Source of the DNA: Tomitella biformata AHU 1821 | GTDB taxonomy: Bacteria > Actinomycetota > Actinomycetes > Mycobacteriales > Mycobacteriaceae | Direction: 5' to 3' | DNA length: 64,000 nucleotides | Assembly: GCF_000524475.1 (NCBI RefSeq) | Contig: NZ_BAVQ01000009.1 | Coordinates: 62,001-126,000, forward strand | Part shown: one piece after another, positions 1 to 64,000 of the stretch | How the letters are laid out: each line of letters starts with the position of its first letter | How positions within the stretch are numbered: the first letter of the stretch is position 1 | Notes under the pieces: generated by a model | Databases searched by the model: none | Told to the model about the DNA's origin: nothing | Seen by the model: only the letters and a program-made list of their open reading frames with translations | Program-made: the position numbers and the translations under genes

Positions 1-54
1 GCTGCCGAGGCCGTTCAGCAGGGCGCCGAGGATGGTTCCGACCCCACCTCGTGA
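1..54 (+). CDS. C-terminal end of an upstream gene (partial)
   Basis: The first reading frame is open from base 1 and closes with TGA at 52-54, leaving 17 residues rich in Ala, Glu and Asp. It is followed 71 bases later by a gene on the same strand. Length is too short to assign a family, and a chance open frame cannot be excluded. Confidence 0.35.
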   Translation, partial: AAEAVQQGAEDGSDPTS

Positions 55-125
55 ACCCCGTGCCGCCACCCGCGGTTGGGTATGGTGCTGACCAGCACAA
101 TCCACCGATCGTATTGGGAGCACCT

Positions 126-491
126 ATGCCGTATCTCGGCCTGCTGATCATGGCCCTGTGGCTGTTCTCCCTGATCGACGCGATCACCGCGGACGACGGC
201 GGCATCCGCCACCTGCCGAAGGCCGTATGGGTGATCGCCGTGCTCCTGGTGCCGCTCGTCGGGTCGTTGGCCTGGTTGTTCCTGGGCCGGCCCGTCCGCG
301 GCCCAGTGTGGGGCGGCGGCACCGGTGGTGGTGCGGCGCGCCGAAATTCCCCATTCCCCGAGTACGAGACCAAACCCGGCCGCTACGTCGCCCAGACCCC
401 CGAGGCAGACGCGGAGTTCCTGCGCCAGTGTCGGGCCCGCGCCGAGGAGCAGCGGCGCATCGAGCGCGATCGGCGCCGGGCCGAGGGCTGA
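126..491 (+). CDS. small PLDc_N-type membrane protein
   Basis: 121-residue protein. Two hydrophobic segments lie at about residues 3-20 and 33-53, separated by a short loop containing Asp and His, which is the pattern of the phospholipase D-nuclease N-terminal (PLDc_N) domain found in small actinobacterial membrane proteins. The rest is a basic, Arg/Glu-rich cytoplasmic tail, probably helical. ATG at 126 has GGAG eight bases upstream; an upstream in-frame ATG at 51 lacks a ribosome site and would put a non-hydrophobic leader before the first membrane segment. Function unknown. Confidence 0.75.
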   Translation: MPYLGLLIMALWLFSLIDAITADDGGIRHLPKAVWVIAVLLVPLVGSLAWLFLGRPVRGPVWGGGTGGGAARRNSPFPEYETKPGRYVAQTPEADAEFLRQCRARAEEQRRIERDRRRAEG

Positions 492-552
492 CCGCAAACC
501 CGCTATATTCGAGCAGCCGAAGCTGTTCCCGAGCACAGAGGGTGAGGCAACA

Positions 553-843
553 TTGTCCTTCCAGGCGTACCTCGACACCATCGAGGACAAGACCGGCCTG
601 ACGCCGCGACAGCTTCTCGCGCTGGCGCACGACCGCGGGCTCGACAAACCGCCGGTCAAGGCGGGCGCGATAATCGACTGGCTCAAGGAGGATTACGGCC
701 TCGGTCGCGGTCACGCGATGGCGGTGGTCCACATTGTCAAGAACGGACCGACGATCAGCGACAAGCACGTCGGCTCCGCGGGTAGCCACCGTGACGAGTC
801 CACTGAGCTCTGGCTAGACGGAAAGAACAGCAAACCCGCATAA
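553..843 (+). CDS. DUF4287 family protein
   Basis: 96 residues starting at TTG (protein begins MSFQAYLDTIEDKTGL). The opening SFQAYLD..E.KTG..P and the later W.K..YGLGRGHAMA..H motif are typical of DUF4287 proteins, small soluble proteins of unknown role that are widespread in actinobacteria. TTG was chosen because the family motif starts immediately there and GGGTGAGG lies just upstream; the same frame is open much further upstream but overlaps the previous gene. No operon partner is evident. Confidence 0.75.
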   Translation: MSFQAYLDTIEDKTGLTPRQLLALAHDRGLDKPPVKAGAIIDWLKEDYGLGRGHAMAVVHIVKNGPTISDKHVGSAGSHRDESTELWLDGKNSKPA

Positions 844-902
844 CGTCGCATGCTGCGGCACGCGTGCCTGCGGCCTTCGCGCACCCGATGAGAGGCCTAC
901 CA

Positions 903-1913
903 ATGCGGTTGTCAGTAGTGGACCTGGGGGTCGTTGCCCCGGGCACAGACGAGAAGCAGGCCCTGGCCGACTCGATTCAGCTGGCTCGGCACGTCGAGGA
1001 GTTGGGGTTCCATCGGATCTGGTTCGCCGAGCACCACGTGAGCGCCATGGGCGCCTCGCACCACCCGGAGCTGCTCATCGCAGCCGTCGGGGCCCTGACC
1101 TCTCGGATCCGCGTCGGCTCCGGCGCGGTGTTGATGAACCACTACAGTCCCTTCAAAGTCGCCGAGATGTTCAAGCAGCTCGAGGCGATGTTCCCCGGCC
1201 GCGTCGACCTCGGGATGGGCCGCGCCACCGCCGGGCCGGTCATCGACATGGCGCTGCAGCGCGACCGCCAGCACCCGGCCCAGCCCGACCACACCCAGCA
1301 GGTCGCCGAGACCCTGGCCTGGCTGCACGGCGGCTTCCCCGACGAGCACCCGTTCGCCACGTCGCGGGTGCTGCCGTCGGTGCCCGAGGTGCCGCAAACC
1401 TGGCTGCTCGGGTCCAGTCCCAGCGGATCGAACCTGGCCGCGGGCCTGGGCATCGGCTACACCTTCGCCGGGTTCATCAACCCACCCGGCGCGGCGTCCG
1501 CCCTGCGGAACTATCGCCAGCAATTCCGGCCCCAAGAGTTCGGCTTGCAGCAACCGCGGGCGATCCTGGCCGTCAACGTCACCGTCGGAGACACCGCCAC
1601 CGACGCGCAGCGCCTCGTCGGCTCACCCAAGGCCTATTACGCGCGGCTATACCGGGGCGACACCGGCACCCTCGTGCCCGCCGCCGACGTGGCGGCCAGC
1701 GAGTTGACGCAGGCCGAGCGGGACCAGCCCACCAGCATCGTCAACGGCCAGTGGCCGCAGTTCGTGGCCGGCGACCCCGGTCAGGTCCGGGCCACGTTGG
1801 AGCAGATGGTCGAGGAGAGTGGAGCCGACGAGGTGATGGTGCAGAACCTGATCGCCGACCCCGTGGACCGGCAACACTCGCACACGCTGCTGGCGGAGGC
1901 GTTTGGGCTGTAG
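903..1913 (+). CDS. LLM-class flavin-dependent oxidoreductase (MsnO8-like)
   Basis: 336-residue luciferase-like (alpha/beta barrel) FMN- or F420-dependent oxidoreductase. Visible family features are the N-terminal LSVVDLGVV..G strand, the RIWFAEHH motif at about residue 40, the R(I/V)GSGAVLMNHYSP motif at about residues 71-85 and the FPGRVDLGMGRATA motif at about residues 99-112. The long isoform without F420-specific signatures fits the MsnO8/alkanal-monooxygenase-like subgroup. Start ATG 903 is preceded by GAGG and matches the family N terminus. Substrate unknown; neighbours give no hint. Confidence 0.85.
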   Translation: MRLSVVDLGVVAPGTDEKQALADSIQLARHVEELGFHRIWFAEHHVSAMGASHHPELLIAAVGALTSRIRVGSGAVLMNHYSPFKVAEMFKQLEAMFPGRVDLGMGRATAGPVIDMALQRDRQHPAQPDHTQQVAETLAWLHGGFPDEHPFATSRVLPSVPEVPQTWLLGSSPSGSNLAAGLGIGYTFAGFINPPGAASALRNYRQQFRPQEFGLQQPRAILAVNVTVGDTATDAQRLVGSPKAYYARLYRGDTGTLVPAADVAASELTQAERDQPTSIVNGQWPQFVAGDPGQVRATLEQMVEESGADEVMVQNLIADPVDRQHSHTLLAEAFGL

Positions 1914-1956
1914 CATTGTGCTACGGACCCTACCGCCGCGTGAAGGGACAGAATCC

Positions 1957-2346
1957 ATGCCGAGCGCCACTGACCGCCCCACCCGAGTCGACCGCGAGCT
2001 TTTCGACAGCGCCGCTGCAGAGGGCAAACGCCAAAGCCGATCCGCGAAGCAGCAACTCGACCATTGGATCCGAGTCGGCCGTGCCGTGTCCAGCCACGAG
2101 TCCGCGGCACGCAGCCGCGTAGAGGCGGCCTTGGCCGGAGCTTTGGGGCTGGACGAGCTGACCTCCGACGAGGGGGTCGTGTTCAATGCCGAGGTCAGCG
2201 CAGCCATCGACAGCAGACTGGCGGACACTGACTATGGCGCGATCTTGGCCGAGCAGGGCGTCACCACCGTCAGCTTGGACGATGACGGCAATATGGTCGA
2301 GCGCCGCCCCGGCGGAGCCGTCACCATCCGCGACGCGCGCGGCTGA
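1957..2346 (+). CDS. ParD-like antitoxin
   Basis: 129 residues. The N-terminal half (PTRVDRELFD...SRSAKQQLDHWIRVGRA) matches the ParD_like antitoxin family, which is commonly encoded upstream of zeta-type nucleotide kinases. The C-terminal part is acidic and ends in an Arg-rich tail. AAGGGA lies ahead of ATG 1957. The gene ends 16 bases before a zeta-like kinase gene on the same strand, the usual antitoxin-toxin order, so the pair very probably forms a type II toxin-antitoxin operon. The antitoxin should bind and neutralise the kinase and repress the operon. Confidence 0.75.
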   Translation: MPSATDRPTRVDRELFDSAAAEGKRQSRSAKQQLDHWIRVGRAVSSHESAARSRVEAALAGALGLDELTSDEGVVFNAEVSAAIDSRLADTDYGAILAEQGVTTVSLDDDGNMVERRPGGAVTIRDARG

Positions 2347-2362
2347 GCAGCCACTCCACCGT

Positions 2363-2905
2363 ATGAAGCGACTCGACCTCATCGTCGGCTCCAACGGCGC
2401 GGGAAAGTCCACGTTTGTCCAGATAACCCTGGGGCCGCTGCTCCCCCGAAGCGTGTTCGTCAACGCGGACGAGATCGCCAAAGAGCGCTGGCCCCACGAT
2501 CCCGTGCACCACTCCTACGATGCGGCCCGGGTCGCGACGGCCACCCGTAGCCGGCTCATCGAACTCGGCCGGTCGTTCATCGCGGAGACCGAGTTCTCCC
2601 ACCCGTCCAAGTTGGACCTCGTCGCCGATGCCCTCGCAGCCGGTTACGAGGTCCACCTCCATGTGGTGCTGATCCCCGAGGACCTGGCCGTCGAGCGCGT
2701 CGCGTGGCGGGTGCACGCCGGCGGGTATTGGAAGCTCGTGGCCACCGCGATCGACCTAGCCGACACCGCGACGGTCTACGACAACAGCTCGCTGCGTGGG
2801 CCAAGGGTGGTGGCGCGGATGAGCGGCGGATTCAGCGTCGGTGCGCCAGCCTGGCCAGCCTGGTCCCCCGAGGCGCTTGCCGCGCGGTGGCCCACCATCG
2901 GCTGA
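2363..2905 (+). CDS. zeta-toxin family P-loop kinase, probable internal deletion
   Basis: 180 residues. Walker A P-loop GSNGAGKST at about residues 9-17, then NADEIA and ETEFS motifs, and the late LADTATVYDNS segment, all typical of zeta toxins, which phosphorylate UDP-N-acetylglucosamine. Between RVHAGG and YWKLVATAID the family normally carries a stretch of roughly 15 residues with conserved Pro and Arg/Tyr (pattern GHxVPxxKIRxRYxRL); here it is missing in frame, so the kinase may be inactive. No clear ribosome site precedes ATG 2363, suggesting translational coupling to the antitoxin gene ending 16 bases upstream. Confidence 0.75.
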   Translation: MKRLDLIVGSNGAGKSTFVQITLGPLLPRSVFVNADEIAKERWPHDPVHHSYDAARVATATRSRLIELGRSFIAETEFSHPSKLDLVADALAAGYEVHLHVVLIPEDLAVERVAWRVHAGGYWKLVATAIDLADTATVYDNSSLRGPRVVARMSGGFSVGAPAWPAWSPEALAARWPTIG

Positions 2906-2927
2906 GCTCCACACGGCTGTCCATCGC

Positions 2928-3941
2928 TCAAGCGGCGCTGCCCTCCGCCTCGAACAGCCGCGCCAGCACGTCGGCCAGCGTGATGACGCCGGCGATCGCG
3001 CCCTCCTCCACCACCACCGCCAGGTGCGTGCGGCTCTCCCGCATCGCGGCGAGTGCCTCGTGCGCGGGGGTGGACACGCCGAGCTCGAGGACCGGCCGCA
3101 TCAGCTCGGCCGCAGTGTCTCCTTCCGCGGCGAGGAGGGTGTCCCGCACGTGGACGACGCCGCGGGCGACGCCGTCGTCGAGCACCAGGATCCGCAGGTG
3201 GCCGGTGCGCATGGACGCCACGCGGATCTGCGCCGGCGTCGAGGCAGAGGCGACCACCGTGATCTCCTGGTCGCGGCGCAGCAGCGCGCCCACGGTCACC
3301 GTCTGCATCTCCAGCGCCCCGCTGAGCTGGGCGGAGTAGGCGGCATCGAGCGCCCCGACGTCCGCCGAGTGCTCGACGAGGTGCCACAGCGCCGCGGCGT
3401 CCTGCCCGCCCCCGACCTGGTCCGCGGGATCCACGCCCACCTTGAGCAGCAGCCAGTTCGCCATGTTGTTGAGCACCCGCAGCAGCGGGCGCGTGCACCA
3501 CATGAACCCCCGCATAGGAATCGCCAGCATGGTGGCCGAGCGCTCGGGGTGCGCGATGGCCCAGGACTTCGGGGCCATCTCGCCGATCACCAGGTGCAGG
3601 AACGTCACGATGATCAACGCGAGGACGAATCCCGCGATGTCCGCGCCCCACAGCGGCAGGCCCGCGGTGTTGAAGACGGGGGTCAGCCAATGGTGCACGG
3701 CCGGCTTGGTGATCGCGCCGAGCGCCAGGGTGCACACGGTGATACCGAGCTGCGAGCCCGCAAGTAGGACCGTCAGCTCCGACGCGCTGCGCAGGGCTGC
3801 GCGGGCAGACTTGCTGGTGGCGGCTGCGTCCTCGAGCCGGTGCCGCTTGGCGGAGATAAGGGCGAACTCCACCGCCACGAAGAACGCGCTGGCCGCGATA
3901 AGGACCACGGTCAGGGCCAGGACTATCCAGGGGTTGGACAT
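2928..3941 (-). CDS. CNNM/CorB-type membrane protein, short paralogue
   Basis: 337 residues. DUF21 transmembrane domain over about the first 150 residues, with hydrophobic segments near 5-25, 60-80 and 95-120, followed by a CBS-pair region containing GHLRILVLDDG and a second CBS near the C terminus. This is the hemolysin C-like CNNM family of magnesium/cobalt transport or homeostasis proteins. It lacks the C-terminal CorC_HlyC domain found in its upstream neighbour. Its ATG overlaps the stop of that neighbour (ATGA), so the two paralogues are translationally coupled and may act together. Confidence 0.88.
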   Translation of the reverse strand: MSNPWIVLALTVVLIAASAFFVAVEFALISAKRHRLEDAAATSKSARAALRSASELTVLLAGSQLGITVCTLALGAITKPAVHHWLTPVFNTAGLPLWGADIAGFVLALIIVTFLHLVIGEMAPKSWAIAHPERSATMLAIPMRGFMWCTRPLLRVLNNMANWLLLKVGVDPADQVGGGQDAAALWHLVEHSADVGALDAAYSAQLSGALEMQTVTVGALLRRDQEITVVASASTPAQIRVASMRTGHLRILVLDDGVARGVVHVRDTLLAAEGDTAAELMRPVLELGVSTPAHEALAAMRESRTHLAVVVEEGAIAGVITLADVLARLFEAEGSAA

Positions 3942-5308
3942 CAGCGCGCGTCCTCCTCAGTCTTGGATTCGGCCAGTCTCAGCCGCAGTTCGGATGGCAC
4001 ATGGCGGTCGATGCCGAGGACCTCGATGACCAGGACTCTCTCCGGCGACCCGTCCACCAACAGGCTGGCGGGGCCGGGATCGAGGGGGACGCGGATGCGG
4101 GCGCCCACCTCGGGCAGGTCGCGGTGGTAGGCGATGGCCAGGCCGGCGAGGGTCTCGTAGTCCCCCTCCGGCAGGTCGCGGCCGATCACCCGCTCGACCT
4201 CATCGATGTTCAGTCCGCCGTCGAAGCGCCAGGAGCCATCCGCGTCGGGCGGCCGCTCGGGGGCATCCGGATCGTGCTCGTCCTCGATCTCGCCGACGAG
4301 CTCCTCCGCGATGTCCTCGACGGTGAGGATCCCGGCGAAGCCGCCGTACTCGTCGACGACGCAGGCGAGCTTGCTCTTCGACTCGGTGAGCTCGGCGAGC
4401 GCGCGGGGCAGCGGGAGCGAGGCGGGCAGCAGCAGGGCCGGCCGCGCGATGTCCGCGGCTGTGCCTGCGTACGGCGGCTCCAGGGCCAGCACGTCATGTA
4501 GATGCACGACGCCCACAATGTCGTCGGGGTCCCCGCCGAGCACGGGGTAGCGCGAGTGCCCGGTCCCCATCAGCGCCCGCACCTTCTCGAGGGAATCTGT
4601 GGCGGCCACGGTGTCCACCCTGGTGCGGGGGATCGTCGCGTGCTCTACGGGGCGGGTGGGGAAGTCCAGGATCCGGTCGAGGACGTGGGAGAGCTCCGTG
4701 GGGAGGTCACCGGCCTGGCGCGACGCGGACACGATGTGCTCGAGGTCCCGGGCCGTTGCCGAGTGCTCGACGTCGTGGACCGGCTCGATCCGCAGTGCCC
4801 GCAGCAGCAGGTTCGACGCCTGATCGAAGAACCAGATCAGCCAGCCGAACAGCCGCAGGTAGATCGTGGTGGACCGGGCGAGTGCGCGGGCCACCGGCTC
4901 GGGCCGCGCGATCGCGAGGTTCTTGGGAAACAACTCCCCGAACAGCATCTGCACCAGCGTGGAGAACACCAGCGCGACCACCGTGCCGATGGCCAGGCCG
5001 ACGGCCGCGCCCAGGCCGATGTCGCCGAATACCGTGCCGATCGAGACACCGATCAGCGGCTCCGCGACATAGCCGACCAGCAGCCCAGTCACGGTGATCC
5101 CGAGCTGGGCGCCCGAGAGCATGAAGGAGGTCCTGCGGGTGACGGCGAGGGCACGCTCGGCGCCCGCGTCCCCAGCCTCGGCCTGGGCCTTCAGGCGGGA
5201 GCGGTCGACGGCCATGAACGCGAACTCTTGGGCCACGAAGTACCCGGTGATGGCGGTGATCAGCAGGACCGCGAGCACGCCGAGCAGCAGGGTGAGGAAC
5301 AACATCAT
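3941..5308 (-). CDS. CNNM/CorB-type membrane protein, full length
   Basis: 455 residues with the complete family layout: DUF21 membrane domain at about 1-190 (motif GYFVAQEFAFMAVDRSRL), a CBS pair at about 205-330 (GHSRYPVLGG, VVDEYGGFAGILTVEDI) and a C-terminal CorC_HlyC domain at about 350-435 (GLNIDEVERVIG, DYETLAG). Likely a divalent-cation transporter or regulator in the cytoplasmic membrane. First gene of a two-gene operon with the shorter paralogue. Two adjacent ATG codons (5308 and 5305) can start it; neither has a strong ribosome site. Confidence 0.9.
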   Translation of the reverse strand: MMLFLTLLLGVLAVLLITAITGYFVAQEFAFMAVDRSRLKAQAEAGDAGAERALAVTRRTSFMLSGAQLGITVTGLLVGYVAEPLIGVSIGTVFGDIGLGAAVGLAIGTVVALVFSTLVQMLFGELFPKNLAIARPEPVARALARSTTIYLRLFGWLIWFFDQASNLLLRALRIEPVHDVEHSATARDLEHIVSASRQAGDLPTELSHVLDRILDFPTRPVEHATIPRTRVDTVAATDSLEKVRALMGTGHSRYPVLGGDPDDIVGVVHLHDVLALEPPYAGTAADIARPALLLPASLPLPRALAELTESKSKLACVVDEYGGFAGILTVEDIAEELVGEIEDEHDPDAPERPPDADGSWRFDGGLNIDEVERVIGRDLPEGDYETLAGLAIAYHRDLPEVGARIRVPLDPGPASLLVDGSPERVLVIEVLGIDRHVPSELRLRLAESKTEEDAR

Positions 5309-5456
5309 CGGCCGGATACCGCCTCGCGCTGGGCACAGGTGATATCCGGCCTGAATCTATGGCTGTCCATTGCTCCTCTGAGTGGGTGGGGCGACCGCGG
5401 GTCGGTCGCTCAATTGTCTTTACGCACGGCGACCGGGAAAAGTTCCCGCGGTCCGA

Positions 5457-6347
5457 TTAGAGCAGGCCAGCCGCCTGTAGGGCCGTCCGCAGAATCTCCT
5501 GGTGCTCCGGCGGGCCCTGCCGCAGCGGCATACGGAGGTGGTCGGACTCGATCACGCCGAGCATCTTCATCGCGGCCTTCGCCTGGATCGCGCCCTGCGA
5601 GACGTGCATGATCGCGTCGACGACTGGGATGACCTGCGCGTTGATCTCCCGGGCCCGGGCCAGGTCGCCGCGGTCGACACACGCGATCATCTCCGCGTAC
5701 TTCTCGCCCGCCACATGCCCGACCACCGAGACCACGCCCGCGGCCCCCTGCGCGAGGTGCGCGAGGTTGACGACGTCGTCGCCGGAGAACCACAGCAGGT
5801 CCGTCTCGGCCATGAGCCGGGCCGCCTCGAAGAAGTCGCCCTTGGCGTCCTTGACGGCCTTGACCTGCTCGATCTCGGCGGCACGGCGAATCGTGTCCGT
5901 GGCCAGCGCGGTGCCGGTGCGGCCGGGGATGTCGTAGAGCATCACGGGGGTGTCCCCGCCGGCCTCGGCGACCATGCGGATGTGCTCGAGGATGCAGTCC
6001 TGGGGCGGCTTGTTGTAGTACGGGGTGACCACCAACAGCGAGTCCGCGCCGCGGGCCACCATCTCCCGCGCCGCGCGGGCTGAGTGCTCGGTGTCGTTGG
6101 TGCCGCAGCCGGCCATCACCTTGACGCGGTCGCCGACGGCCTCGACGACGGCCTGCACGCAGTCGTAGTCCTCCCCGTCGGTGGTGGTGGGGGACTCGCC
6201 CGTTGTGCCGTTGACGAGTAGCCCGTCATGGCCATGATCGGCCAGGTGCACCGCGAGGCGCTGGAGCCCGTCGAAGTCGATGGAGCCGTCATCGCGCATC
6301 GGCGTGACCATCGCAGTGATCATCCGCCCAAAAAGTGTGTCCGCCAT
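5457..6347 (-). CDS. dapA: dihydrodipicolinate synthase family aldolase
   Basis: 296 residues, a DapA-type (beta/alpha)8 barrel. Visible signatures are the substrate-loop GTTGES at about residue 48, the YYNKP motif at about 111, the proton-relay Tyr in LYDIPGRTG at about 138 and the Schiff-base Lys in KAVKDAKGD at about 166. DapA condenses pyruvate with aspartate semialdehyde for lysine and diaminopimelate synthesis. It stands apart from other lysine genes, so a related pyruvate aldolase role is possible. Start ATG 6347 matches the usual N terminus; a later ATG at 6323 is the alternative. Confidence 0.82.
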   Translation of the reverse strand: MADTLFGRMITAMVTPMRDDGSIDFDGLQRLAVHLADHGHDGLLVNGTTGESPTTTDGEDYDCVQAVVEAVGDRVKVMAGCGTNDTEHSARAAREMVARGADSLLVVTPYYNKPPQDCILEHIRMVAEAGGDTPVMLYDIPGRTGTALATDTIRRAAEIEQVKAVKDAKGDFFEAARLMAETDLLWFSGDDVVNLAHLAQGAAGVVSVVGHVAGEKYAEMIACVDRGDLARAREINAQVIPVVDAIMHVSQGAIQAKAAMKMLGVIESDHLRMPLRQGPPEHQEILRTALQAAGLL

Positions 6348-6464
6348 GGTGCACAGGATAGTCGGGCCAGCCGCGATACCGCAGAAGGCGGTCACCCGAT
6401 CTCAGCGCGCGCCGTCGGGCGCCCTTCCCGTGATTGCCATCACCGACCTCCCGCCGTATGGTCC

Positions 6465-6484
6465 TACCTAACGATCGCTAGGTA
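6465..6484. promoter_or_regulatory. 20-bp palindrome, probable operator
   Basis: TACCTA and TAGGTA flank an 8-base centre containing CGATCG, giving near-complete dyad symmetry over 20 bases. It lies between the divergent DapA-family gene and the quinone reductase gene, about 50 bases upstream of the latter. Shape and position suit a TetR-type operator for the quinone reductase/CoA-transferase unit; the regulator is not in the window. Confidence 0.5.
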
Positions 6485-6532
6485 ATCGCCGGAGTCAAGC
6501 ATTGCTGGCCGCGGCCGGGACTAGGAGCACGT

Positions 6533-7501
6533 ATGCAGGCAATCCAACTGACAGAGCTATCCGGGCCCGACGGGGTGGGCCTCGTCGAGATCACCGAACC
6601 CAGCGATCCCACACAGGTGCTCGTCGACCTGCACGCCGCCGGGGTGTGCTTCCCCGACCTGCTGCAGACCACCGGCAGCTACCAGATGGCGCGCGAGCTG
6701 CCGTGCGTGTTGGGTCTCGAGGGCGCAGGCATCGTCCGGCACGCGCCAGCCGACTCCGGCCTGAACCGCGGCGACCGCGTCGCTGTGCTGACCACGGCCG
6801 GGGGCTCTTGGCAGCAGACGGTGGCAGTGGAGCCGGCAGACGTCTTCCCCCTGCCTGACGCCGTCTCCCTCACCGCCGGATCCGGTTTCCTCGTCAACTA
6901 TCTGACCGTGCACTTCGCCCTCGACGAGCGCGCGCGGTACCGGGCCGGCGAGACGGTGCTGGTGCACGGCGCGGCCGGTGGAGTCGGCATCGCGGCACTG
7001 CACGTCGCCGCCGCCCTCGGCCTCGAGACCATCGCCGTGGTCAGCACCCCCGAGAAGGCCGCCGTCGCCGCAGCGTCCGGGGCCACACACGTCGTCCTCC
7101 TCGACGGCTGGAAGGACCAGGTGCGCCAGCTCACCGGCGGCCGCGGCGTCGACATCATCCTCGACCCCGTGGGTGGGGACCGATTCACCGACAGCCTGCG
7201 CAGCCTGGCCCCCAACGGGCGGCTCGTAGTGCTGGGATTCACCGGCGGCGAGATCCCCACCGTCAAGGTCAACCGCCTGCTGTTGGGCAACACCTCGGTC
7301 CTCGGCGCGGGCTGGGGAGAGTACCTGCGGACGAACCCCGGATACCTTGCCCGGCAATGGGAGTCGCTCTACCCATTGCTCGAATCGGGCACGCTGACAG
7401 TCCCCGAGCCGACGCTGTACCCGTTGTCCCGCGCCGCCGACGCCCTCGCGTCGCTGCGCGATCGCACCGCCACCGGCAAGGTCGCGCTAGCCCTCGTATG
7501 A
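6533..7501 (+). CDS. zinc-independent quinone oxidoreductase (MDR superfamily)
   Basis: 322 residues. Medium-chain dehydrogenase/reductase with the GroES-like half at 1-115 and a Rossmann half starting with VLVHGAAGGVGIAALHVAAALG at about 143. The NADPH-binding AAGGVG motif and the absence of catalytic and structural zinc cysteines place it with the QOR/NADPH:quinone reductase group rather than alcohol dehydrogenases. The next gene, on the same strand 30 bases downstream, is a CaiB-type CoA-transferase or racemase; such pairs are common in actinobacterial acyl-CoA metabolism. ATG 6533 follows GGAGCAC. Confidence 0.85.
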   Translation: MQAIQLTELSGPDGVGLVEITEPSDPTQVLVDLHAAGVCFPDLLQTTGSYQMARELPCVLGLEGAGIVRHAPADSGLNRGDRVAVLTTAGGSWQQTVAVEPADVFPLPDAVSLTAGSGFLVNYLTVHFALDERARYRAGETVLVHGAAGGVGIAALHVAAALGLETIAVVSTPEKAAVAAASGATHVVLLDGWKDQVRQLTGGRGVDIILDPVGGDRFTDSLRSLAPNGRLVVLGFTGGEIPTVKVNRLLLGNTSVLGAGWGEYLRTNPGYLARQWESLYPLLESGTLTVPEPTLYPLSRAADALASLRDRTATGKVALALV

Positions 7502-7531
7502 CCTATCAACTCTCTCTAGGAGGTCTCTGAA

Positions 7532-8626
7532 ATGGCAGGCCCACTACACGGCGTTAAAGTTCTCGAGCTCGCGGGACTCGGCCCCGGGCCCCACGCCGCG
7601 ATGCTGCTGGCGGATCTGGGCGCGGACGTCGTCCGCGTCGAACGCCCCTCCGGCGGACTGCAGATCGGCTCCCCCGAGCAGGACCAACTTCTGCGCGGAC
7701 GGCGCTCCGTCACCGCGGACCTCAAGACCGAGGCCGGCCGCGAGACCGTCCGGTCCCTGATCGCGAAGGCCGATGTGCTGGTCGAGGGCTTCCGCCCCGG
7801 CGTCACCGAGCGACTGGGTTTCGGGCCCGACGACTGCGCGCAGCTCAATGACCGGTTGATCTACGCGCGCATGACCGGCTGGGGGCAGGACGGCCCGCTG
7901 GCCCAGCGCGCCGGTCACGACATCACCTACCTCGCCCTGACCGGCATTCTGCACACCATCGGCCCGGCTGAAAAGCCCACGGTCCCGCTGAATCTCGTGG
8001 GGGACTTCGGCGGCGGCTCGATGTTCCTGATCCTGGGCATCGTCTCCGCGCTGTACGAGCGGGAGCGCTCCGGCAAGGGCCAGGTGATCGACGCGGCCAT
8101 CGTCGACGGCACTTCTGTTCTGGCGCAGATGATCTGGTCGCTGCGCGGGAGCGGGGAGTGGAGCGATGACCGCGCCACCAACCTGCTCGACGGCTCGAGG
8201 CCGTTCTATGACACCTACGAGTGCGCCGACGGCGGCTTCGTGGCGGTGGGCGCGCTCGAGCCGCAGTTCTACGCACTGCTTCTCGAGGGCTTGGGTATCG
8301 ATCCGGAATCGCTTCCCGCGCAGATGGATTCAGCCGGCTGGCCGGTGCTACGCGCGCGGTTCACCGAGGCGTTCGCAAGCCGCACCCGCGACGAGTGGGC
8401 GGCGATCTTCGTGGACACCGACGCCTGCGTCGCTCCCGTCCTGACCCCCGCGGAGGCCGCGAAGCACCCGCACCTCGTCCATCGCGGTTCCCTCGTCGAG
8501 GCCGACGGCATCGTGCAGTCCGCCCCGGCCCCGCGGTTCTCCCGCACGACCCCCTCTCAGCCCTCCGGCGCGCGCAAGCCCGGCGCGGACACCGACGCGG
8601 TGCTGGTGGACTGGCTGGGGGCGTAA
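7532..8626 (+). CDS. CaiB/BaiF family CoA-transferase, alpha-methylacyl-CoA racemase-like
   Basis: 364 residues. Motifs [23 protein letters not shown] near the N terminus, then [30 protein letters not shown] at about 108-137 and GDFGGGSMF at about 153, characteristic of the AMACR/Mcr branch, which epimerises 2-methylacyl-CoA esters so that branched chains and sterol side chains can be beta-oxidised. His in RAGHD and Asp in VGDFGG correspond to the catalytic pair. A strong AGGAGGT precedes ATG 7532. Likely cotranscribed with the quinone reductase gene. Confidence 0.88.
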
Positions 8627-8653
8627 GCGCTCAACGTGGGAGTCCGGGGTGTC

Positions 8654-8675
8654 GACGCCCTTTAGACGCCCTTTA
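8654..8675. repeat. perfect tandem duplication of an 11-mer
   Basis: The unit GACGCCCTTTA occurs twice in direct succession and overlaps the stop codon of the minus-strand hydrolase gene. It probably arose by replication slippage and marks the left edge of the catabolic island. Confidence 0.6.
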
Positions 8676-9536
8676 GACTCCGATCGACCGGACGAACCGG
8701 ACGCAAGACTCGATGGCAGCGACGGAGACGCCGTGGTCGGGGTAGATCAGTGGCCACGTGTGCCCTTGATCCGCAATCACCTCCAGTGTGCAGGTGATGT
8801 TCGCGGTCGCGAGCGCCCGAGTCAGGCTGAGACCGTCCCCCACCAGCGCCTCGTTGCCGCCGACCTGGATCAACGTGGGCGGAAAGCCGGTGTGGTCGGC
8901 CAGCAGCGGCGAGACCAATGGATCGGCCGCGGAAGCGCCCTGCAGATAGTCGTCCCGCGCCGACTCCGCGCTTGCCAGCGGGAAGAAGACGTCGGTCGCG
9001 GTCTCGTAGAACGGCGACGAGCAGTGCAGGTCGAGCCACGGAGACAGCAGCATCAGCCCGTCGGGTGTGCGAACGTCGCTATTGCCCACGGCGACGACCA
9101 CCGCGGCGGCGAGGCCGGCGCCCGCCGAATCTCCGGCGACGACGATCGGCCCGTCCGTCGCGGACGCGAGCTCCTCGTAGACCTTGAGGGCATCGCGCAG
9201 TCCGGCCGGGAACGGGTTCTCCGGCGCGAGCCGATACCGCGGCACGACGACCGTCGCCGCGGCACCCGCGGCCAGCGCCGCGGCATGGGCGTTGTACGCC
9301 TCCGGACTGCCCATCCGATATCCGCCCCCGTGCAGGTAGAGAACGGTGGCCTGGTCTCCTGCGCGGAGGGTCCGGCACGGCACACCCGCGAAATCCGCAT
9401 CGCCCGCCGTGACTCCCAGTGCGGGATCGAGCTCGGTCGCAGCGAACTTCGCGCGGCGTTCGCGGAGCTCCGGGCTCGCCGGTGCGCCCGCCCGCTCGGC
9501 GGGCAGCGACTGGTGCAGTGCCGAGGTGGTGCTCAC
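8673..9536 (-). CDS. HSL-type alpha/beta hydrolase, candidate lactone hydrolase
   Basis: 287 residues. Oxyanion-hole motif HGGGYRMG at about residue 63, nucleophile elbow GDSAGAG with catalytic Ser at about 132, and C-terminal His in DQGHTWP, the hormone-sensitive-lipase esterase family. The known monoterpene epsilon-lactone hydrolase of Rhodococcus belongs to this family, and here the gene is last in an operon with a Baeyer-Villiger monooxygenase, so lactone opening is the likely role (inference). GTG 9536 overlaps the stop of the upstream epimerase gene (GTGA), which decides the start over longer options. Confidence 0.82.
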   Translation of the reverse strand: MSTTSALHQSLPAERAGAPASPELRERRAKFAATELDPALGVTAGDADFAGVPCRTLRAGDQATVLYLHGGGYRMGSPEAYNAHAAALAAGAAATVVVPRYRLAPENPFPAGLRDALKVYEELASATDGPIVVAGDSAGAGLAAAVVVAVGNSDVRTPDGLMLLSPWLDLHCSSPFYETATDVFFPLASAESARDDYLQGASAADPLVSPLLADHTGFPPTLIQVGGNEALVGDGLSLTRALATANITCTLEVIADQGHTWPLIYPDHGVSVAAIESCVRFVRSIGV

Positions 9537-10477
9537 GAGTGCGCGATCTGGACGAGCTTGTCCGGATGGCGGACTGCGATTGTCCGGCGGATGCCTTCGC
9601 GCCAGTCCACCGTGCATGGTCCGGTGATGGCTGCACGCCGACTTGTGTCCGCAATCGAGCCCCGCAACGTCCCCTCGATCGGGACCACCTCGACGGTCGC
9701 ATCGATGCCCATCAGCTCGCTGGCATATGCCGCCCACTCCTGGACGCTGACTGCTTCGTCGCCGCCCCAGTTAACGATGGTGGCTGGCACGGACGCAGCA
9801 CCGAGAAGCGCGCTGACCTGCAGGTTTATGTCGTCTTCGTAGATCGGACTGTACATGCACGGATCCCAGCGGGTGGTGATCGACCGCCCCTCTGCGAGGG
9901 CATCGATGTGCATGGCGGGCAATCCGCCGTTGGGTCCGTACGAGGCGTTCATCCGAGCGATCGTGACCGGGACGTCGAAGGCTCGTGCGGCGAGCCGTGC
10001 GGTGGCCTCCTGGCTGATCTTCGAGATCGAGTAGGTCGGGGTATGCGTGCTGTTGCACTCCCCGAGCGGCGACTCCTCCGTGAACATGTACATGGGGTCG
10101 TCCTGCGGCCGATAGACCGAATGGGTCGACATCACGAGGGCACCCTTGGCCGATCGGCAGTGCTGAAGGAGGAGCCCGGTGCCCTCCGCGTTGTCGCGGA
10201 TCGCGGCGTCGTAGTCCCACCCCGGAGCCAGATTCGCCGCCAGATGCACAACGTATGTGAAGTCGGTCGGGACACCGGTGAAGTCGCCGTCACCGAGGTT
10301 GCAGGTCACCGGGGTGATCCCCGCCTCGATCATCCGCTGCCGATCGTCTGGTCGGCTGAACCGCGCTAATCCCCACACTTCGTTCTCGGCAGCGAGCATG
10401 CTGGCGATTGGGAAGGCAATCTGCCCCGTAGCCCCGGTGACCAGGATCTTCTCGCCGCTCAACACGGAAGTCACCAC
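9533..10477 (-). CDS. NAD(P)-dependent epimerase/dehydratase (extended SDR)
   Basis: 314 residues. Rossmann motif GATGQIAFP at about residues 15-23, acidic/NxD turn replaced by CNLGDGDF, and catalytic YSISK (Tyr-xxx-Lys) at about residues 150-154, with an upstream Ser in STHSVY. Extended short-chain dehydrogenases act on sugar nucleotides but also on hydroxy/keto groups of steroids and terpenoids; in this operon a keto-reductive or alcohol-oxidising step is more likely. Start overlaps the stop of the upstream EthD-like gene by a few bases. GTG 10474 is an equally possible start. Confidence 0.8.
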   Translation of the reverse strand: MVTSVLSGEKILVTGATGQIAFPIASMLAAENEVWGLARFSRPDDRQRMIEAGITPVTCNLGDGDFTGVPTDFTYVVHLAANLAPGWDYDAAIRDNAEGTGLLLQHCRSAKGALVMSTHSVYRPQDDPMYMFTEESPLGECNSTHTPTYSISKISQEATARLAARAFDVPVTIARMNASYGPNGGLPAMHIDALAEGRSITTRWDPCMYSPIYEDDINLQVSALLGAASVPATIVNWGGDEAVSVQEWAAYASELMGIDATVEVVPIEGTLRGSIADTSRRAAITGPCTVDWREGIRRTIAVRHPDKLVQIAHS

Positions 10478-11265
10478 AGTTCGTCTGTGTATTTGTCCGT
10501 GCCGATCTCGGTCGGGATGAACGGCGAGGCGAAGGTGACTCGTCCGGCACCCGAGCTCTCGATGTTTGCGGCGTAGTCGACGATGTGCTGCCAGCTCTCC
10601 ACGGGGTCGCCTTCAAGAAAGCACATCTGCAGGATGCGCTCGGTGGTTCCGCCGTCGTTGCCCATCTTCATCGGCACGTTGTGATCGGCGGGCCAGGGCT
10701 TCATCCGCCAGCTGCTCACCAGGTCGACGGCACCGGTGCCGAGCAGCGTCTTGACCGGTCCGCCATCGATGGCCTGGATTGCGGCGGCGCGGTCGAAGCC
10801 CTCCGCCGGCTCGATCATCACGGTGACGAGGCCGCGGTAGTTGTGATCGTGTGCGAGCTCGAGGGGCACACCGTCCTCTTGAGCCGAGACCGTCGAGTCC
10901 GGCAGGTACTGGGCGGTGTGCACGTGCTCACGCTCGGGGAAACCGCGGCCGGCTGCGTACAGCTCGCCGACCTGGGTGCGGGCCCAGCCCTCTGCTTCTT
11001 CCATCTCCGGCTCGTGCACCCAGTAGATCGCGAGGTACGAGCCGTCCTCAGTCTTGGTCGCGACCGGTCCGGTCGCCGGGAAACGCAGGTCCTTGAGCCG
11101 CTTCGGCGCGACCCAGCGGCTACCGGCGAACCAGCCGGGACCGACCATGCAACCCGAGTAACGGTGGTCGCGCTCGTACCAGCGGTTGTATGCGACCTCG
11201 TGACCGCGCGTCGGATCTACCAGGGTGAACAGTGCCTGGCCGAGTCTCACTGGAGTCAATGTCAT
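10471..11265 (-). CDS. EthD-like tandem alpha/beta-barrel protein
   Basis: 264 residues with no motif of a known enzyme class, but two halves of similar style (VDPTRGHEVAYNRWYERDH early; VTVMIEPAEGFDRAAA later), resembling dimeric alpha/beta-barrel proteins of the EthD type often found in degradation operons for ethers, polyketides and aromatic compounds. A clear GAAGGAGAT precedes ATG 11265, well inside a longer open frame. It lies between the monooxygenase and epimerase genes of a six-gene operon. The family assignment is tentative and the reaction unknown. Confidence 0.6.
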   Translation of the reverse strand: MTLTPVRLGQALFTLVDPTRGHEVAYNRWYERDHRYSGCMVGPGWFAGSRWVAPKRLKDLRFPATGPVATKTEDGSYLAIYWVHEPEMEEAEGWARTQVGELYAAGRGFPEREHVHTAQYLPDSTVSAQEDGVPLELAHDHNYRGLVTVMIEPAEGFDRAAAIQAIDGGPVKTLLGTGAVDLVSSWRMKPWPADHNVPMKMGNDGGTTERILQMCFLEGDPVESWQHIVDYAANIESSGAGRVTFASPFIPTEIGTDKYTDELW

Positions 11266-11360
11266 TACTATCTCCTTCGTATTTTGGCATGGCCATGTGG
11301 GCGGCCCTTGGCATCGGCTGCCCACAGGCCACGGAATTCTTGCGAACTACGGCCGGCGAC

Positions 11361-13202
11361 TCAGCGGGTCACTGCGATGCCGTCGAGCTTGTCGTCCTCG
11401 CGCCACTGGCGGAGCAGATCGAAGTACTCGTATCCGGGTCCGTAGAGGCCGCCCACCAGAGTGCTGCGCTTATCGTCGAGGCGGCCCTCATTGTTGTACT
11501 GACCCGGGGTGCATGTCATGTTCCAGTCCCGTCGCATCTCCGCGTGCTCGAGAATGGTCTGGTTCCATCCGGCTTCTGCCTCGGGGGTCGGCTCGATGGT
11601 CCGGATGCCGTCGGTGAGGGACTTCTCGACCATGTAGACCATGTGCCTGGCCTGGTGGTCGATGAGGTTCGCGATGTTCGACACCTGTGTCGACTGGAGG
11701 AATCCGAGGAAGAACAGATTCGGGAAGTCCTCGCTGAGGAAGCCGTGGTAGGTGCTGGCGCCGTCGGCGAATTTCTTCGACAGTCGGTTGCCGTTGCAGC
11801 CCGTCACGTCATAGCCCGCTTTGTCGGTCCAGGTACGCCCCTGCTGGAAGCCGGTCGCATAGACGATGAGGTCGACTTCGTACTCGTGGTCGCCCACGAC
11901 GATGCCCTTCTCCGTGATCCGGTCGACCGGCGTGGTGGCGGTATCAACGACGTCGACGGACTCCTTGTTGAAGGCGGGCAGGAAGTCGTCGCTGAAGCCC
12001 GGCCGCTTGCACATGGTGCGGTAGTAGCTCTTCAACCTCTCGGCCTTGGCCGGGTCAGTCACGATCGAGTCGACGCGGTCTCGCAGCATCTCGTTCCACT
12101 CGTAGTCCGAACGCTCCATCGCATCCATGAACTGCTCGAGGGTCGGCTCCGCACCGCCGGCCTCGTAGATCGCACCGAGCTGGTACTTCGCGAACTTGAT
12201 CCAGCCGTCGTCGATATCGCAGTCGGCGGTGGCGCGGTCCATCGCACATTTATCGAAGGATGCGCGGCGCACACCGTGCCAACCTGCAGGCAGAGACTTG
12301 AACCATTCGATGTCAGTCGGCGCGTTCTCGCGGGGTGCGATCTGAGTGGGCGTGCGCTGGAAGACGACCAACGATTTCGCGTACTCGGCGAGTTGCGGAA
12401 TGGCCTGCACACCAGTGGCGCCGGTTCCGATGACGGCCACGCGCTTGTCACGCAGCTTGTCCAGGTCCCCGGCGCTGTCGCCGCCCGTGTACTCGTAGTC
12501 CCAGCGGCTCGTGTGGAAACTGTGACCGGTGAACTTCTCGATCCCCGGAATGGAGGGCAACTGCGGGCGGCTGAACTGACCACTCTGCGTCGAGACAAAA
12601 CGTGCGCGAAACAGGTCGCCGCCATCCGTCCGAACCATCCACCGCGCGGTGTCCTCGTCCCACTCCATGTCGGTGACCCGCGTCTGGAACAGTGCGTGGT
12701 CGTACAGGCCAAACTGCTCACCCAGCGACTGGCAGTACGCGAAGATCTCGCTGCCGCGGGTGTACCGCTCCGTCGGGATATATCCGGTCTCCTCCAGATA
12801 CGGCAGATATACGTACGACTCGACGTCACAGCGCACGCCCGGGTATCGGTTCCAGTACCAGGTGCCACCGAAGTCTGCGGCGACGTCAAGGATCTTGAAG
12901 TTGGTGACACCGGCCTTCTTCAGCTCGATGCCCGCACTGATGCCCATGAAGCCAGCGCCGATGACGAGCATGTCGAGATCCGCGGTCACCGGCGGCACGG
13001 TGCGAGGACTCGCATGCGGGTCGGCGTCGAACGATGCGAACTTGCCTTCGAAATCGATCGCCTGGAATGTGTCGGCACCGGTGTTGGGCAGGCGCTTGTC
13101 ACGCTCGGCCGCGTACTTCTCCCGGAACCAGTCCAGGTCTTCCACCTTGCGCTGCGGTGCCCAGAGGTGCGGATCGCGTGCAGTCTTTTCTGGGGCGGTC
13201 AT
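11361..13202 (-). CDS. Baeyer-Villiger monooxygenase 1 (long CPDMO-like type)
   Basis: 613 residues. First Rossmann motif VIGAGFMGI at about residues 68-76, GGTWYWNRYPG at about 102, the Baeyer-Villiger fingerprint FTGHSFHTSRW (FxGxxxHTxxW), and second Rossmann IGTGATGVQAIP at about 240. The roughly 65-residue N-terminal extension resembles the longer cyclopentadecanone/steroid monooxygenase branch. FAD- and NADPH-dependent conversion of a cyclic or linear ketone to a lactone or ester with O2 is expected. Flanked by VOC and EthD-like genes in the operon; AAAGGACA precedes ATG 13202. Confidence 0.92.
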   Translation of the reverse strand: MTAPEKTARDPHLWAPQRKVEDLDWFREKYAAERDKRLPNTGADTFQAIDFEGKFASFDADPHASPRTVPPVTADLDMLVIGAGFMGISAGIELKKAGVTNFKILDVAADFGGTWYWNRYPGVRCDVESYVYLPYLEETGYIPTERYTRGSEIFAYCQSLGEQFGLYDHALFQTRVTDMEWDEDTARWMVRTDGGDLFRARFVSTQSGQFSRPQLPSIPGIEKFTGHSFHTSRWDYEYTGGDSAGDLDKLRDKRVAVIGTGATGVQAIPQLAEYAKSLVVFQRTPTQIAPRENAPTDIEWFKSLPAGWHGVRRASFDKCAMDRATADCDIDDGWIKFAKYQLGAIYEAGGAEPTLEQFMDAMERSDYEWNEMLRDRVDSIVTDPAKAERLKSYYRTMCKRPGFSDDFLPAFNKESVDVVDTATTPVDRITEKGIVVGDHEYEVDLIVYATGFQQGRTWTDKAGYDVTGCNGNRLSKKFADGASTYHGFLSEDFPNLFFLGFLQSTQVSNIANLIDHQARHMVYMVEKSLTDGIRTIEPTPEAEAGWNQTILEHAEMRRDWNMTCTPGQYNNEGRLDDKRSTLVGGLYGPGYEYFDLLRQWREDDKLDGIAVTR

Positions 13203-13323
13203 GAATGTCCTTTGTTTGTCACTGCATCGGCAGGAGCCTTCCGGCTGCGGAGGGGATCCGTCACCGTGCTGCGTTCAACGATTGATTGAGTGACGGCGAG
13301 AATCCGACCGTGGCCAGGCGCGG

Positions 13324-13791
13324 TCACCACGGCGTGCCGGCCGGGATGTGCATGATCTCCACGCGGTTGCCGTCGGGGTCGGCCACGAACACGAACTGCG
13401 GCGCGGTCGGGTCATCCGTACCCACGCGGGTGTCCGGCACCAGCACGCCGCCGTAACCGCAGAGCGCCTCCGCCGCGGCGTCGATGTCTTCGGAGAAGAA
13501 CGACAGGTGGGTCATTCCCAGATGGTTGCGTCGGGTGGGCGGGGTGCCGATCACGCCGGGCTGCCGGTAAGCGAGCAACTCGATGCGCATACCGTCCTTC
13601 TCCAGGAAGGTCGAGGAGAGGCTGCACGGCGCATCGACCTCAGGAATTTGCTCGTCGACGTCGTATTCCATGAGCTTGACGAAGCCCAGTCCGTCGCAGT
13701 AGAAGCGAAGGCTCTTCGCGAGGTCGGAGACGCACAGCCCGACGTGGGAGGTGCGGTACTCGTGCGCGGCCGATTCAATGTTCTTAGTCAT
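13324..13791 (-). CDS. VOC-superfamily metalloprotein
   Basis: 155 residues, one pair of beta-alpha-beta-beta-beta modules. Metal-ligand positions of glyoxalase I/methylmalonyl-CoA epimerase are all present: His in TSHVGLCV, Glu in RIELLAY, His in MTHLSFF and Glu in NRVEIMHIP. It could be an isomerase, epimerase or lyase acting on a pathway intermediate; extradiol ring cleavage is less likely because a single module of this length is too short. Sits 31 bases downstream of the cyclase-family gene and 121 bases upstream of the monooxygenase gene. Confidence 0.85.
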   Translation of the reverse strand: MTKNIESAAHEYRTSHVGLCVSDLAKSLRFYCDGLGFVKLMEYDVDEQIPEVDAPCSLSSTFLEKDGMRIELLAYRQPGVIGTPPTRRNHLGMTHLSFFSEDIDAAAEALCGYGGVLVPDTRVGTDDPTAPQFVFVADPDGNRVEIMHIPAGTPW

Positions 13792-13822
13792 CTGGAGTCC
13801 TTGTTGTTCGAGGTGGGCACGG

Positions 13823-14713
13823 TCAACCGACGGCGACGGGAGTGACCGGGCTCGCGGTGCCGCCGGTAATCTTCAGTGCGCCGATTGTCAGCAAAAACTC
13901 GTAGCACTTGTCGGCCGCCAGCTCTGCCAGGTTCATGTTCTCGACCAGGTGGATGCCGTTCTCGACGAGCAGGATGATGTGTCCGCCGAGATACACGTTC
14001 TGGTCGAACGGGATCGGCTCGATGGCCGCGTTGTCCGAGCCGACCAGCGCCACGTCCTTCTCAGCGAGGAAGGAGGCCGCTTCGAGACCGATGCCCGGCT
14101 GCGGCATGATCTCGCCCTGGTTTGCCATGTAGTCCTCGAGCCATCCCGTGCGGATGAGCACCAGATCTCCCGTCTGCAGTTCGACGCCCTGACCATCGAG
14201 TGCCGTTTGCAGATCAGCCACGGTGATGACGTAGCCCGGATCCAGCAGGTCGACGCCCTTCGATGCCGCGACGTCGATGAGGACACCACGGCCGGCGATG
14301 CCGCCAACCTTGTCGATGCTGCACTTGGCCGCGCCCGAGTACGGCGTGACTTGATCGGCCGGGTATCCGTTGTAGATCTTGTTGTCTGCGTACACGTGGC
14401 ACAGCGCGTCCATGTGCGTCGAGGTGTGCGACGGCATGATGAGCTGATCCTCGTTGGCACCGACACCCGGAGCGCCGCCGTTGGCGCGGGCCATCGCCTC
14501 GTCCTCGTGATTGGTCAAGGTCAGGCGCTGCGGAATTCCGCGGTACTCGAGGTTGGGCACGCCCGACCGCTGGATCGGAATGCTGAGGCTGTAGGTCTTG
14601 CCGGTCTTCGGCAGGCGGAGTGCGGCGAGCACCCGCTCCGGGGTGAGGAGATTGAGCGCGCCCAATTCATCCGACTCGCCCCAACGACCCCAATTTGACT
14701 TGCGTGTGCTCAA
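13823..14713 (-). CDS. cyclase-family metal-dependent hydrolase
   Basis: 296 residues, PF04199-type (kynurenine formamidase/isatin hydrolase/polyketide cyclase group). The metal motif HTSTHMDALCH corresponds to HxGTHxDxPxH, with Ser instead of Gly at the third position. Such enzymes hydrolyse cyclic or linear amides and esters and could open a lactone or cyclic anhydride here. First gene of the left operon: TTG at 14713 with AGGAG seven bases upstream, and promoter A about 135 bases before it. Confidence 0.82.
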   Translation of the reverse strand: MSTRKSNWGRWGESDELGALNLLTPERVLAALRLPKTGKTYSLSIPIQRSGVPNLEYRGIPQRLTLTNHEDEAMARANGGAPGVGANEDQLIMPSHTSTHMDALCHVYADNKIYNGYPADQVTPYSGAAKCSIDKVGGIAGRGVLIDVAASKGVDLLDPGYVITVADLQTALDGQGVELQTGDLVLIRTGWLEDYMANQGEIMPQPGIGLEAASFLAEKDVALVGSDNAAIEPIPFDQNVYLGGHIILLVENGIHLVENMNLAELAADKCYEFLLTIGALKITGGTASPVTPVAVG

Positions 14714-14846
14714 CGTTGACTCCTAAACATCAGATTCTTAGTAGCGAGGGATGGCTGCCATGCGGATCTCGAAGGCGCCGAAGTTCGAGTGCGAATGCGG
14801 AGCTTCTTGCGGCACTGCACAATCCATCAGCTTTGTGATTGGACTC

Positions 14847-14875
14847 ACTGTAGCCACCGGCCACGCATGCGTCAA
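14847..14875 (-). promoter_or_regulatory. promoter/operator A of the cyclase-VOC-BVMO1 operon
   Basis: Reading the minus strand: -35 TTGACG (14875-14870), 17-base spacer, -10 TACAGT (14852-14847). The palindrome-like 15-mer on the plus strand, GTAGCCACCGGCCAC at 14850-14864, differs from the best copy (promoter F) at three positions. Same geometry as five other promoters in the window, always pointing at the adjacent operon. Position between -35 and -10 suggests a repressor site. Confidence 0.75.
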
Positions 14876-14983
14876 TAGCGTCGATTTGGCGCGGCCCACC
14901 TCTGCGCGAACCGCCCTCGGCCCAGCATGTCCAGGACCGGGAACTCGACAACGTCCGGTCCGCGTCGCGGCCTTCACTGATCG

Positions 14984-16045
14984 CTAATGGTTGTCGAAAA
15001 CCACCACGGCACGCCCACGCAGAACTCCCTTGTCGAGGCGTCGGTATGCCTCTGCGACCTCGCCGAACGGGAACTTCTCCACCTCGTTGCGGATCACCCC
15101 GGACTGGGCTAACTCGATCACGGAGTGAGCGTCCGCGATTGTCGACCCCTGGAAGGAGAACACCTCACCGTCTTGCGGGAGTCCGCCGAACCAGGACCGT
15201 TCGAGCCTGCCGCCAGCAGCGCCAACCAGCCCGAAAGCGCCGCCCTCGCGGGTGGCAGCCACGCCGGCCGAAATCGTCTCGTCAACACCGACAAAGTCGA
15301 GGACCACATCGGCGCCGCGTCCGTCATCGCTCATCACCCGGATCTGCGCCGCGGTCACATCACCCGCCACCATGAGCGTGTCATGCGCTCCGAGTTCACG
15401 CGCGAACTCCCGCCTCGCCTCACTGGTATCGATGACGACGACCCTCGCAGAGGTGAGCAGCCGCAGGTACTGCACCGCGAACGAGCCCAGCCCACCTGCG
15501 CCGATCACCACCACGACCCCGCCGGGAGTAATTCGTGGCAACGCCCGGCGGACCGCATGGAATGCCGTCGCGCCCGCATCCGTCAGCGGACCCGCACTGC
15601 TCGGGTCGAGGCTTCCGAGCCCGACCAAACCACGTGTGCTGGTCACCCGCACAAACTCTGCGAGGCCGCCGTCTCGGCCGTAGCCGCGCCCGACTCGGCC
15701 GCTGGGGCACGAGATGTCCTCTCCGCGCGCGCATTGCCAGCAGTGTCCGCAAGACGCCGGTGAGACGAGCGCGACCGGATCTCCCTCCCTAAACCCCGTC
15801 ACACCGGACCCCAGCGCCGCGACCCACCCCGCAGTCTCGTGACCGAGAGTGAAAGGCATCTGCAAACCGAGAGACTCGCCGACCTCTCGCGGCATCTCCA
15901 TCAAACCGAGGTCCGAATGGCACAAGCCACATCCCGCCACCCTCACCACGACCTCACCCGGTCCAGGTTCCGGAACGGGCACCTCGACGATCTGCGGAGC
16001 CTTGCCCCACTGCCTAAGCTGATAGGCCGACATCATTTCCAGCAT
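14984..16045 (-). CDS. zinc-dependent alcohol dehydrogenase (MDR)
   Basis: 353 residues. Catalytic zinc ligands Cys and His in GCGLCHSD and GHE, structural zinc cysteines in CGHCWQCARGEDISC, and Rossmann GAGGLG at about 180 for NAD(P). Probably oxidises a secondary or cyclic alcohol to the ketone used by the monooxygenases. ATG 16045 has a well-placed AAAGGACA; longer in-frame starts reach into untranslated sequence. It lies 97 bases downstream of a DUF1254 gene on the same strand and ends before promoter A, so it is probably not in the operon driven by A. Confidence 0.88.
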   Translation of the reverse strand: MLEMMSAYQLRQWGKAPQIVEVPVPEPGPGEVVVRVAGCGLCHSDLGLMEMPREVGESLGLQMPFTLGHETAGWVAALGSGVTGFREGDPVALVSPASCGHCWQCARGEDISCPSGRVGRGYGRDGGLAEFVRVTSTRGLVGLGSLDPSSAGPLTDAGATAFHAVRRALPRITPGGVVVVIGAGGLGSFAVQYLRLLTSARVVVIDTSEARREFARELGAHDTLMVAGDVTAAQIRVMSDDGRGADVVLDFVGVDETISAGVAATREGGAFGLVGAAGGRLERSWFGGLPQDGEVFSFQGSTIADAHSVIELAQSGVIRNEVEKFPFGEVAEAYRRLDKGVLRGRAVVVFDNH

Positions 16046-16142
16046 GCGAATGTCCTTTCGGTCTTCCGATCGCCTTCCGCCGCACGGTGGAAGGCGACTG
16101 CGGCGACAAGGAAGGCCGGGGGTCTTGTTGCTGACAGCGATC

Positions 16143-17564
16143 TCATGCCGGTTGGGAGGTCCGAACCGCCGGCGGCATCGGATACGAGCCATCGATCAAC
16201 GGCGAGAGCGGACCATAGAACCTCGCGGCGAGCTGGAATCCACCGTCCGTGGATACCGGTAGCCAGTTCCGGGCCAGGTTGGCGTCCTTTGGGCGCTCAG
16301 CCTGCAAGTAGAAGGTCAGCTGCCCTTCGTCCGTGTGGTACAAACCAGCATCAGACAGATAACTCGTTACGCTGTAGCGATTCTCAGGATTGTCGATGAA
16401 GTAGCCCTGGACGTCATACACGGGAATTTCCCAGAACTCCGTGACGGGCGGCAAGTTGTTCACGTCGAGGGTGATCGTGTAGGAATCCGCGCCGTCGAAC
16501 GGCCGGCCGTCACTGTCCTCAAATAGATATCCGATGGTGTGGGACTGGTACGGCACAGGCGTGCCCCAGGCGACGTCGTTCGCCCCGGCCTTGGATCGGT
16601 AATCCAAATCGTCGTAGAACAGGCTCGACTGAAGCCGCCAGCCGTTCATGTCGATCTGCGTCTTGTCGAACGCATCCCGCGATGCGATGCGGGCCTGGGA
16701 GAACCCACGCTCGATGGCCCCTCGCTGAACATCAGTGAGCCGCTCGGGTTCGAAGTCGACCCCGTCACGTAGACCCAGGTCAGCGAGTCTCTCGATTGTG
16801 CCGCACTCCTTCATGGAGTCGCGCCGCAGCGTCATCGTCGGATCAACCAAGACCAAGGAGAGCAGTTGAAGATAGTCGACGCCGGTCATCGACTTGCCGA
16901 TATCCGTGATCGCGTCCATCCGCGCGAATGAGGCGTAGCCCCCCTTGACAATGGGCTGATCTTCCAAATCTGGCACCCGGCCACCGTTTTCCAGCCACAA
17001 CGCCAACGGGGATGCGCGCACGCCGCAGACCGCCGCCCGCGCCCCTGCCATGTCCTCGGCGGTGCGCGTCGTCACCGCCACCCGCACCGTCAACGAGAAA
17101 GTGTCGGACGGCGCCCGCACGATCTCGGTCCCCGTGAATCCGTCCGGGAGAGATCCTCGCCACCGCGGACCAACGATCACATATTTTTGGGCGCTATTTC
17201 CGGTGAATTGCGATCCGGCCATGAAGAACCAGTCGACGTGAGGGTCGAGAGCCTGCACACTCCAGTAACGTCCGTCATTCACCGCGGGGGTCTCGAGCAC
17301 CGCCGGCCCGTCCGACACATCGAACATCCCGCCGGAATACAGAGTTGAGGCATTGACCGTCGTCGCATAGCGCACCTTCGCGTCGAACAGATCTAGCGTC
17401 GGCTGCACTCGATTGATCCCCCGGTAGGCGGGTTGCCCCTCCATGCCGGCGTACAGGTGCCGCAGTTCGTAGAAGCCGACGAGACTGATTCCCCAGTCGA
17501 ATGCTTCCGTTGTCAGTCGGGCGAGGTCATCCGGGGTCAGTGTCGGGTCGATCATCGGTTTCAT
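16143..17564 (-). CDS. DUF1254/DUF1214 protein
   Basis: 473 residues. The N-terminal half (AFDWGISLVGFYELRHLY, ..PAVNDGRYWSVQALDP) is DUF1254 and the C-terminal half (PVTEFWEIPVYDVQGYFIDN, NRYSVTSY, ..NWLPVSTDGGFQLAARFYGP) is DUF1214. Proteins with both domains are common in mycobacteria and rhodococci and have been linked to envelope or lipid processes, but no biochemical role is established. No signal peptide is visible from ATG 17564, which follows GAGGAG; a longer start at 17624 adds 20 residues without a good ribosome site. Confidence 0.8.
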   Translation of the reverse strand: MKPMIDPTLTPDDLARLTTEAFDWGISLVGFYELRHLYAGMEGQPAYRGINRVQPTLDLFDAKVRYATTVNASTLYSGGMFDVSDGPAVLETPAVNDGRYWSVQALDPHVDWFFMAGSQFTGNSAQKYVIVGPRWRGSLPDGFTGTEIVRAPSDTFSLTVRVAVTTRTAEDMAGARAAVCGVRASPLALWLENGGRVPDLEDQPIVKGGYASFARMDAITDIGKSMTGVDYLQLLSLVLVDPTMTLRRDSMKECGTIERLADLGLRDGVDFEPERLTDVQRGAIERGFSQARIASRDAFDKTQIDMNGWRLQSSLFYDDLDYRSKAGANDVAWGTPVPYQSHTIGYLFEDSDGRPFDGADSYTITLDVNNLPPVTEFWEIPVYDVQGYFIDNPENRYSVTSYLSDAGLYHTDEGQLTFYLQAERPKDANLARNWLPVSTDGGFQLAARFYGPLSPLIDGSYPMPPAVRTSQPA

Positions 17565-18228
17565 AGCGGTAACTCCTCTGGGCTCTTGCGGCCATGGTTG
17601 CCGCACCACGTAGTAAGGCTTCATCTATTCGCGTGGCGAAGGTAGGGCGTCGGATGGGACAGCTACAACGGTCTCCCCCGACCCGCTCAGTGATCACCAG
17701 ATCGATAGCGGGACCGGGCACAGTGGCGCCGCCGACTGCAGACCTGGCTTGCATCCGCGTTCGCAACCGAATCTCTCGTCGCGGGGCGCACCCGAATCCC
17801 CCACCCATCTGATCGGTCGACTATTCGACCGCATTGGTCAAATATCGTGATCTGAAGGCTACCGTCGAGGCCACGTGAGGTCAATCACCAGAGCCTCCGC
17901 CCGCGAACAGGCCGCACCTCGAGCCCGCACCGCCGGCCGGAAAGAAGAGCCGGCGACCCTTCCACCTGTACAGCCTCACTCGGCAATCCGGACTCCACCC
18001 CATAGACCTGGTGCCGAAGTGAAGCCAATGGAGCCCCTCGCGACCGAGGTCGCGCGACGCCGGCCGCGGCCGATCTTGATGAGCCACAACACATAGCGGG
18101 CCCTCGGGCGCGAAGATGGCGGCTCCCTGCGCTTCCCCGACGCACTGCGGGGCCCATGACGGTCGGGGCGAGCCCGCAGCCCCGTGAACCTCCCCACGTG
18201 CGCATGCCACATGGGCGAACTCAGCCCA
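17565..18228. other. intergenic stretch without recognised genes
   Basis: Divergent region between the DUF1254 gene and promoter B. Several open frames exist on both strands but lack family features and ribosome sites. A degenerate relative of the operator may lie near 17855-17880 on the minus strand (TTGACC followed by GTGGCC), without the conserved right half. Confidence 0.5.
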
Positions 18229-18257
18229 TTGACGCAAGAGTAGCCTATGGCTACAGT
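18229..18257 (+). promoter_or_regulatory. promoter/operator B of the OYE1 module
   Basis: -35 TTGACG at 18229-18234, 17-base spacer, -10 TACAGT at 18252-18257. The 15-mer GTAGCCTATGGCTAC at 18240-18254 is a perfect GTAGCC-N3-GGCTAC palindrome. It is followed by GATG as in promoters D and E. A 5' leader of about 210 bases would precede the OYE1 start codon; the duplicated module downstream of promoter E has a leader of similar length. Confidence 0.8.
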
Positions 18258-18476
18258 GATGCACGCCACTGTGCGTGCTGGGTTGAACCAAGCACTTCGT
18301 GCGACATCGATGCCTATCTGCGGCCCGACTACGCGAAGCGATTGCGGGCAGATGGATCGTCTCGGCGTGATCGCTGGAAGTGGGCACGCCTCCTTGTCAG
18401 CAACGCCGAAGCATCTCGTGATGCCGCCTCAGTTCGCTACGAGAGTCGTGGGAAACCCTTCAGGAAGAGGTATGAA

Positions 18477-19583
18477 ATGATCCGACTATTCGAAAATTAT
18501 CGACTCGGTGACGTTGTTCTCAGGAATCGCGTGGTGATGGCTCCCATGACCCGAGCGCGCTGCGTCGACACTATCGCGGGTGCGGATACGGCGGAGTACT
18601 ATCGCCAGCGCGCGACCGCGGGATTGATTGTCACCGAGGGCACGCCGATCTCCCCGGAAGCCCAAGGGTATGCGTATGTTCCCGGTATCTGGTCGAGTAA
18701 GCAGGTTGCCGGTTGGCAAACGGTGACCGATGCTGTGCACGATGTGGGGGGCCGCATTTTCGCCCAACTCTGGCACGTCGGCCGACTATCGCACCAGTCG
18801 CTCCAACCCGAACGGCAGCGTCCTGTCGGAGCTGGCGCGGTTCCGGCCAACGACTGTATGACTTTCGCATTCACCGACGAGGGCACCGTCGGCTTCGTCA
18901 ATGTGGCCGAGCCACGGCCGTTGTCCACCGAGGAGGTGGGCCGCGTGACTCGTGACTTCGTCCGCGGGGCGGCCAACGCGAGAGAGGCGAGCTTCGACGG
19001 GGTGGAACTGCACGGGGCCAATGGCTACCTATTCGAGCAGTTCCTCAACCCCTCGACCAACACTAGAACCGATCGCTATGGTGGTTCGATTCAGAATCGC
19101 GCCCGGTTCCTCCTCGAGACTGTCGACCGCGTGAGCGAGGTAAACGGTTCCACCCGCGTCGGTATCCGCTTGTCACCATTCAGCGATCTGTTCGACATGC
19201 CCGCCTACGCCGAAGCGGCCGACACCTACCTGTATCTAGCGTCCGAGCTGTCTCGACGGGACCTCGCCTATGTGCACCTCATCGACCAACTCCCCGGCGG
19301 AGATCGCATCGTCGGTGACGATTTCCTCGTTCCGTTCCGGGCGGAGTACGGAGGGACGATCATCCTCGCCGGCGGCATGACCCGAGACCTCGCAGGGGAC
19401 CTGACCGAGAGGGGCTTGATCGATCTCGCCGCGTTCGGGCAGCCATTCATTGCCAATCCCGATCTTGTCGAACGTATGCAGAACGGGTGGCCCCAGACAA
19501 CGCCTGACCGGGACTCGTACTACGGCGGCGCTGGGGCGGAGGGCTACCTAGACTACCCGAGGTTCGATCCGGCGACCGTATGA
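18477..19583 (+). CDS. old yellow enzyme family ene-reductase 1
   Basis: 368 residues, FMN-dependent (beta/alpha)8 barrel of the NADH:flavin oxidoreductase/xenobiotic-reductase class. N-terminal LFENYRLGDVVLRNRVVMAPMTRAR, active-site HGANGYLFEQFLNPS (His/Asn substrate pair and Tyr proton donor), then TDRYGGSIQNRARF, and the C-terminal FMN-phosphate region ILAGGMT...AFGQPFIANPD. Likely reduces an alpha,beta-unsaturated ketone. ATG 18477 has GGAAGAGG upstream, and the N terminus aligns exactly with the paralogue at 42087-43214; the longer upstream frame covers the promoter and leader. Confidence 0.92.
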   Translation: MIRLFENYRLGDVVLRNRVVMAPMTRARCVDTIAGADTAEYYRQRATAGLIVTEGTPISPEAQGYAYVPGIWSSKQVAGWQTVTDAVHDVGGRIFAQLWHVGRLSHQSLQPERQRPVGAGAVPANDCMTFAFTDEGTVGFVNVAEPRPLSTEEVGRVTRDFVRGAANAREASFDGVELHGANGYLFEQFLNPSTNTRTDRYGGSIQNRARFLLETVDRVSEVNGSTRVGIRLSPFSDLFDMPAYAEAADTYLYLASELSRRDLAYVHLIDQLPGGDRIVGDDFLVPFRAEYGGTIILAGGMTRDLAGDLTERGLIDLAAFGQPFIANPDLVERMQNGWPQTTPDRDSYYGGAGAEGYLDYPRFDPATV

Positions 19584-19635
19584 CCCCCCCGTTCCATGAA
19601 TCCGATCACGTCCAACCACGCACGAATGGATGACC

Positions 19636-20126
19636 ATGTCTGAATCGCTTCTTCCGGATTATGACCCAACCACCCTTGTTCGATCCATTACGGTCGAGAT
19701 CGAGGCTCCCGCGAGTCTCGTGGGGGAGATCGTCACCGACCTCGATAGCTATCCGCTCTGGAACCCCCTCTGTGTGGCGGTGAGATCAACCCTGTAAATG
19801 GGTGCGCCGGTTGAGATGACGCTGACGGACTACACCGGCGGCGCGGGCACATTCCCCAACACCGAGTATGTCTGCGCCGTCGTGCCAGAGCGTCTGCTGT
19901 CGTGGGAGTTGCGGCCCACCGAGACATCTGCGCAGGCCGCCGCGATCAGATCATCGAGCCCATCTCTGAGGATCGGTGCTCTTACCATTCGACGGATGCC
20001 TTCCCTGGCGTGGAAGCGCAAGAGATCATGGCCGAAAGCGGCGCCTGGGTGAAGCGCGCATTCGACGAGACCGCCGAGGCGCTGAAGCTTCGCAGCGAAT
20101 CCCTCTATGCGGATCGCCAACGTTGA
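19636..20126 (+). pseudogene. SRPBCC-family gene, broken copy
   Basis: Closely related to the intact SRPBCC gene at 41442-41936. After 53 codons the Glu codon of the intact copy is TAA (19795-19797), and about 45 codons later four bases are missing relative to the intact copy, shifting the frame after SAQAA. The remaining C-terminal part (MAESGAWVKRAFDETAEAL) is still recognisable in the third frame up to 20126. Two independent lesions indicate real loss rather than a read error. It keeps its place between OYE1 and SDR1. Confidence 0.88.
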
Positions 20127-20224
20127 CAACCGCGGTCCGCGGTGCGCAAGACTGAGGGTTCCAGGCTCACGCTGCTGACTCTGGGCGTGTATTCCATTGT
20201 CGTTTCTATTTGAAAGATCGATAC

Positions 20225-20974
20225 ATGACAAACCGCATGCAGGACAAGATCGTCATAATTACCGGCGCATCATCGGGTTTAGGGCGCGCCACGGCAGAAT
20301 TAATGATCGCCGAAGGAGCCCGTGTCGTAATTGCGGACACCAACCGGGAAGCGGGGGAGGCTGTGGCGAGTGCCATCGGCGCTCAGTTCGCCCGCACCGA
20401 CGTCGGAAACCCGGAGGAAGTCGATGCCCTCGTCGCAGCCACTGTGGCCCAGTACGGGCGGCTTGATGTGATGTGCAATAACGCCGGCGTTATTGCCACC
20501 ACACCGGTCATCGAGACTACAGACGCAGACTTCGATCGCATGGTAACCGTTAACTTCGCAGGAGTTTTCTATGGCACTCGGGCGGCAGGGCGGGTGATGA
20601 CCGAGCAAGGGTTCGGCGTTATTGTCAACACGGCGTCGAACGGCGGGTGTTCCCCCTCAGCCGGCATGGCTGTCTACAGTGGCACAAAGGCGGCAGTGGT
20701 GGCCCTGTCTAAGGCCTGCGCCATCGAGCTTGCGCCCAAGGGCGTGCGGGTGAACACAATCTCGCCGGGGACGATGCTCACCGGCATGGTGCCTGACGTG
20801 GAGGGCATTGTCGGAATTCTGGATAAGATCCAGCCCATTGGATACGCCGCGAATCCATCCCAGATGGCGGCCGGAATTCTATTCCTGGCCTCGGACGAAG
20901 GCAATTACGTCACCGGTCATGATCTGGTCGTAGATGGAGGAGCAACGGCAGGACGCGCCGCTGTAGGAACCTGA
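20225..20974 (+). CDS. short-chain dehydrogenase/reductase, module copy 1
   Basis: 249 residues, classical SDR: TGASSGLG cofactor motif at about residues 13-20, NNAG at about 85-88, and catalytic YSGTK at about 150-154. An acidic residue after the second beta strand (VVIAD) suggests NAD(H) preference. About 25 residues differ from the copy at 40526-41275. Expected to interconvert a cyclic alcohol and ketone. ATG 20225 was chosen because the two copies agree from that point; the ribosome site here (GAAAG) is weaker than in copy 2. Confidence 0.88.
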   Translation: MTNRMQDKIVIITGASSGLGRATAELMIAEGARVVIADTNREAGEAVASAIGAQFARTDVGNPEEVDALVAATVAQYGRLDVMCNNAGVIATTPVIETTDADFDRMVTVNFAGVFYGTRAAGRVMTEQGFGVIVNTASNGGCSPSAGMAVYSGTKAAVVALSKACAIELAPKGVRVNTISPGTMLTGMVPDVEGIVGILDKIQPIGYAANPSQMAAGILFLASDEGNYVTGHDLVVDGGATAGRAAVGT

Positions 20975-21212
20975 ACTGCACGGGGGGTGTGGCTGTCCGG
21001 CCGATCTTTCCCATGACCCTCATTTCTGCACGCCGGTGCCGAGTACGGCCCGCAAGCCACCCCCTCCCCTATCGGCGGACCTCACAGGGCATAACCGCCA
21101 GGGCATAAGCGCCAGGGCTATCGCCGGCTTCCACCACCGCCCCAGCAAGGCTCTCCAACCTGGTTCGACGAGCCCAACGGCGATGCGTCAATCGCCCAGG
21201 GAAACGAGGCGG

Positions 21213-22148
21213 CTATCCGCTTTCGGCGAAGGGATTGCGGCCACCAACTTCGGCCGTGACCTCGGCTGCGACCTCGAGCAGCGCCGCGCCCCGCTGCGCG
21301 AGCTCCGCGGTGGTAATCTCCCCGCCGACATTCAGGGTCAACACCATCGACTGCCGAGTATCCGAGTCAAATGTCGGCGCCGCGATGAGACTCACATTAT
21401 GCGACTCGGCGCGGTCTCGCACCGCACCGCCAAAGAACATGTGGTCCCCTAGGCTAGACACCAGATCAGCGACCACCGTGCGCATCTCGTCGGGAACATC
21501 ATTCGATGCCACGCTGGCCATCAATCGGTGAAGACGCTCCACCACCGGAGAGCGATTCTCGACTAGATATCCAGTGCTGTGACATTCGGTGGCCATCGTG
21601 CGCAGGCCATCTAGGTCAAGCCCCGATGTCAGGGTGGGCTCCCGTCTCAACCACTGATCAAGTTCGTCCGCAGGTTGCCAGAGCATCAGCATCAATCCAA
21701 GCGGCGGAGCAAAGTGATAGGTCTCGCCGACGCTGGCTCGCGCACTCGCGCCGGGCGGCGTGATGACCTCAAGCATCATGATCTTGTCGCCCATCGCACC
21801 GGCGGCGGCACAGTGCGCATTGAACCTCTCACTGAGCCTTTCGAGCCCTTCCCGCACGGCTGGCCCCAATGCGAAGTCCTTCTGGGCTGCCCGGCCAGCG
21901 GCCACCAACGCCGGCCCGAGCCCGTACTCCTTCGTGAGCGGGTCTCGCAGCAGATACCCACATGCAGTGAGCTCCAAGACGATGCCAAGGCAGGTGGGCT
22001 TGCTGATCTCACAACGCCGAGCCAACTCCGACAGACCGAAGCGTTGACCCTGGTTACGCACCAGAAAGTCGAGCACCCGCACGACGCGCGCGGTGGGCGG
22101 CGATACCTGCTCGCGACTAAGGGAACCTGCAGTTCCAAGATTGACCAT
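21213..22148 (-). CDS. IclR-family transcriptional regulator
   Basis: 311 residues. N-terminal winged helix at about residues 18-75 (VVRVLDFL.....GLSELARRCEISKPTCLGIVLEL) and C-terminal IclR effector-binding domain at about 90-270. IclR proteins commonly repress or activate degradation operons in response to a pathway metabolite and often bind 15-bp palindromes with an odd centre. It is divergent from the MFS-SDR genes and close to the OYE1 module, so it is one of two candidates for the six-site operator. No copy of that operator precedes its own gene. Confidence 0.88.
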   Translation of the reverse strand: MVNLGTAGSLSREQVSPPTARVVRVLDFLVRNQGQRFGLSELARRCEISKPTCLGIVLELTACGYLLRDPLTKEYGLGPALVAAGRAAQKDFALGPAVREGLERLSERFNAHCAAAGAMGDKIMMLEVITPPGASARASVGETYHFAPPLGLMLMLWQPADELDQWLRREPTLTSGLDLDGLRTMATECHSTGYLVENRSPVVERLHRLMASVASNDVPDEMRTVVADLVSSLGDHMFFGGAVRDRAESHNVSLIAAPTFDSDTRQSMVLTLNVGGEITTAELAQRGAALLEVAAEVTAEVGGRNPFAESG

Positions 22149-22444
22149 TGACGAATCCTAAGGCCATGCCCTAACGTGACACAAATCATCCTACCGCACC
22201 GGTCTATATTTCGACCACTGTGCGGGCTGCCGTAATCGCCAGCCCGCACCCTTTGCGCAGCGTTGTCGATGAATCAAGGACCTTGCGGCCTTCACCCCCC
22301 AAGAGTGAAGGCCCTCAATAAATCGCCGCACAGTCAGTAGCGAAAACGCCATGCCCGGGTTATCTCCGGTTCCAGAAACACTCAAGCGCCCTCCCGAGAG
22401 CCCGCCTTGACACCCGAACACACATTTAATTGAGAGAACAATCT

Positions 22445-23959
22445 GTGACGAACCAAGTGCACCCACTGACACCATCCAATAATCTCGACGAACCCACTCA
22501 GACCACTCGGCACTACATCGCCGTCCTCGCCTCGATCGTGCTGCTATTCGAAATCGCTCCTCTCGAATTCAGCATGATATATCCGTCGCTGCGCTACATG
22601 TCAGCGGAATTCCCCACCCCGCACATCGGCTGGGTGCTCACTACCGTCAGCCTGACCGGCATCATCGCTATGCCGATCATCGGCAAGCTCGGCGATATCT
22701 ACGGGAAGAAGCGCATGCTGATGTGCGTCGCCGGCCTGTTCGCCCTGGGTTCGCTAATCTGCGCCACCGCGCCCAACTTCCAACTCCTGCTCATCGGCCG
22801 AGTTCTCCAAGCCACCAGCATCGGCATCACCCCTATCGCCTACGGCCTCATCCGTGACACATTTCCGAAGCGCATGGTTCCAATCGCTTTGGCCGCCGTG
22901 TCCACCGGTATCGGCCTCAACGGAATCATCGGTCCGATCCTCGGCGGATATCTCGCCACCGAGTTCGGCTACCGCGCCATCTTTTGGTTCCTACTCGGCT
23001 ATGTGGTGATCCTGGCTCCCATCGTCTACCTCTTGGCTTCCGAGTCACCGCTGCGCCTGCGCCATCGACTCGATTGGATCGGCGCGATCCTGCTCGGCGG
23101 CGGCGCCGCACTGCTGCTCCTCGGCATCAGTCAGGGACCTCAGTGGGGGTGGGGCTCGGTTCGTGTGTTTGGCGCGCTCGCGGCCTCGCTGGTGCTGACC
23201 TCGATCTTTGTCGCGCACCAATTGCGCACGGAACAGCCCCTGGTCGACATCCGTCTGCTTGCGATGCCGGTCATGCGCGATAGCATGCTCGCCGGCCTAT
23301 TCGCCTCGTTCGTGATCGGCGGGTTCGCCTTCGCACTGCCGCTGATGTTGATGACGCCGCGAGAGGTTGGAATCTCATACGGGTTCGGGCTGACTGCGCT
23401 GGCATACGCACTATGGACCACGACACATGGCCTCGCGGGAATGGTGGGAGGGCCGCTCGCCGGCTTGCTCGCCCGCCGGAGCGGACCGCGGAGCAGCCTG
23501 ATTATCGCGATGGCAAGCCTTGCAATCAGCGTGACGTTGCTGGCCTTCTACCACGATCACCTCTGGCAGATCGCTGTCCTAGCAGGGTTGTACGGCCTCG
23601 GCATGGGATTCTTCTATGCGTCCCAAGCCAACCTTGTCGTCGAGTCCGTCCCAGCCTCCCAGACCGGGGCGAGCGCCGGGATGGTCGGCTGTGTGAACAG
23701 CCTCGGACCGGCTCTGGGAGTCACCGTGCTCGGTGCGGTGCTCGCCGCGAACACATTGCCGACGGAGCCAGCCGTCCGCCAGATCGTATACAGCGAAGCC
23801 GGATTCACATACGCGCTACTGGCGGCCGCCGTGTCAGCGGTCCTCGGGCTTGTTGTCGCGATGAGGATGAAGGACGGGCGCAGCCCGGCCACCGGTGGCG
23901 CAGCCGCCCCGCGCCTGCCAGCGCGTGGGCTGGCAGGCGCCAAAGCAGACCAGTCTTGA
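22445..23959 (+). CDS. MFS transporter, DHA2-like
   Basis: 504 residues with about 14 hydrophobic segments. The loop motif GKLGDIYGKKRML at about residues 80-92 is the MFS motif A, and GPILGGYLATEFGYRAIFW at about 163-181 is the motif C region of proton-driven drug:H+ antiporters (DHA2 group). In this setting it may import or export the substrate or toxic intermediates. GTG 22445 was chosen after GAGAG; a TTG at 22430 would add five residues. Divergent from IclR and followed 20 bases later by an SDR gene. Confidence 0.85.
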   Translation: MTNQVHPLTPSNNLDEPTQTTRHYIAVLASIVLLFEIAPLEFSMIYPSLRYMSAEFPTPHIGWVLTTVSLTGIIAMPIIGKLGDIYGKKRMLMCVAGLFALGSLICATAPNFQLLLIGRVLQATSIGITPIAYGLIRDTFPKRMVPIALAAVSTGIGLNGIIGPILGGYLATEFGYRAIFWFLLGYVVILAPIVYLLASESPLRLRHRLDWIGAILLGGGAALLLLGISQGPQWGWGSVRVFGALAASLVLTSIFVAHQLRTEQPLVDIRLLAMPVMRDSMLAGLFASFVIGGFAFALPLMLMTPREVGISYGFGLTALAYALWTTTHGLAGMVGGPLAGLLARRSGPRSSLIIAMASLAISVTLLAFYHDHLWQIAVLAGLYGLGMGFFYASQANLVVESVPASQTGASAGMVGCVNSLGPALGVTVLGAVLAANTLPTEPAVRQIVYSEAGFTYALLAAAVSAVLGLVVAMRMKDGRSPATGGAAAPRLPARGLAGAKADQS

Positions 23960-23979
23960 CAACCCAAGGAAGGAATCCC

Positions 23980-24807
23980 ATGTCCACAGCACACGAGATC
24001 TTTGCCGGAGGCACTGCCGTCATCACCGGCGCAGCCTCTGGCATCGGCGAGGGACTTGCCCGCCATGCAGCCGCTCTCGGCATGAATGTCGTACTCGCAG
24101 ATATCGATTCGAGTCGAGTCGAGGCAGTCGCGGAGGAGTTGTCCAGCGGTGGAACGCGGACGCTCGCGATGTGCACTGATGTCAGCGACCCACACTCGGT
24201 CGAGGTCCTTGCGGCAAGTGCATATGAGCAGTTCGGATCGATTCGGCTGCTCGTCAACAATGCGGGCGTCGAGGCGCCCGGGCTGTTCTGGGAGGTGCCG
24301 GTCGAGCGGTGGCACCAGCTGCTCTCGATCAATGTCGGCGGTGTCGTCAACTGCGTGCATTCGTTCTTGCCCCGGATGATCAATGCAGGCGAGCAGGCGT
24401 ACGTACTCAATGTCAGCTCAATCGGCGGGCTAAGCGCGGGGCCGCTCCAGTCCCCATATCTCACAAGCAAGCACGCGGTACTCGCGCTGAGTGAAACGCT
24501 CTATCTGGATGTCCAGGCTGCTGGCGCACCTGTGCAGGTGTCTGCGGTGCTCCCCGGGGCCGTGCGGACTCGGATCTACTCGTCCGCGACGGGCAACGGC
24601 GCCAGCGGCGAAGGCCTGCGCGATCAACTCGATCAGTATCTCAGCAACGGAATCACACCGGCCCAGGCGGCAGAGACCATCCTCGCCCAGGCCGCCGACG
24701 GTGCCTTCTGGATTGGCACCCAACCTGAGGAGCTCACCGCCTTCGCCACTTACCGAGCCGAGCATCTCGCGCATCTCACGCCTCCGGCCCCCTTCGCTCC
24801 GGCGTGA
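23980..24807 (+). CDS. short-chain dehydrogenase/reductase
   Basis: 275 residues. Cofactor motif TGAASGIGEG at about 17-26, NNAG at about 91-94, catalytic Ser in NVSSIGG and YLTSK at about 159-163. The C-terminal extension (..ITPAQAAETILAQAADGAFWIGT) is common in SDRs of fatty and alicyclic alcohol metabolism. It is clearly different from the duplicated module SDR. AAGGAAGG precedes ATG 23980, and the gene follows the MFS gene with a 20-base gap, so the two form an operon not preceded by the shared operator. Confidence 0.87.
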   Translation: MSTAHEIFAGGTAVITGAASGIGEGLARHAAALGMNVVLADIDSSRVEAVAEELSSGGTRTLAMCTDVSDPHSVEVLAASAYEQFGSIRLLVNNAGVEAPGLFWEVPVERWHQLLSINVGGVVNCVHSFLPRMINAGEQAYVLNVSSIGGLSAGPLQSPYLTSKHAVLALSETLYLDVQAAGAPVQVSAVLPGAVRTRIYSSATGNGASGEGLRDQLDQYLSNGITPAQAAETILAQAADGAFWIGTQPEELTAFATYRAEHLAHLTPPAPFAPA

Positions 24808-24954
24808 CGGGATCGCCATTGGAAGACGCCGACCGATTCCCCGTCGCGGAGATTCGACGCCAACCCCTCGGGGCTCTCGATTAGCCTCAGGAGTCCGCGA
24901 ATTGCTCGCCTGACCTGTTTCAGATAACGGTTCTCAGGTTCTGTATCGGCCAAT

Positions 24955-24997
24955 GGAGCCCGGATTCGCTCACTGCCAGCGACCGAATCCGGGCTCC
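24955..24997. terminator. perfect 14-bp hairpin after the MFS-SDR operon
   Basis: Arms GGAGCCCGGATTCG and CGAATCCGGGCTCC are exactly complementary with a 15-base loop. No T-run follows. It lies about 150 bases after the SDR stop and directly before an IS fragment, so it may be a terminator or a relic of an element end. Confidence 0.5.
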
Positions 24998-25000
24998 ACG

Positions 25001-25088
25001 GCCCCAGAAGAAGATCCGCGTCTTTCACCGCATCCGTGCTGGCCCCACCGCTCAAGACGGGGAAGGAATGCTCCCAATCTGCCAGACT
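25001..25088. mobile_element. fragment related to the IS1380-type element end
   Basis: This stretch (beginning GCCCCAGAAGAAGATCCG and ending near CTGCCAGAC) aligns by eye with 28801-28889, the 3' end of the IS1380-type element further right, with many substitutions. It has no coding capacity left. It shows that a related element once also sat here, beside the IS3 remnant. Confidence 0.5.
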
Positions 25089-25157
25089 GACCTGCTGTCG
25101 CAATCTCGGACGGTAGACCCTCCTAAGGTGAGCGATCAACTGAAATGAGAATCAGCG

Positions 25158-25430
25158 GTGAGCGGATCACGCAGACGGTTCAGCCGGGAGTTCAAGGACG
25201 AGCTGTGCCAGGAGGTCGTCACCACCTCGCGCACGATCAAAGACGTCGCCGTGGCCTACGGCGTCGGCACGGAAACCCTGCGGACCTTGTTGCACAAGTA
25301 CCGCCAGGCCCATGGGGGCACCGAGACCGAGGTGACGCTCGATGAGCGGGCACGTCTGAAGGAGGTGGAGCGGTACAATGCCGAGCTTCGCGCGGAGACG
25401 GCGTTCCGGAAGAAGCAGCGGCTCACTTCG
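25158..25430 (+). mobile_element. IS3-family transposase OrfA remnant
   Basis: About 90 codons encode an OrfA-like protein: helix-turn-helix region RRRFSREFKDELCQEVV..TSRTIKDVAVAYGVGTETLRTLLHKYR, then the leucine-zipper-like LKEVERYNAELRAETAFRKKQ. Beyond this the frame stays open to 25661 but no longer resembles a transposase. The matching OrfB relic is found only about 0.9 kb further on, after an intact SnoaL-like gene. Confidence 0.78.
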
Positions 25431-25670
25431 CGCGGGAGCAGCGACAGTGAGCTGATACGAGTACATCGGCTCCTGCCGAAACGACCCCGCCAACACCGGC
25501 AAGGTAGCCGGAATCTCGTAGAGCATGGAGCCGTTCGGCTCGTGTATCCCAGCATCGAGGTGCCGACCAGGGGTCGTGATCTGCACCCGGACACCCGCGG
25601 TCCCGACCAGCTGTTCTCCGCGATGCGTGCCCCGGCCGAATGGGCGAACGCCGCCTGTTAAGTTCCTTCA

Positions 25671-26195
25671 ATGAGCAAAGACCTCAGTGCCCGCGTCCGC
25701 GCACTGGAAGATCGCATCGAACTATTGGAGCTGGAAGGACAGTACTCCCGATTCTTCGACGACCACGACGGCGATGCGTGGAGTGGCCTGTTCACCCCGG
25801 ACGGGATCTACCAGTCACGAGACGCTGGAGCGACATTCGTACAGGGACGGGCCGCCTTGAAAGACTTCTGCGATAACGCACCGTTTGATGGCCTGCATCT
25901 GTTCCACCTGCCCCAAGTCACCATCCTCGATGGCACGGCCACTGCTCGAATCCACCTAGAATACCGGGGAGTCTGGCCGCGGGATCCCGGCGCTCCGCAG
26001 GTGAACATGGTCGGGTATTACGACGTTGCCTACACCCGCGTCGACAAAACCTGGCTGATCTCGCGCCGTGTTACGACGACGTTCTCCCGGGAGCAGTCGA
26101 CCACGATCGGCTACCCGTCGGGCAGCGGTCTCGACGCCCGAGCGACGGAACGTGAAGTGCCGACGGCAGGCCACGGCCCCGCGCCCGCACAGTAG
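25671..26195 (+). CDS. SnoaL-like (NTF2-fold) protein
   Basis: 174 residues. Begins with a short helix (LSARVRALEDRIELLELEGQYSRFFDD), followed by a typical SnoaL_4 core: W.GLFTPDGIYQS, FCDN..FDGLHLFHLPQVTILDG.ATARIHLEYRGV, GYYDVAYTRVDKTWLISRRV. The fold hosts isomerases, dehydratases and small subunits of ring hydroxylases. No catalytic residue can be assigned. ATG 25671 is preceded by only a weak ribosome site. It is trapped between the two halves of a decayed IS3 element and has no operator copy upstream. Confidence 0.75.
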   Translation: MSKDLSARVRALEDRIELLELEGQYSRFFDDHDGDAWSGLFTPDGIYQSRDAGATFVQGRAALKDFCDNAPFDGLHLFHLPQVTILDGTATARIHLEYRGVWPRDPGAPQVNMVGYYDVAYTRVDKTWLISRRVTTTFSREQSTTIGYPSGSGLDARATEREVPTAGHGPAPAQ

Positions 26196-26319
26196 CGTTG
26201 AGACCGCCGACGGGCAGCCGTTCGGCGAGCGCGTTGGTCCATGCCGCTGATCAGGCGCTGCGCCCCAACGCATCTGGATGCCATGCCGAGTTTGCTGCCG
26301 TACAAATGACAGCTTTATC

Positions 26320-26690
26320 CGCGCGCGCCGTCGACCGACACATGCGAAACGGGGTCTATGCGACCCCGTCCGGGGCCCACCGGCACCGCACCACGATTTC
26401 CTGGCGGGAAGGACAGCCAGCGAGGTCCGACCTGCTCGATCGAGGGTTCACGGCCGAGGGCCGACCCCCAAACTGGCCACGGATTCCACATACATTCGGT
26501 GCCGTCCGAGGCGATGCGCGGTAGCGCACAACACCCCCTACACGATGCGGGCATATGGTTCGCCCACGCGGCGTTTGTGATCGACTGCTTCTCGCTGGCG
26601 ATCGCCGGCTGGCAAGCGTCAACCGCGAAGGACACCTCGGTGCGAGCACCTCGCTGAAGATGGCGCAATTGCGCGGCAACCACTGAGCGC
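26320..26690 (+). mobile_element. IS3-family transposase OrfB remnant
   Basis: Two reading frames together recall an IS3 integrase-core protein: RAVDRHMRNGVYATPSG..RTTI and DLLDRGFTAE..PPNW in one, then FAHAAFVIDCFSLAIAGWQAST.KDT in another, ending in LKMAQLRGNH. Frameshifts and lost DDE residues show that it is dead. Same strand and order as the OrfA relic upstream. Confidence 0.7.
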
Positions 26691-26842
26691 CCTCTACCGA
26701 ATCCAGACCGGCCCTGCAGTGCCTTACGCAAATCCTTACGCACACTTGACTTTTCGGCCACCTCCTACCCGCTAAGCCACCACAGATTCCAAATCCGGCA
26801 AAGCGCAATCAGGGCTTCGCATCGCAAACCCCATTCCAATGG

Positions 26843-26871
26843 TTGCCTCAACTGTGGCCACTGGCTACTGT
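26843..26871 (+). promoter_or_regulatory. promoter/operator C of the solute-binding protein gene
   Basis: -35 TTGCCT at 26843-26848, 17-base spacer, -10 TACTGT at 26866-26871, with GTGGCCACTGGCTAC at 26854-26868 as the operator core. The left arm and the -35 are the most diverged of the six copies, but spacing and the right arm are conserved. The start codon lies about 60 bases downstream. Confidence 0.65.
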
Positions 26872-26929
26872 GTTCCCTGTCACCACCAGTACGGATTTCT
26901 AGCAGCGTCCGATCAATGAGGAGAGATCA

Positions 26930-28540
26930 ATGAAGCGAACGCACTCCCGGCTTGGCCGGGCTTTAGCGGGGATCATGGTGAGTAGCGCCGTGTTGGCGGG
27001 GTGCGCGAACGCTGGTAGCAGCGACAGCAGCGGCGGGGCGTCCTCGGACCAGACTTTGGGGACGCGCGGCATCCAAGGCAGTCAGGTCGCCCCGAGCAGC
27101 CCGGCCAAGGGTGGTGTGCTGAGCTTCGCGGGGTATGCGCCGGTCGCGAGCCTCGATCCCACCGTGACGCACCCGGCGGGGTCCACTGGCGGCACCGAGC
27201 TGGCGGCGGTGTACGACGTTCTGATCAAGTACGACAACGATTCCCACAGTTTCGAGCCACAGCTGGCCAAATCGATCCAAGCGAGTCCCGACTACTTGAC
27301 GTGGACATTGGAACTCCGAGAGGGCGTGCGATTCAGCGATGGCACGGCCTTCGACGCGGACGCGGTGGTCTCCAGCATCGACCGGTATAACGAGCGGGGC
27401 GGCGCATACTCAGCATTGTTCAAAGAGATGGTGCAGAGCACTGTGGCAAAGGACTCCACCACAGTCGAGTTCACGCTGAGCCAGCCGTGGCAGAACTTCC
27501 CTGCAATCCTGTCCTACGGGCACGGCATGATTGTCGCGCCGTCCGCGCTACAGGGGGAGGATTTCACTCCCATTGGCGCTGGCGCGTTCACTGTCGAGAG
27601 CTTGCAACCGGCACAGGAGCTCCGGCTGAAGGCGCGCTCCGACTATTGGGGCGGCGAGCCCCACCTCGACGGGCTTCGGTTCGTCGCGATCGCTGGCGAG
27701 CAACCGAAGCTTGATGCGCTCAGAACTGGTGGGCTCGACATGATCTACCTACGTGAGGCGGACACCACCAGCACGGCCAAGGGGGAGTTCCCCGGATTCC
27801 TCGACATCACCAATATGTCGATACTCGGCAACATCAACAATGCTCCTGGCCGTCCGGGCTCCGATGTTCGGGTGCGCCAGGCAATGGCCTATGCCATAGA
27901 TCCGGAGGTCGTGAATCAGCGGGCTTGGGACGGCGCGGGCATGGCCGGCTCAGATATGTTCGGGCCGCAGTCCGTGTGGCACGGTGATGCCACTGGCGTG
28001 AAGCCCGATTCAACGAAGGCGCAGGATCTGCTCGATCAAACGAAGGCGGAAGGCTTCGACGGCAAGATCACCTATCTCACTGTAAACACCCCTGACCAGC
28101 AGAAGGTTGCCCTCGCGGTGCAGGCACAGCTCAACGCCGTTGGCTTCGACACGACCATCGAGTACGTCAGCACCGCCACAGATATGGTGGTCCGCACAAT
28201 CGTTGACCGCGACTACGACATGACGTGGGGTGCCTACGATGTGTCCGATATCGACCCAGAGATCCGCCTGTTCAACACGCTATCGAGCACGCGCAACAAC
28301 ACCATCAGTCTGAAGAGCCCGGAGATGGACGCCTTGCTCAGCGAGGTGCTCTCGGCACCGGACGCCGACGCCAAGCGCGCGGCGATCAACCAGATTCAGG
28401 AGTTCGTCAACCGGGAGCAGCCGTTCCTCACGTGGGCTTCCGCAGGCCAGGTGTTCATCGCATGGTCGGAGAACGTCCACGGGGTTACCCCCTCGATCGA
28501 GCAGATCTTGCTGCTCGACAAGGCATACATCGTCGACTGA
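26930..28540 (+). CDS. ABC transporter family 5 solute-binding lipoprotein
   Basis: 536 residues. Signal peptide with basic start, hydrophobic core and lipobox VLAGC (Cys at about residue 25), then a Ser/Gly-rich linker and an SBP_bac_5 domain with the family motifs PTVTHPAGSTGG, ..YLTWTLELREGVRFSDGTAFDADAVVSSIDRY and ..VRVRQAMAYAIDPEVVNQRAWDG. Such proteins bind peptides, nickel or other solutes for an ABC importer. No permease or ATPase gene is nearby, and an IS remnant follows. Start ATG 26930 has GAGGAGAG upstream; expression is under promoter C. Confidence 0.9.
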   Translation: MKRTHSRLGRALAGIMVSSAVLAGCANAGSSDSSGGASSDQTLGTRGIQGSQVAPSSPAKGGVLSFAGYAPVASLDPTVTHPAGSTGGTELAAVYDVLIKYDNDSHSFEPQLAKSIQASPDYLTWTLELREGVRFSDGTAFDADAVVSSIDRYNERGGAYSALFKEMVQSTVAKDSTTVEFTLSQPWQNFPAILSYGHGMIVAPSALQGEDFTPIGAGAFTVESLQPAQELRLKARSDYWGGEPHLDGLRFVAIAGEQPKLDALRTGGLDMIYLREADTTSTAKGEFPGFLDITNMSILGNINNAPGRPGSDVRVRQAMAYAIDPEVVNQRAWDGAGMAGSDMFGPQSVWHGDATGVKPDSTKAQDLLDQTKAEGFDGKITYLTVNTPDQQKVALAVQAQLNAVGFDTTIEYVSTATDMVVRTIVDRDYDMTWGAYDVSDIDPEIRLFNTLSSTRNNTISLKSPEMDALLSEVLSAPDADAKRAAINQIQEFVNREQPFLTWASAGQVFIAWSENVHGVTPSIEQILLLDKAYIVD

Positions 28541-28605
28541 CTCTGCCTGGATCACTCCCGCGGACGGCTGGCTGAGTTGCGCTTCTCAAATGCCGAATAC
28601 CTACT

Positions 28606-28643
28606 GGCCCGCGGCCAGGTCATCACCGACCTGGCCGCGGGCC
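28606..28643 (+). terminator. 16-bp perfect hairpin after the solute-binding protein gene
   Basis: Arms at 28606-28621 and 28628-28643 are exact complements with a six-base loop, very GC-rich, followed by an AT-rich stretch but no long T-run. It lies 65 bases after the stop codon, as expected for an actinobacterial intrinsic terminator. Confidence 0.75.
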
Positions 28644-28673
28644 ATATTCCCGATCTATTAGTGCGTCTGACGC

Positions 28674-29664
28674 TAGCCTCGATCTTTCATGAGGTGCCGG
28701 TGCTGGCCTGATCGGTTTCGGATTGCGGATTTCAGGCCGAGATTCGGCCGATGGCACCCAGGCATCGCCCGCTGACCGCGGATGAGGTCTGGGTTCCATT
28801 GCCCCAGAAGAAGATTCGCTCTTTCATCTCGTCGATGCTGGCCCCCGCCGGTCAGGACGGGGCGGGCAAGTCTTTGAGTCTGGCCAGACCGTGGGCAACC
28901 AGTTCCGACCACGGCGCGTGCGCCGACAATCTCAGCCAGGTGCGGCGGGCGTGCCGTGAGATTCTCGCGGCGATCGAGAACATCCGCAGGCGGAGACGTT
29001 TCGGCTCCCACCGCCGCGCCTCATGGCCGGTCAGGGCCAGCATCTGCATCCACGCCGTCAGCTCCGTCGCCAGGCCGACGATCGCGAGCCAGATCTGGTT
29101 CTGGCCGAAGTAGCGCAGCGGGAGATTCGTCAGGCCGGTGTCCTTCGAGTTTCGGATCCGGTCCTCGCAGCGCGCGCGTTGACGGTGCCGTAGCTCCAGG
29201 TCAGCGAGCTGCCCGCGCTTGGTGTTGGTGACGAACGCGGTGATCCGCAGGCCGTCAACGTCGGTGAACCGCAACTGGGCGCCCGGGTCGGGACGCTCCT
29301 TGCGGATGATCAGCCACATCCCGTCCGGCCAGCACGACAGGTCCGCCATATGCGTGAGCTCGGCGACCCATGCGCCTTTGCGGGGCATCCGATCGGCGTT
29401 GTAGGCCGGAGTCCACCCGTCCTTCGGGATCATGTTGATCAGCCCCGCGAGGGTCTCATTCAAAGTGCCAGCGTGGGACACGATCGAGGTTCCGGTGGTG
29501 TCGGGGGACAAAGCGGGGTACGGGCTTGTAGAGTTGCTCACCAGAATGGTGCTCCTTGTTCCTAAGATTATTGAACCGTCGCAAGTCCAATTATCGCAGG
29601 TCAGAGCACCATTCTTCTATTTTTCGGGGGCGTGTCGCTCAATCAGCGTGAAAGCCCGAGGCTA
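28674..29664 (-). mobile_element. IS1380-family element, internally deleted
   Basis: Imperfect terminal inverted repeats bound the element: TAGCCTCGATCTTTCA at 28674-28689 and, on the other strand, TAGCCTCGGGCTTTCA at 29664-29649 (14 of 16 match). Inside is one transposase frame of half the usual length, so at about 0.99 kb the element is shorter than the 1.6-1.7 kb normal for the family. A 12-bp perfect inverted repeat (29543-29554 and 29604-29615) lies upstream of the transposase start. No target-site duplication could be recognised. Confidence 0.75.
28852..29541 (-). pseudogene. IS1380-type transposase with in-frame internal deletion
   Basis: 229 codons. The first ~27 residues (MSNSTSPYPALSPDTTGTS) look like a genuine transposase N terminus; the rest is the C-terminal half, with ELRHRQRARCEDRIRNSKDTGLTNLP and FGQNQIWLAIVGLATELTAW typical of DDE transposases of this family. 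The N-terminal catalytic half, including the first acidic residues, is missing, so the protein cannot be active unless complemented by a full copy elsewhere. Confidence 0.78.
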
Positions 29665-29953
29665 GACATCAGAGGCCACGGAGTGCTATTCCCATGCCCG
29701 AGTCGGGGCCGCTTTACAGTTCGCATGCCGACTGGCTGACGCAATCGTCTTCTGCGTCAACTCGAGCGGGACCCGATGATCAGTCCCCCGAATCCGCCGT
29801 ATATTCCCGAGCTGCGTCTACCGACTGGGCGGCTCGCCAGCGATCGGCGCCGCAGGTCAGAGCCCAATGCGGCGCTTCGAAGCCGTGATCCTGTGCCTCG
29901 CGGCTGGTGCGAGCGAGCGCGGCAGCCGTGCACCCATGTCACGACGTGTGCAA

Positions 29954-30024
29954 AGCGAGCCGAACCGCTGATCCGTTGCTGGTGATCCTAGATCCAGCAC
30001 CGGCACAGGCGGTTTCGGCTCGCT
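29954..30024 (-). terminator. long imperfect hairpin downstream of the Rieske-BVMO2 operon
   Basis: AGCGAGCCGAACCG at 29954-29967 pairs with CGGTTTCGGCTCGCT at 30010-30024 (one bulged T), and the loop contains a smaller imperfect dyad around GATCCTAGATC. It begins about 20 bases past the stop of BVMO2 and probably ends the operon. The rest of 29665-30043 holds no recognisable gene. Confidence 0.5.
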
Positions 30025-30043
30025 CCGCTTATCGAGGGAAGTA

Positions 30044-31942
30044 CTACTGCACGTCCGTGTACTCGAAGTGCGACTCATCAGGGCTCGCGCACAATTCGTA
30101 GAACTTCTCGCCGCTCCAGGGCGCGTTCATCTGCAGCCGACCGAACTCGTTGACGTAGTAGTTCTTCTCCGTCGCTGTGCTCGGCGACAGGTAGATGAGC
30201 TTCTTGGCCTCTTCGTGCAGTTGGTCGTTGTAGTCATCGAACGCGTCCTGGCGAATAACCATCGACGAACGACCGTTCTCGATCATGCCGACGATGCCCT
30301 CGGCGATGTAGCGGGTCCAGATCTCGAACCAGGTGGGCAGTCCCGATCCGCTCGCCACCGGCTGTGAGTTGGGGCCATAGAGCATAAACATGTTCGGGAA
30401 CCCCGGAACGGTCATACCGAGATGCGCTTGCGCGCCCTGGCGGGACCAGACGTCCTCCAGTGTCACACCGCCGATGCCGTAGTACTGCGTCGGCCAGAGG
30501 TACTTCTCCGTCTGGAAGCCGACCGCAGCGATGACCAGGTCCGCGTCGCGGGCCTCGCCGTCTGCGGTGACGATCGCGGTGTCGGTCATCCGATCGATCG
30601 GAGTCGTCACGAGCTCGACATTGTTCCTGGTCAACGAGGCATACCAGTTGTTGTCAACCACCGGACGCCTGGTCATCGGCGGGTAGTCCGGGACGAGCTG
30701 ATCGATCAGGTCCTGCCGGCCGTCGACCTGGCTCGAGACGTAGCCGACCAGGATCTCGCGCAGCATGTCGTTGCGCTCGCTCACGTCGCCGCCATTCGCG
30801 ATCCACTCCTCGTCCGGCATGATCACGTTCCGCAGATCAATCGTGCTCAGCCCGGCGACATACTTGTTCCAGTTCCAGTAGTAGGGCATCTTCTGGACCA
30901 GCCACTGGAGTTCGTCGGCGATCGGCACGCCGTAGTTGACACGCGGCGAGATCCACTGCGGTGTCCGCTGGTACACCGCCACCGACTGCGCCTTCTCGGC
31001 CACCTTCGACAGGAGCTGGACCCCGGTCGAACCGTTGCCGATGATGGCGACCTTCTTCCCCGCGTACTCGACGTCGTCGCTCCACTCTGTGGTGTGCACG
31101 ATCTGCCCGGCAAATCCGGCGACGCCCTCCACCGGCAGGTCCCGCGGAGTCGCGAACACGCCACTAGCGGCGACCACCACATTTACCTCGACCTCCGCGG
31201 TGGAATCCTCGCCGCTCACGGTCAGAGTCCAGCGCTGCGTCGCGTCGTCGAAGCGGGCCTCCTGAATATCGGAGTCGAACTGAATGTGCTCGTAGACGCC
31301 GTGCTCGTGCGCCACGTGATCGATGTACGCGCGAACCTCCGACTGCCGGGCGAAATGTTCGGTCCACGGATACTTTTTCTCGAACCCGAACTCGTAGATG
31401 CAGCTCAGCGTGTCGACGCGAACGTCGGGGTAGGTGTTGACGCTCCACACCCCGCCCACCTCCGAGCGACGCTCATAAACCGTGAACGGGATGCCGAGCT
31501 GAGCCAGCTGCACACCCATGGTGACACCGGCGAAGCCCGCACCGACGATCGCGACGTGGTATCCCTCCGGGACCACCTTCTCTCCAGTCCACTGAGCCGG
31601 GAACGGCATGTCGGCGAAGGCCGGGATGTGGTGGCGCATGATCAGGTCCTCGGGCCCCAGCTTGCGGGCCTCGGCCATCTCAAGCAGCTCGACTATCTCG
31701 TCCCGCGACGGGGCCGGCAACGCGGACTCGTCGGGCTCGGCGAGCAGGTACTCGACAGCTTTCACCCGGATGAGCGCGATGTCGTCGTCGGAGAACTCGA
31801 CTCTGTCCGCGGCCGGGCCGAAGACACGTTCGGGCGTGATCGCGGCGATCTCCGCATCTCGGGTCGCCTGGTACAGCGCCATCCGCAACGCGTTCGCATC
31901 GGCGCACTCGACGGCGCGCTCTATATAGCTACGTCCTGGCAT
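30044..31942 (-). CDS. Baeyer-Villiger monooxygenase 2 (HAPMO-like type)
   Basis: 632 residues. A helical N-terminal domain of about 125 residues precedes the first Rossmann motif VGAGFAGV (about 133), followed by GGVWSVNTYPDVRVD, the variant fingerprint FAGQIVHTTEW and second Rossmann IGNGSTGVQL. Extra N-terminal domain, VWSVNTYP instead of TWYWNRYP, and length match the 4-hydroxyacetophenone-monooxygenase branch, which accepts aryl and cyclic ketones. ATG 31942 has GGAAG upstream; a TTG 12 bases earlier is possible. Last gene of the Rieske operon, 45 bases after the synthetase gene. Confidence 0.9.
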   Translation of the reverse strand: MPGRSYIERAVECADANALRMALYQATRDAEIAAITPERVFGPAADRVEFSDDDIALIRVKAVEYLLAEPDESALPAPSRDEIVELLEMAEARKLGPEDLIMRHHIPAFADMPFPAQWTGEKVVPEGYHVAIVGAGFAGVTMGVQLAQLGIPFTVYERRSEVGGVWSVNTYPDVRVDTLSCIYEFGFEKKYPWTEHFARQSEVRAYIDHVAHEHGVYEHIQFDSDIQEARFDDATQRWTLTVSGEDSTAEVEVNVVVAASGVFATPRDLPVEGVAGFAGQIVHTTEWSDDVEYAGKKVAIIGNGSTGVQLLSKVAEKAQSVAVYQRTPQWISPRVNYGVPIADELQWLVQKMPYYWNWNKYVAGLSTIDLRNVIMPDEEWIANGGDVSERNDMLREILVGYVSSQVDGRQDLIDQLVPDYPPMTRRPVVDNNWYASLTRNNVELVTTPIDRMTDTAIVTADGEARDADLVIAAVGFQTEKYLWPTQYYGIGGVTLEDVWSRQGAQAHLGMTVPGFPNMFMLYGPNSQPVASGSGLPTWFEIWTRYIAEGIVGMIENGRSSMVIRQDAFDDYNDQLHEEAKKLIYLSPSTATEKNYYVNEFGRLQMNAPWSGEKFYELCASPDESHFEYTDVQ

Positions 31943-31987
31943 GGGAACTTCCAATTCTCAAGTCTGGTGGAGGACCTGGGGCACGTG

Positions 31988-33562
31988 TCACTGCGCGGTT
32001 GCGCTGGCCACGACCCGCAAGTCGATGACGGACTGCCGAAGGTTCTGCTTGCGGATCTTCATCGTCGGCGTCTTCGGCATCTCCGAGACGATCACGACTT
32101 CTTCGGGGAACTTCGCCGGCGAGATGCCGGCATTGCGGCAGTAGGCCCGGATCTCGTCGACGCCGATGTCGGCCGCGCCGTCGCACAGCTGAATCACTGC
32201 GCAGATCCGCTCGCCCGATCTGTCGTCGGGCAAACCGATAACGGCGACATCGGCCACCGCGGAGTGCTTCGCCAGCACTTCTTCGATCTCGATTGGACTG
32301 ATCGACTCGCCCTTGCGGATGATCAGGTCCTTCTCCCGGCCGACTAGGACCAGGTGCCCGTCCTCCTCGAGTCTTCCGGTGTCACCGGTGAACATCCATC
32401 CGTCGTCGTCGAGAGGGCGGACGATCTCGCCATTGTCCCGGTAGTGCTTGAACAGCATCGGGCCGCGCAGCCACACCCGGCCCTCCTCGCCAGACGCCAG
32501 CACGTCATCCTCCTCAGAGCGGATCTGCACCTCGCATCCCAGGACGGGACGTCCAGAGGTGGTGGCCAGCTGCTCGATGCTGTCGCTCATCCGCGCCGAG
32601 GCGATCATCGGGCACTCGGTCATGCCGTAGGCATGCAGAATCGGGACGCCGACCTCGGCAAGCACATCGCGGAACAGCTTCTCGGGCATCGGCGCTCCGC
32701 CACCGGTCACCATGCGCAGCGTCGGAACAACCGGGGTACCCGGGTTCTTCCGCTGCTCCTCGAGCAGAAGGGCGTAATGCGGGGTCGATCCGCCGGTGAT
32801 CGTCGCACCCGTCCTTCGCATCAGCTCGACCGCCGCGACCGGCTCGTAGGCCTCCATGACCACCAGCGACATGCCGCTGGTCAGGGAGGCGATCAACAGG
32901 TCTGGGCCGCCGATGTGGGCGTACGGGAACAGGATCGTTCCGACGTCGTCCGAGTTGGCTCCGATCGCATCCGCGAGCGCGACGCCGCCGGCGATGAGGG
33001 TGCCGTCCGTGTGGCAGACGCCCTTGGGCGTCGAGGTCGTGCCAGAGGTGGTGTAGATCCAGCGCACCTCGTCCCGGCCGAGTGGCGCGGCGGGGAGCAC
33101 GGCCGGGTCGCCGTCGGGCAACTCACCGGAGACGATAAGCAGTTCGAGGCGGTCACCGCTCGCCGCTCGCAGATCATTGGCCATCGCCTGATGGTCAAAA
33201 CCACGGAACTTGGGGAGCGTGATCAGCCATTCCGATGCGCACTGCTCAACCATGGCCGTGACCTCACGCGCCCTGTAGAGCGGAATGATCGGGTTCTGGG
33301 TCACGCCGATACGCGACAGCGCCAGGCTGAGGACCATGGTGTCGATGCGAGTGGGCAGCTGCCAGCTCACCGTGGCGCCGGGCTCGATACCGCGCGCCAG
33401 TAGGCCGGCCGCGACGCGCTCGGCGGCGGCGGCGACCTCAGCGAAAGTCAGGCGCCGATCGAACTCGTCGATGATGGCGACGGCGTCGCCGGTGGCCTCG
33501 ACCCGCATCGCGAGCAGATCCCACAGGGAGCGCGCGTCGTTCGGCGCGAGGTCCGAGTTCAC
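31988..33562 (-). CDS. acyl-CoA synthetase (AMP-forming)
   Basis: 524 residues of the adenylate-forming superfamily. P-loop-like A3 motif YTTSGTTSTPKG at about 170-181, A5 region YGMTECP at about 315, A7 motif MFTGDTGRLEEDG at about 397, and A10 PKTPTMKIRKQNLR with the catalytic Lys near the C terminus. It should activate a carboxylic acid formed after ring opening, using ATP and CoA, for beta-oxidation by the adjacent genes. GTG 33562 overlaps the stop of the enoyl-CoA hydratase gene (GTGA), showing translational coupling. Confidence 0.92.
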   Translation of the reverse strand: MNSDLAPNDARSLWDLLAMRVEATGDAVAIIDEFDRRLTFAEVAAAAERVAAGLLARGIEPGATVSWQLPTRIDTMVLSLALSRIGVTQNPIIPLYRAREVTAMVEQCASEWLITLPKFRGFDHQAMANDLRAASGDRLELLIVSGELPDGDPAVLPAAPLGRDEVRWIYTTSGTTSTPKGVCHTDGTLIAGGVALADAIGANSDDVGTILFPYAHIGGPDLLIASLTSGMSLVVMEAYEPVAAVELMRRTGATITGGSTPHYALLLEEQRKNPGTPVVPTLRMVTGGGAPMPEKLFRDVLAEVGVPILHAYGMTECPMIASARMSDSIEQLATTSGRPVLGCEVQIRSEEDDVLASGEEGRVWLRGPMLFKHYRDNGEIVRPLDDDGWMFTGDTGRLEEDGHLVLVGREKDLIIRKGESISPIEIEEVLAKHSAVADVAVIGLPDDRSGERICAVIQLCDGAADIGVDEIRAYCRNAGISPAKFPEEVVIVSEMPKTPTMKIRKQNLRQSVIDLRVVASATAQ

Positions 33563-34371
33563 GAATCCTCCCCCTTCTTCTCACGTGCCCCCGACGGGAG
33601 CGGGTCTGGCGTCAGGAGCGGGTACCCGGTGCGGAGCAGCGCGTTCGCGTGCCCGTGCCAGTGGATGTCGAATGCCGACTGCATCGCGGCCTGCTGGCCC
33701 ATGACATCGAGGGTCTGGTTGACCGCACGCTTGGCGGTGGCCAGTCCCCACCCGTCCATTTCCGAGATCTCGTGCGCCAATTCCATCGTCTGCGCGTCAA
33801 GCTCATCGAGCGGGACTACCCGGTTCACCATGCCGGCGTCGAACGCCTCGGCCGCGGTGAACTTGCGGGCCGTGAACAGCATCTCCTTTGCGCGGCGCGC
33901 CCCGAGCTCCCACGTGTGCGCGTGGTACTCGACGCCGCCGACACCGAATTTCACGACCGGGTCGCTGAAGTACGCGTTGTCGGCCGCGACGATCAGGTCG
34001 CACGGCCAGATCACGTTGAGAGCACCGGCGACGCAGGCACCCTGAACGGCCGCGATCGACGGCTTCGGCACATCGCGCCACTTGCGGGAGAAGCCGAGGT
34101 AGTGCTCGGCCTCCCAGCTGTAAGCGCTCTCCAGTGTTGTCTTGCCCTCCTGAAAGTAGCCCGGTGCCGGGGTCTTCAGGTCGTGGCCCGATGAGAAGTG
34201 GTCGCCGTTGGCGCGCACGACGATCACCTTGACCGCGTCGTCGGTGGCCGCCTGCTGCCAGCGGGCATCGAGGTCGCGCAGCAGGGACGCGTCCTGCGCG
34301 TTGTGCTTATCCGGACGGTTGAGGGTGATCACGCCGACGGCGCCATCCACCTCGTAGTTGATGTAGCTCAT
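33559..34371 (-). CDS. enoyl-CoA hydratase/isomerase family protein
   Basis: 270 residues, crotonase fold. Oxyanion-hole strands ANGDHFSSGHDL at about 54-65 and VQGACVAGALNVIWPCDLIVAA at about 104-125. The residues at the usual catalytic Glu positions are not both conserved (FGVGGVEYHAHTWELGARRAKEML), so hydratase, isomerase or ring-opening hydrolase activity are all possible. ATG 34371 overlaps the stop of the acyl-CoA dehydrogenase gene (ATGA), which fixes the start well inside the longer open frame. Confidence 0.88.
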   Translation of the reverse strand: MSYINYEVDGAVGVITLNRPDKHNAQDASLLRDLDARWQQAATDDAVKVIVVRANGDHFSSGHDLKTPAPGYFQEGKTTLESAYSWEAEHYLGFSRKWRDVPKPSIAAVQGACVAGALNVIWPCDLIVAADNAYFSDPVVKFGVGGVEYHAHTWELGARRAKEMLFTARKFTAAEAFDAGMVNRVVPLDELDAQTMELAHEISEMDGWGLATAKRAVNQTLDVMGQQAAMQSAFDIHWHGHANALLRTGYPLLTPDPLPSGAREKKGEDS

Positions 34372-35453
34372 CGCGATGCTCCCGTGTAGATCCGATCGAG
34401 GGCCGACACGATCTCGGCGTCGTTGCGCGCCTCCGAGCCAAAGTCGTACTGCCAGCGCTTGGCCGCATCCGTGAACAGATGCACGTTCGACTCGACCATG
34501 TACCCGATGCCCGCATGGACCTCGTGTGCCGAGTGGACGATCTGCAGCGCGGCCTTCGCGGCCTGCTTGCGCATCAAGCCGATGTGCGGCTGCGGATCGA
34601 GGCCGGCTCCGATGGCTCCAGCGGCCGAGCGCGCGTGCGCCGAGGTGAGGTGCGCGGCGACCGCAATATCGCTGCACAGGTACTGCACCGCCTGGAATCG
34701 GCCAATCGGCCCGCCGAACTGGTGCCGTTGCTGCGCGTACAGCACGGTGATGTCGAGCAGCCGCAGCGCGGAGCCGTAGACCTGCGCGGCGCGAAGCACC
34801 GCGCCGCGCTGCTCGGCGACCTCGACAGCGCGGTCGGCGTCGCCTCCGCGGGCCAGCACCACGGTGTCGGCCACCGGCACGTTGTCGAAGGTCACCGCGA
34901 ACATCGGATGCCCACCCATGTTCGGCATCGCCTCGATACTGATCGCCGAGCTCGAATCCACAATGGCCACAATGCTTTCGCCGGTACTGGCGTGAACGAG
35001 GAAGCTGTTGGCGCGGTCGGCGTAGCCCACCGCCAGCGCGATTCCTCGCAGGACGCCGTTCTCACACGTCACCGCGGAGCCCCACTCGGCAGAAGGGAAC
35101 ACCGGGATCACGACGGCCTCGCCGCTGCCGATGCGCTCGGCGAAGCCCGCCGATATCTCCGTGCCGATCGCCAGGGCCGCGTCGCGGGCCATCATCAGGT
35201 CGAGGAGTGGTGTGTTGGCCAGCGCGCGCCCCATCTCGACGAAGACCCCGGCGATCGTGCCGAGCGCTGGGCTATCCGCGTCGGCTCCGGTCGGATCGCC
35301 GAGCTCCAGCCACCCCAGCTCGGCGAACTGCGCAACCTGATCTACGAACGGCACCTCGTTCGACCGGTCTTCCAGCGGTGAGTACCGCGCGAAAACCGAC
35401 TTGCTGACATCTGCGAGGGCCGCGAAGTCCTCGCCCCATTCCAAATCCATCAT
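34368..35453 (-). CDS. acyl-CoA dehydrogenase, subunit 2-like (FadE27/ChsE2 style)
   Basis: 361 residues. The C-terminal half has QQRHQFGGPIGRFQAVQYLCSD and HEVHAGIGYMVESNVHLF, the acyl-CoA dehydrogenase helical domain, while the N-terminal half is poorly conserved. This shape is seen in one partner of the alpha2beta2 heterotetrameric dehydrogenases of actinobacterial steroid side-chain degradation, which are encoded as adjacent pairs. The neighbouring gene six bases upstream is the matching partner. Expected reaction: alpha,beta-dehydrogenation of a CoA thioester with FAD. Confidence 0.86.
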   Translation of the reverse strand: MMDLEWGEDFAALADVSKSVFARYSPLEDRSNEVPFVDQVAQFAELGWLELGDPTGADADSPALGTIAGVFVEMGRALANTPLLDLMMARDAALAIGTEISAGFAERIGSGEAVVIPVFPSAEWGSAVTCENGVLRGIALAVGYADRANSFLVHASTGESIVAIVDSSSAISIEAMPNMGGHPMFAVTFDNVPVADTVVLARGGDADRAVEVAEQRGAVLRAAQVYGSALRLLDITVLYAQQRHQFGGPIGRFQAVQYLCSDIAVAAHLTSAHARSAAGAIGAGLDPQPHIGLMRKQAAKAALQIVHSAHEVHAGIGYMVESNVHLFTDAAKRWQYDFGSEARNDAEIVSALDRIYTGASR

Positions 35454-35459
35454 CTGCTC

Positions 35460-36617
35460 CTATCGCGCCAGACCGAGGCCCCGCGTCGCGAGCACCATCC
35501 GCTTGAGTTGGGACGTTCCTCCGGCGTGGTTGGCAAATGACTGCCGGTACCACGCCTCGGGCTTTCCGTTGAGGGGTGCGTGTGCCGAGCCCGAGCGCAA
35601 CTGGCTGGCCGGGCCGAGCACTCGGTCGTAGATCTGCGCGAACAGCGGCTCGTACTCCTTGGCCGCGACCTGTTGGACGCCGCCGCCCCACGGGGTCTGC
35701 CGACCGTTGGCGTTGTCGCCGATGATCTCGTAGGCCAGCAGACGCTGCGTCTGGATCATCCCCGCGAGTTCAGCCAGGTCGGCCTGCGCGCGCGGATCGT
35801 CGAGCTTGCCCGGAATTGTTTTGCAGTGCGCGATCAGATCGCGCAGCCGAGACTCCTGCATCGCGTAGATCGGCTCCACCGTGCCCGACGCGTAGAAGGC
35901 CCGCATGATGTACTGCCAGCCTTTGCCCTCTTCGCCGATCAGCGAGGTCTTCGGCACGCGGACATGATCGAGGTAGGTGCTGGACTGGACGCCGCCGCCG
36001 TAGTTGCGCATCGGGTGGAGGGTGACGCCGGGACTGCGCAGATCGACCACGAAGATGCTGATCGCATCGCGCGAAGAGGGGTCGGTCGCCGTGCGCGCGG
36101 CCACATACAGGACGTCGGACATCGGCCCCCACGAGGTGAACGCCTTCTGCCCGGTGATGACCCACTCGTCACCCTCGAGGACGGCCTTCGTCTGCAGGGC
36201 GCCTAAGTCGGAGCCGGCCTCCGGCTCGGTCAGGCCCTCAGCCCAGAGGGTGCGCATGTTCGCGATGTCCGGAAGCAGTCGCTTCTTCTGCTCCTCGGTG
36301 CCACCCACCAGGATGGTGCCCGCGGCAAGGAAGATCCCGACCGTGTTGATCATCGGGGCGTCGGCCGCGTATAGCTCTTCCAGGAAGATCTGGTTCGCGA
36401 TTGGGGACAGCCCCTTGCCGCCATACTCCACCGGCCAGGTCAGTCCGATCCAGCCCTTGGCGGCGACCTTCTTGCTGAACTCGACGGCGATCGCCCACTG
36501 GTCCGGGGCGTCGTCGAACTCCGGGTTGAAGGCGTTCTCCTGCGGCAGCTCGGCGTCGAGGAACTCCCGGATCTCGGCCCGCCAGGCCTCATGCTCTTGT
36601 GCCAGTGTCATTCTCAT
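35460..36617 (-). CDS. acyl-CoA dehydrogenase, subunit 1-like (FadE26/ChsE1 style)
   Basis: 385 residues. N-terminal helical domain with GWIGLTWPVEYGGKGLS, middle domain with LTEPEAGSDLGALQTKA and ITGQKAFTSWG, C-terminal domain with GGTSQLKRMVLATRGLGL. The GxTWPxxYGG and EPxAGSD motifs mark the partner that binds FAD in heteromeric actinobacterial dehydrogenases. The ATG overlaps the stop of the Rieske gene by one base (TAATG), so it is translationally coupled to it. Confidence 0.9.
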   Translation of the reverse strand: MRMTLAQEHEAWRAEIREFLDAELPQENAFNPEFDDAPDQWAIAVEFSKKVAAKGWIGLTWPVEYGGKGLSPIANQIFLEELYAADAPMINTVGIFLAAGTILVGGTEEQKKRLLPDIANMRTLWAEGLTEPEAGSDLGALQTKAVLEGDEWVITGQKAFTSWGPMSDVLYVAARTATDPSSRDAISIFVVDLRSPGVTLHPMRNYGGGVQSSTYLDHVRVPKTSLIGEEGKGWQYIMRAFYASGTVEPIYAMQESRLRDLIAHCKTIPGKLDDPRAQADLAELAGMIQTQRLLAYEIIGDNANGRQTPWGGGVQQVAAKEYEPLFAQIYDRVLGPASQLRSGSAHAPLNGKPEAWYRQSFANHAGGTSQLKRMVLATRGLGLAR

Positions 36618-37660
36618 TACGCGTTTTCCGCCTGTAGTTCGTCGGTGCCTGCGGCCTGCTCAGCAGCGCCGTGGCCAAGTTCGCCCTCGGGGTAGAAGCG
36701 ACGAGCCCACTTCCGGATGGCCCGGAAGCCTGCGGCTTCCGCAGTCGCCAGGCCGGGCGGCTGGGTGTAGCGCTGGTGCTCCCAGATTGCGATGTCAGCC
36801 TGCACTTGTCTGATTGCGTTGCGCTGCCGCTTGAGCACACGAGATTCGTCCTCGCCATCTTCCTTGCTCGCCCACGTGGAGAACCGCAGGATCGAGAGCT
36901 CATCGTCAACCGGCGTCACCGCTGTCAGCGAGCAGATGGCCCCGACGCCGTCGGCGTGCGAGAAGCCCAGCCCCAGGCCCAGCAGCGAGGCCCTCGTGCG
37001 GCCCACCACGGTCTCAAACTCCCCGTCAGCGCCACGGCGCTTGAAGTTCAGGGCCAGCTCGGTCTTGAAGTCGTACTCACCGAACTCGCGGTTGACGACG
37101 GTCGGGATCTCGTCAGCACGGTGGACGTACTTGAAGTGCGCGAAGTCGACGCCGTTCTCTGCGGCGTACTGCGGATGGATCGGCAGCTCGGCTGTCTCGT
37201 AGCGGCCGCCCTCCCCCAGCCCGTGGTAGTCGTCCACCGAACCAGAGCCCGAAAACAGGTCGAAGATGCTAGGCACCTCGTAGAGCGGCTCGCCGCCGTT
37301 CGCGTCGTGCCAGATGTACATGACTCCGTCGCGCTCAGCAGTGGCCCAAGTACCGATCTTACGTACGCGGTTCGTCGCCTTTTGATAAGGAATGCAGGTG
37401 TTACGACCCTCCGGGCTCCACTGCCAACCGTGGAACGGGCACTGGATGTCCTCACCGTCAACCGAGCCGCCATGCCCCAGGTGGGCGCCGAGGTGCTCGC
37501 AGTATGCGTTCAGCACCACCAGCCGGCCACTCCCGGTGCGGTAGGCGACCAGGTGTTGACCGAAATAACGCAGAGGTTTCACGTCGCCAACTGCGAGGTC
37601 GGTAGACCAACCGAGTTGGAACCACCCCGTCGGCTTCATAGATAACGCCATAGGTGTCAT
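36617..37660 (-). CDS. Rieske non-heme iron oxygenase, KshA-like
   Basis: 347 residues. Rieske [2Fe-2S] motif CEH-x16-CPFHGW at about residues 54-77 and mononuclear-iron motif ENGVDFAHFKYVH at about 173-185, with the bridging Asp. YIWHDANGG and the single-component length resemble KshA, the oxygenase of 3-ketosteroid 9alpha-hydroxylase, and related monooxygenases of terpenoids. Electrons would come from the KshB-like reductase encoded about 7 kb away under the same operator class. ATG 37660 has a perfect CAGGAGGA site; promoter D lies about 170 bases upstream. Confidence 0.9.
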   Translation of the reverse strand: MTPMALSMKPTGWFQLGWSTDLAVGDVKPLRYFGQHLVAYRTGSGRLVVLNAYCEHLGAHLGHGGSVDGEDIQCPFHGWQWSPEGRNTCIPYQKATNRVRKIGTWATAERDGVMYIWHDANGGEPLYEVPSIFDLFSGSGSVDDYHGLGEGGRYETAELPIHPQYAAENGVDFAHFKYVHRADEIPTVVNREFGEYDFKTELALNFKRRGADGEFETVVGRTRASLLGLGLGFSHADGVGAICSLTAVTPVDDELSILRFSTWASKEDGEDESRVLKRQRNAIRQVQADIAIWEHQRYTQPPGLATAEAAGFRAIRKWARRFYPEGELGHGAAEQAAGTDELQAENA

Positions 37661-37828
37661 TTCGTCCTCCTGAACTGTTGCGACAGCGGCACTTCCGCCA
37701 ACTGCGCAGAGAATCTGCTCTACGTCACGGGCATTCACGGACAACAACCTGCAGATATGCCCCATGAAATGGCCCGTAGGAGCTCGGGAACCCTGCGATC
37801 ACTTCGGCAGCGGACCATAACCCCCATC

Positions 37829-37857
37829 ACAGTAGCCAATGGCTACCATTGCGTCAA
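37829..37857 (-). promoter_or_regulatory. promoter/operator D of the Rieske-ACAD-BVMO2 operon
   Basis: Minus strand: -35 TTGACG (37857-37852), 17-base spacer, -10 TACTGT (37834-37829). Core GTAGCCAATGGCTAC at 37832-37846 is a perfect GTAGCC-N3-GGCTAC palindrome. The site is also about 220 bases upstream of the divergent TetR gene, making that regulator a natural candidate. Confidence 0.8.
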
Positions 37858-38072
37858 CCGCCCCGCCGTGACACCACCCGCTACCGGCGATGCCACTGAC
37901 CTACATCACATGCTGGTTCGATCGTCTCCAGGTACTAGGTGTGGTAGAAAAAGGAGGTTCGAAAGAAATAATGTGACGTCGGAACACCCACGTTCCCCAC
38001 CATCGGCGCCGCAAATCCGGCGATGGTGTTCACCAATTACGCTGCTGCTGACCATGATAGGGTTTCCGCTAT

Positions 38073-39101
38073 ATGAAAGACCTCTGCGAAGTCGCCCTAT
38101 CCGCCGACGACGTATGGACCACGCCACAGGCGGCGGAGTTCCTGAATATCAGCCGTCAGGCGATAAATAAGCGCGTCCAGAATCGGAAGATGCTCGGCTA
38201 TCCGGGCATCGGCGTGACGTTGTTTCCGGTATGGCAGTTCGATCTAGAGAATCGCAGAGTCCATCCAGCCGTCCCTGAGCTTCTTACGGCATTCGATGAG
38301 GATATCGAGCCGCACACCATCGCCCGGTGGTCGATCACGAGAATCGATGAGTCAGGCCGAACACCGGCCGAACTGTTGCTAAGCCCGGACACCAAGCTGG
38401 ATGCACTTCGGTTGGCCAGCACCTGTGATCCCGGCCCGGTCGAGGAAATTCTTGCGGAGGCTGCCGAGTCCAGTGTGAAGCGCGCGGACGAGAATGTCGC
38501 CGAGTGGACGCCGTCCCGCGCAGGTTCGACCGGCGCGCAACACGCCATCCTCATCGCCGCCGCGGATCTCTTCTCGCGCAAGGGCCCGGCGAAAGTTTCG
38601 TTACGGGAGATTGCCGCCGAGGCGGATGTGTCTTACGGTCTGATCCATCGGTTCTATCGAACTAAAGAGAACTTATTGGTGGCGGTGATGGAATTGCTCG
38701 TCAGCTATGGCGGCGATCGTCTGTCCGGTGAGCACGACGCTTACGCCGCAATCGAGAACTCGTTCGGCGCCGACGTCGACGCGGGCCAGTTCGGCCGGAT
38801 GCTGACGTGGTCGATCTTTGAGGGAACTCGACCGGATCGCCTGCTCGGCGGGGTCCGTTCACGCGGCTATCGTGCGCAAATCGACGCATTGTGGGAAAAT
38901 CCGGTAGAGCCGCAAGTGCGGCCCGAGTTCGATTCAAACGTGGTGGCGTCTCTGCTCGCCCTCGTCGGCGCGGTGTGGGATCTCTACGAGCCGTACCTCA
39001 CCGAGCTCGCCGACAATCCGAGTCGCGGTCGAGAAGACGTCCGACAGGAAGTCACCGACATCCTCAAAATCCTCGTTTTCGCGACCCGCCCGAGCAAGTA
39101 G
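38073..39101 (+). CDS. TetR regulator with extra N-terminal HTH domain
   Basis: 342 residues, well above the ~200 usual for TetR proteins. Residues ~13-45 form an excisionase/HTH_17-like helix-turn-helix (TTPQAAEFLNISRQAINKRV); residues ~85-105 contain a GRTPAELLL...LDALRLA segment reminiscent of Xre/MbcA-ParS antitoxins. After a linker, residues ~148-205 are a canonical TetR DNA-binding domain (LFSRKGPAKVSLREIAAEAD, SYGLIHRFYRTKENLL), then a ligand-binding helical domain. Two DNA-binding modules in one chain are unusual. Divergent from the Rieske operon; ATG 38073 lacks a strong ribosome site. Confidence 0.82.
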   Translation: MKDLCEVALSADDVWTTPQAAEFLNISRQAINKRVQNRKMLGYPGIGVTLFPVWQFDLENRRVHPAVPELLTAFDEDIEPHTIARWSITRIDESGRTPAELLLSPDTKLDALRLASTCDPGPVEEILAEAAESSVKRADENVAEWTPSRAGSTGAQHAILIAAADLFSRKGPAKVSLREIAAEADVSYGLIHRFYRTKENLLVAVMELLVSYGGDRLSGEHDAYAAIENSFGADVDAGQFGRMLTWSIFEGTRPDRLLGGVRSRGYRAQIDALWENPVEPQVRPEFDSNVVASLLALVGAVWDLYEPYLTELADNPSRGREDVRQEVTDILKILVFATRPSK

Positions 39102-39193
39102 GCGGCGTGGCGCGTCGAAGAAGCTGAAACACGGGCGCAGGAGCGATAGCCGCTCCTGCCCCCGTGTTCACTGGCGAACGGCGCAAACCGACG

Positions 39194-40264
39194 TCAGGAC
39201 TGCATGAGCAGGACTCCGCGGTCGAGCCTGCCGTTCCGGGCGTCGTCCAGGAGCGACTCGAAGTCTTCCAGCTCATAGGTCTTGGTGACGAGTTCGTCGA
39301 GGAGGAGCCGGCCAGAGCGGTATAGGTCCAGGTACTTGGGGATGTCGGCACCCGGTCGCGACGACCCGTAGCGGCAACCCAGCACCGAGCGATCCATGTA
39401 GAAGGTCGACGCCGGGACCGACAGCTTGGTCTCCGGGCCGGCAACACCGAGCATGATCAACTGCCCGCCCCAATCGAGCATTTCCATCGCCTGGCTGGTG
39501 ATCGCCTCGCCACCGACGCAGTCGAAGACGTGGGCTGCCCCACCGGCGATGACTTCACGGACAGCGGCGACAGTGTCACCCGCCATCGCGTTGATGAAGT
39601 GGGTGGCACCGAAAAGGCTCGTCTTCGGCTCCTTCTCCGGGTTGGTGTCGACGGCGATGATCGTCGCCGCGCCCGCGACCCGAGCAGCCTGAATGACGTT
39701 GAGGCCGATACCGCCGGCGCCGATGACGACGACCGAGTCGCCGGGACTGACACGGGCCCGGTTCAGCACCGCTCCGACGCCGGTCAGCACCGCGCAGCCG
39801 ATCAGGCACGCGGTCGTCAGCGGAATATCCTTCGGGATAGAGATCGCCTGCCCGGCCTGGACGACGATCCGCTCGCTGAAGGTCGAGAGCGCCGCGAAGT
39901 TGTGGATCGGGGTGCCGTCGAGCTCGAATGGAGTTGCCGTCTTCCCGAACGACTCGCGGCACATCGTGGGATGTCCGGAGGTGCACGGGGCGCACTGGCC
40001 GCATGTCGCGAGCGTTGTCAGCACCACGTGGTCGCCGACGGCGGGCATGGTGACGCCCGGCCCAACGGCCTCGACGATGCCCGCACCCTCGTGCCCGAGG
40101 ATGACCGGGGACGGGAACGGGATCTTTCCGTTGACGACGCTCAGATCGCTCTGGCATAGGCCGCTCGCGACGATGCGGACCTGGACCTCACCGGGGCCGG
40201 GCCCGCGGACGGTGACGCCGTCAACCAGCTTGTTCTCGGTGCCGTCAAAGACAATTGCTTTCAA
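39194..40264 (-). CDS. zinc-dependent alcohol dehydrogenase (AdhD-like)
   Basis: 356 residues. Catalytic zinc site SGLCQSD and GHEGAG, structural zinc cysteines in CGQCAPCTSGHPTMC, coenzyme motif GAGGIGLNVIQAARVAGA and DTNPEK for NAD. Class III-like medium-chain dehydrogenase. Start assigned to TTG 40264 (MKAIVFDG) because GAGG lies seven bases upstream and the family begins this way; a GTG at 40300 adds 12 atypical residues. Follows the SDR2 gene on the same strand after 261 bases, so it may be a distal member of the OYE2 unit. Confidence 0.85.
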   Translation of the reverse strand: MKAIVFDGTENKLVDGVTVRGPGPGEVQVRIVASGLCQSDLSVVNGKIPFPSPVILGHEGAGIVEAVGPGVTMPAVGDHVVLTTLATCGQCAPCTSGHPTMCRESFGKTATPFELDGTPIHNFAALSTFSERIVVQAGQAISIPKDIPLTTACLIGCAVLTGVGAVLNRARVSPGDSVVVIGAGGIGLNVIQAARVAGAATIIAVDTNPEKEPKTSLFGATHFINAMAGDTVAAVREVIAGGAAHVFDCVGGEAITSQAMEMLDWGGQLIMLGVAGPETKLSVPASTFYMDRSVLGCRYGSSRPGADIPKYLDLYRSGRLLLDELVTKTYELEDFESLLDDARNGRLDRGVLLMQS

Positions 40265-40525
40265 CTTCAAGCCTCGCTGTTCTCTGGAATTCCGCCGCAC
40301 ACTGCGCGAAAGCGCAGCAATCCGCGGCAGGGATTGAAAGGGTGAAAATGAGGGTTTTGGAGAGATTGGCCAGCTCGATGGCGGTACGACGCGGCCAAGG
40401 CGAGAGTGCCCCGTGGAGAGATGGGATTCGGATCAACATGACCCTTGACGAATCCGGACAAACGCCAGGCGGTAGCTTCCTGTCCAGGGAACAGCCCTTC
40501 TCGCCAGTGCCGCCCGCCGCGCGAT

Positions 40526-41275
40526 TCAGACTCCGACCGCGGAGCGGCCAGCGGTTGCGCCGCCGTCTACGACCAGATCATGACCGGTGACGTAATTACC
40601 TTCGTCCGAGGCCAGGAACAGAACTCCTGCCGCCATCTGCGAGGGCTTCGCGGCATATCCGATGGGCTGGATCTTATCCAGCATCTCGACGATTCCCTCC
40701 ACGTCCGGGACCATGCCGGTCAGCATCGTCCCCGGCGAGATCGTGTTCACCCGCACGCCTTTGGGCGCAAGCTCGATGGCGCAGGCCTTCGATAGTGCCA
40801 CCACTGCTGCCTTCGTGCCACTGTAGACAGCCATGCCGGCTGAGGGAGAACACCCACCGTTCGACGCTGTGTTGACGATGACGCCGAACCCTTGCTCCAC
40901 CATCACCCGTCCTGCCGCCCTCGTGCCGTAGAAAACCCCACCGAAGTTGACGGTCACCATACGATCGTAATCTTCGTCCGTCGTCTCAACGACCGGCGTG
41001 GTAGCGATGACGCCGGCGTTGTTGCACATCACATCAAGCCGGCCGAACCGGGCCACAGTACCTGCGACCAGAGCATCCACCTCCCCCGGGATCCCGACAT
41101 CGACACGGACAAACTCGGCGCCAATCGTGTTCGCCACAGCCTCCCCCGCCGCCTGGTTGATGTCCGCAATGACAACACGGGCACCTTCGGCGATCATTAA
41201 TTCTGCTGTGGCTCGCCCCAGACCCGACGATGCGCCGGTAACAATGACGATCTTATCCTGCATGCGGTTTGTCAT
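40526..41275 (-). CDS. short-chain dehydrogenase/reductase, module copy 2
   Basis: 249 residues, same motifs as copy 1: TGASSGLG, NNAG, YSGTK. By hand alignment about 25 residues differ from the copy at 20225-20974, and the substitutions are spread over the N-terminal half with a nearly unchanged active-site half. AAAGG sits eight bases before ATG 41275. Third gene of the OYE2-SRPBCC-SDR module. Both copies are intact, so they may have slightly different substrate or stereochemical preferences. Confidence 0.9.
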   Translation of the reverse strand: MTNRMQDKIVIVTGASSGLGRATAELMIAEGARVVIADINQAAGEAVANTIGAEFVRVDVGIPGEVDALVAGTVARFGRLDVMCNNAGVIATTPVVETTDEDYDRMVTVNFGGVFYGTRAAGRVMVEQGFGVIVNTASNGGCSPSAGMAVYSGTKAAVVALSKACAIELAPKGVRVNTISPGTMLTGMVPDVEGIVEMLDKIQPIGYAAKPSQMAAGVLFLASDEGNYVTGHDLVVDGGATAGRSAVGV

Positions 41276-41441
41276 CTATCAACCTTTCGAATCATCGTGC
41301 CAAAGGAATCCACGCCCGGCACCAGCAGCGCGGGGTTGGGACCGAGCCGGCTAATCCGGGCAACCGATCAATACATCTACCCAGTCAAAGCGTTCATATT
41401 TCTCTCATTCGGTCTGCACTGCGTAACTCGGACCGCTGGTT

Positions 41442-41936
41442 TCAACGGCAGCGATCCGTATAGAGGGATTCACTGCGCTGTTTCAGCGCCACGGCGGTTT
41501 CATCGAATGCACGTTTCACCCAGGCACCGCTTTCGGCCATGATTTCCCGCGCTTCCACACCAAGGAACGCATCCGTCGAAAAGTAGGAACACCGATTCTC
41601 AGAGATGCGCTCAATGACCTGATCCCGTCGGGCGGCCTGTGCTGAAACCTCGGTAGGTCGCAGCTCCCACGACAGCAGACGCTCCGGCGCGACTGCACAG
41701 ACGTACTCGGTATACGGGTACACCTCCGTGCCTCCCGTGTACTCCGCCAGCATCATCTCAACAGGCGCACCCATTTCCAGTGTTGATCTCGCCGCCACAC
41801 AGAGAGGATTCCAGTGCGAATACTTGTCGAGGTCGGTGAGGACCTCCCACACGACACTCGCAGGGGCCTCGATCTCAACCGTTATGGATCGAACAAGTGT
41901 GGCGGGGTCATAGGCCGGAATAGACAATTCAGACAT
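41442..41936 (-). CDS. SRPBCC-family (START-like) protein, intact copy
   Basis: 164 residues. Features of the polyketide cyclase/START fold: VRSITVEIEAPASVVWEVLTDLDKYSHWNPLC at the start, ..TEYVCAVAPERLLSWELRP in the middle, and C-terminal helix MAESGAWVKRAFDETAVAL. These proteins bind hydrophobic ligands and include isomerases, cyclases and carriers. Position between an ene-reductase and a dehydrogenase suggests handling of the same cyclic substrate. GGAGG lies close before ATG 41936. The other copy, in the plus-strand module, is a pseudogene. Confidence 0.85.
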   Translation of the reverse strand: MSELSIPAYDPATLVRSITVEIEAPASVVWEVLTDLDKYSHWNPLCVAARSTLEMGAPVEMMLAEYTGGTEVYPYTEYVCAVAPERLLSWELRPTEVSAQAARRDQVIERISENRCSYFSTDAFLGVEAREIMAESGAWVKRAFDETAVALKQRSESLYTDRCR

Positions 41937-42086
41937 GATCCTCCGTTCGTACGTAGTGGGTGCAATCGGATTCAAGCGAAAACGTCTCCGCCGCAGGGAG
42001 AGATGGCACCACTGGCGCCATCGCCATCGACGCGGGAATATGGCACTTCGGCGATGCCGGGGCCTGCTCCGGCCCGAGTGGCGGCC

Positions 42087-43214
42087 TTAAGCGCACGGAA
42101 CCGTGGGTTGCACGTATGCGGGGTCGAACCTCGGGTAGTCGAGGTAGCCCTCTGCGCCAACGCCGCCGTAGTACGAGTTCCGGTCAGGCGTGGCCTGAGG
42201 CCAACCGTTCTGCATACGCTCGACAAGGTCGGGGTTGGCGATGAACGGCTGCCCGAACGCGGCGAGGTCGATCAAGTCCATCTCCGCCAGGTCCCGCGCC
42301 AACTCTCGGGTCATGCCACCAGCGAGGATGATCGTTCCGCTGTACTCGGCTCGGAACGGCTTGAGAAAATCGACGTCTAGGACGCGGCCTCCGGCAGGAA
42401 GCTGATCGACAAGGTGCACATAGGCAAGGTCTCGTCGAGATAGCTCGGACGCTAGATACAGGTAGGTGTCAGCGGCTTCAGTGTAGGCAGGCATGTCGAA
42501 CAGTTCGCTGAACGGCGAAAGGCGAACACCGACACGGCTGGAACCGACCGCCTCGATCACACAGTCGACCGTCTCGAGGAGGAACCGGGCGCGATTTTGA
42601 ATTGAACCACCATAGTGATCAGATCTGGTGTTAGTCGAGGGATTCAGGAACTGCTCGAACAGGTAGCCGTTGGCCGCGTGCAACTCCACGCCGTCGAAGC
42701 CCGCCTCGCTCGCGTTGACTGCCCCGTGGACGAAATCACGAATCACGCGGCGCACCTCCTCCGTGGATAGCGGCCGAGGCTCGGTCACATCGACGAAGCC
42801 GACGGCGCCGTCATCGGTGAACGCAAAAGTCTTGCCTTCATGGGCTGGCACTGCGCCGGCACTGACAGGCCGCTGACGTTCGGGTTGGAGCGACGCGTGC
42901 GAAAGTCGACCGACGTGCCAGAGTTGGGAAAAAATGCGGCCCCCCTCATTGTGGACGGCACCGGTAACCGTTTGCCAGCCAGCGACCTGTTCCTTGGACC
43001 AGATACCGGGAACGTACGCATACCCTTGGCCTTCTGGGGAGATCGGCGTGCCTTCGGTGACGATCAACCCTGCGGTCGCGCGCTGACGGTAGTACTCCGC
43101 CGTATCTGCACTCGCGACGGTGTCGACGCAGCGCGCTCGGGTCATGGGCGCCATCACCATGCGGTTCCTGAGAACAATGTCACCGAGTCGGTAATTATCG
43201 AACAATCGGGTCAT
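42087..43214 (-). CDS. old yellow enzyme family ene-reductase 2
   Basis: 375 residues, colinear with OYE1 and clearly its paralogue. Shares FDNYRLGDIVLRNRMVMAPMTRAR, the active-site HAANGYLFEQFLNPS (Ala instead of the Gly after His), ..YGGSIQNRARF and the AFGQPFIANPD end. Seven additional C-terminal residues. FMN-dependent enone reduction expected. Strong AAGGAGAGG site before ATG 43214. First gene of the minus-strand module, with promoter E about 230 bases upstream. Confidence 0.92.
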   Translation of the reverse strand: MTRLFDNYRLGDIVLRNRMVMAPMTRARCVDTVASADTAEYYRQRATAGLIVTEGTPISPEGQGYAYVPGIWSKEQVAGWQTVTGAVHNEGGRIFSQLWHVGRLSHASLQPERQRPVSAGAVPAHEGKTFAFTDDGAVGFVDVTEPRPLSTEEVRRVIRDFVHGAVNASEAGFDGVELHAANGYLFEQFLNPSTNTRSDHYGGSIQNRARFLLETVDCVIEAVGSSRVGVRLSPFSELFDMPAYTEAADTYLYLASELSRRDLAYVHLVDQLPAGGRVLDVDFLKPFRAEYSGTIILAGGMTRELARDLAEMDLIDLAAFGQPFIANPDLVERMQNGWPQATPDRNSYYGGVGAEGYLDYPRFDPAYVQPTVPCA

Positions 43215-43441
43215 TCCATACCTCTCCTTGAAGGGCTTTCCACGACTCTCGAGACCAGTTGAGGAGGCATTACTAGACGCTGCGGCGCTCCCCGATAAAG
43301 AGCAATTCCTGTGACAGCCTCCGGTGACAACGCCGCGATCATCCGTCTGCCCTCAATCACACTGCGCAACTGGCGCTACAGGAGGGCGGCAACAGTGAGC
43401 GAGTCGCCACATCCGCCCCAGCTCGCGCAGTGTCCTACATC

Positions 43442-43470
43442 ACTGTAGCCATTGGCCTCTTAAGCGTCAA
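43442..43470 (-). promoter_or_regulatory. promoter/operator E of the OYE2 module
   Basis: Minus strand: -35 TTGACG (43470-43465), 17-base spacer, -10 TACAGT (43447-43442). Core GTAGCCATTGGCCTC at 43445-43459: one arm intact, the other with two changes. Downstream of the -10 the GATG of promoters B and D is conserved. The remaining intergenic sequence (43215-43608) shows nothing else. Confidence 0.75.
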
Positions 43471-43608
43471 TGGGTCGCGGTGGCTCATTCACCGTGCACA
43501 CATAGAGCTGCCCGCGGACTCAGTTGAGAATGTGCGTGTAAGGCACCTACCGCGTACGGCTTCGGCCGGATGACGAGCTTCGACTGGGACTACCGTCAAG
43601 CCCTAGTC

Positions 43609-44652
43609 TCAGAACTCGATCTCGATTGGACCCGAATCTGGACGGGATTGGCACCCGAGTACGAATCCATCGGCTATATCCGCAGGATCTAAAATGTCCG
43701 AATTTGCCATCACAACCTTGCCCGACACCACAGTGCACGCGCAGGAACCGCATTCCCCCGATCTGCAGGAGTACGGAACGTCGACACCCCGATCCAGGAG
43801 CACATCGACGAGAGTTCGGCTGACTGGCCAGCCGAACTGGTGAGATTCTCCATCCAAGTGCACTACCGTATCGACCATGGAGTCGGAACCATCATCTGAG
43901 ATCGATCGGGGCGATTCAAAGGGGTCGCCTGAAATCGACACGAAGACTTCCTGATGCTGATTTTCCTGCGGCACCCCCGCAGATCGAAGTCCCACACTCA
44001 CCGCAGTCATGAATGGCGCTGGGCCGCAGACGAAGGTTTCGCACGACATACTCCCCGCCGCCAGCGCAGCGATCTTCTCGCTCGAGGGAAAACCATGCAC
44101 ATCGTCAAACCAGTAATGCACCTTCAGCCGGCACTCGAAGTCTCGGGCATAATCCTCGAGCTCTCGACGGAAGATAACCGAGTCGCTATCACGATTGGCA
44201 TAAAACAACACCACCGAAGAGTCGGCTCGGAGCAAGGCGGTCTTCAGAATCGAGATGATCGGTGTGATGCCACTACCTGCGGCGAAGAGCAACAGGTCAC
44301 TCTTGCGCTCCGACGGAGTGAACCGACCCGATGGCGGCAGCACAGTGATCGTGCTCCCAGGTGTCACATTGTCACACAACCAGTTGGACCCATATCCGCC
44401 CGCTGTGCGCTTCACGGTCACCTTTAGATCTTCATCGATGTCGGGGCTACTCGACAACGAGTACGACCGGGCGACGTGCCCCGTGCGGTCACTCGGGATA
44501 CGGACAGTCAAGAACTGACCTGGCCGGTAGGTGAAGAGCTCGCGAGATCCCTCCGGCTTCTGCAGTACGATCGACTTCGAATCCGAGGTTTCTTCAATAA
44601 CATCGGTAACGGTCAGTTCGTGCCCGATAACGGCTGTTCGTGTGGTATTCAC
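43609..44652 (-). CDS. KshB-like ferredoxin reductase (FNR plus [2Fe-2S])
   Basis: 347 residues. FAD-binding RSYSLSSSP at about 62-70, FNR-type NAD-binding LLFAAGSGITPIISILKTAL at about 118-137 and CGPAPFM at about 208, and a C-terminal plant-type [2Fe-2S] ferredoxin with CRSGECGSCAC and a last Cys in VLGCQS. Length and order (FAD, NAD, ferredoxin) equal KshB, the reductase partner of KshA. It is the only Rieske-type reductase in the window, so it probably serves the oxygenase at 36617-37660. GTG 44652 is the start; the ribosome site is weak. Confidence 0.9.
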   Translation of the reverse strand: MNTTRTAVIGHELTVTDVIEETSDSKSIVLQKPEGSRELFTYRPGQFLTVRIPSDRTGHVARSYSLSSSPDIDEDLKVTVKRTAGGYGSNWLCDNVTPGSTITVLPPSGRFTPSERKSDLLLFAAGSGITPIISILKTALLRADSSVVLFYANRDSDSVIFRRELEDYARDFECRLKVHYWFDDVHGFPSSEKIAALAAGSMSCETFVCGPAPFMTAVSVGLRSAGVPQENQHQEVFVSISGDPFESPRSISDDGSDSMVDTVVHLDGESHQFGWPVSRTLVDVLLDRGVDVPYSCRSGECGSCACTVVSGKVVMANSDILDPADIADGFVLGCQSRPDSGPIEIEF

Positions 44653-45002
44653 TTCCAGTCGCCTACGCTCTCCGGTAGTTACGTTGCATCGGTGAATTCA
44701 GAATTCGCTGACCGTCCATACACGCACATCGATTAAAACTGTTCACCATCGGCACCTTTCTTCACCATTGGGACCGAATTTCCCCAGCCTTGCCCGCACG
44801 CGATCCCGGCGACAAAATCGGGCTTTTGTTCGAGCATTCTCATAGTTGGTTCCTTCGTCCTTGATTCGGCCAGAAGACCCTCTTGCTCGTTATTCGCTGT
44901 ATCGCTGGCCCCTGAGGGGTTAGTGACTGAGCCGAGGAGAACCGCGACGGCGTATCGGGCGAGCGAGGATTTTCGATTCGTTTCCTCGCGGCGCTCGGAT
45001 GC
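44653..45002. other. gap between BVMO3 and the reductase gene
   Basis: 350 bases without a recognisable gene. It contains a small CCCC-TGA-GGGG hairpin at about 44911-44921 that could weaken readthrough from the BVMO3 operon, and no copy of the six-site operator. Whether the reductase gene has its own promoter is not visible. Confidence 0.45.
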
Positions 45003-46673
45003 TCACTCGAAAGACCGCTGCCCCGATGGCAGAGACACCCGCTGCTTCTTTTCGAATTCTGCGTACCCATGATCTGTAGCGCGGATGCACCAGTTGGAGT
45101 ACCGCTCGAATCCGCCGACGTACATCAGCAGTACTCGCGGCTTGCCTGGAATGTTCGCGCCCGTGTACCAGGAGTCGGTCTTCGCATGCATCGTGCGAGC
45201 AGCGACCGTGTCCAACTCGCTGGCCCACGCCTCCTCCTGGGCGTGGGTGGCACCGAAACGTGAGATCTGATTGTCCTCGAGGTATTCGATGGCCCGCAGG
45301 ATCCAGTCGACCTGCCATTCGCCCGTGGTGATCATCTGTGCCTGGACCGACGGGCTACCGGGACCATGCACCATGAACAGGTTCGGCAAGCCCGCGGTCA
45401 TCAAACCGAACACAGTCTTCGGACCGTCGGCCCATCTGTCGGCGAGGCGTACACCGTCAAGCCCGGTCGCGTTCATATTCAGCATCGAGCCGGTCATCGC
45501 GTCGAAGCCGGTGGCAAAGATGATCACGTCGAGCTCGTACTCGGAATCGGTTGTGCGAAGCCCTGATTCGGTAATCTCCTCGATAGTGTCCGCCCGCACG
45601 TCGACCAGTTTCACATTGTCCCGATTGAACGTCTCGTAGTAGCCGGAGTCCTGGCAGATCCGCTTGCCGCCGATCGGATAGGTCTTCGGGCACAGAAGTT
45701 CGGCGGTCCCCGGGTCATCTACGATGGCCCGGATCTTGTTTCGCACGAACTCGGCGAGAATCGCATTCGCCTCCAGATCGGTGGAGGTGTCAGTGAATGT
45801 GCGGATGAATTCGAGTCCATTCCGGGCATTCCACGCGCGCTCCATTACCTCTTCGCGCTCTACTTCGGTGTAGTCGAAGATCGAACGCTGCTCGGCGACA
45901 CTACTCATCAACACGGCACCGTGGGTTTTCAACACTTGCTTGCGCCGCTGGGTGTAGTTGGCTTTCCAGTCCTGCACGTATTCCGGATCCAACTCCCGGT
46001 TGAGCGAGGGAAGGCTGAAGTTCGGGGTCCGCTGAAAAACGGTGAGTTGGTCGGCGAGCGCGGCCACCTCTGGGGCGAGCTGGATGCCGGTGGAGCCGGT
46101 CCCGATCAGGCCCACGCGCTTACCAGCGAGTTCGACGCCCTCCTTAGGCCACCGCGAGGTGTGGTAGGCCTCGCCGTGAAAGCTGTCCAGGCCGGGCCAG
46201 TCGGGGACATTGGAGACGTCCAGGCTGCCGGTGGCCGCGATTACGTACTTGGCGACGAATCGCTCGCCCAATGCGGTGCCAACGTGCCATTCGTCCGCAG
46301 CATCGTCGAAGGTCAGTTCATTGACACGAGTCTCGAACCGGATGTTCTCGCGCAGGTCGAAACGGTCGGCCACGTGGTTGGCGTATGCCTCAAGGTCTGG
46401 CTGCGGCGAGAAGTGCTCCGACCACGTCCACTCCTGCTGGAGGTTCTCGTCGAAGGAGTACGAGTACTGCATGCTCTCGATGTCGACGCGAGCGCCGGGG
46501 TAGCGGTTCCAGTACCAGGTGCCGCCGACGCCGTCGCCGGCCTCCAGGCAGACGACCCGTCGCCCCTGTTGACGGAGACGGTGTAGGGCGTACAACCCGC
46601 TAAATCCCGCGCCGATGACGACGACGTCGAAGGGTTGGTCGGTGCGGTCGGCTGCGGGGGTCGAGGTGGACAT
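45003..46673 (-). CDS. Baeyer-Villiger monooxygenase 3 (CHMO/PAMO-like type)
   Basis: 556 residues. First Rossmann VIGAGFSGLYALHRLR at about 20-35, GGTWYWNRYPGARVDIES at about 49-66, perfect fingerprint FHGEAYHTSRWP (FxGxxxHTxxWP) at about 166-177, and second Rossmann IGTGSTGIQLAPEV at about 190. The compact length and motifs place it with type I cyclohexanone/phenylacetone monooxygenases. FAD/NADPH enzyme forming a lactone from a cyclic ketone. Third gene of the hydrolase-SDR-BVMO3 operon, 75 bases after the SDR gene. Confidence 0.93.
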   Translation of the reverse strand: MSTSTPAADRTDQPFDVVVIGAGFSGLYALHRLRQQGRRVVCLEAGDGVGGTWYWNRYPGARVDIESMQYSYSFDENLQQEWTWSEHFSPQPDLEAYANHVADRFDLRENIRFETRVNELTFDDAADEWHVGTALGERFVAKYVIAATGSLDVSNVPDWPGLDSFHGEAYHTSRWPKEGVELAGKRVGLIGTGSTGIQLAPEVAALADQLTVFQRTPNFSLPSLNRELDPEYVQDWKANYTQRRKQVLKTHGAVLMSSVAEQRSIFDYTEVEREEVMERAWNARNGLEFIRTFTDTSTDLEANAILAEFVRNKIRAIVDDPGTAELLCPKTYPIGGKRICQDSGYYETFNRDNVKLVDVRADTIEEITESGLRTTDSEYELDVIIFATGFDAMTGSMLNMNATGLDGVRLADRWADGPKTVFGLMTAGLPNLFMVHGPGSPSVQAQMITTGEWQVDWILRAIEYLEDNQISRFGATHAQEEAWASELDTVAARTMHAKTDSWYTGANIPGKPRVLLMYVGGFERYSNWCIRATDHGYAEFEKKQRVSLPSGQRSFE

Positions 46674-46748
46674 GTTCCTCCAAAAATTAGAATCTGTATC
46701 TGCGACGTGGCGTGGTCGGGTGCACGGGCCGGTGCGGCGTGGACACCG

Positions 46749-47474
46749 CTACCCCAGCACGGAGCCGCCGTCGGCGATGACGTCGGTGCCATTGACGAAT
46801 GATGCATCGTCCGAGGCGAGGAATACTACGACGTTCGCGGTCTCTTGCGGGTCTGCCTGACGTTTCAGACCGGTCGGGGCATCGGCGGCCGCGGTCGTCG
46901 GCGACATGCTGGTCCGGATGTTGCCGGGAAGAACTGCGTTTACCCGGATGTTCGACGGCGCGAGCTCGATCGCAGCAGTCCTCGTCAATCCACGGAGGGC
47001 CCACTTCGACATGCTGTACGCGCCGTGCGCCGGGTATGACGTGGTTCCGGCGAGCGACGATACGTTCACGATCGAGCCGCCGTTCCGAGCGCGCATGGCG
47101 GGGATGACGGCCTGGATGCCGAGGAACGGTCCGTGCAGGTTGACGTCGAGGACCTTGTCGAGGTCGGCGACCGTCTCGTCCTCCAGCAGCTGCCTGCGGT
47201 AGATCCCCGCATTGTTGACGAGGATGTCAAGCCCGCCGAAGGTCGACGTCGCCAATGCTACGGCGTCAGCCCAGTCAGCCTGGTCCGTCACGTCGAGGCG
47301 TGTGTAGACGACGGACTTGCCGAGGTCGCCGGCGAGGGCCTTTCCCTCATCGTCGAGAACGTCGCCGACCACGACCGAGCAGCCTTCGCGTGACAGCGTC
47401 CGAACGATCTGTTCGCCCTGCCCGCGTGCGCCACCGGTAACGATTGCGACCCTTCCCTCAAAGCGATTCCGCAT
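46749..47474 (-). CDS. short-chain dehydrogenase/reductase (hydroxysteroid-dehydrogenase-like)
   Basis: 241 residues. TGGARGQGEQ at about 13-22, NNAG at about 88-91, catalytic Ser in NVSSLAGTTS and YSMSK at about 151-155. The GGARGQG motif and NLHGPFLGIQAVIPAM are frequent in 3alpha/20beta-hydroxysteroid and cyclic-alcohol dehydrogenases. It probably oxidises an alcohol to the ketone used by BVMO3. ATG 47474 has TGGAG five bases upstream; the much longer open frame upstream overlaps the hydrolase gene. Confidence 0.88.
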   Translation of the reverse strand: MRNRFEGRVAIVTGGARGQGEQIVRTLSREGCSVVVGDVLDDEGKALAGDLGKSVVYTRLDVTDQADWADAVALATSTFGGLDILVNNAGIYRRQLLEDETVADLDKVLDVNLHGPFLGIQAVIPAMRARNGGSIVNVSSLAGTTSYPAHGAYSMSKWALRGLTRTAAIELAPSNIRVNAVLPGNIRTSMSPTTAAADAPTGLKRQADPQETANVVVFLASDDASFVNGTDVIADGGSVLG

Positions 47475-47500
47475 GATTCTCCAATTTCGGTGCTCATGGT

Positions 47501-48442
47501 TCAGCTGTTCAGCGCTCGCCGGATGGCGGCTGTGTAGTCGGCGTCGATCCGCTGGGAGATCGCAGTCTGCGGGAACACTCCCGACGATCCGTGGAAGGTC
47601 CCGGGGGAGAGCCGCAGTTCGGTGGGCACACCGGCCTGCGTCAATCGTTGTGCATAGTCGATTCCCTCGTCGCGGAGAGGGTCGTATGAAGAAACCGTGA
47701 TGTAGGCCGGGGGTAGCCCGGCGAGATCGCGTGCGCGCGCGGGTGCGGCGTACTTCGACGTCTGTTCTCGGTCGGCGTCTCCCCCGAGGTAGTGGTGCCA
47801 ACTGTCGATTGAGTTCTGTCGGTTCCACAGCGGGGATTCGGTGTACTCGGTCGCCGAGACGGTGAGCAGGCGGTCGTCGAGGACCGGCGAGTCCAGCGCC
47901 TGAAAACAGACAGCGGGACCGCCAATATCGCGTGCCTTGAGCGCGACTGCCGCGGCGAGCCCGGCACCGGCGCTGATCCCGGCGACGACAATTTTGGCTG
48001 GGTCGATCCCGAGGTCATTATCTCCGGCGATCCAAGTCAGAGCGCTGAAGCAGTCGTCGAACGGTGTCGGGAACGGGTGCTCGGGAGCGAGGCGATAGTT
48101 CACCGACACCACCACCGCGTCGAGATCTGCAGCGAGTGCCGATGGAACTCGGACATCGGTGCTGGCGTCGCCGAAGACAAATCCTCCACCGTGAAAGTAA
48201 GCGATAGCGGGGAGCTGCTGTTCGGTGCGCCGCTCCGGCCTGAACACGACGAGTTCGATGTCCGATCCGTCAGCTGCCGACGCTGTTCGACGGTCCACCA
48301 CGATGCCTGCGGGCACAGTGGCCATCGGGTCACCCACGCGCATCGAGCGAACGACCGCGCGGGCCGTCCCGGGGTCAGAGACGTCGAGACGCGGGATGAA
48401 TCCCATCATCGGCAGGTACTCGGGGTCGACGGCGTATGACAT
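47501..48442 (-). CDS. HSL-type alpha/beta hydrolase, candidate lactone hydrolase 2
   Basis: 313 residues. HGGGFVFG oxyanion motif at about 83-90, nucleophile elbow GISAGAG (Ser at about 157), Asp in SYDPLRDE at about 255 and His in TFHGSSG at about 285. Same esterase family as the hydrolase at 8673-9536, but only distantly similar to it. First gene in an operon with an SDR and BVMO3, which makes lactone hydrolysis the most economical role. AAGGAGG gives a strong start at ATG 48442; promoter F lies about 95 bases upstream. Confidence 0.88.
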   Translation of the reverse strand: MSYAVDPEYLPMMGFIPRLDVSDPGTARAVVRSMRVGDPMATVPAGIVVDRRTASAADGSDIELVVFRPERRTEQQLPAIAYFHGGGFVFGDASTDVRVPSALAADLDAVVVSVNYRLAPEHPFPTPFDDCFSALTWIAGDNDLGIDPAKIVVAGISAGAGLAAAVALKARDIGGPAVCFQALDSPVLDDRLLTVSATEYTESPLWNRQNSIDSWHHYLGGDADREQTSKYAAPARARDLAGLPPAYITVSSYDPLRDEGIDYAQRLTQAGVPTELRLSPGTFHGSSGVFPQTAISQRIDADYTAAIRRALNS

Positions 48443-48536
48443 CGATTCCTCCTTGTGCAAGGCGTGAATGCCACCGGCCGCCTCGGACTCGCACGGTTTG
48501 ACGTGACAGCAGTCACTATGTTTGACCGCTAGGAGC

Positions 48537-48565
48537 ACTGTAGCCATTGGCTACTTTTTCGTCAA
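48537..48565 (-). promoter_or_regulatory. promoter/operator F of the hydrolase-SDR-BVMO3 operon
   Basis: Minus strand: -35 TTGACG (48565-48560), 17-base spacer, -10 TACAGT (48542-48537). Core GTAGCCATTGGCTAC at 48540-48554 is a perfect GTAGCC-N3-GGCTAC palindrome and served as the reference for finding the other five. Confidence 0.82.
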
Positions 48566-48924
48566 CTGGCGCACCCCGGCATTCTCGGAGCCCAGCCAGG
48601 AAGACCCAGATGGCGCTGGCATGCGGACACCACATCAGACACAAGACGTCGAGGCCAGTCCTCACAACGAGGGCTAAATGAGATTCCCCCAAGGACTTCG
48701 TCCAGGGACGGTGCTCCATTAATGGTCTTCTGCGGCAATACCTTCCGAGGGGCACAGACAAATCGCGCGGAGTTTCTCGGGACCTCGAGGTTGCCCCACT
48801 CGCGCTCCGCTCGCGAACTGAAATGTCCTTATCGTACCGATTCGAGCGTTGCCTTGGGTGCGCCGCTCCGGCATCACCCGCACCATCGGGAACGCTGACC
48901 CCTGCAGTCGCTCCGCCGCCGATC
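48566..48924. other. intergenic stretch at the right edge of the island
   Basis: About 360 bases without a recognisable gene, RNA or repeat. Beyond it base composition and gene content return to the ordinary chromosomal style, so it probably marks the end of the catabolic island. Confidence 0.45.
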
Positions 48925-49617
48925 TCACGCCTCCAACTGGCCCGCGATCTGCTGCTCGAGCTCCGCGCACGCCGCCGTCGGCATGACGATGAGCCCGTCG
49001 AGCTCCCGACGGGCCCGGCGGTAGGCGTTCTGCCGCTCCTGCGGCGTGGCCGCCTCGTCGATGGCCAGACGCAGCAGATTCTGCGCCCGGGCGAGTCGGG
49101 ACTGCTCGGCGAGGTCGAAGCCCCCGCGTCGCCGGCGGCGGGCCTCGGTCTCGGCGATGTCGAACGCGACGGCGTAGTCGTGCACGGCGTCGCGGTACCG
49201 CGTCTGCGCGGCGTCATCGTCGAGCAGCGCGTCGGGCTCGTCGGGGCGCAGCAGGTCGGCATGGCGCTTGGCCTTGTGGAACTCGACGGTCAGCGGCTCG
49301 CGCATGTCGATCATCATGGGGTAGTCCAGCAGCGTGACTAGCTCGGTCTCGTAGGCGAACCAGCGCACATCGGTCTGGATGTGCTCGTCGACGGTCTTGG
49401 CGATATCGCGACGTTGGGCCTGCTCGTCCTTGCGCGTCAGCGCCTTCGACTGGGCCACTGCGACCTTGGTCTGCTGCTTGGCGAGGTACCGCTCCTGCCG
49501 CCGGTCCGCACGCCGGCGGTTGGCCGCGCCGATCCCCTTGGCCACGCCGCCGACGCTGCCGCCGAAGACGAACACCAGCCACCAGTACTGCCCGACGAAC
49601 TGAAAGAATGCATCCAC
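48925..49617 (-). CDS. conserved hypothetical protein with one membrane segment
   Basis: 230 residues. One hydrophobic segment at about residues 9-29 (QYWWLVFVFGGSVGGVAKGIG), followed by a basic Arg/Lys-rich stretch and a long, mostly helical, charged cytoplasmic domain rich in Arg, Glu and Ala. No known domain was recognised. GTG at 49617 is the only reasonable start before the divergent TetR gene. Similar small membrane-anchored proteins occur in many Mycobacteriales; role unknown. Confidence 0.65.
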   Translation of the reverse strand: MDAFFQFVGQYWWLVFVFGGSVGGVAKGIGAANRRRADRRQERYLAKQQTKVAVAQSKALTRKDEQAQRRDIAKTVDEHIQTDVRWFAYETELVTLLDYPMMIDMREPLTVEFHKAKRHADLLRPDEPDALLDDDAAQTRYRDAVHDYAVAFDIAETEARRRRRGGFDLAEQSRLARAQNLLRLAIDEAATPQERQNAYRRARRELDGLIVMPTAACAELEQQIAGQLEA

Positions 49618-49721
49618 CGCACCATGTTCCCACCAAGAGTGCCTCGCTGCGCCACGATTATCGACGGACCATGATCCATCTCAGCTCGTAAGATCAGGCC
49701 GAACTGAGGAGGAGACCCCCG

Positions 49722-50357
49722 ATGGCGTCGATAACGCGTATGGCCAAGGGCGGCGGGCGTCGTGACCGTCGGGGCGAAGTCGAGGATCGACTGCTGGCAT
49801 CGCTCAACCAATTGACCGCGGAAGGCGTGAGCTTCACCGAGATGAGCGTCGCGCGGCTAGCCGCCGGCGCCGGGGTCTCGAGAGCGACGTTCTACGTCTA
49901 CTTCGCCGACAAGGGTGCGCTGATTGTGCGCCTCACCCAACGGGCGGCCGCGCAATTGCAGGCGCCCGCCGGATTGCTGTCGAGCCTGGCCGCAGCGGAT
50001 ACCGATCCGGCCGGCCTGCGTGCCGCGATCGGCCAAATTGTCGAGCTTTACCGAGCCAACGCGGCCGTATATGCCGCGCTCACCGAGTCCGCGCGCTATG
50101 ACTCCGCGGCCCGTGCGGTGCTCGACGGCGCGGTCAACGGCATTATCGCCGTCACCGCGCAACGCCTTCGGGCATTGCAAGAAGCCGGGCTGGCGGCATC
50201 GGGTCCCGCCGACGAGATCGCCGCCGCCATGGTGTGGATGGTAGAGCGGATGTGCCACCAGTTACCGCCTGACGCAGATCCCGCCACCGTGGGCCGAACC
50301 ACGGAAGCCCTCGCCGTGATCGCGTGGCAGACGATCTTCGCAGGATCTCAAAAATAA
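49722..50357 (+). CDS. TetR-family transcriptional regulator
   Basis: 211 residues. Canonical N-terminal HTH at about 17-65 (EDRLLASLNQLTAEGVSFTEMSVARLAAGAGVSRATFYVYFADKGAL) and a helical ligand domain ending with WMVERMCHQLP. GGAGGAG precedes ATG 49722. It is followed after about 80 bases by an MpaB-like oxygenase gene on the same strand, which it probably regulates along with itself. It belongs to the common short TetR type, unlike the long regulator at 38073. Confidence 0.88.
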   Translation: MASITRMAKGGGRRDRRGEVEDRLLASLNQLTAEGVSFTEMSVARLAAGAGVSRATFYVYFADKGALIVRLTQRAAAQLQAPAGLLSSLAAADTDPAGLRAAIGQIVELYRANAAVYAALTESARYDSAARAVLDGAVNGIIAVTAQRLRALQEAGLAASGPADEIAAAMVWMVERMCHQLPPDADPATVGRTTEALAVIAWQTIFAGSQK

Positions 50358-50437
50358 GTCAGACATGGTGTCTATACACACCGCCCGGATTGGTCTACGG
50401 TTCGGTGAGCACGCTCACCAACTGGAGGCTTCCCGCG

Positions 50438-51643
50438 ATGACCCCGACGTCGAGACCCGAACCCGCCGACCGCGGCCCCCTGACCCGGTTTAGAAATCGC
50501 GAGCAGGCCGACGCGAGATTCGGAGCCAGCTTGGTCACGAGGCTCGAGGCGGGGTTCTGGGAGACCGACACCCTCGCCGATGACGTGGTCGCGTGTTTCG
50601 CCGACCTGCCCGGGCGCACCGGGTGGCAGATGCTCGAGTCCGCGATCACCCGCGGTATCGACCAGGTGCCCGACGCGCCCCCACCCCTGATCGCCCTCTT
50701 CGAGCAGGCCGCGACAGTCCCCGCCTGGGTCGATTGGGAGCAGATGGAGACCGGACGCATCGCGTATCTGCGTCCGGGGCTGCTGACGGGCCTGGGCCTG
50801 GGCTGCGCGTCGTTGGCCGCGGGCTACCGGTCCGGCGCCGGGGTCAAGCCGCTGGTGTATACCGGTCGCATCGTGAACAAGGCGGGCGTCCGGCTGCGGG
50901 AGACCGGTCGGTGGATCCATGCCGTCACCACCCCGGGCGGGATGCGGCCCGGGGGTGCGGGTTTCGCCGCCACCCTGAAGGTCCGGCTCGTGCACGCCAT
51001 GGTGCGACGACGCCTCCAGACCTCGCCCGACTGGCAGTGGGATGACTGGGGCGCACCGCTCAACGACTCGGACCTCGTCCACGGGATCGTCGGCGAGTTC
51101 AGCACCGTCATGATCGACGCGGTGGTCGACGCGGGCATCCACTATTCGCAGGCCGAGCGCGAAGCTATGCACCACCTATGGCGCTATATAGGCCATGTCC
51201 TCGGTGTGCCGGCGGATCTATTGCCGGACAGCGAGGCGCGCGCATTGGCGATCGTGGGCGCACTCGACCTCACCGAGTCCGCACCCGATGACGATTCCAC
51301 GCTGTTGGTGCACGCCCTGATCAACGACGGCCTGATCCCAGCCCTGCCGCTACCTGCCGGAGTCAAGGCGAGGTGCACGCCGGTGATCACCACGGTGCTC
51401 TATGGACTCACGCGCCGCTGGGCCGGTCCGGAGCTGGCCGCACAGTTCGACCTGCCGAGTACCCGGACGGGCCACCTGATCCCGTTGATCCGTCCGGCCG
51501 TGCAGGCTCTCGAACTTGCCCGCCGGATCGGGTTGCGGTCGGGCTCGACACTGGCGGCGAAAAGCCATGCACTGGTGGGCCGCACACTCGCAGCGCCCGA
51601 GGCCCCCACCATCCCCGTGGCCGGGATGGTCAACACGGGCTGA
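50438..51643 (+). CDS. MpaB/Lcp-like DUF2236 oxygenase
   Basis: 401 residues, DUF2236. Visible are the conserved LFEQAATVPAWVDWEQ, TGRIVNKAGVRLRETGRWIH and the LVHGIVGEFSTVMIDAV region, with Arg and His residues placed as in latex-clearing protein and MpaB, heme b-binding oxygenases that cleave or oxidise isoprenoid chains. No signal peptide, so probably cytosolic. GGAGG precedes ATG 50438; a longer start at 50324 overlaps the TetR gene. Followed by a MaoC-like gene. Substrate unknown. Confidence 0.78.
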   Translation: MTPTSRPEPADRGPLTRFRNREQADARFGASLVTRLEAGFWETDTLADDVVACFADLPGRTGWQMLESAITRGIDQVPDAPPPLIALFEQAATVPAWVDWEQMETGRIAYLRPGLLTGLGLGCASLAAGYRSGAGVKPLVYTGRIVNKAGVRLRETGRWIHAVTTPGGMRPGGAGFAATLKVRLVHAMVRRRLQTSPDWQWDDWGAPLNDSDLVHGIVGEFSTVMIDAVVDAGIHYSQAEREAMHHLWRYIGHVLGVPADLLPDSEARALAIVGALDLTESAPDDDSTLLVHALINDGLIPALPLPAGVKARCTPVITTVLYGLTRRWAGPELAAQFDLPSTRTGHLIPLIRPAVQALELARRIGLRSGSTLAAKSHALVGRTLAAPEAPTIPVAGMVNTG

Positions 51644-51681
51644 GTGATCGCCCCACGGGAGGGGCGGGACAAGATGAGCCC

Positions 51682-52131
51682 ATGACATTGACCATCTACG
51701 CCGAGGACCTGCGCAAGGGCGCCGCCCACCAGCTCGGCTCGCACACCGTCACCGAGGCCGAGCTCGTCGAGTTTGCCGCCCAGTGGGACCCACAGGGCTT
51801 CCATATCGACCGCAGCGTGGCGGACGCCGGCCAATTCGGCGGGCTCATCGCGAGCGGCATCCACACCCTCGCCATCTACCAGCGGCTCAGCGTCGTCGGC
51901 ATATTCGACGACTGGGCCGTGATCGCCGGCCGGGAGCTGCGCTCGGTGCGATTCTTGCGTCCGGTACGGCCGGGCGATGCCCTGACCGGGACCGTCGTCA
52001 TCGAGGACATCGTGTTCGACGACCGCGCCCGCGCGCTGGTGACCACCTCCGCCGAGCTGGTCGACGGCGCGGGCGACCGGGTCCTCAGCCTGCTCATGGA
52101 CGCCTACGTGCACGCCCGGCCGAGCACCTGA
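51682..52131 (+). CDS. MaoC-like hot-dog dehydratase
   Basis: 149 residues, single hot-dog fold. The hydratase-2-like motif FAAQWDPQGFHID (Asp and His) at about residues 31-43 and the GGLIASGIHTLA segment at about 53-64 match R-specific enoyl-CoA hydratases of the MaoC family. It would hydrate trans-2-enoyl-CoA or, without CoA, act on a related thioester. It follows the MpaB-like gene after 38 bases. A second catalytic feature (Ser/Asn) cannot be confirmed. Confidence 0.82.
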   Translation: MTLTIYAEDLRKGAAHQLGSHTVTEAELVEFAAQWDPQGFHIDRSVADAGQFGGLIASGIHTLAIYQRLSVVGIFDDWAVIAGRELRSVRFLRPVRPGDALTGTVVIEDIVFDDRARALVTTSAELVDGAGDRVLSLLMDAYVHARPST

Positions 52132-52152
52132 GTCCGGCCGGGCAATACAGCC

Positions 52153-53193
52153 TTAGAAGGTGGAGGCGTCGATGACGAAGCGGTACCGGACGTCGGAGGC
52201 CAGCACGCGCTCGTAGGCCTCATTGATCTTGTCGGCCCCGATGACCTCGATCTCGGAGCCCAGGCCGTGCTCGGCGCAGAAGTTGAGCATCTCCTGGGTC
52301 TCGCGGATGCCGCCGATGAGCGAGCCGGCGTAGGTGCGGCGAGCCCCGATCAGGGAGAACACGTTGAGCGAAAGCTTCTCGGGCGGCGCGCCCACGTTGA
52401 CCATCGCCCCGTCCAGCGCGAGCAGGCCCAGGTAGGCGTCCACGTCGATGTTGGCGCTGACGGTGTTGATGATCAGGTCGAAGCTGCCGCGCAGCGTCTT
52501 GAACGTCGCCGGGTCGCCGGTCGCGTGGTAGTGGTCGGCGCCCAGGCGCAGCCCGTCCTCCTGCTTCTTCAACGACTGCGACAGGACGGTGACCTCCGCG
52601 CCCATCGCGTGGGCGAGCTTGACGGCCATGTGCCCCAGCCCGCCGAGCCCCACGATCGCGACCCGCTTACCGGGGCCCGCGCCCCAGTGCCGCAGCGGCG
52701 AGTACGTGGTGATGCCCGCGCACAGCAGCGGCGCGGCGACGTCGAGCTCGATGCCGTCGGGGATGTTCAGCACGAAGTCCTCGGTCACGACGATGTGGGT
52801 GGAGTACCCGCCCTGCGTGATGGTGCCGTCCCGGTCGAGGGCCCCATAGGTGCCGATGTTGCCGGCGAGGCAGTACTGCTCCTCGCCCTGCTGGCAGTTG
52901 GCGCACTCGCGGCAGGAGTTGACCATGCAGCCGACGCCGACGCGGTCGCCAACTTTGTGGCGGGTGACCGCGGAGCCGACCTCGGCGACGATCCCGGCGA
53001 TCTCGTGGCCGGGGGCCAGCGGGAGCTTCGGCGCGCTCCACTCGCCGCGGACGGTGTGGATGTCGGAGTGGCAGATGCCGGAGAACTTGATGTCGATCAG
53101 CACATCGTGGGGGCCGACATCTCGCCGCTCGATGGTCGTCAGGGAGAGCGGCTCCGTGACGGAGTGGGCGGCATACGCCTTGACGGTGAGCAT
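52153..53193 (-). CDS. adhC: NADP-dependent cinnamyl-type alcohol dehydrogenase
   Basis: 346 residues, CAD/YahK/AdhC branch of zinc MDRs. Catalytic zinc ligands in SGICHSD and GHE, structural zinc cysteines in [15 protein letters not shown], the typical GGYSTHIVV and [21 protein letters not shown] motifs, and Rossmann [20 protein letters not shown]. Reduces a wide range of aldehydes with NADPH; in mycobacteria the orthologue is called AdhC. TTAGGAGA precedes ATG 53193. Stands alone between the MaoC and ArsR genes. Confidence 0.88.
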
Positions 53194-53272
53194 GGTTCTC
53201 CTAATGGTCGACTGATCGGGGAGGGTGGCACAGGCAGGTGGCGCCGAGGGTAATCCTTCCCCGACGCGCCAG

Positions 53273-53593
53273 CTACCGGGCCTTCAAGATCGCCTCGAGC
53301 AAACCCGGGAACCGCTCGTCCACCGCAGCGGTGCGCAGGCTGTTGAGGATCGCGGTGCCCCGATACTGCTGGGTGATCACTCCAGCCTCCCGCAGCACCC
53401 GGAAGTGGTGGGTGGAGGTTGATTTGCTCACCGGCAGCTCGAAGGCGATGCAGGCTTGGTCGTCATGGCCGTCAGCTAGTTGCCGCACGATGGTCCGCCG
53501 CACGGGGTCGGCCAGGGCGGCGAGGACGGCGTCGAGCGTCAACTGCTCGGGCGTTGGATGTTCGAGGCGGCGCATGCCCGCAGTATCTCTCAT
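53273..53593 (-). CDS. ArsR-family regulator, CyeR-like
   Basis: 106 residues (100 from a second ATG at 53575). Winged HTH with [16 protein letters not shown] and [22 protein letters not shown] single Cys (position 48, or 42 from the later start) sits just before the recognition region, as in CyeR of Corynebacterium glutamicum, an ArsR-type redox-sensitive repressor of the old yellow enzyme Cye1 whose Cys-43 is involved in sensing. It is divergent from an OYE gene with a long palindrome between them, which strongly supports the same role. Confidence 0.85.
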
Positions 53594-53612
53594 TTTCCAC
53601 TCCCCGATGGTG

Positions 53613-53653
53613 CTAGTACGAGTTTGATCGTACTACGATGTAACTCGTACTAG
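53613..53653. promoter_or_regulatory. operator between CyeR-like and OYE genes
   Basis: CTAGTACGAGTT (53613-53624) and AACTCGTACTAG (53642-53653) are perfect 12-bp inverted repeats with a 17-base centre that itself contains CGTACTACG. Lies 19 bases from the regulator start and 33 from the OYE start, so it can control both directions. Confidence 0.75.
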
Positions 53654-53685
53654 ATTGCCGAGTGCAGAATTCGAGGAGAGAATCC

Positions 53686-54777
53686 GTGACCGAGCTGTTC
53701 CGACCGTTGACACTGCGCGGGACCACCATTCCCAACCGCGTCTGGATGTCCCCCATGTGCACCTACAGCGCAGAGTCGGATGGCCTCGGCGTCGGCCAGC
53801 CCAACGACTTCCACCTGACCCACTACGGGGCCCGCGCCGCCGGTGGCGTCGGCCTGGTGATGATCGAGGCCACCGGCGTCGTGGCCGAGGGCCGGATCTC
53901 CGCCTTCGACCTGGGGCTCTGGACCAACGAGCAGGTTCCCGCCCACCAGCGGCTCGCGCGGGCCATCGCCGAGGCCGGGGCGGTGCCCGGCATCCAGCTG
54001 GCCCATGCCGGACGCAAGGCCTCCACCGAACGGCCCTGGCTGGGTGGGAAGCCGGTTGCAGCGGCCGACGGCGGCTGGCCCACGCTCGCCCCGAGCGCGG
54101 TGCCCTTCCCCGGAAGCCCGGCGCCGTCCGCCATGACCAGAGCAGATATCTCCGCGGTCGTCACGGCCTGGGCAGACGCGGCGCGCCGCGCGCTGGAAGC
54201 CGGCTACGAGGTCGTCGAGGTCCACGCCGCCCACGGCTACCTGCTGCATTCGTTCCTCTCGCCGTTGAGCAACACCCGCACCGACGAGTACGGCGGCACC
54301 CTGGAGAACCGATCGCGGATAGTGCTGGAAGTCCTCGACGCCGTCCGTAGTGTCTGGCCCGCTGGCAAACCAGTGTTCCTGCGGATCTCCACCACCGACT
54401 GGGTGGCGGAGGATGCCGAGGACGGCCGGGATTCCTGGACGCTGGCGGACGCCACCGCACTGGCCGGCTGGGCCCGCGAGCACGGCGCCGACCTCATCGA
54501 CGCCTCCTCCGGCGGCCTGGTGCCGGCGCGGATACCGAACACCGCCGACTACCAAACCACGAACGCGGCGCTGCTCAAGGCCGGCAGCGGCGCCGTTGTC
54601 GCCGCCGTCGGGCGCATCACCGACCCGATGCACGCCAACGAGCTGCTGGTCGCAGAATCGGCCGACGCGATCTTCCTCGGCCGCGCTCTGTTGCGCGACG
54701 CCTCCTGGGCCAACAACGCGGCCACCGCGCTCGGCGCCCAGGGCCGATACATGCCCCAATACGCGTACGCCGTCTGA
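53686..54777 (+). CDS. NADPH dehydrogenase, YqjM/Cye1-like old yellow enzyme
   Basis: 363 residues. N-terminal FRPLTLRGTTIPNRVWMSPMCTYSA carries the Cys of the YqjM/thermophilic-like OYE class (SPMCTYSA), followed by LTHYGARAAGGVGLVMIEATGV, active-site HAAHGYLLHSFLSPLSNTRTDEYGG and C-terminal FMN site. Reduces quinones and enones with NADPH. Clearly different from the two island OYEs. GTG 53686 with GGAGAG eight bases upstream is preferred to an ATG at 53662 lacking a site. Probably redox-induced through the adjacent ArsR repressor. Confidence 0.9.
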   Translation: MTELFRPLTLRGTTIPNRVWMSPMCTYSAESDGLGVGQPNDFHLTHYGARAAGGVGLVMIEATGVVAEGRISAFDLGLWTNEQVPAHQRLARAIAEAGAVPGIQLAHAGRKASTERPWLGGKPVAAADGGWPTLAPSAVPFPGSPAPSAMTRADISAVVTAWADAARRALEAGYEVVEVHAAHGYLLHSFLSPLSNTRTDEYGGTLENRSRIVLEVLDAVRSVWPAGKPVFLRISTTDWVAEDAEDGRDSWTLADATALAGWAREHGADLIDASSGGLVPARIPNTADYQTTNAALLKAGSGAVVAAVGRITDPMHANELLVAESADAIFLGRALLRDASWANNAATALGAQGRYMPQYAYAV

Positions 54778-54795
54778 TCCCGGAGGGCCCACATC

Positions 54796-55467
54796 ATGAA
54801 GGACACACACCCCATGCGAGTTTTCCAGATCGGCGCGGCCGGCGGCGTCGGCTCACGCCTGGCCACGCTCCTACGCGACCACGGCCATGAGAGCACCGGC
54901 ATGCACCGCCGGCCCGCCCAAGCCGACACTGTCCGCGCGACGGGCGCCACGCCGGTCTTGGGGGATTTGATTGCCGACAGCACCGCGGACCTGGCCGAAA
55001 AATTCCGCGGGCATGATGCCATCGTCTTCTCCGCCGGCGCGCACGGCACCGGCATGGACCAGACCACCTTGATCGACGGCGAGGGCCTGGAGAAGGCGGC
55101 CGACGCGGCAGCGCTCGCCGGGGTGTCCCGCTTCGTTCTCGTGTCGGCCTTCCCCGAGGCTGCCCGCGGCCAGGGCGCGAGCGAGGGGTTCGAGCACTAT
55201 ATGCGCGTCAAGAAGAGCGCCGACGTGTATCTGAGCCGCACTGGCCTGGACTGGCTGATCGTCCGCCCCGGGCTGCTCAGCGACGAGCCGGGCGACGGAG
55301 CCGTGACCGCCGGGCTGGCCATCGACTACGGGGTGACTCGCCGGGACAACGTCGCGGCGTTCATCGAGGCCGCGCTGTCTGCACCGGCTCTGAACAGGGT
55401 CATCGTCGAACTCACCGACGGGCCGACCTCGGCGGCAGACGCCGTCGCCGCCCTCATCGCGGGCTGA
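54796..55467 (+). CDS. NAD(P)H-binding atypical SDR (NmrA/SDR_a5-like)
   Basis: 223 residues. N-terminal Rossmann motif IGAAGGVGSRLATLLRDHGHE at about 12-32, then HRRPAQAD and VLGDLIADST, with FVLVSAFPEA and YMRVKKSADVYLSRTGLDWLIVRPGLLS later. Lacks a clear YxxxK, as is normal for atypical SDRs that bind NAD(P)H as sensors or reductases. It follows the OYE gene by 18 bases with GGAGG, so it should be induced with it as part of a redox response. Confidence 0.85.
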   Translation: MKDTHPMRVFQIGAAGGVGSRLATLLRDHGHESTGMHRRPAQADTVRATGATPVLGDLIADSTADLAEKFRGHDAIVFSAGAHGTGMDQTTLIDGEGLEKAADAAALAGVSRFVLVSAFPEAARGQGASEGFEHYMRVKKSADVYLSRTGLDWLIVRPGLLSDEPGDGAVTAGLAIDYGVTRRDNVAAFIEAALSAPALNRVIVELTDGPTSAADAVAALIAG

Positions 55468-55506
55468 CCGACCCCACACTGCCGCCGCGATCATTACTAT
55501 GGCCGT

Positions 55507-56181
55507 GTGCCCACGTCTTCATCGCCGACCTCCGTTGAGCCGACCCCGTCGCCAACGTCCAATGACGATCAGCCGCCCTACGGGTCGAGGGGGAATCCGG
55601 AGCCGTCTGGCCGCGTGCTGCCCTGGCTCCTGCTGATCGCGGGCCTGCTCGGCGGGCTCGCGTCGTTCATCCTCACCTGGGAAAAGGTCGAGCTGCTCAT
55701 CGACCCCAACTACGTCCCATCGTGCAGCTTCAACCCGGTGCTGAGCTGCGGTTCCGTGATGGACACCCCGCAGGCCTCCCTGTTCGGGTTCCCCAACTCG
55801 CTGCTCGGCATCCTGGGCTTCGCCATGGTCGTGGCCACCGGCGCCGCGATGCTCGCCGGGGCGCGGATGGCCGCCTGGTACTGGATGACGCTGTGGGTGG
55901 GCCTGACGGCCGCGGTCGTGATGGTGCACTGGTTGATCTACCAGAGCCTGTACACCATCGGCGCCCTGTGCCCGTATTGCATGGTCGTGTGGGTCACGAC
56001 GATCCCGCTGTGGTGGTGGGTGACCCTGCGCAACGTGAACTACCTGGCGAAGTCGCCGCGGGCCCAGGGCGTCGCCCGGTTCCTACGCAAGACCAGCCTG
56101 GTGCCACCGATCGTGTGGGCGATGATCATCGTCACCATGATCGCGGATCGGTTCTGGTACTACTGGGAGACGCTGCTCTAA
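55507..56181 (+). CDS. vitamin K epoxide reductase family protein
   Basis: 224 residues with a Pro/Ser-rich N-terminal tail and about five membrane segments. Conserved loop Cys pair in CSFNPVLSCGSVM and catalytic CPYC at about residues 158-161 identify a VKOR homologue, which in actinobacteria reoxidises the extracytoplasmic DsbA-like thiol oxidase and donates electrons to menaquinone. GTG 55507 is the start. Ends directly against the convergent amidohydrolase gene, leaving no intergenic space. Confidence 0.9.
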   Translation: MPTSSSPTSVEPTPSPTSNDDQPPYGSRGNPEPSGRVLPWLLLIAGLLGGLASFILTWEKVELLIDPNYVPSCSFNPVLSCGSVMDTPQASLFGFPNSLLGILGFAMVVATGAAMLAGARMAAWYWMTLWVGLTAAVVMVHWLIYQSLYTIGALCPYCMVVWVTTIPLWWWVTLRNVNYLAKSPRAQGVARFLRKTSLVPPIVWAMIIVTMIADRFWYYWETLL

Positions 56182-57927
56182 CTACCGGCCCGCCCGCAAG
56201 AAGCTGCCGGTGCGGCGGTTGCCCAGCACCTCGGCCTCCGCGCCCTCGCCGAAGACATACTCGCCGCCGATGAACACTGCGGTGACGGCCTCGTCGTTGC
56301 GGTTGACCATGCGGGAGAGGTTCTCGTACTCCGGCACCACGGCCTCGGCGTAGGAGTCCAGCGCGGCGTCGAGGTGCGCCGGGTCGAGCACCACGACGTC
56401 GGCGCGGTCGCCCTCGCGCAGGTGGCCCGCGTCGAGCGAGTACCAGTCGGCAAGCTCCCCGGTCAGGCGGTGCACCGCCTGCTCGACGGTCATGAAGGGC
56501 GTGCCCGCCAGCTCCGCGTCGTGCACCCGGCGCAGCAGTCGCAGCCCGAAGTTGTAGAACGCCATGTTCCGCAGGTGTGCGCCCGCGTCGGAGAAGCCCA
56601 TCTGGACGCCGGGGTCCGCCGCGAACTTGTTGAGGACCTCGGGCCGGTGGTTCGAGATCGTGGTGCGCCACCGGACCTTGTCGCCGTGCTCGACGACGAG
56701 GTCCAAGAACACGTCCACCGGGTGCACGCCGCCGCGGTCGACGCCGACCTGGCCGAAGGTCTTGCCGAGCACGGACGCGTCGGGGCACTCGACGATCTCG
56801 GCGTCGAAGAAGTCGCGGTGCCACACGCGGGGCCCGTACTTCTTGCCGTAGTCCTTGCGGAACCGGCGCCGGTAGCCCTCGTCCGACATCAGCGCGCGCT
56901 GCTGCTCCAGCCGGTTCGACAGGTCCAGCGCGGCCGCCCCGGAACCGAACTCCTCGAAGACCACCAGGCCGATGCCGTCGGAGTACACCTCGAACGGCAC
57001 CGGCAGATGCTGCCACCGGAAGTTCCCGCCGAGGCTGTTGATCACCCGCGCCACCACCGGGAACAGCAGTGCGATGCCGGGGATCGACTTGAAGTCGGCC
57101 GCCGAGAGCAGGCTGGTCTTGAGTGGCTTGCGGAAGACGCCCAGGCTGCTCAGCGCCATGACCATGATCGAATGCGGGCGGCTCGCATCCGGCCCGGCCT
57201 GCAGTGCCCGGCCGCGACGCCGCAGAATCGCGTTGAGACGGCGGCGTTCCCGGTTTGTCGCGTAGGTGGACGGCAGCGTCCTCGAGCGGCAGACCTCGCC
57301 ATCGAGCCTGTCGAAGCGCAGCTGCTGCGAGGACATGCCCACGAAGCCGGCGTCAAGCGCCTCGGCGAGCATGGCCTCCATCGCCGCGAGCTCGACCGGG
57401 GAGGGCTTGACGTCCTTGCGGGTGGCCCGGTCCAAGCCCATCTCCGCGGCGCGCAGATCCGAGTGGCCGATGAACGCCGCCACGTTCGGCCCGAGCGGCA
57501 GCGACTCGAGGGCCGCGATGTACTCCCGCGCCGACGTCCAGCTCTCGCCGCCCTCGAGCGCCGCCACCACGAACTTGCGGGGGATGGCCTCGACCCGGCC
57601 GAACAGGTCGCCGGCATCAGCGGGGCCGACGTGGATCGTGGACAGCGAGCAGGAGCCGAGCAGGATCGAGGTCACCCCATGGCGCACCGACTCTTTGAGG
57701 CCGGGGCTGAGCAGGACCTCGACGTCGTAGTGCGTGTGGATGTCGACCATGCCGGGGATGACCCACTTGCCGGCGGCGTCGACGACCCGCGCGCAGCCCG
57801 CCTCGTCCAGCGCGGTGGCCGAGACCGCGGCGACCCGGCCGTCGCGCAGCCCGAGGTTCCGGATCTCGGACCTGCCACCGGCGCCGTCGAACCACCGGCC
57901 GTTCTTGATGATCGCGTCGTAGCTCAT
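56182..57927 (-). CDS. amidohydrolase, N-acyl-D-amino-acid deacylase-like
   Basis: 581 residues of the metal-dependent amidohydrolase superfamily. N-terminal beta sandwich with IKNGRWFDGAGG, then GMVDIHTHYD (metal-binding HxH), long barrel with ..FIGHSDLRAAEMG, and C-terminal MGFSDAGAHLRN (metal Asp) and ADVVVLDP. The nearest named group is N-acyl-D-amino-acid deacylase, but many actinobacterial members next to acyl-CoA synthetase genes have unknown substrates. ATG 57927 has GAGAGG upstream and lies inside a longer open frame overlapping the next gene. Confidence 0.85.
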   Translation of the reverse strand: MSYDAIIKNGRWFDGAGGRSEIRNLGLRDGRVAAVSATALDEAGCARVVDAAGKWVIPGMVDIHTHYDVEVLLSPGLKESVRHGVTSILLGSCSLSTIHVGPADAGDLFGRVEAIPRKFVVAALEGGESWTSAREYIAALESLPLGPNVAAFIGHSDLRAAEMGLDRATRKDVKPSPVELAAMEAMLAEALDAGFVGMSSQQLRFDRLDGEVCRSRTLPSTYATNRERRRLNAILRRRGRALQAGPDASRPHSIMVMALSSLGVFRKPLKTSLLSAADFKSIPGIALLFPVVARVINSLGGNFRWQHLPVPFEVYSDGIGLVVFEEFGSGAAALDLSNRLEQQRALMSDEGYRRRFRKDYGKKYGPRVWHRDFFDAEIVECPDASVLGKTFGQVGVDRGGVHPVDVFLDLVVEHGDKVRWRTTISNHRPEVLNKFAADPGVQMGFSDAGAHLRNMAFYNFGLRLLRRVHDAELAGTPFMTVEQAVHRLTGELADWYSLDAGHLREGDRADVVVLDPAHLDAALDSYAEAVVPEYENLSRMVNRNDEAVTAVFIGGEYVFGEGAEAEVLGNRRTGSFLRAGR

Positions 57928-57947
57928 CGTCGTGCCTCTCTCAGCGT

Positions 57948-59606
57948 TCACAGGGTGATCTGATTGCGGATTGCTTTGCCGGTCGCGTTGCGCGGCAAAG
58001 GATCTGTCGTGATCCGCCAGCGCGATGGGACCTTGAAATAGGCGATCCGCTCCGCGGCGAACTCCCGCAGCTCCTCCTCCGTGGCGGCCATCCCGGGGCG
58101 CAGCACCACCACCGCGGCGACCTCCTCCCCGAGGTCCTCGTGCGGGGCGCCGATCACCGCGCACTCGGCGACGGCGGGATGCTCGTCCAGGACCTGCTCG
58201 ACCTCGATGGGATAGATGTTCTCGCCGCCACGCAAAATCAGGTCGGACCGCCGGCCCACCATCCGCAGCCGCCCGTCCTCGAGCACTCCGTAGTCGCCGG
58301 TCCGGAGCCAGCGGTCCGCGGTGATCGCGCCCGCGGTCGCCGCGGGGTTGTCCCAGTAGCCGAGCATCACGTAGGGGCTGCGGGCGCAGATCTCCCCCTC
58401 CTCCCCATCCGCGAGCACCTGCCCGAACGGGTCCCGGATCTCCACCTGGACGCCGACGATAGGCCGGCCGAGGGTGCCCGGGAACGCCGCCAGCTCCGGG
58501 GGCGTGGCGACGGAGATCGCGGTGCTGGACTCGGTGAGCCCGTAGCTGTCCACCAGGGCGTTCCGCGTGAACGGCAGTTTCTCCCGGAGCCGCTGCTGGA
58601 ACTCCGGCGAGGACGGCGCGGAGGCGAGGGCGAAGGAGGTCAGCGAGGACAGGTCATACTGCGTCAGGTCGTGCTCCATCAACCGGCCCACCAGGGTGGG
58701 GACCGCCGCCCAGTTGGTCACCTTCTCCTTCTCCACGAGCTGCAGCATGCGGTCGACGTCGAAGGCGCCCTCGTAGATCACCACTGCCCCGCCCGTCGCC
58801 AGCCGCGGCAGCGCCAGGTTGTTCAGGCTGGCCGTGTGGAACAGCGGCGCGGTGAGCAAATACCGAAGATCGCTCGGCGCGGTCGAGTTCGGGTCGCCGC
58901 CGATGAAAGCCGCAAGGAGAGCGTCGCTGTGGCGGTGGTAGTCGATAACCGCTAGGAGGCTCCGGTGTGATTGCACCGCGCCCTTGGGTCGGCCGCTGGT
59001 CCCGCTGGTGTAAAGGATCAGCGCGGGATCGTCCTCGTCGACGTCCGTCGTGGGCAGGTCCGCGCCCGCGAACTCGGCGATCAGGCGCGGGAGGTCCTCC
59101 TCCATCGTCAGCAGCGGCACACCCTGCCCCTCGATGCGTGCGGCGCGCTTGGCGTCGGCGATCACGACGGTCGGCCTTGTGTGGCCGATGCCGTACTCGA
59201 TCTCCCGCGGAGCCCACCAGGCGTTATAGCCGACGGCGACCGCCCCGAGCGTCTGCGCGGCCCAGAAGGCGACGAGCCACTCCGGGACATTGGCGGCGAG
59301 GATCCCGACGCGGTCACCCTTGCCGACCCCGTACTTGTCCCGCAGCGCGGCGGCGAGCGCGGCGACGGCCGCCCCGTGCTCGGCATAACTCATTCGGCGG
59401 CCCGCGGTGACGAGGTAGTCGCGATCCCCGTAGCCGAGGGAGGCCGCGAGCACCTCGCCGAGCGAGCGGTCGCGGTTGCGCATCACGGGCATCGGCACGC
59501 CGAGCACATCCTCGATCTGCTGCTCAAAGCGCCCGCCTGGGCCCATCAGGCCCCCCATCACCTTCGCGATGTGTTGCTGGGCGGCTTGCTGGGGATCAGC
59601 GGTCAC
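57948..59606 (-). CDS. fatty acyl-CoA synthetase (FadD-like)
   Basis: 552 residues, adenylate-forming family. A3 motif [13 protein letters not shown] at about 199-211, A5 YGLTESSTA at about 358, A7 [13 protein letters not shown] at about 430, catalytic Lys in [12 protein letters not shown] close to the end. Activates a fatty or other carboxylic acid with ATP and CoA. GTG 59606 preceded by AGGAG fits better than the longer ATG/ATC-rich extension. Located 20 bases upstream of the amidohydrolase gene, so the two form an operon; divergent from no regulator but near an XRE-cupin gene. Confidence 0.9.
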
Positions 59607-59732
59607 GGCTGCTCCTTCAGGTGGTTGGTCATGGCACGAGCGTCGCACGTCCGCGGCCAGAATGTGACGTCCGACATAGACTAGCGTCCACTGGCGCATT
59701 ATCAAGTGATCGACGAGGGCCAGCCGCCACGC

Positions 59733-60305
59733 CTATTCGTGGGGGCGCAAGTGGGAGCGCTGGCCCTCATGGTTGAGGATGCAGAGGATCTCCGCCGGTC
59801 CCCCGAATGCCTTGATCGCATGTGGGATCATCGTGGAGAACTCGGCGGCCTGGCCCGTCTCGACCCGGATGATGCGCTCGCCCAGCAGCAGCGCGACGGT
59901 CCCGGACAGCACCGTGAACCAGTCCTTGCCCGGATGCACGCCCATCTGATCGCGACCTCCGCCCAGCGGCTCCTCGGTGACGCGGATCTTCGCGACCGTC
60001 GTGCCCTCCGCTCCCCGGTTGAGCAGCCAACTCGTCTGCCCGCGCCGCTCGTCGCGCTGAGGCCGGATCACCACGTCGTCGTCGTCGATCGACTCCACCA
60101 ACTGATCGAGCGTCGTCCCCAGCGCCCGGGCCAGGGAGGTCAGCTGGTCGAGGCTGATCCTGCGGTGGCCGGTCTCGATGCGGCTGAGGGTGGATGGACT
60201 CAGGAAGGCCCGTTCGGCGAGGCGGTCCAGTGACCAGCCGCGGGCCTGCCGCAGGCTTCGGATCCGCATGCGGACGGTGCTGTCCAAATCGCTTTCTTGC
60301 GTCAT
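59733..60305 (-). CDS. XRE regulator with C-terminal cupin domain
   Basis: 190 residues. HTH_3 domain at about 13-67 (RQARGWSLDRLAERAFLSPSTLSRIETGHRRISLDQLTSLARAL) and a cupin at about 110-180 (..MGVHPGKDWFTVLSGTVALLLGERIIRVETGQAAEF). XRE-cupin proteins respond to a small metabolite and often control amino-acid or polyamine genes. The ATG at 60305 precedes the HTH closely, without a strong ribosome site. Divergent from the methyltransferase gene with only 47 bases between, and it probably regulates that gene. Confidence 0.88.
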   Translation of the reverse strand: MTQESDLDSTVRMRIRSLRQARGWSLDRLAERAFLSPSTLSRIETGHRRISLDQLTSLARALGTTLDQLVESIDDDDVVIRPQRDERRGQTSWLLNRGAEGTTVAKIRVTEEPLGGGRDQMGVHPGKDWFTVLSGTVALLLGERIIRVETGQAAEFSTMIPHAIKAFGGPAEILCILNHEGQRSHLRPHE

Positions 60306-60352
60306 ACGCAAGATGGTACCCACTAGGAGCAAAGCGCGGTTACCGTGGAGGC

Positions 60353-61204
60353 ATGGCAACTTCGCACCACGCTCACACCGGCCACAACCACTCGGGCCAT
60401 CAGGTCCCCGGCCCAGACGACCACGCCATGGCGGAGATGCTGGAGCTCGACGCCGAGGTGCTGCAGGACTACCTCGCCGAGCTGACCGGCTGGCTGGGCG
60501 AGCTGTCCGATGGCGAACCCCGCCGCATCATCGACCTGGGAGCCGGACCCGGCACCGGTGCGTTCGCCCTGGCCCGGCAGTTCCCGCAGGCCGAGGTCAC
60601 GGCCGTCGACGTCTCTCCCCTTCTGCTGCACCGACTCTCCACGCGGGCCGCGGCGCTCGGATTGTCGGCGCGCGTCACCGGCCTCGAGGCCGACTTGGAC
60701 GCGGGCCTGCCTCCGCTCGGCGACGCCGACCTGGTCTGGGCGGCGTCCTCCCTGCACCACATGTCCGATCCGGATCGGGTGCTGGCCGACGCGTTCGCGG
60801 CGCTGCGCCCGGGCGGCCTGCTCGCGGTGACCGAGATGCACTTCTTCCCGCGCTTCCTGCCCGCCGATATCGGCGTCGGGCCGCCGGGACTCGAGGAGCG
60901 GGTCCACACGGCGCTCGACACCTCGCCCTTCGTCGACTGGACCGAGAACCTGGTCCGGGCAGGATTCACCATCGAGGCCGCGCGCCCCTTCGAGGTCCAG
61001 CTGGCCAATCCCGGGACCGCTGCCGCCCGCTACGCCGAGATTTGCCTGCGCCGCCTGCGCTCGCACCTCGACGGCCAGGTCTCCGCGGAGGACCTGGCGT
61101 CCCTCGACACCCTGCTCGACGTCGATGGGCCGCGCACATTGGCCCGGCGCTCCGACCTCGACGTCCGGACCACTCGGACCACGTGGGCGGCCCGACGCCC
61201 CTGA
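60353..61204 (+). CDS. SAM-dependent methyltransferase with His-rich N terminus
   Basis: 283 residues. Motif I IDLGAGPGTGAFALAR at about 58-73, motif II TAVDVSP, and the post-II VWAASSLHHM, a class I methyltransferase. The first 25 residues are rich in His (HHAHTGHNHSGH), which could bind metal. GGAGG lies unusually close to ATG 60353. Controlled with the divergent XRE-cupin regulator, probably as its target. Acceptor molecule unknown. Confidence 0.88.
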   Translation: MATSHHAHTGHNHSGHQVPGPDDHAMAEMLELDAEVLQDYLAELTGWLGELSDGEPRRIIDLGAGPGTGAFALARQFPQAEVTAVDVSPLLLHRLSTRAAALGLSARVTGLEADLDAGLPPLGDADLVWAASSLHHMSDPDRVLADAFAALRPGGLLAVTEMHFFPRFLPADIGVGPPGLEERVHTALDTSPFVDWTENLVRAGFTIEAARPFEVQLANPGTAAARYAEICLRRLRSHLDGQVSAEDLASLDTLLDVDGPRTLARRSDLDVRTTRTTWAARRP

Positions 61205-61236
61205 GCATCAACTCCATGGCCAGCGGGTGCACACCG

Positions 61237-61296
61237 CGAGCGTGTAGAGGAACGTGCAGGTTTTCGCGAAATCCTGCACGTTTCGCTACACGCTCG
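61237..61296. repeat. 60-bp palindromic repeat, left copy
   Basis: Imperfect long hairpin beginning CGAGCGTGTAGAGGAACGTG and ending CTACACGCTCG, with a TTTCGCGAAA-type loop region. It lies between the convergent ends of the methyltransferase gene and the DUF559 pseudogene and can serve as a bidirectional terminator. Nearly the same sequence recurs at 62240-62297. Confidence 0.8.
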
Positions 61297-62222
61297 CGCC
61301 CGCGGCCGCCAGGTACTCCCATGCGCGCCCGGTCAGTGTGGCTGTCAGCCGATACAGCAGCGTCTTGTCGACGGTGACCACCCGCCAGCCCGTCTCGAAG
61401 TACATGGCGTAGCGGTTGACGTCGTAATTCCGCTGCTCCTCGGAATCGCCATGCCATTGGCCGTCGTACTCAAAGCCGACCTTCCACTCCGCCCAGCCGA
61501 GGTCGAGGTGGGCGAAGAGGCGGCCGTTGGTGTCCAGCACCGGGACCTGCGTCTCCGGGCGCGGAAATCCATTTCGGATCAGGAGCAACCGCAGATGCGT
61601 CTCGGGCGGCGACTCCGCGCCACCGTCGACAAGTTCCAGGGCCTCCCGCAAGCGGCGCAGGCCCCCAGCGCGGGGATGCGCCGCGGCGACCTCCTCGATA
61701 TCCGGGCGGGCTCCATCCGCAGGCGATTGCACAGCGCGTCGAGCAGCACCACCCGCTGGTCCAGGTCCCTCTGCGAATTCGGGTCCCACCGCGGCTGCGC
61801 CGACGCCGGCCACCGTCCCAGGTCTAACCCCGTCCTCGCCGCCGACGTCACCCGCATGCCCTGTGCCCGGACGATCTCGTCCTCCGGCAGGTCCATCCGA
61901 TGCACCGTCAAACCGTCGCAATCCCCCGCCCCGCCACTGCGCGGCCGGATGAGCACCGCCGGCTCGGCATCGAAGTCCCGCCAGCGGGCATCGACCCGTC
62001 GTCGCTGGTCTAGATACCGCACCCCCAGCACGGCCGCCGCGGACCGCCGCCCAGCACTCCCGAGCCCTGGCAGTACTCCCACGCGGCCTCAGCCTTGACT
62101 CGTGCGGTGACGTCGACCGCCGGATCCACATACACGCCCCGCAGCAGCCGCTGGAACTTCGCCCTGCGATGCCCGGTCACCCCATGATCGGCCCCGCGGA
62201 ACGGCCTTAAGAAATCCCCCAT
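61286..62222 (-). pseudogene. DUF559 (VSR-nuclease-fold) protein, frameshifted
   Basis: The protein is split over three frames. The N-terminal part starts at ATG 62222 (MGDFLRPFRGADHGVTGHRRAKFQRLLRGVY), the middle part (VRAQGMRVTSAARTGLDLGRWPAS) lies in a second frame and the C-terminal nuclease-like domain (ALELVDGGAESPPETHLRLLL, ..VGFEYDGQWH, ..GWRVVTVDK) in a third, ending at 61286. DUF559 proteins share the very-short-patch-repair endonuclease fold and are multicopy in mycobacteria. Two frameshifts near 62050-62080 and 61650-61690 make the gene nonfunctional unless the read has errors. Confidence 0.78.
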
Positions 62223-62239
62223 ACCGCCGATCATGCATC

Positions 62240-62297
62240 GAGCGTGTAGAGGAACGTGCGGGTTTTCGCGAAAACCTGCACGTTCCTCTACACGCTC
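62240..62297. repeat. 58-bp palindromic repeat, right copy
   Basis: Near-perfect palindrome: 27-base arms around a CGCG centre (GTTTTCGCGAAAAC core), with a single G/T-type mismatch. It starts 17 bases before the DUF559 start on the minus strand and ends 25 bases past the aldolase stop, so it is likely a terminator for the aldolase operon as well as a repeat unit. Confidence 0.82.
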
Positions 62298-62322
62298 AGC
62301 GGAGAAAAGCTGAACTAAGGGA

Positions 62323-63351
62323 CTACGCGTTCGCGGCTTCGCGCTCCTGGATGAGGGTCAGCGCGATGTCGATGATCATGTCCTCCTGGCCGCCGACGAG
62401 CTTGCGCTTGCCGGCCTCGAGCAGCAGGGTCCGCACGTCGATGCCGTAGCGCTCCGACGCGACCTCCGCGTGGCGCAGGAAGCTCGAGTACACGCCGGCG
62501 TAGCCGAGGGTCAGCGTCTCGCGGTCCACCCGGACGGGGCGGTCCTGCAGCGGGCGGACGATGTCGTCGGCGGCGTCCTGCAGCGCCATCAGGTCGCAGC
62601 CGTGGTCCCAGCCGTAGATGTCGGCGACGGCGATGAACGGCTCGATGGGGCAGTTGCCGGCCCCGGCACCGTGGCCCGCGAGCGAGGCGTCGACGCGGGT
62701 GACGCCGTTCTCCACGGCCACCACGGAGTTCGCGACCGAGAGCGACAGGTTCTCGTGGGCGTGGATGCCGATCTCGGTGCCCTCGTCGAGGACCTCCTTG
62801 TAGGCACGCACCCGCGCGGCGACGTCGGGCATGGTCAGGCGGCCGCCGGAGTCGGTGACGTACACGCAGTGCGCGCCGTAGGACTCCATCAGCTTGGCCT
62901 GCTTGGCGAGCTCCTCGGGCGGCGCCATGTGGCTCATCATGAGGAAGCCCGAGACGTCCATGCCGATCTCGCGGGCGGTGGTGATGTGCTGCGCGGAGAC
63001 GTCGGCCTCCGTGCAGTGCGTGGCGATGCGGACCGAGCGCACGCCCAGGTCCCAGGCGCGCTGCAGGTCGTGGACGGTGCCCACGCCCGGCAGGAGCAGG
63101 GTGGTCAGGCGGGCGTTCGTGATCGCATCGGCCGCGGCCTCGATCCACTCCCAGTCGGTGTGCGAGCCGGGGCCGTAGTTGATGGAGCCGCCGGCGAGGC
63201 CGTCACCGTGGGCGACCTCGATGGCGCCGACGCCGGCGGCGTCCAGCGCGGAGACGATGCGGCGCACGTCCGTCGGGCTGATGCGGTGGCGCACCGCGTG
63301 CATCCCGTCGCGGAGCGTGACGTCCTGGATGAAGAGGTTGGGCTTGCTCAT
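62323..63351 (-). CDS. hsaF: 4-hydroxy-2-oxovalerate aldolase (HsaF-like)
   Basis: 342 residues of the DRE-TIM metallolyase family. Catalytic/metal region [13 protein letters not shown] at about 10-22, EVAHGDGL at about 45, metal-binding GIHAHEN at about 198-204, and the C-terminal communication domain [22 protein letters not shown]. Cleaves 4-hydroxy-2-oxoacids to pyruvate and an aldehyde, which is channelled to the partner dehydrogenase. ATG 63351 overlaps the dehydrogenase stop (ATGA). Gene order equals that of actinobacterial hsaG-hsaF; a generic meta-cleavage MhpE/DmpG role is equally consistent. Confidence 0.92.
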
Positions 63352-64000
63352 CAGTTGTTTGCTCCCTGCAGCTGGGCGATCCGCTCGGCGATCTGCATAC
63401 CGGCGGCGGTCATGATGTCGAGGTTGCCTGCGTATGCGGGCAGGTAGTGCGCGGCGCCCTCGACCTCGAGGAACACCGACACCTGGTGGGTCGGGCGGCT
63501 CGCGCCGTCGACGAGCAGGGTCTCCACCGGCTGGTCAGCCGGGATCTCGGTGATCTGGACCTGCTGCTTGAGGCGGTAGCCGGGCACGTAGGCGGAGACG
63601 TCGCCGACCATCTTCTCGATGGACGCCTTGATCTCCTCGTGCATCGCGGGGTCCGGGGCGTCGACCAGGCAGAACACCGTGTCACGCATGATCAGCGGCG
63701 GCTCGGCCGGGTTGAGGATGATGACGGCCTTGCCGCGCTCCGCGCCGCCGACCGAGACGATCGCCTGCGAGGTGGTCTCCGTGAACTCGTCGATGTTGGC
63801 GCGGGTGCCCGGGCCGGCCGACTTGGACGCGATGGAGGCCACGATCTCCGCGTAGGCCACGGGCACGACGCGCGAGACGGCCGCGACCATCGGGATCGTC
63901 GCCTGGCCACCACAGGTGACCATGTTGACGTTCTGCGCGGCCAGGTGCTCGTCGGCGTTGACGGCGGGCACGACGAACGGGCCGATAGCGGCGGGCGTCA
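63351..64000 (-). CDS. hsaG: acetaldehyde dehydrogenase, acylating (HsaG-like), partial
   Basis: C-terminal 216 residues; the 5' part lies beyond the window end. Contains [16 protein letters not shown] with the catalytic Cys, the [13 protein letters not shown] motif, ..[17 protein letters not shown] and the C-terminal ..[30 protein letters not shown]. CoA-acylating oxidation of acetaldehyde or propionaldehyde produced by the aldolase, with NAD. Coupled to the aldolase gene by an ATGA overlap. Confidence 0.92.

Follow-up and report, generated by a model that had tools for sequence, protein, structure and literature searches.

TetR repressors usually consist of one helix-turn-helix (HTH) and one ligand domain. 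In the Tomitella biformata DNA analyzed here (a stretch of 64,000 nt, hereafter the window), a TetR-type regulator within an island of genes bearing a recurrent palindrome begins with a further module. What is this module, and which part of the protein reads the palindrome? The first-pass annotation proposed two DNA-binding-type modules in one 342-residue chain, with an Xre/MbcA/ParS-like element before a full TetR domain, and this layout is upheld (Table 1). The fusion regulator appears best read as a TetR repressor that has gained a second, antitoxin-type DNA-binding head.

Table 1. Features of the fusion regulator and its candidate operators in the window (res, residues; wHTH, winged HTH).
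Feature	Position	Strand	Basis or remark
Fusion regulator CDS	38073..39101	+	ORF, 342 aa, ATG start; full length kept in 16 further proteins
N-terminal wHTH, Rv2175c-like	38112..38246 (res 14-58)	+	profile, model, fold match, conservation
MbcA/ParS-like helical subdomain	38247..38423 (res 59-117)	+	profile, fold match, conservation
Variable linker	38424..38528 (res 118-152)	+	30-49 aa across 17 family members
TetR DNA-binding domain	38529..38699 (res 153-209)	+	Pfam TetR_N 159-205
TetR C-terminal domain, presumed ligand/dimer domain	38700..39098 (res 210-342)	+	alignment, model, Foldseek
TAGGGT, -10-like hexamer	38058..38063	+	9 nt before ATG
KshA_C/Rieske oxygenase, first gene of divergent operon	36617..37765	-	true start possibly near 37663
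Composite promoter-operator, Rieske/acyl-CoA operon	37827..37857	-	palindrome 37832-37846, -35 TTGACG 37852-37857, -10 TACTGT 37829-37834
Composite promoter-operator before OYE-type gene	18229..18259	+	pattern search
Composite promoter-operator, 1 mismatch, before cyclase-family gene	14845..14875	-	pattern search
Composite promoter-operator, 2 mismatches, before OYE-type gene	43440..43470	-	pattern search
Composite promoter-operator, 1 mismatch, before alpha/beta-hydrolase - SDR - FMO/BVMO-type operon	48535..48565	-	
Weaker operator copy (1 mismatch, poor -35) before family-5 solute-binding protein gene	26854..26868	+	

The TetR domain is complete: TetR_N (PF00440) matches residues 159-205 (E 1.3e-12, 47.7 bits against a curated cut-off of 24), where residues 148-205 had been given earlier. 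The C-terminal domain consists of helices only in the full-length model, at a pLDDT near 50, and the top 50 Foldseek matches are mostly TetR-type proteins at low TM, with TetR structures on top. At pLDDT 62 and pTM 0.42, the full-length model is too poor to give the relative placement of the two modules. In alignments of the fusion proteins two blocks are conserved and the linker between them varies, with mean pairwise identities among 17 sequences of 0.71 for the wHTH, 0.48 for the ParS-like subdomain, 0.27 for the linker, 0.78 for the TetR HTH and 0.63 for the C-terminal domain.

Is the N-terminal module translated? Four open codons only precede the ATG of the fusion gene, and 11 of 18 fusion genes, where 0.84 would be expected, have a TANNNT hexamer 5-10 nt upstream of the start, with misses at L015b, L016 and L028, which were scored from non-start-codon positions. 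At L016 the same hexamer precedes an ATG nine bases upstream, and at L029 and L030 a purine-rich, Shine-Dalgarno-like stretch takes its place. The arrangement suggests a leaderless transcript from the annotated ATG at 38073. Given this hexamer and the conservation of the module, the latter is apparently translated, and the downstream start at the TetR domain that the first-pass annotation had raised as an objection seems not to be used. Inverted repeats near the fusion start were set aside as candidates: GGATTCG-N5-CGAATCC is present in L013, L023 and L024 only, and the window repeat CACCATCGGCG/CGGCGATGGTG is missing from the other orthologs.

A dedicated AlphaFold2 model of the N-terminal module (mean pLDDT 92.3, pTM 0.85) contains the expected HTH (helices 11-18 and 22-30 in model numbering) and a wing. 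No Pfam model scores above its cut-off in this part of the protein. The HTH_17-like segment noted earlier is matched at residues 16-46, but below the cut-off of 27 bits (13.9 for the full protein, 15.4 for the N-terminal part, 13.9-16.1 overall); the best N-terminal match, HTH_23 (E 0.0009), is also under its cut-off, and the excise model reaches 12.9 bits against 28.8. The GRTPAELLLSPDTKLDALRLA stretch is present, but at residues 95-115, some 10 beyond the position first reported. A PDB search with the single N-terminal-half sequence gave no match. Weak secondary matches led to shorter stand-alone proteins with the same module at the C-terminus, and profile-profile comparison joins the fusion and stand-alone modules (probability 99.4, E 3e-21). 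Searched against PDB sequences, a profile of 11 fusion modules alone finds Rv2175c at E 0.23, one of stand-alone modules alone at E 2.4e-4, and the joint 57-row profile (entry 2kfs) at E 3.2e-13 over 108 profile positions, the whole module. The joint profile also retrieves MbcA (6fkg, E 2.2e-5) and, weakly, ParS (0.2) and Xre (0.54); matches to designed ankyrin proteins (best 1.4e-5, ~28 positions) and an oxidase (0.015) were rejected as spurious for their short or odd coverage.

Structure comparison agrees with the profiles. The best Foldseek match of the module model is 2kfs (TMq 0.76, E 1.2e-3; none at E 1e-3 or better), and VIA-align places Rv2175c at Z 13.2 (rmsd 2.2, 109 residues), with the next best at Z 7.0 over the wHTH only, in a listing where the absence of a family carries no evidence. 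The Pfam models Rv2175c_wHTH, Rv2175c_C and Xre_MbcA_ParS_C (PF09722) do not match the window fusion protein; at E 0.1 they match 16, 10 and 18 of the 57 homologous modules, respectively. The N-terminal module (residues ~14-117) is thus one Rv2175c-like wHTH plus MbcA/ParS-like unit of antitoxin type, rather than an excisionase HTH followed by an independent Xre segment, as first described. The excisionase label is dropped, with HTH_17 and excise under cut-off and Rv2175c covering the whole module; that coverage, and stand-alone relatives beside RES genes, argue for an antitoxin-type module.

How does the protein compare with known systems? Rv2175c shares the wHTH and helical subdomain along the whole module, but is a stand-alone protein of 146-148 residues in the PDB entry, ~19% identical to the model and without a TetR domain. 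It is described as a winged HTH protein with PknL phosphorylation at Thr9 (PMC4601284). In Xre/MbcA/ParS antitoxins (6fkg, 6gw6, 9r35, 6d0h) it is the C-terminal subdomain that aligns (Xre at Z 5.8) and, as with these antitoxins, RES genes adjoin stand-alone homologues of the fusion module; in contrast, the fusion HTH is of the Rv2175c/MerR-like type and the module is N-terminal, with no free C-terminus. One Xre-RES complex is described as having two potential DNA-binding sites (PMC12204516). BldC (Z 7.0), Xis (5.0-5.8) and MerR-type proteins (up to 5.7) match the wHTH alone, over ~50 residues only. The fusion resembles TetR family repressors in TetR_N, fold matches and a 15-bp palindrome with 7-bp arms, and differs from them in the extra ~117-residue N-terminal DNA-binding-type module and linker.

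The stand-alone relatives place this module in a toxin-antitoxin setting. It ends no more than 10 aa from the C-terminus in 42 of 43 stand-alone ORFs, a set that includes near-duplicates. Following ORFs were listed for 21 stand-alone genes and seven were tested, of which five hold RES domains above cut-off and two (L051, L059) do not; a Klebsiella plasmid record has a RES family NAD+ phosphorylase annotated beside a module homologue on the opposite strand. At L039, L041, L042, L052 and L037, Rv2175c-like stand-alone genes overlap or abut the RES genes. This genomic context suggests that Rv2175c itself may be a member of a RES antitoxin family. No GTGA-N6-TCAC or visible common palindrome was found upstream of the 21 stand-alone genes, whose start codons were guessed.

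The fusion is confined to a small set of genomes. The first relatives found are full-length matches at 77% and 55% identity, and seven named contigs (six Rhodococcus records and one Nocardia) carry full-length homologues at 70-82%. Sixteen further full-length proteins, 45-82% identical to the window protein, keep the module, which argues that it is more than a chance arrangement. Of 401 family genomes, 16 are matched by the N-terminal profile, at 17 places in all (E <1e-35), with the next matches only at 1e-10, in searches that scored the top candidates per genome and may have missed some; the survey of the architecture proposed at the outset thus yields 16 fusion-bearing genomes. Six of the seven named contigs apparently fall within these 16, so the counts are not additive. 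Across 396 genomes of the phylum, T. biformata gave the only fusion-level match among those listed, the others being at E 2.8e-12 or weaker (module matches, the TetR half not verified singly). A full-length search of 397 genomes of the order, taking the best five candidates per genome, matched at least three genomes and is left out of the counts. In a tree with 39 stand-alone modules, the 18 fusion modules all group in a single clade (support 100/99, 100% of 200 bootstrap trees), for which the simplest reading would be that the fusion arose once.

Some individual loci deserve mention. L015 has a second, diverged fusion regulator within its island (3174-4253, 55% identity), with no palindrome at three or fewer mismatches in the 450 bp upstream. 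At L016 (Rhodococcus sp. JCM 9791) the fusion gene gives broken tblastn matches, as though interrupted by frame breaks, and the ADH, acyl-CoA dehydrogenase, hydratase and monooxygenase genes do likewise, perhaps through poor assembly rather than many pseudogenes. An Embleya plasmid match (query 72-340), considered as a fusion, proved to be a plain 204-aa TetR. No TetR-antitoxin fusion or its operator appeared in the titles and abstract openings of open-licence papers.

The island palindrome is a 15-bp candidate operator with 7-bp arms. GTAGCCANTGGCTAC lies within the 17-bp spacer between the -35 (TTGACG) and -10 (TACNGT) elements, and strong copies share the context TTGACG, 5 nt, palindrome, nGTGA. 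With up to two mismatches allowed, the window has 14 copies of GTAGCCNNNGGCTAC where 2.0 would be expected, and 0 of 100 shuffles reach 14. Three copies are perfect, and the three perfect copies in the 4.7-Mb genome are all inside the window (reversed control, one); the one reported at the divergent operon is confirmed at 37832-37846. The 31-nt composite, at up to three mismatches, is found at five places in the T. biformata genome, all in the island (reversed control, 0). At up to two mismatches it is present in 16 of 401 family genomes from seven genera (reversed control, one genome, G399), exactly the 16 that carry the fusion at E <1e-35, the search pattern having been built on sites of the window and its orthologs ahead of the genome survey. 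As this is co-occurrence among related genomes, it represents far fewer than 16 independent events. The link between palindrome and fusion, already drawn in the first-pass annotation, appears strongly supported by this co-occurrence.

In 16 of 16 ortholog regions (14-19.5 kb; two of them, L010 and L122, from one genome) an operator, defined as a palindrome with up to two mismatches and at least 4/6 of TTGACG, lies 54-164 bp from the edge of the Rieske (KshA_C) tblastn match. The order of the fusion gene, ADH and Rieske operon varies across these regions. Upstream of the fusion gene itself, a palindrome (0-2 mismatches) is found in orthologs near the window protein and not in distant ones: within 450 bp none occurs at up to three mismatches in L015b, L027, L028 and L029-L032, and L006 has a 3-mismatch match only. 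At L027-L032 and L006 the operator stands by the Rieske operon rather than the fusion gene. Paired perfect operators lie between the ADH and Rieske genes at L117 (261/475, 214 bp apart) and, in a different genus, at L119 (11995/12205, 210 bp apart); these spacings, near 20 helical turns, could be used by a DNA-bridging repressor.

Genes under or near the sites encode a KshA-type Rieske oxygenase, acyl-CoA dehydrogenases, an enoyl-CoA hydratase, an acyl-CoA synthetase, FMO/BVMO-type enzymes, an alpha/beta-hydrolase, SDRs, ADHs, OYE-type enzymes, a 2Fe-2S flavin reductase, cyclase-family proteins and a solute-binding protein. From these gene families and known pathways, the island is suggested to degrade a cyclic ketone, (mono)terpenoid or steroid-like compound. 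In the OYE-type ORF listed from 18156, the Oxidored_FMN domain does not begin before residue 111, and the real start codon thus probably lies beyond the 18229..18259 site. Transposase pieces (HTH_Tnp_1, DDE_Tnp_1_4) at 25158-25661 and 28852-29541, inside the lower-GC island, would fit an island that is mobile or has been rearranged.

Which module reads the palindrome? Five TetR relatives lack the N-terminal module (those of G016, G115 and G013, a T. biformata paralogue and the Embleya protein), and the 57-row profile finds no module in their loci. Each of the five loci contains one TAGCC-N(3-4)-GGCTA, against 0.000-0.007 expected per locus under a first-order Markov model and a single site in a background of 129,102 bp from loci selected on grounds other than TetR, including four with distant fusion genes (L029-L032). 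The site is at or just before the TetR gene start at L125, L126 and L009, past the TetR 3' end in L127 and ~3.1 kb off in Embleya. The half-sites are spaced by 3 nt in fusion operators, as fixed by the search pattern, and by 4 nt in four of the five module-less loci; four Rhizobium plasmid TetR matches (36% of the query or less) stood outside this comparison. Since relatives without the module have the same half-sites, the TetR half is most likely the reader of the palindrome. The N-terminal module is disfavoured as reader of the GTAGCC palindrome by the five of five examined relatives that keep the half-sites without it, and no DNA site specific to the module was found. The T. biformata paralogue (L009:2142 on G000:C107; reverse-strand TetR gene 1495-2148) carries around its start a GTAGCC-N4-GGCTAC that exceeds the island operator in width by one base, which could mean cross-talk or a twin regulon that has diverged.

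We consider it likely that the fusion is a TetR-type island repressor blocking promoters via GTAGCCANTGGCTAC, with the linked antitoxin-type module adding DNA contacts. The TetR half of the dimer would bind GTAGCCANTGGCTAC at its observed position between -35 and -10 and would block RNA polymerase at the Rieske/acyl-CoA and other island operons, and an island substrate or metabolite may release the repressor at the C-terminal domain, as is general in the TetR family. On its flexible linker the module would form a second pair of winged-HTH heads, most likely touching flanking or neighbouring operator DNA, perhaps with weak specificity, and raising occupancy. Only tentatively can this be extended to an antitoxin head captured once by a TetR protein, whose dimer with four HTHs would bind two sites for cooperative or looped island-wide repression.

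Might the module have lost DNA contact and serve dimerization or folding only? Module-less TetR relatives keep the half-site, so the module is dispensable for recognition; however, both recognition helices are equally conserved (0.80 identity in each half among the 17 fusion proteins) and S27, R28, Q29, A30, N32 and R34 of the N-terminal HTH are invariant, which makes this unlikely. The reverse proposal, that the module occupies GTGAYNNNNRTCAC and the TetR half GTAGCCNNNGGCTAC with one dimer per composite operator, draws on the two DNA-binding-type modules and flexible linker in one chain and on a second palindrome, GTGAY-N4-RTCAC, that abuts the operator among 50 composite sites (up to three mismatches, picked by similarity and mutually related). 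Its right half, absent from the search pattern, is conserved at a fixed phase (T 41, C 44, A 40, C 43 of 50). However, the element exceeds its reversed control in the T. biformata genome (30 versus 8) and in 4/4 fusion-less genomes (18/8, 20/5, 10/3 and 31/9), as a CRP-type site would, and it also flanks the operator in two of the five module-less relatives (exactly in L127, with one mismatch in L125). Its spacing varies at alpha/beta-hydrolase promoters and the window copy at 37832 is degenerate. The CRP/GlxR consensus is TGTGANNNNNNTCACA. Being enriched in fusion-less genomes too, GTGAYNNNNRTCAC appears CRP-like, and a common CRP-type regulator is its likelier reader than the fusion. As this is the single such element found, the earlier idea of a second element contacted by the module is so far not supported, and neither is the suggested bridging of operators; a dimer spanning both palindromes seems decidedly improbable.

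A RES toxin could instead bind the MbcA/ParS-like part, alter repression and couple toxin-antitoxin function to catabolism. Stand-alone homologues do lie beside RES genes and 13 of the 16 fusion genomes have one, but the other three give no RES match at E 1e-5, so that a RES partner is seemingly not required. The fusion gene has Rieske oxygenase and ADH neighbours and no RES toxin in its operon, and the two RES matches of its own genome are on contigs C31 and C110, unlike the window (C104). In the fusion, moreover, the module continues into linker and TetR instead of ending near a C-terminus, and its ParS-like half is less conserved than the wHTH. We hold toxin sensing to be very improbable. 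Least probable of all is another regulator reading the palindrome with the fusion as bystander: several genomes have no palindrome in the promoter of the fusion gene itself, yet fusion and operator occupy identical genomes, the half-site stays with the TetR subfamily also where no fusion is present, and neither other regulator of the island (IclR-type, EthR-like) is matched in the 16 ortholog regions at E 1e-15.

What the locus offers is an apparently single-origin, conserved fusion that amounts to a natural experiment in the construction of a four-headed repressor. Judged by genome content, the fusion regulator and one particular operator travel together across seven genera, and this defined operator with its 16-genome regulon opens the system to tests on short DNA. 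Rv2175c, too, is thereby linked to a protein family encoded beside RES genes.
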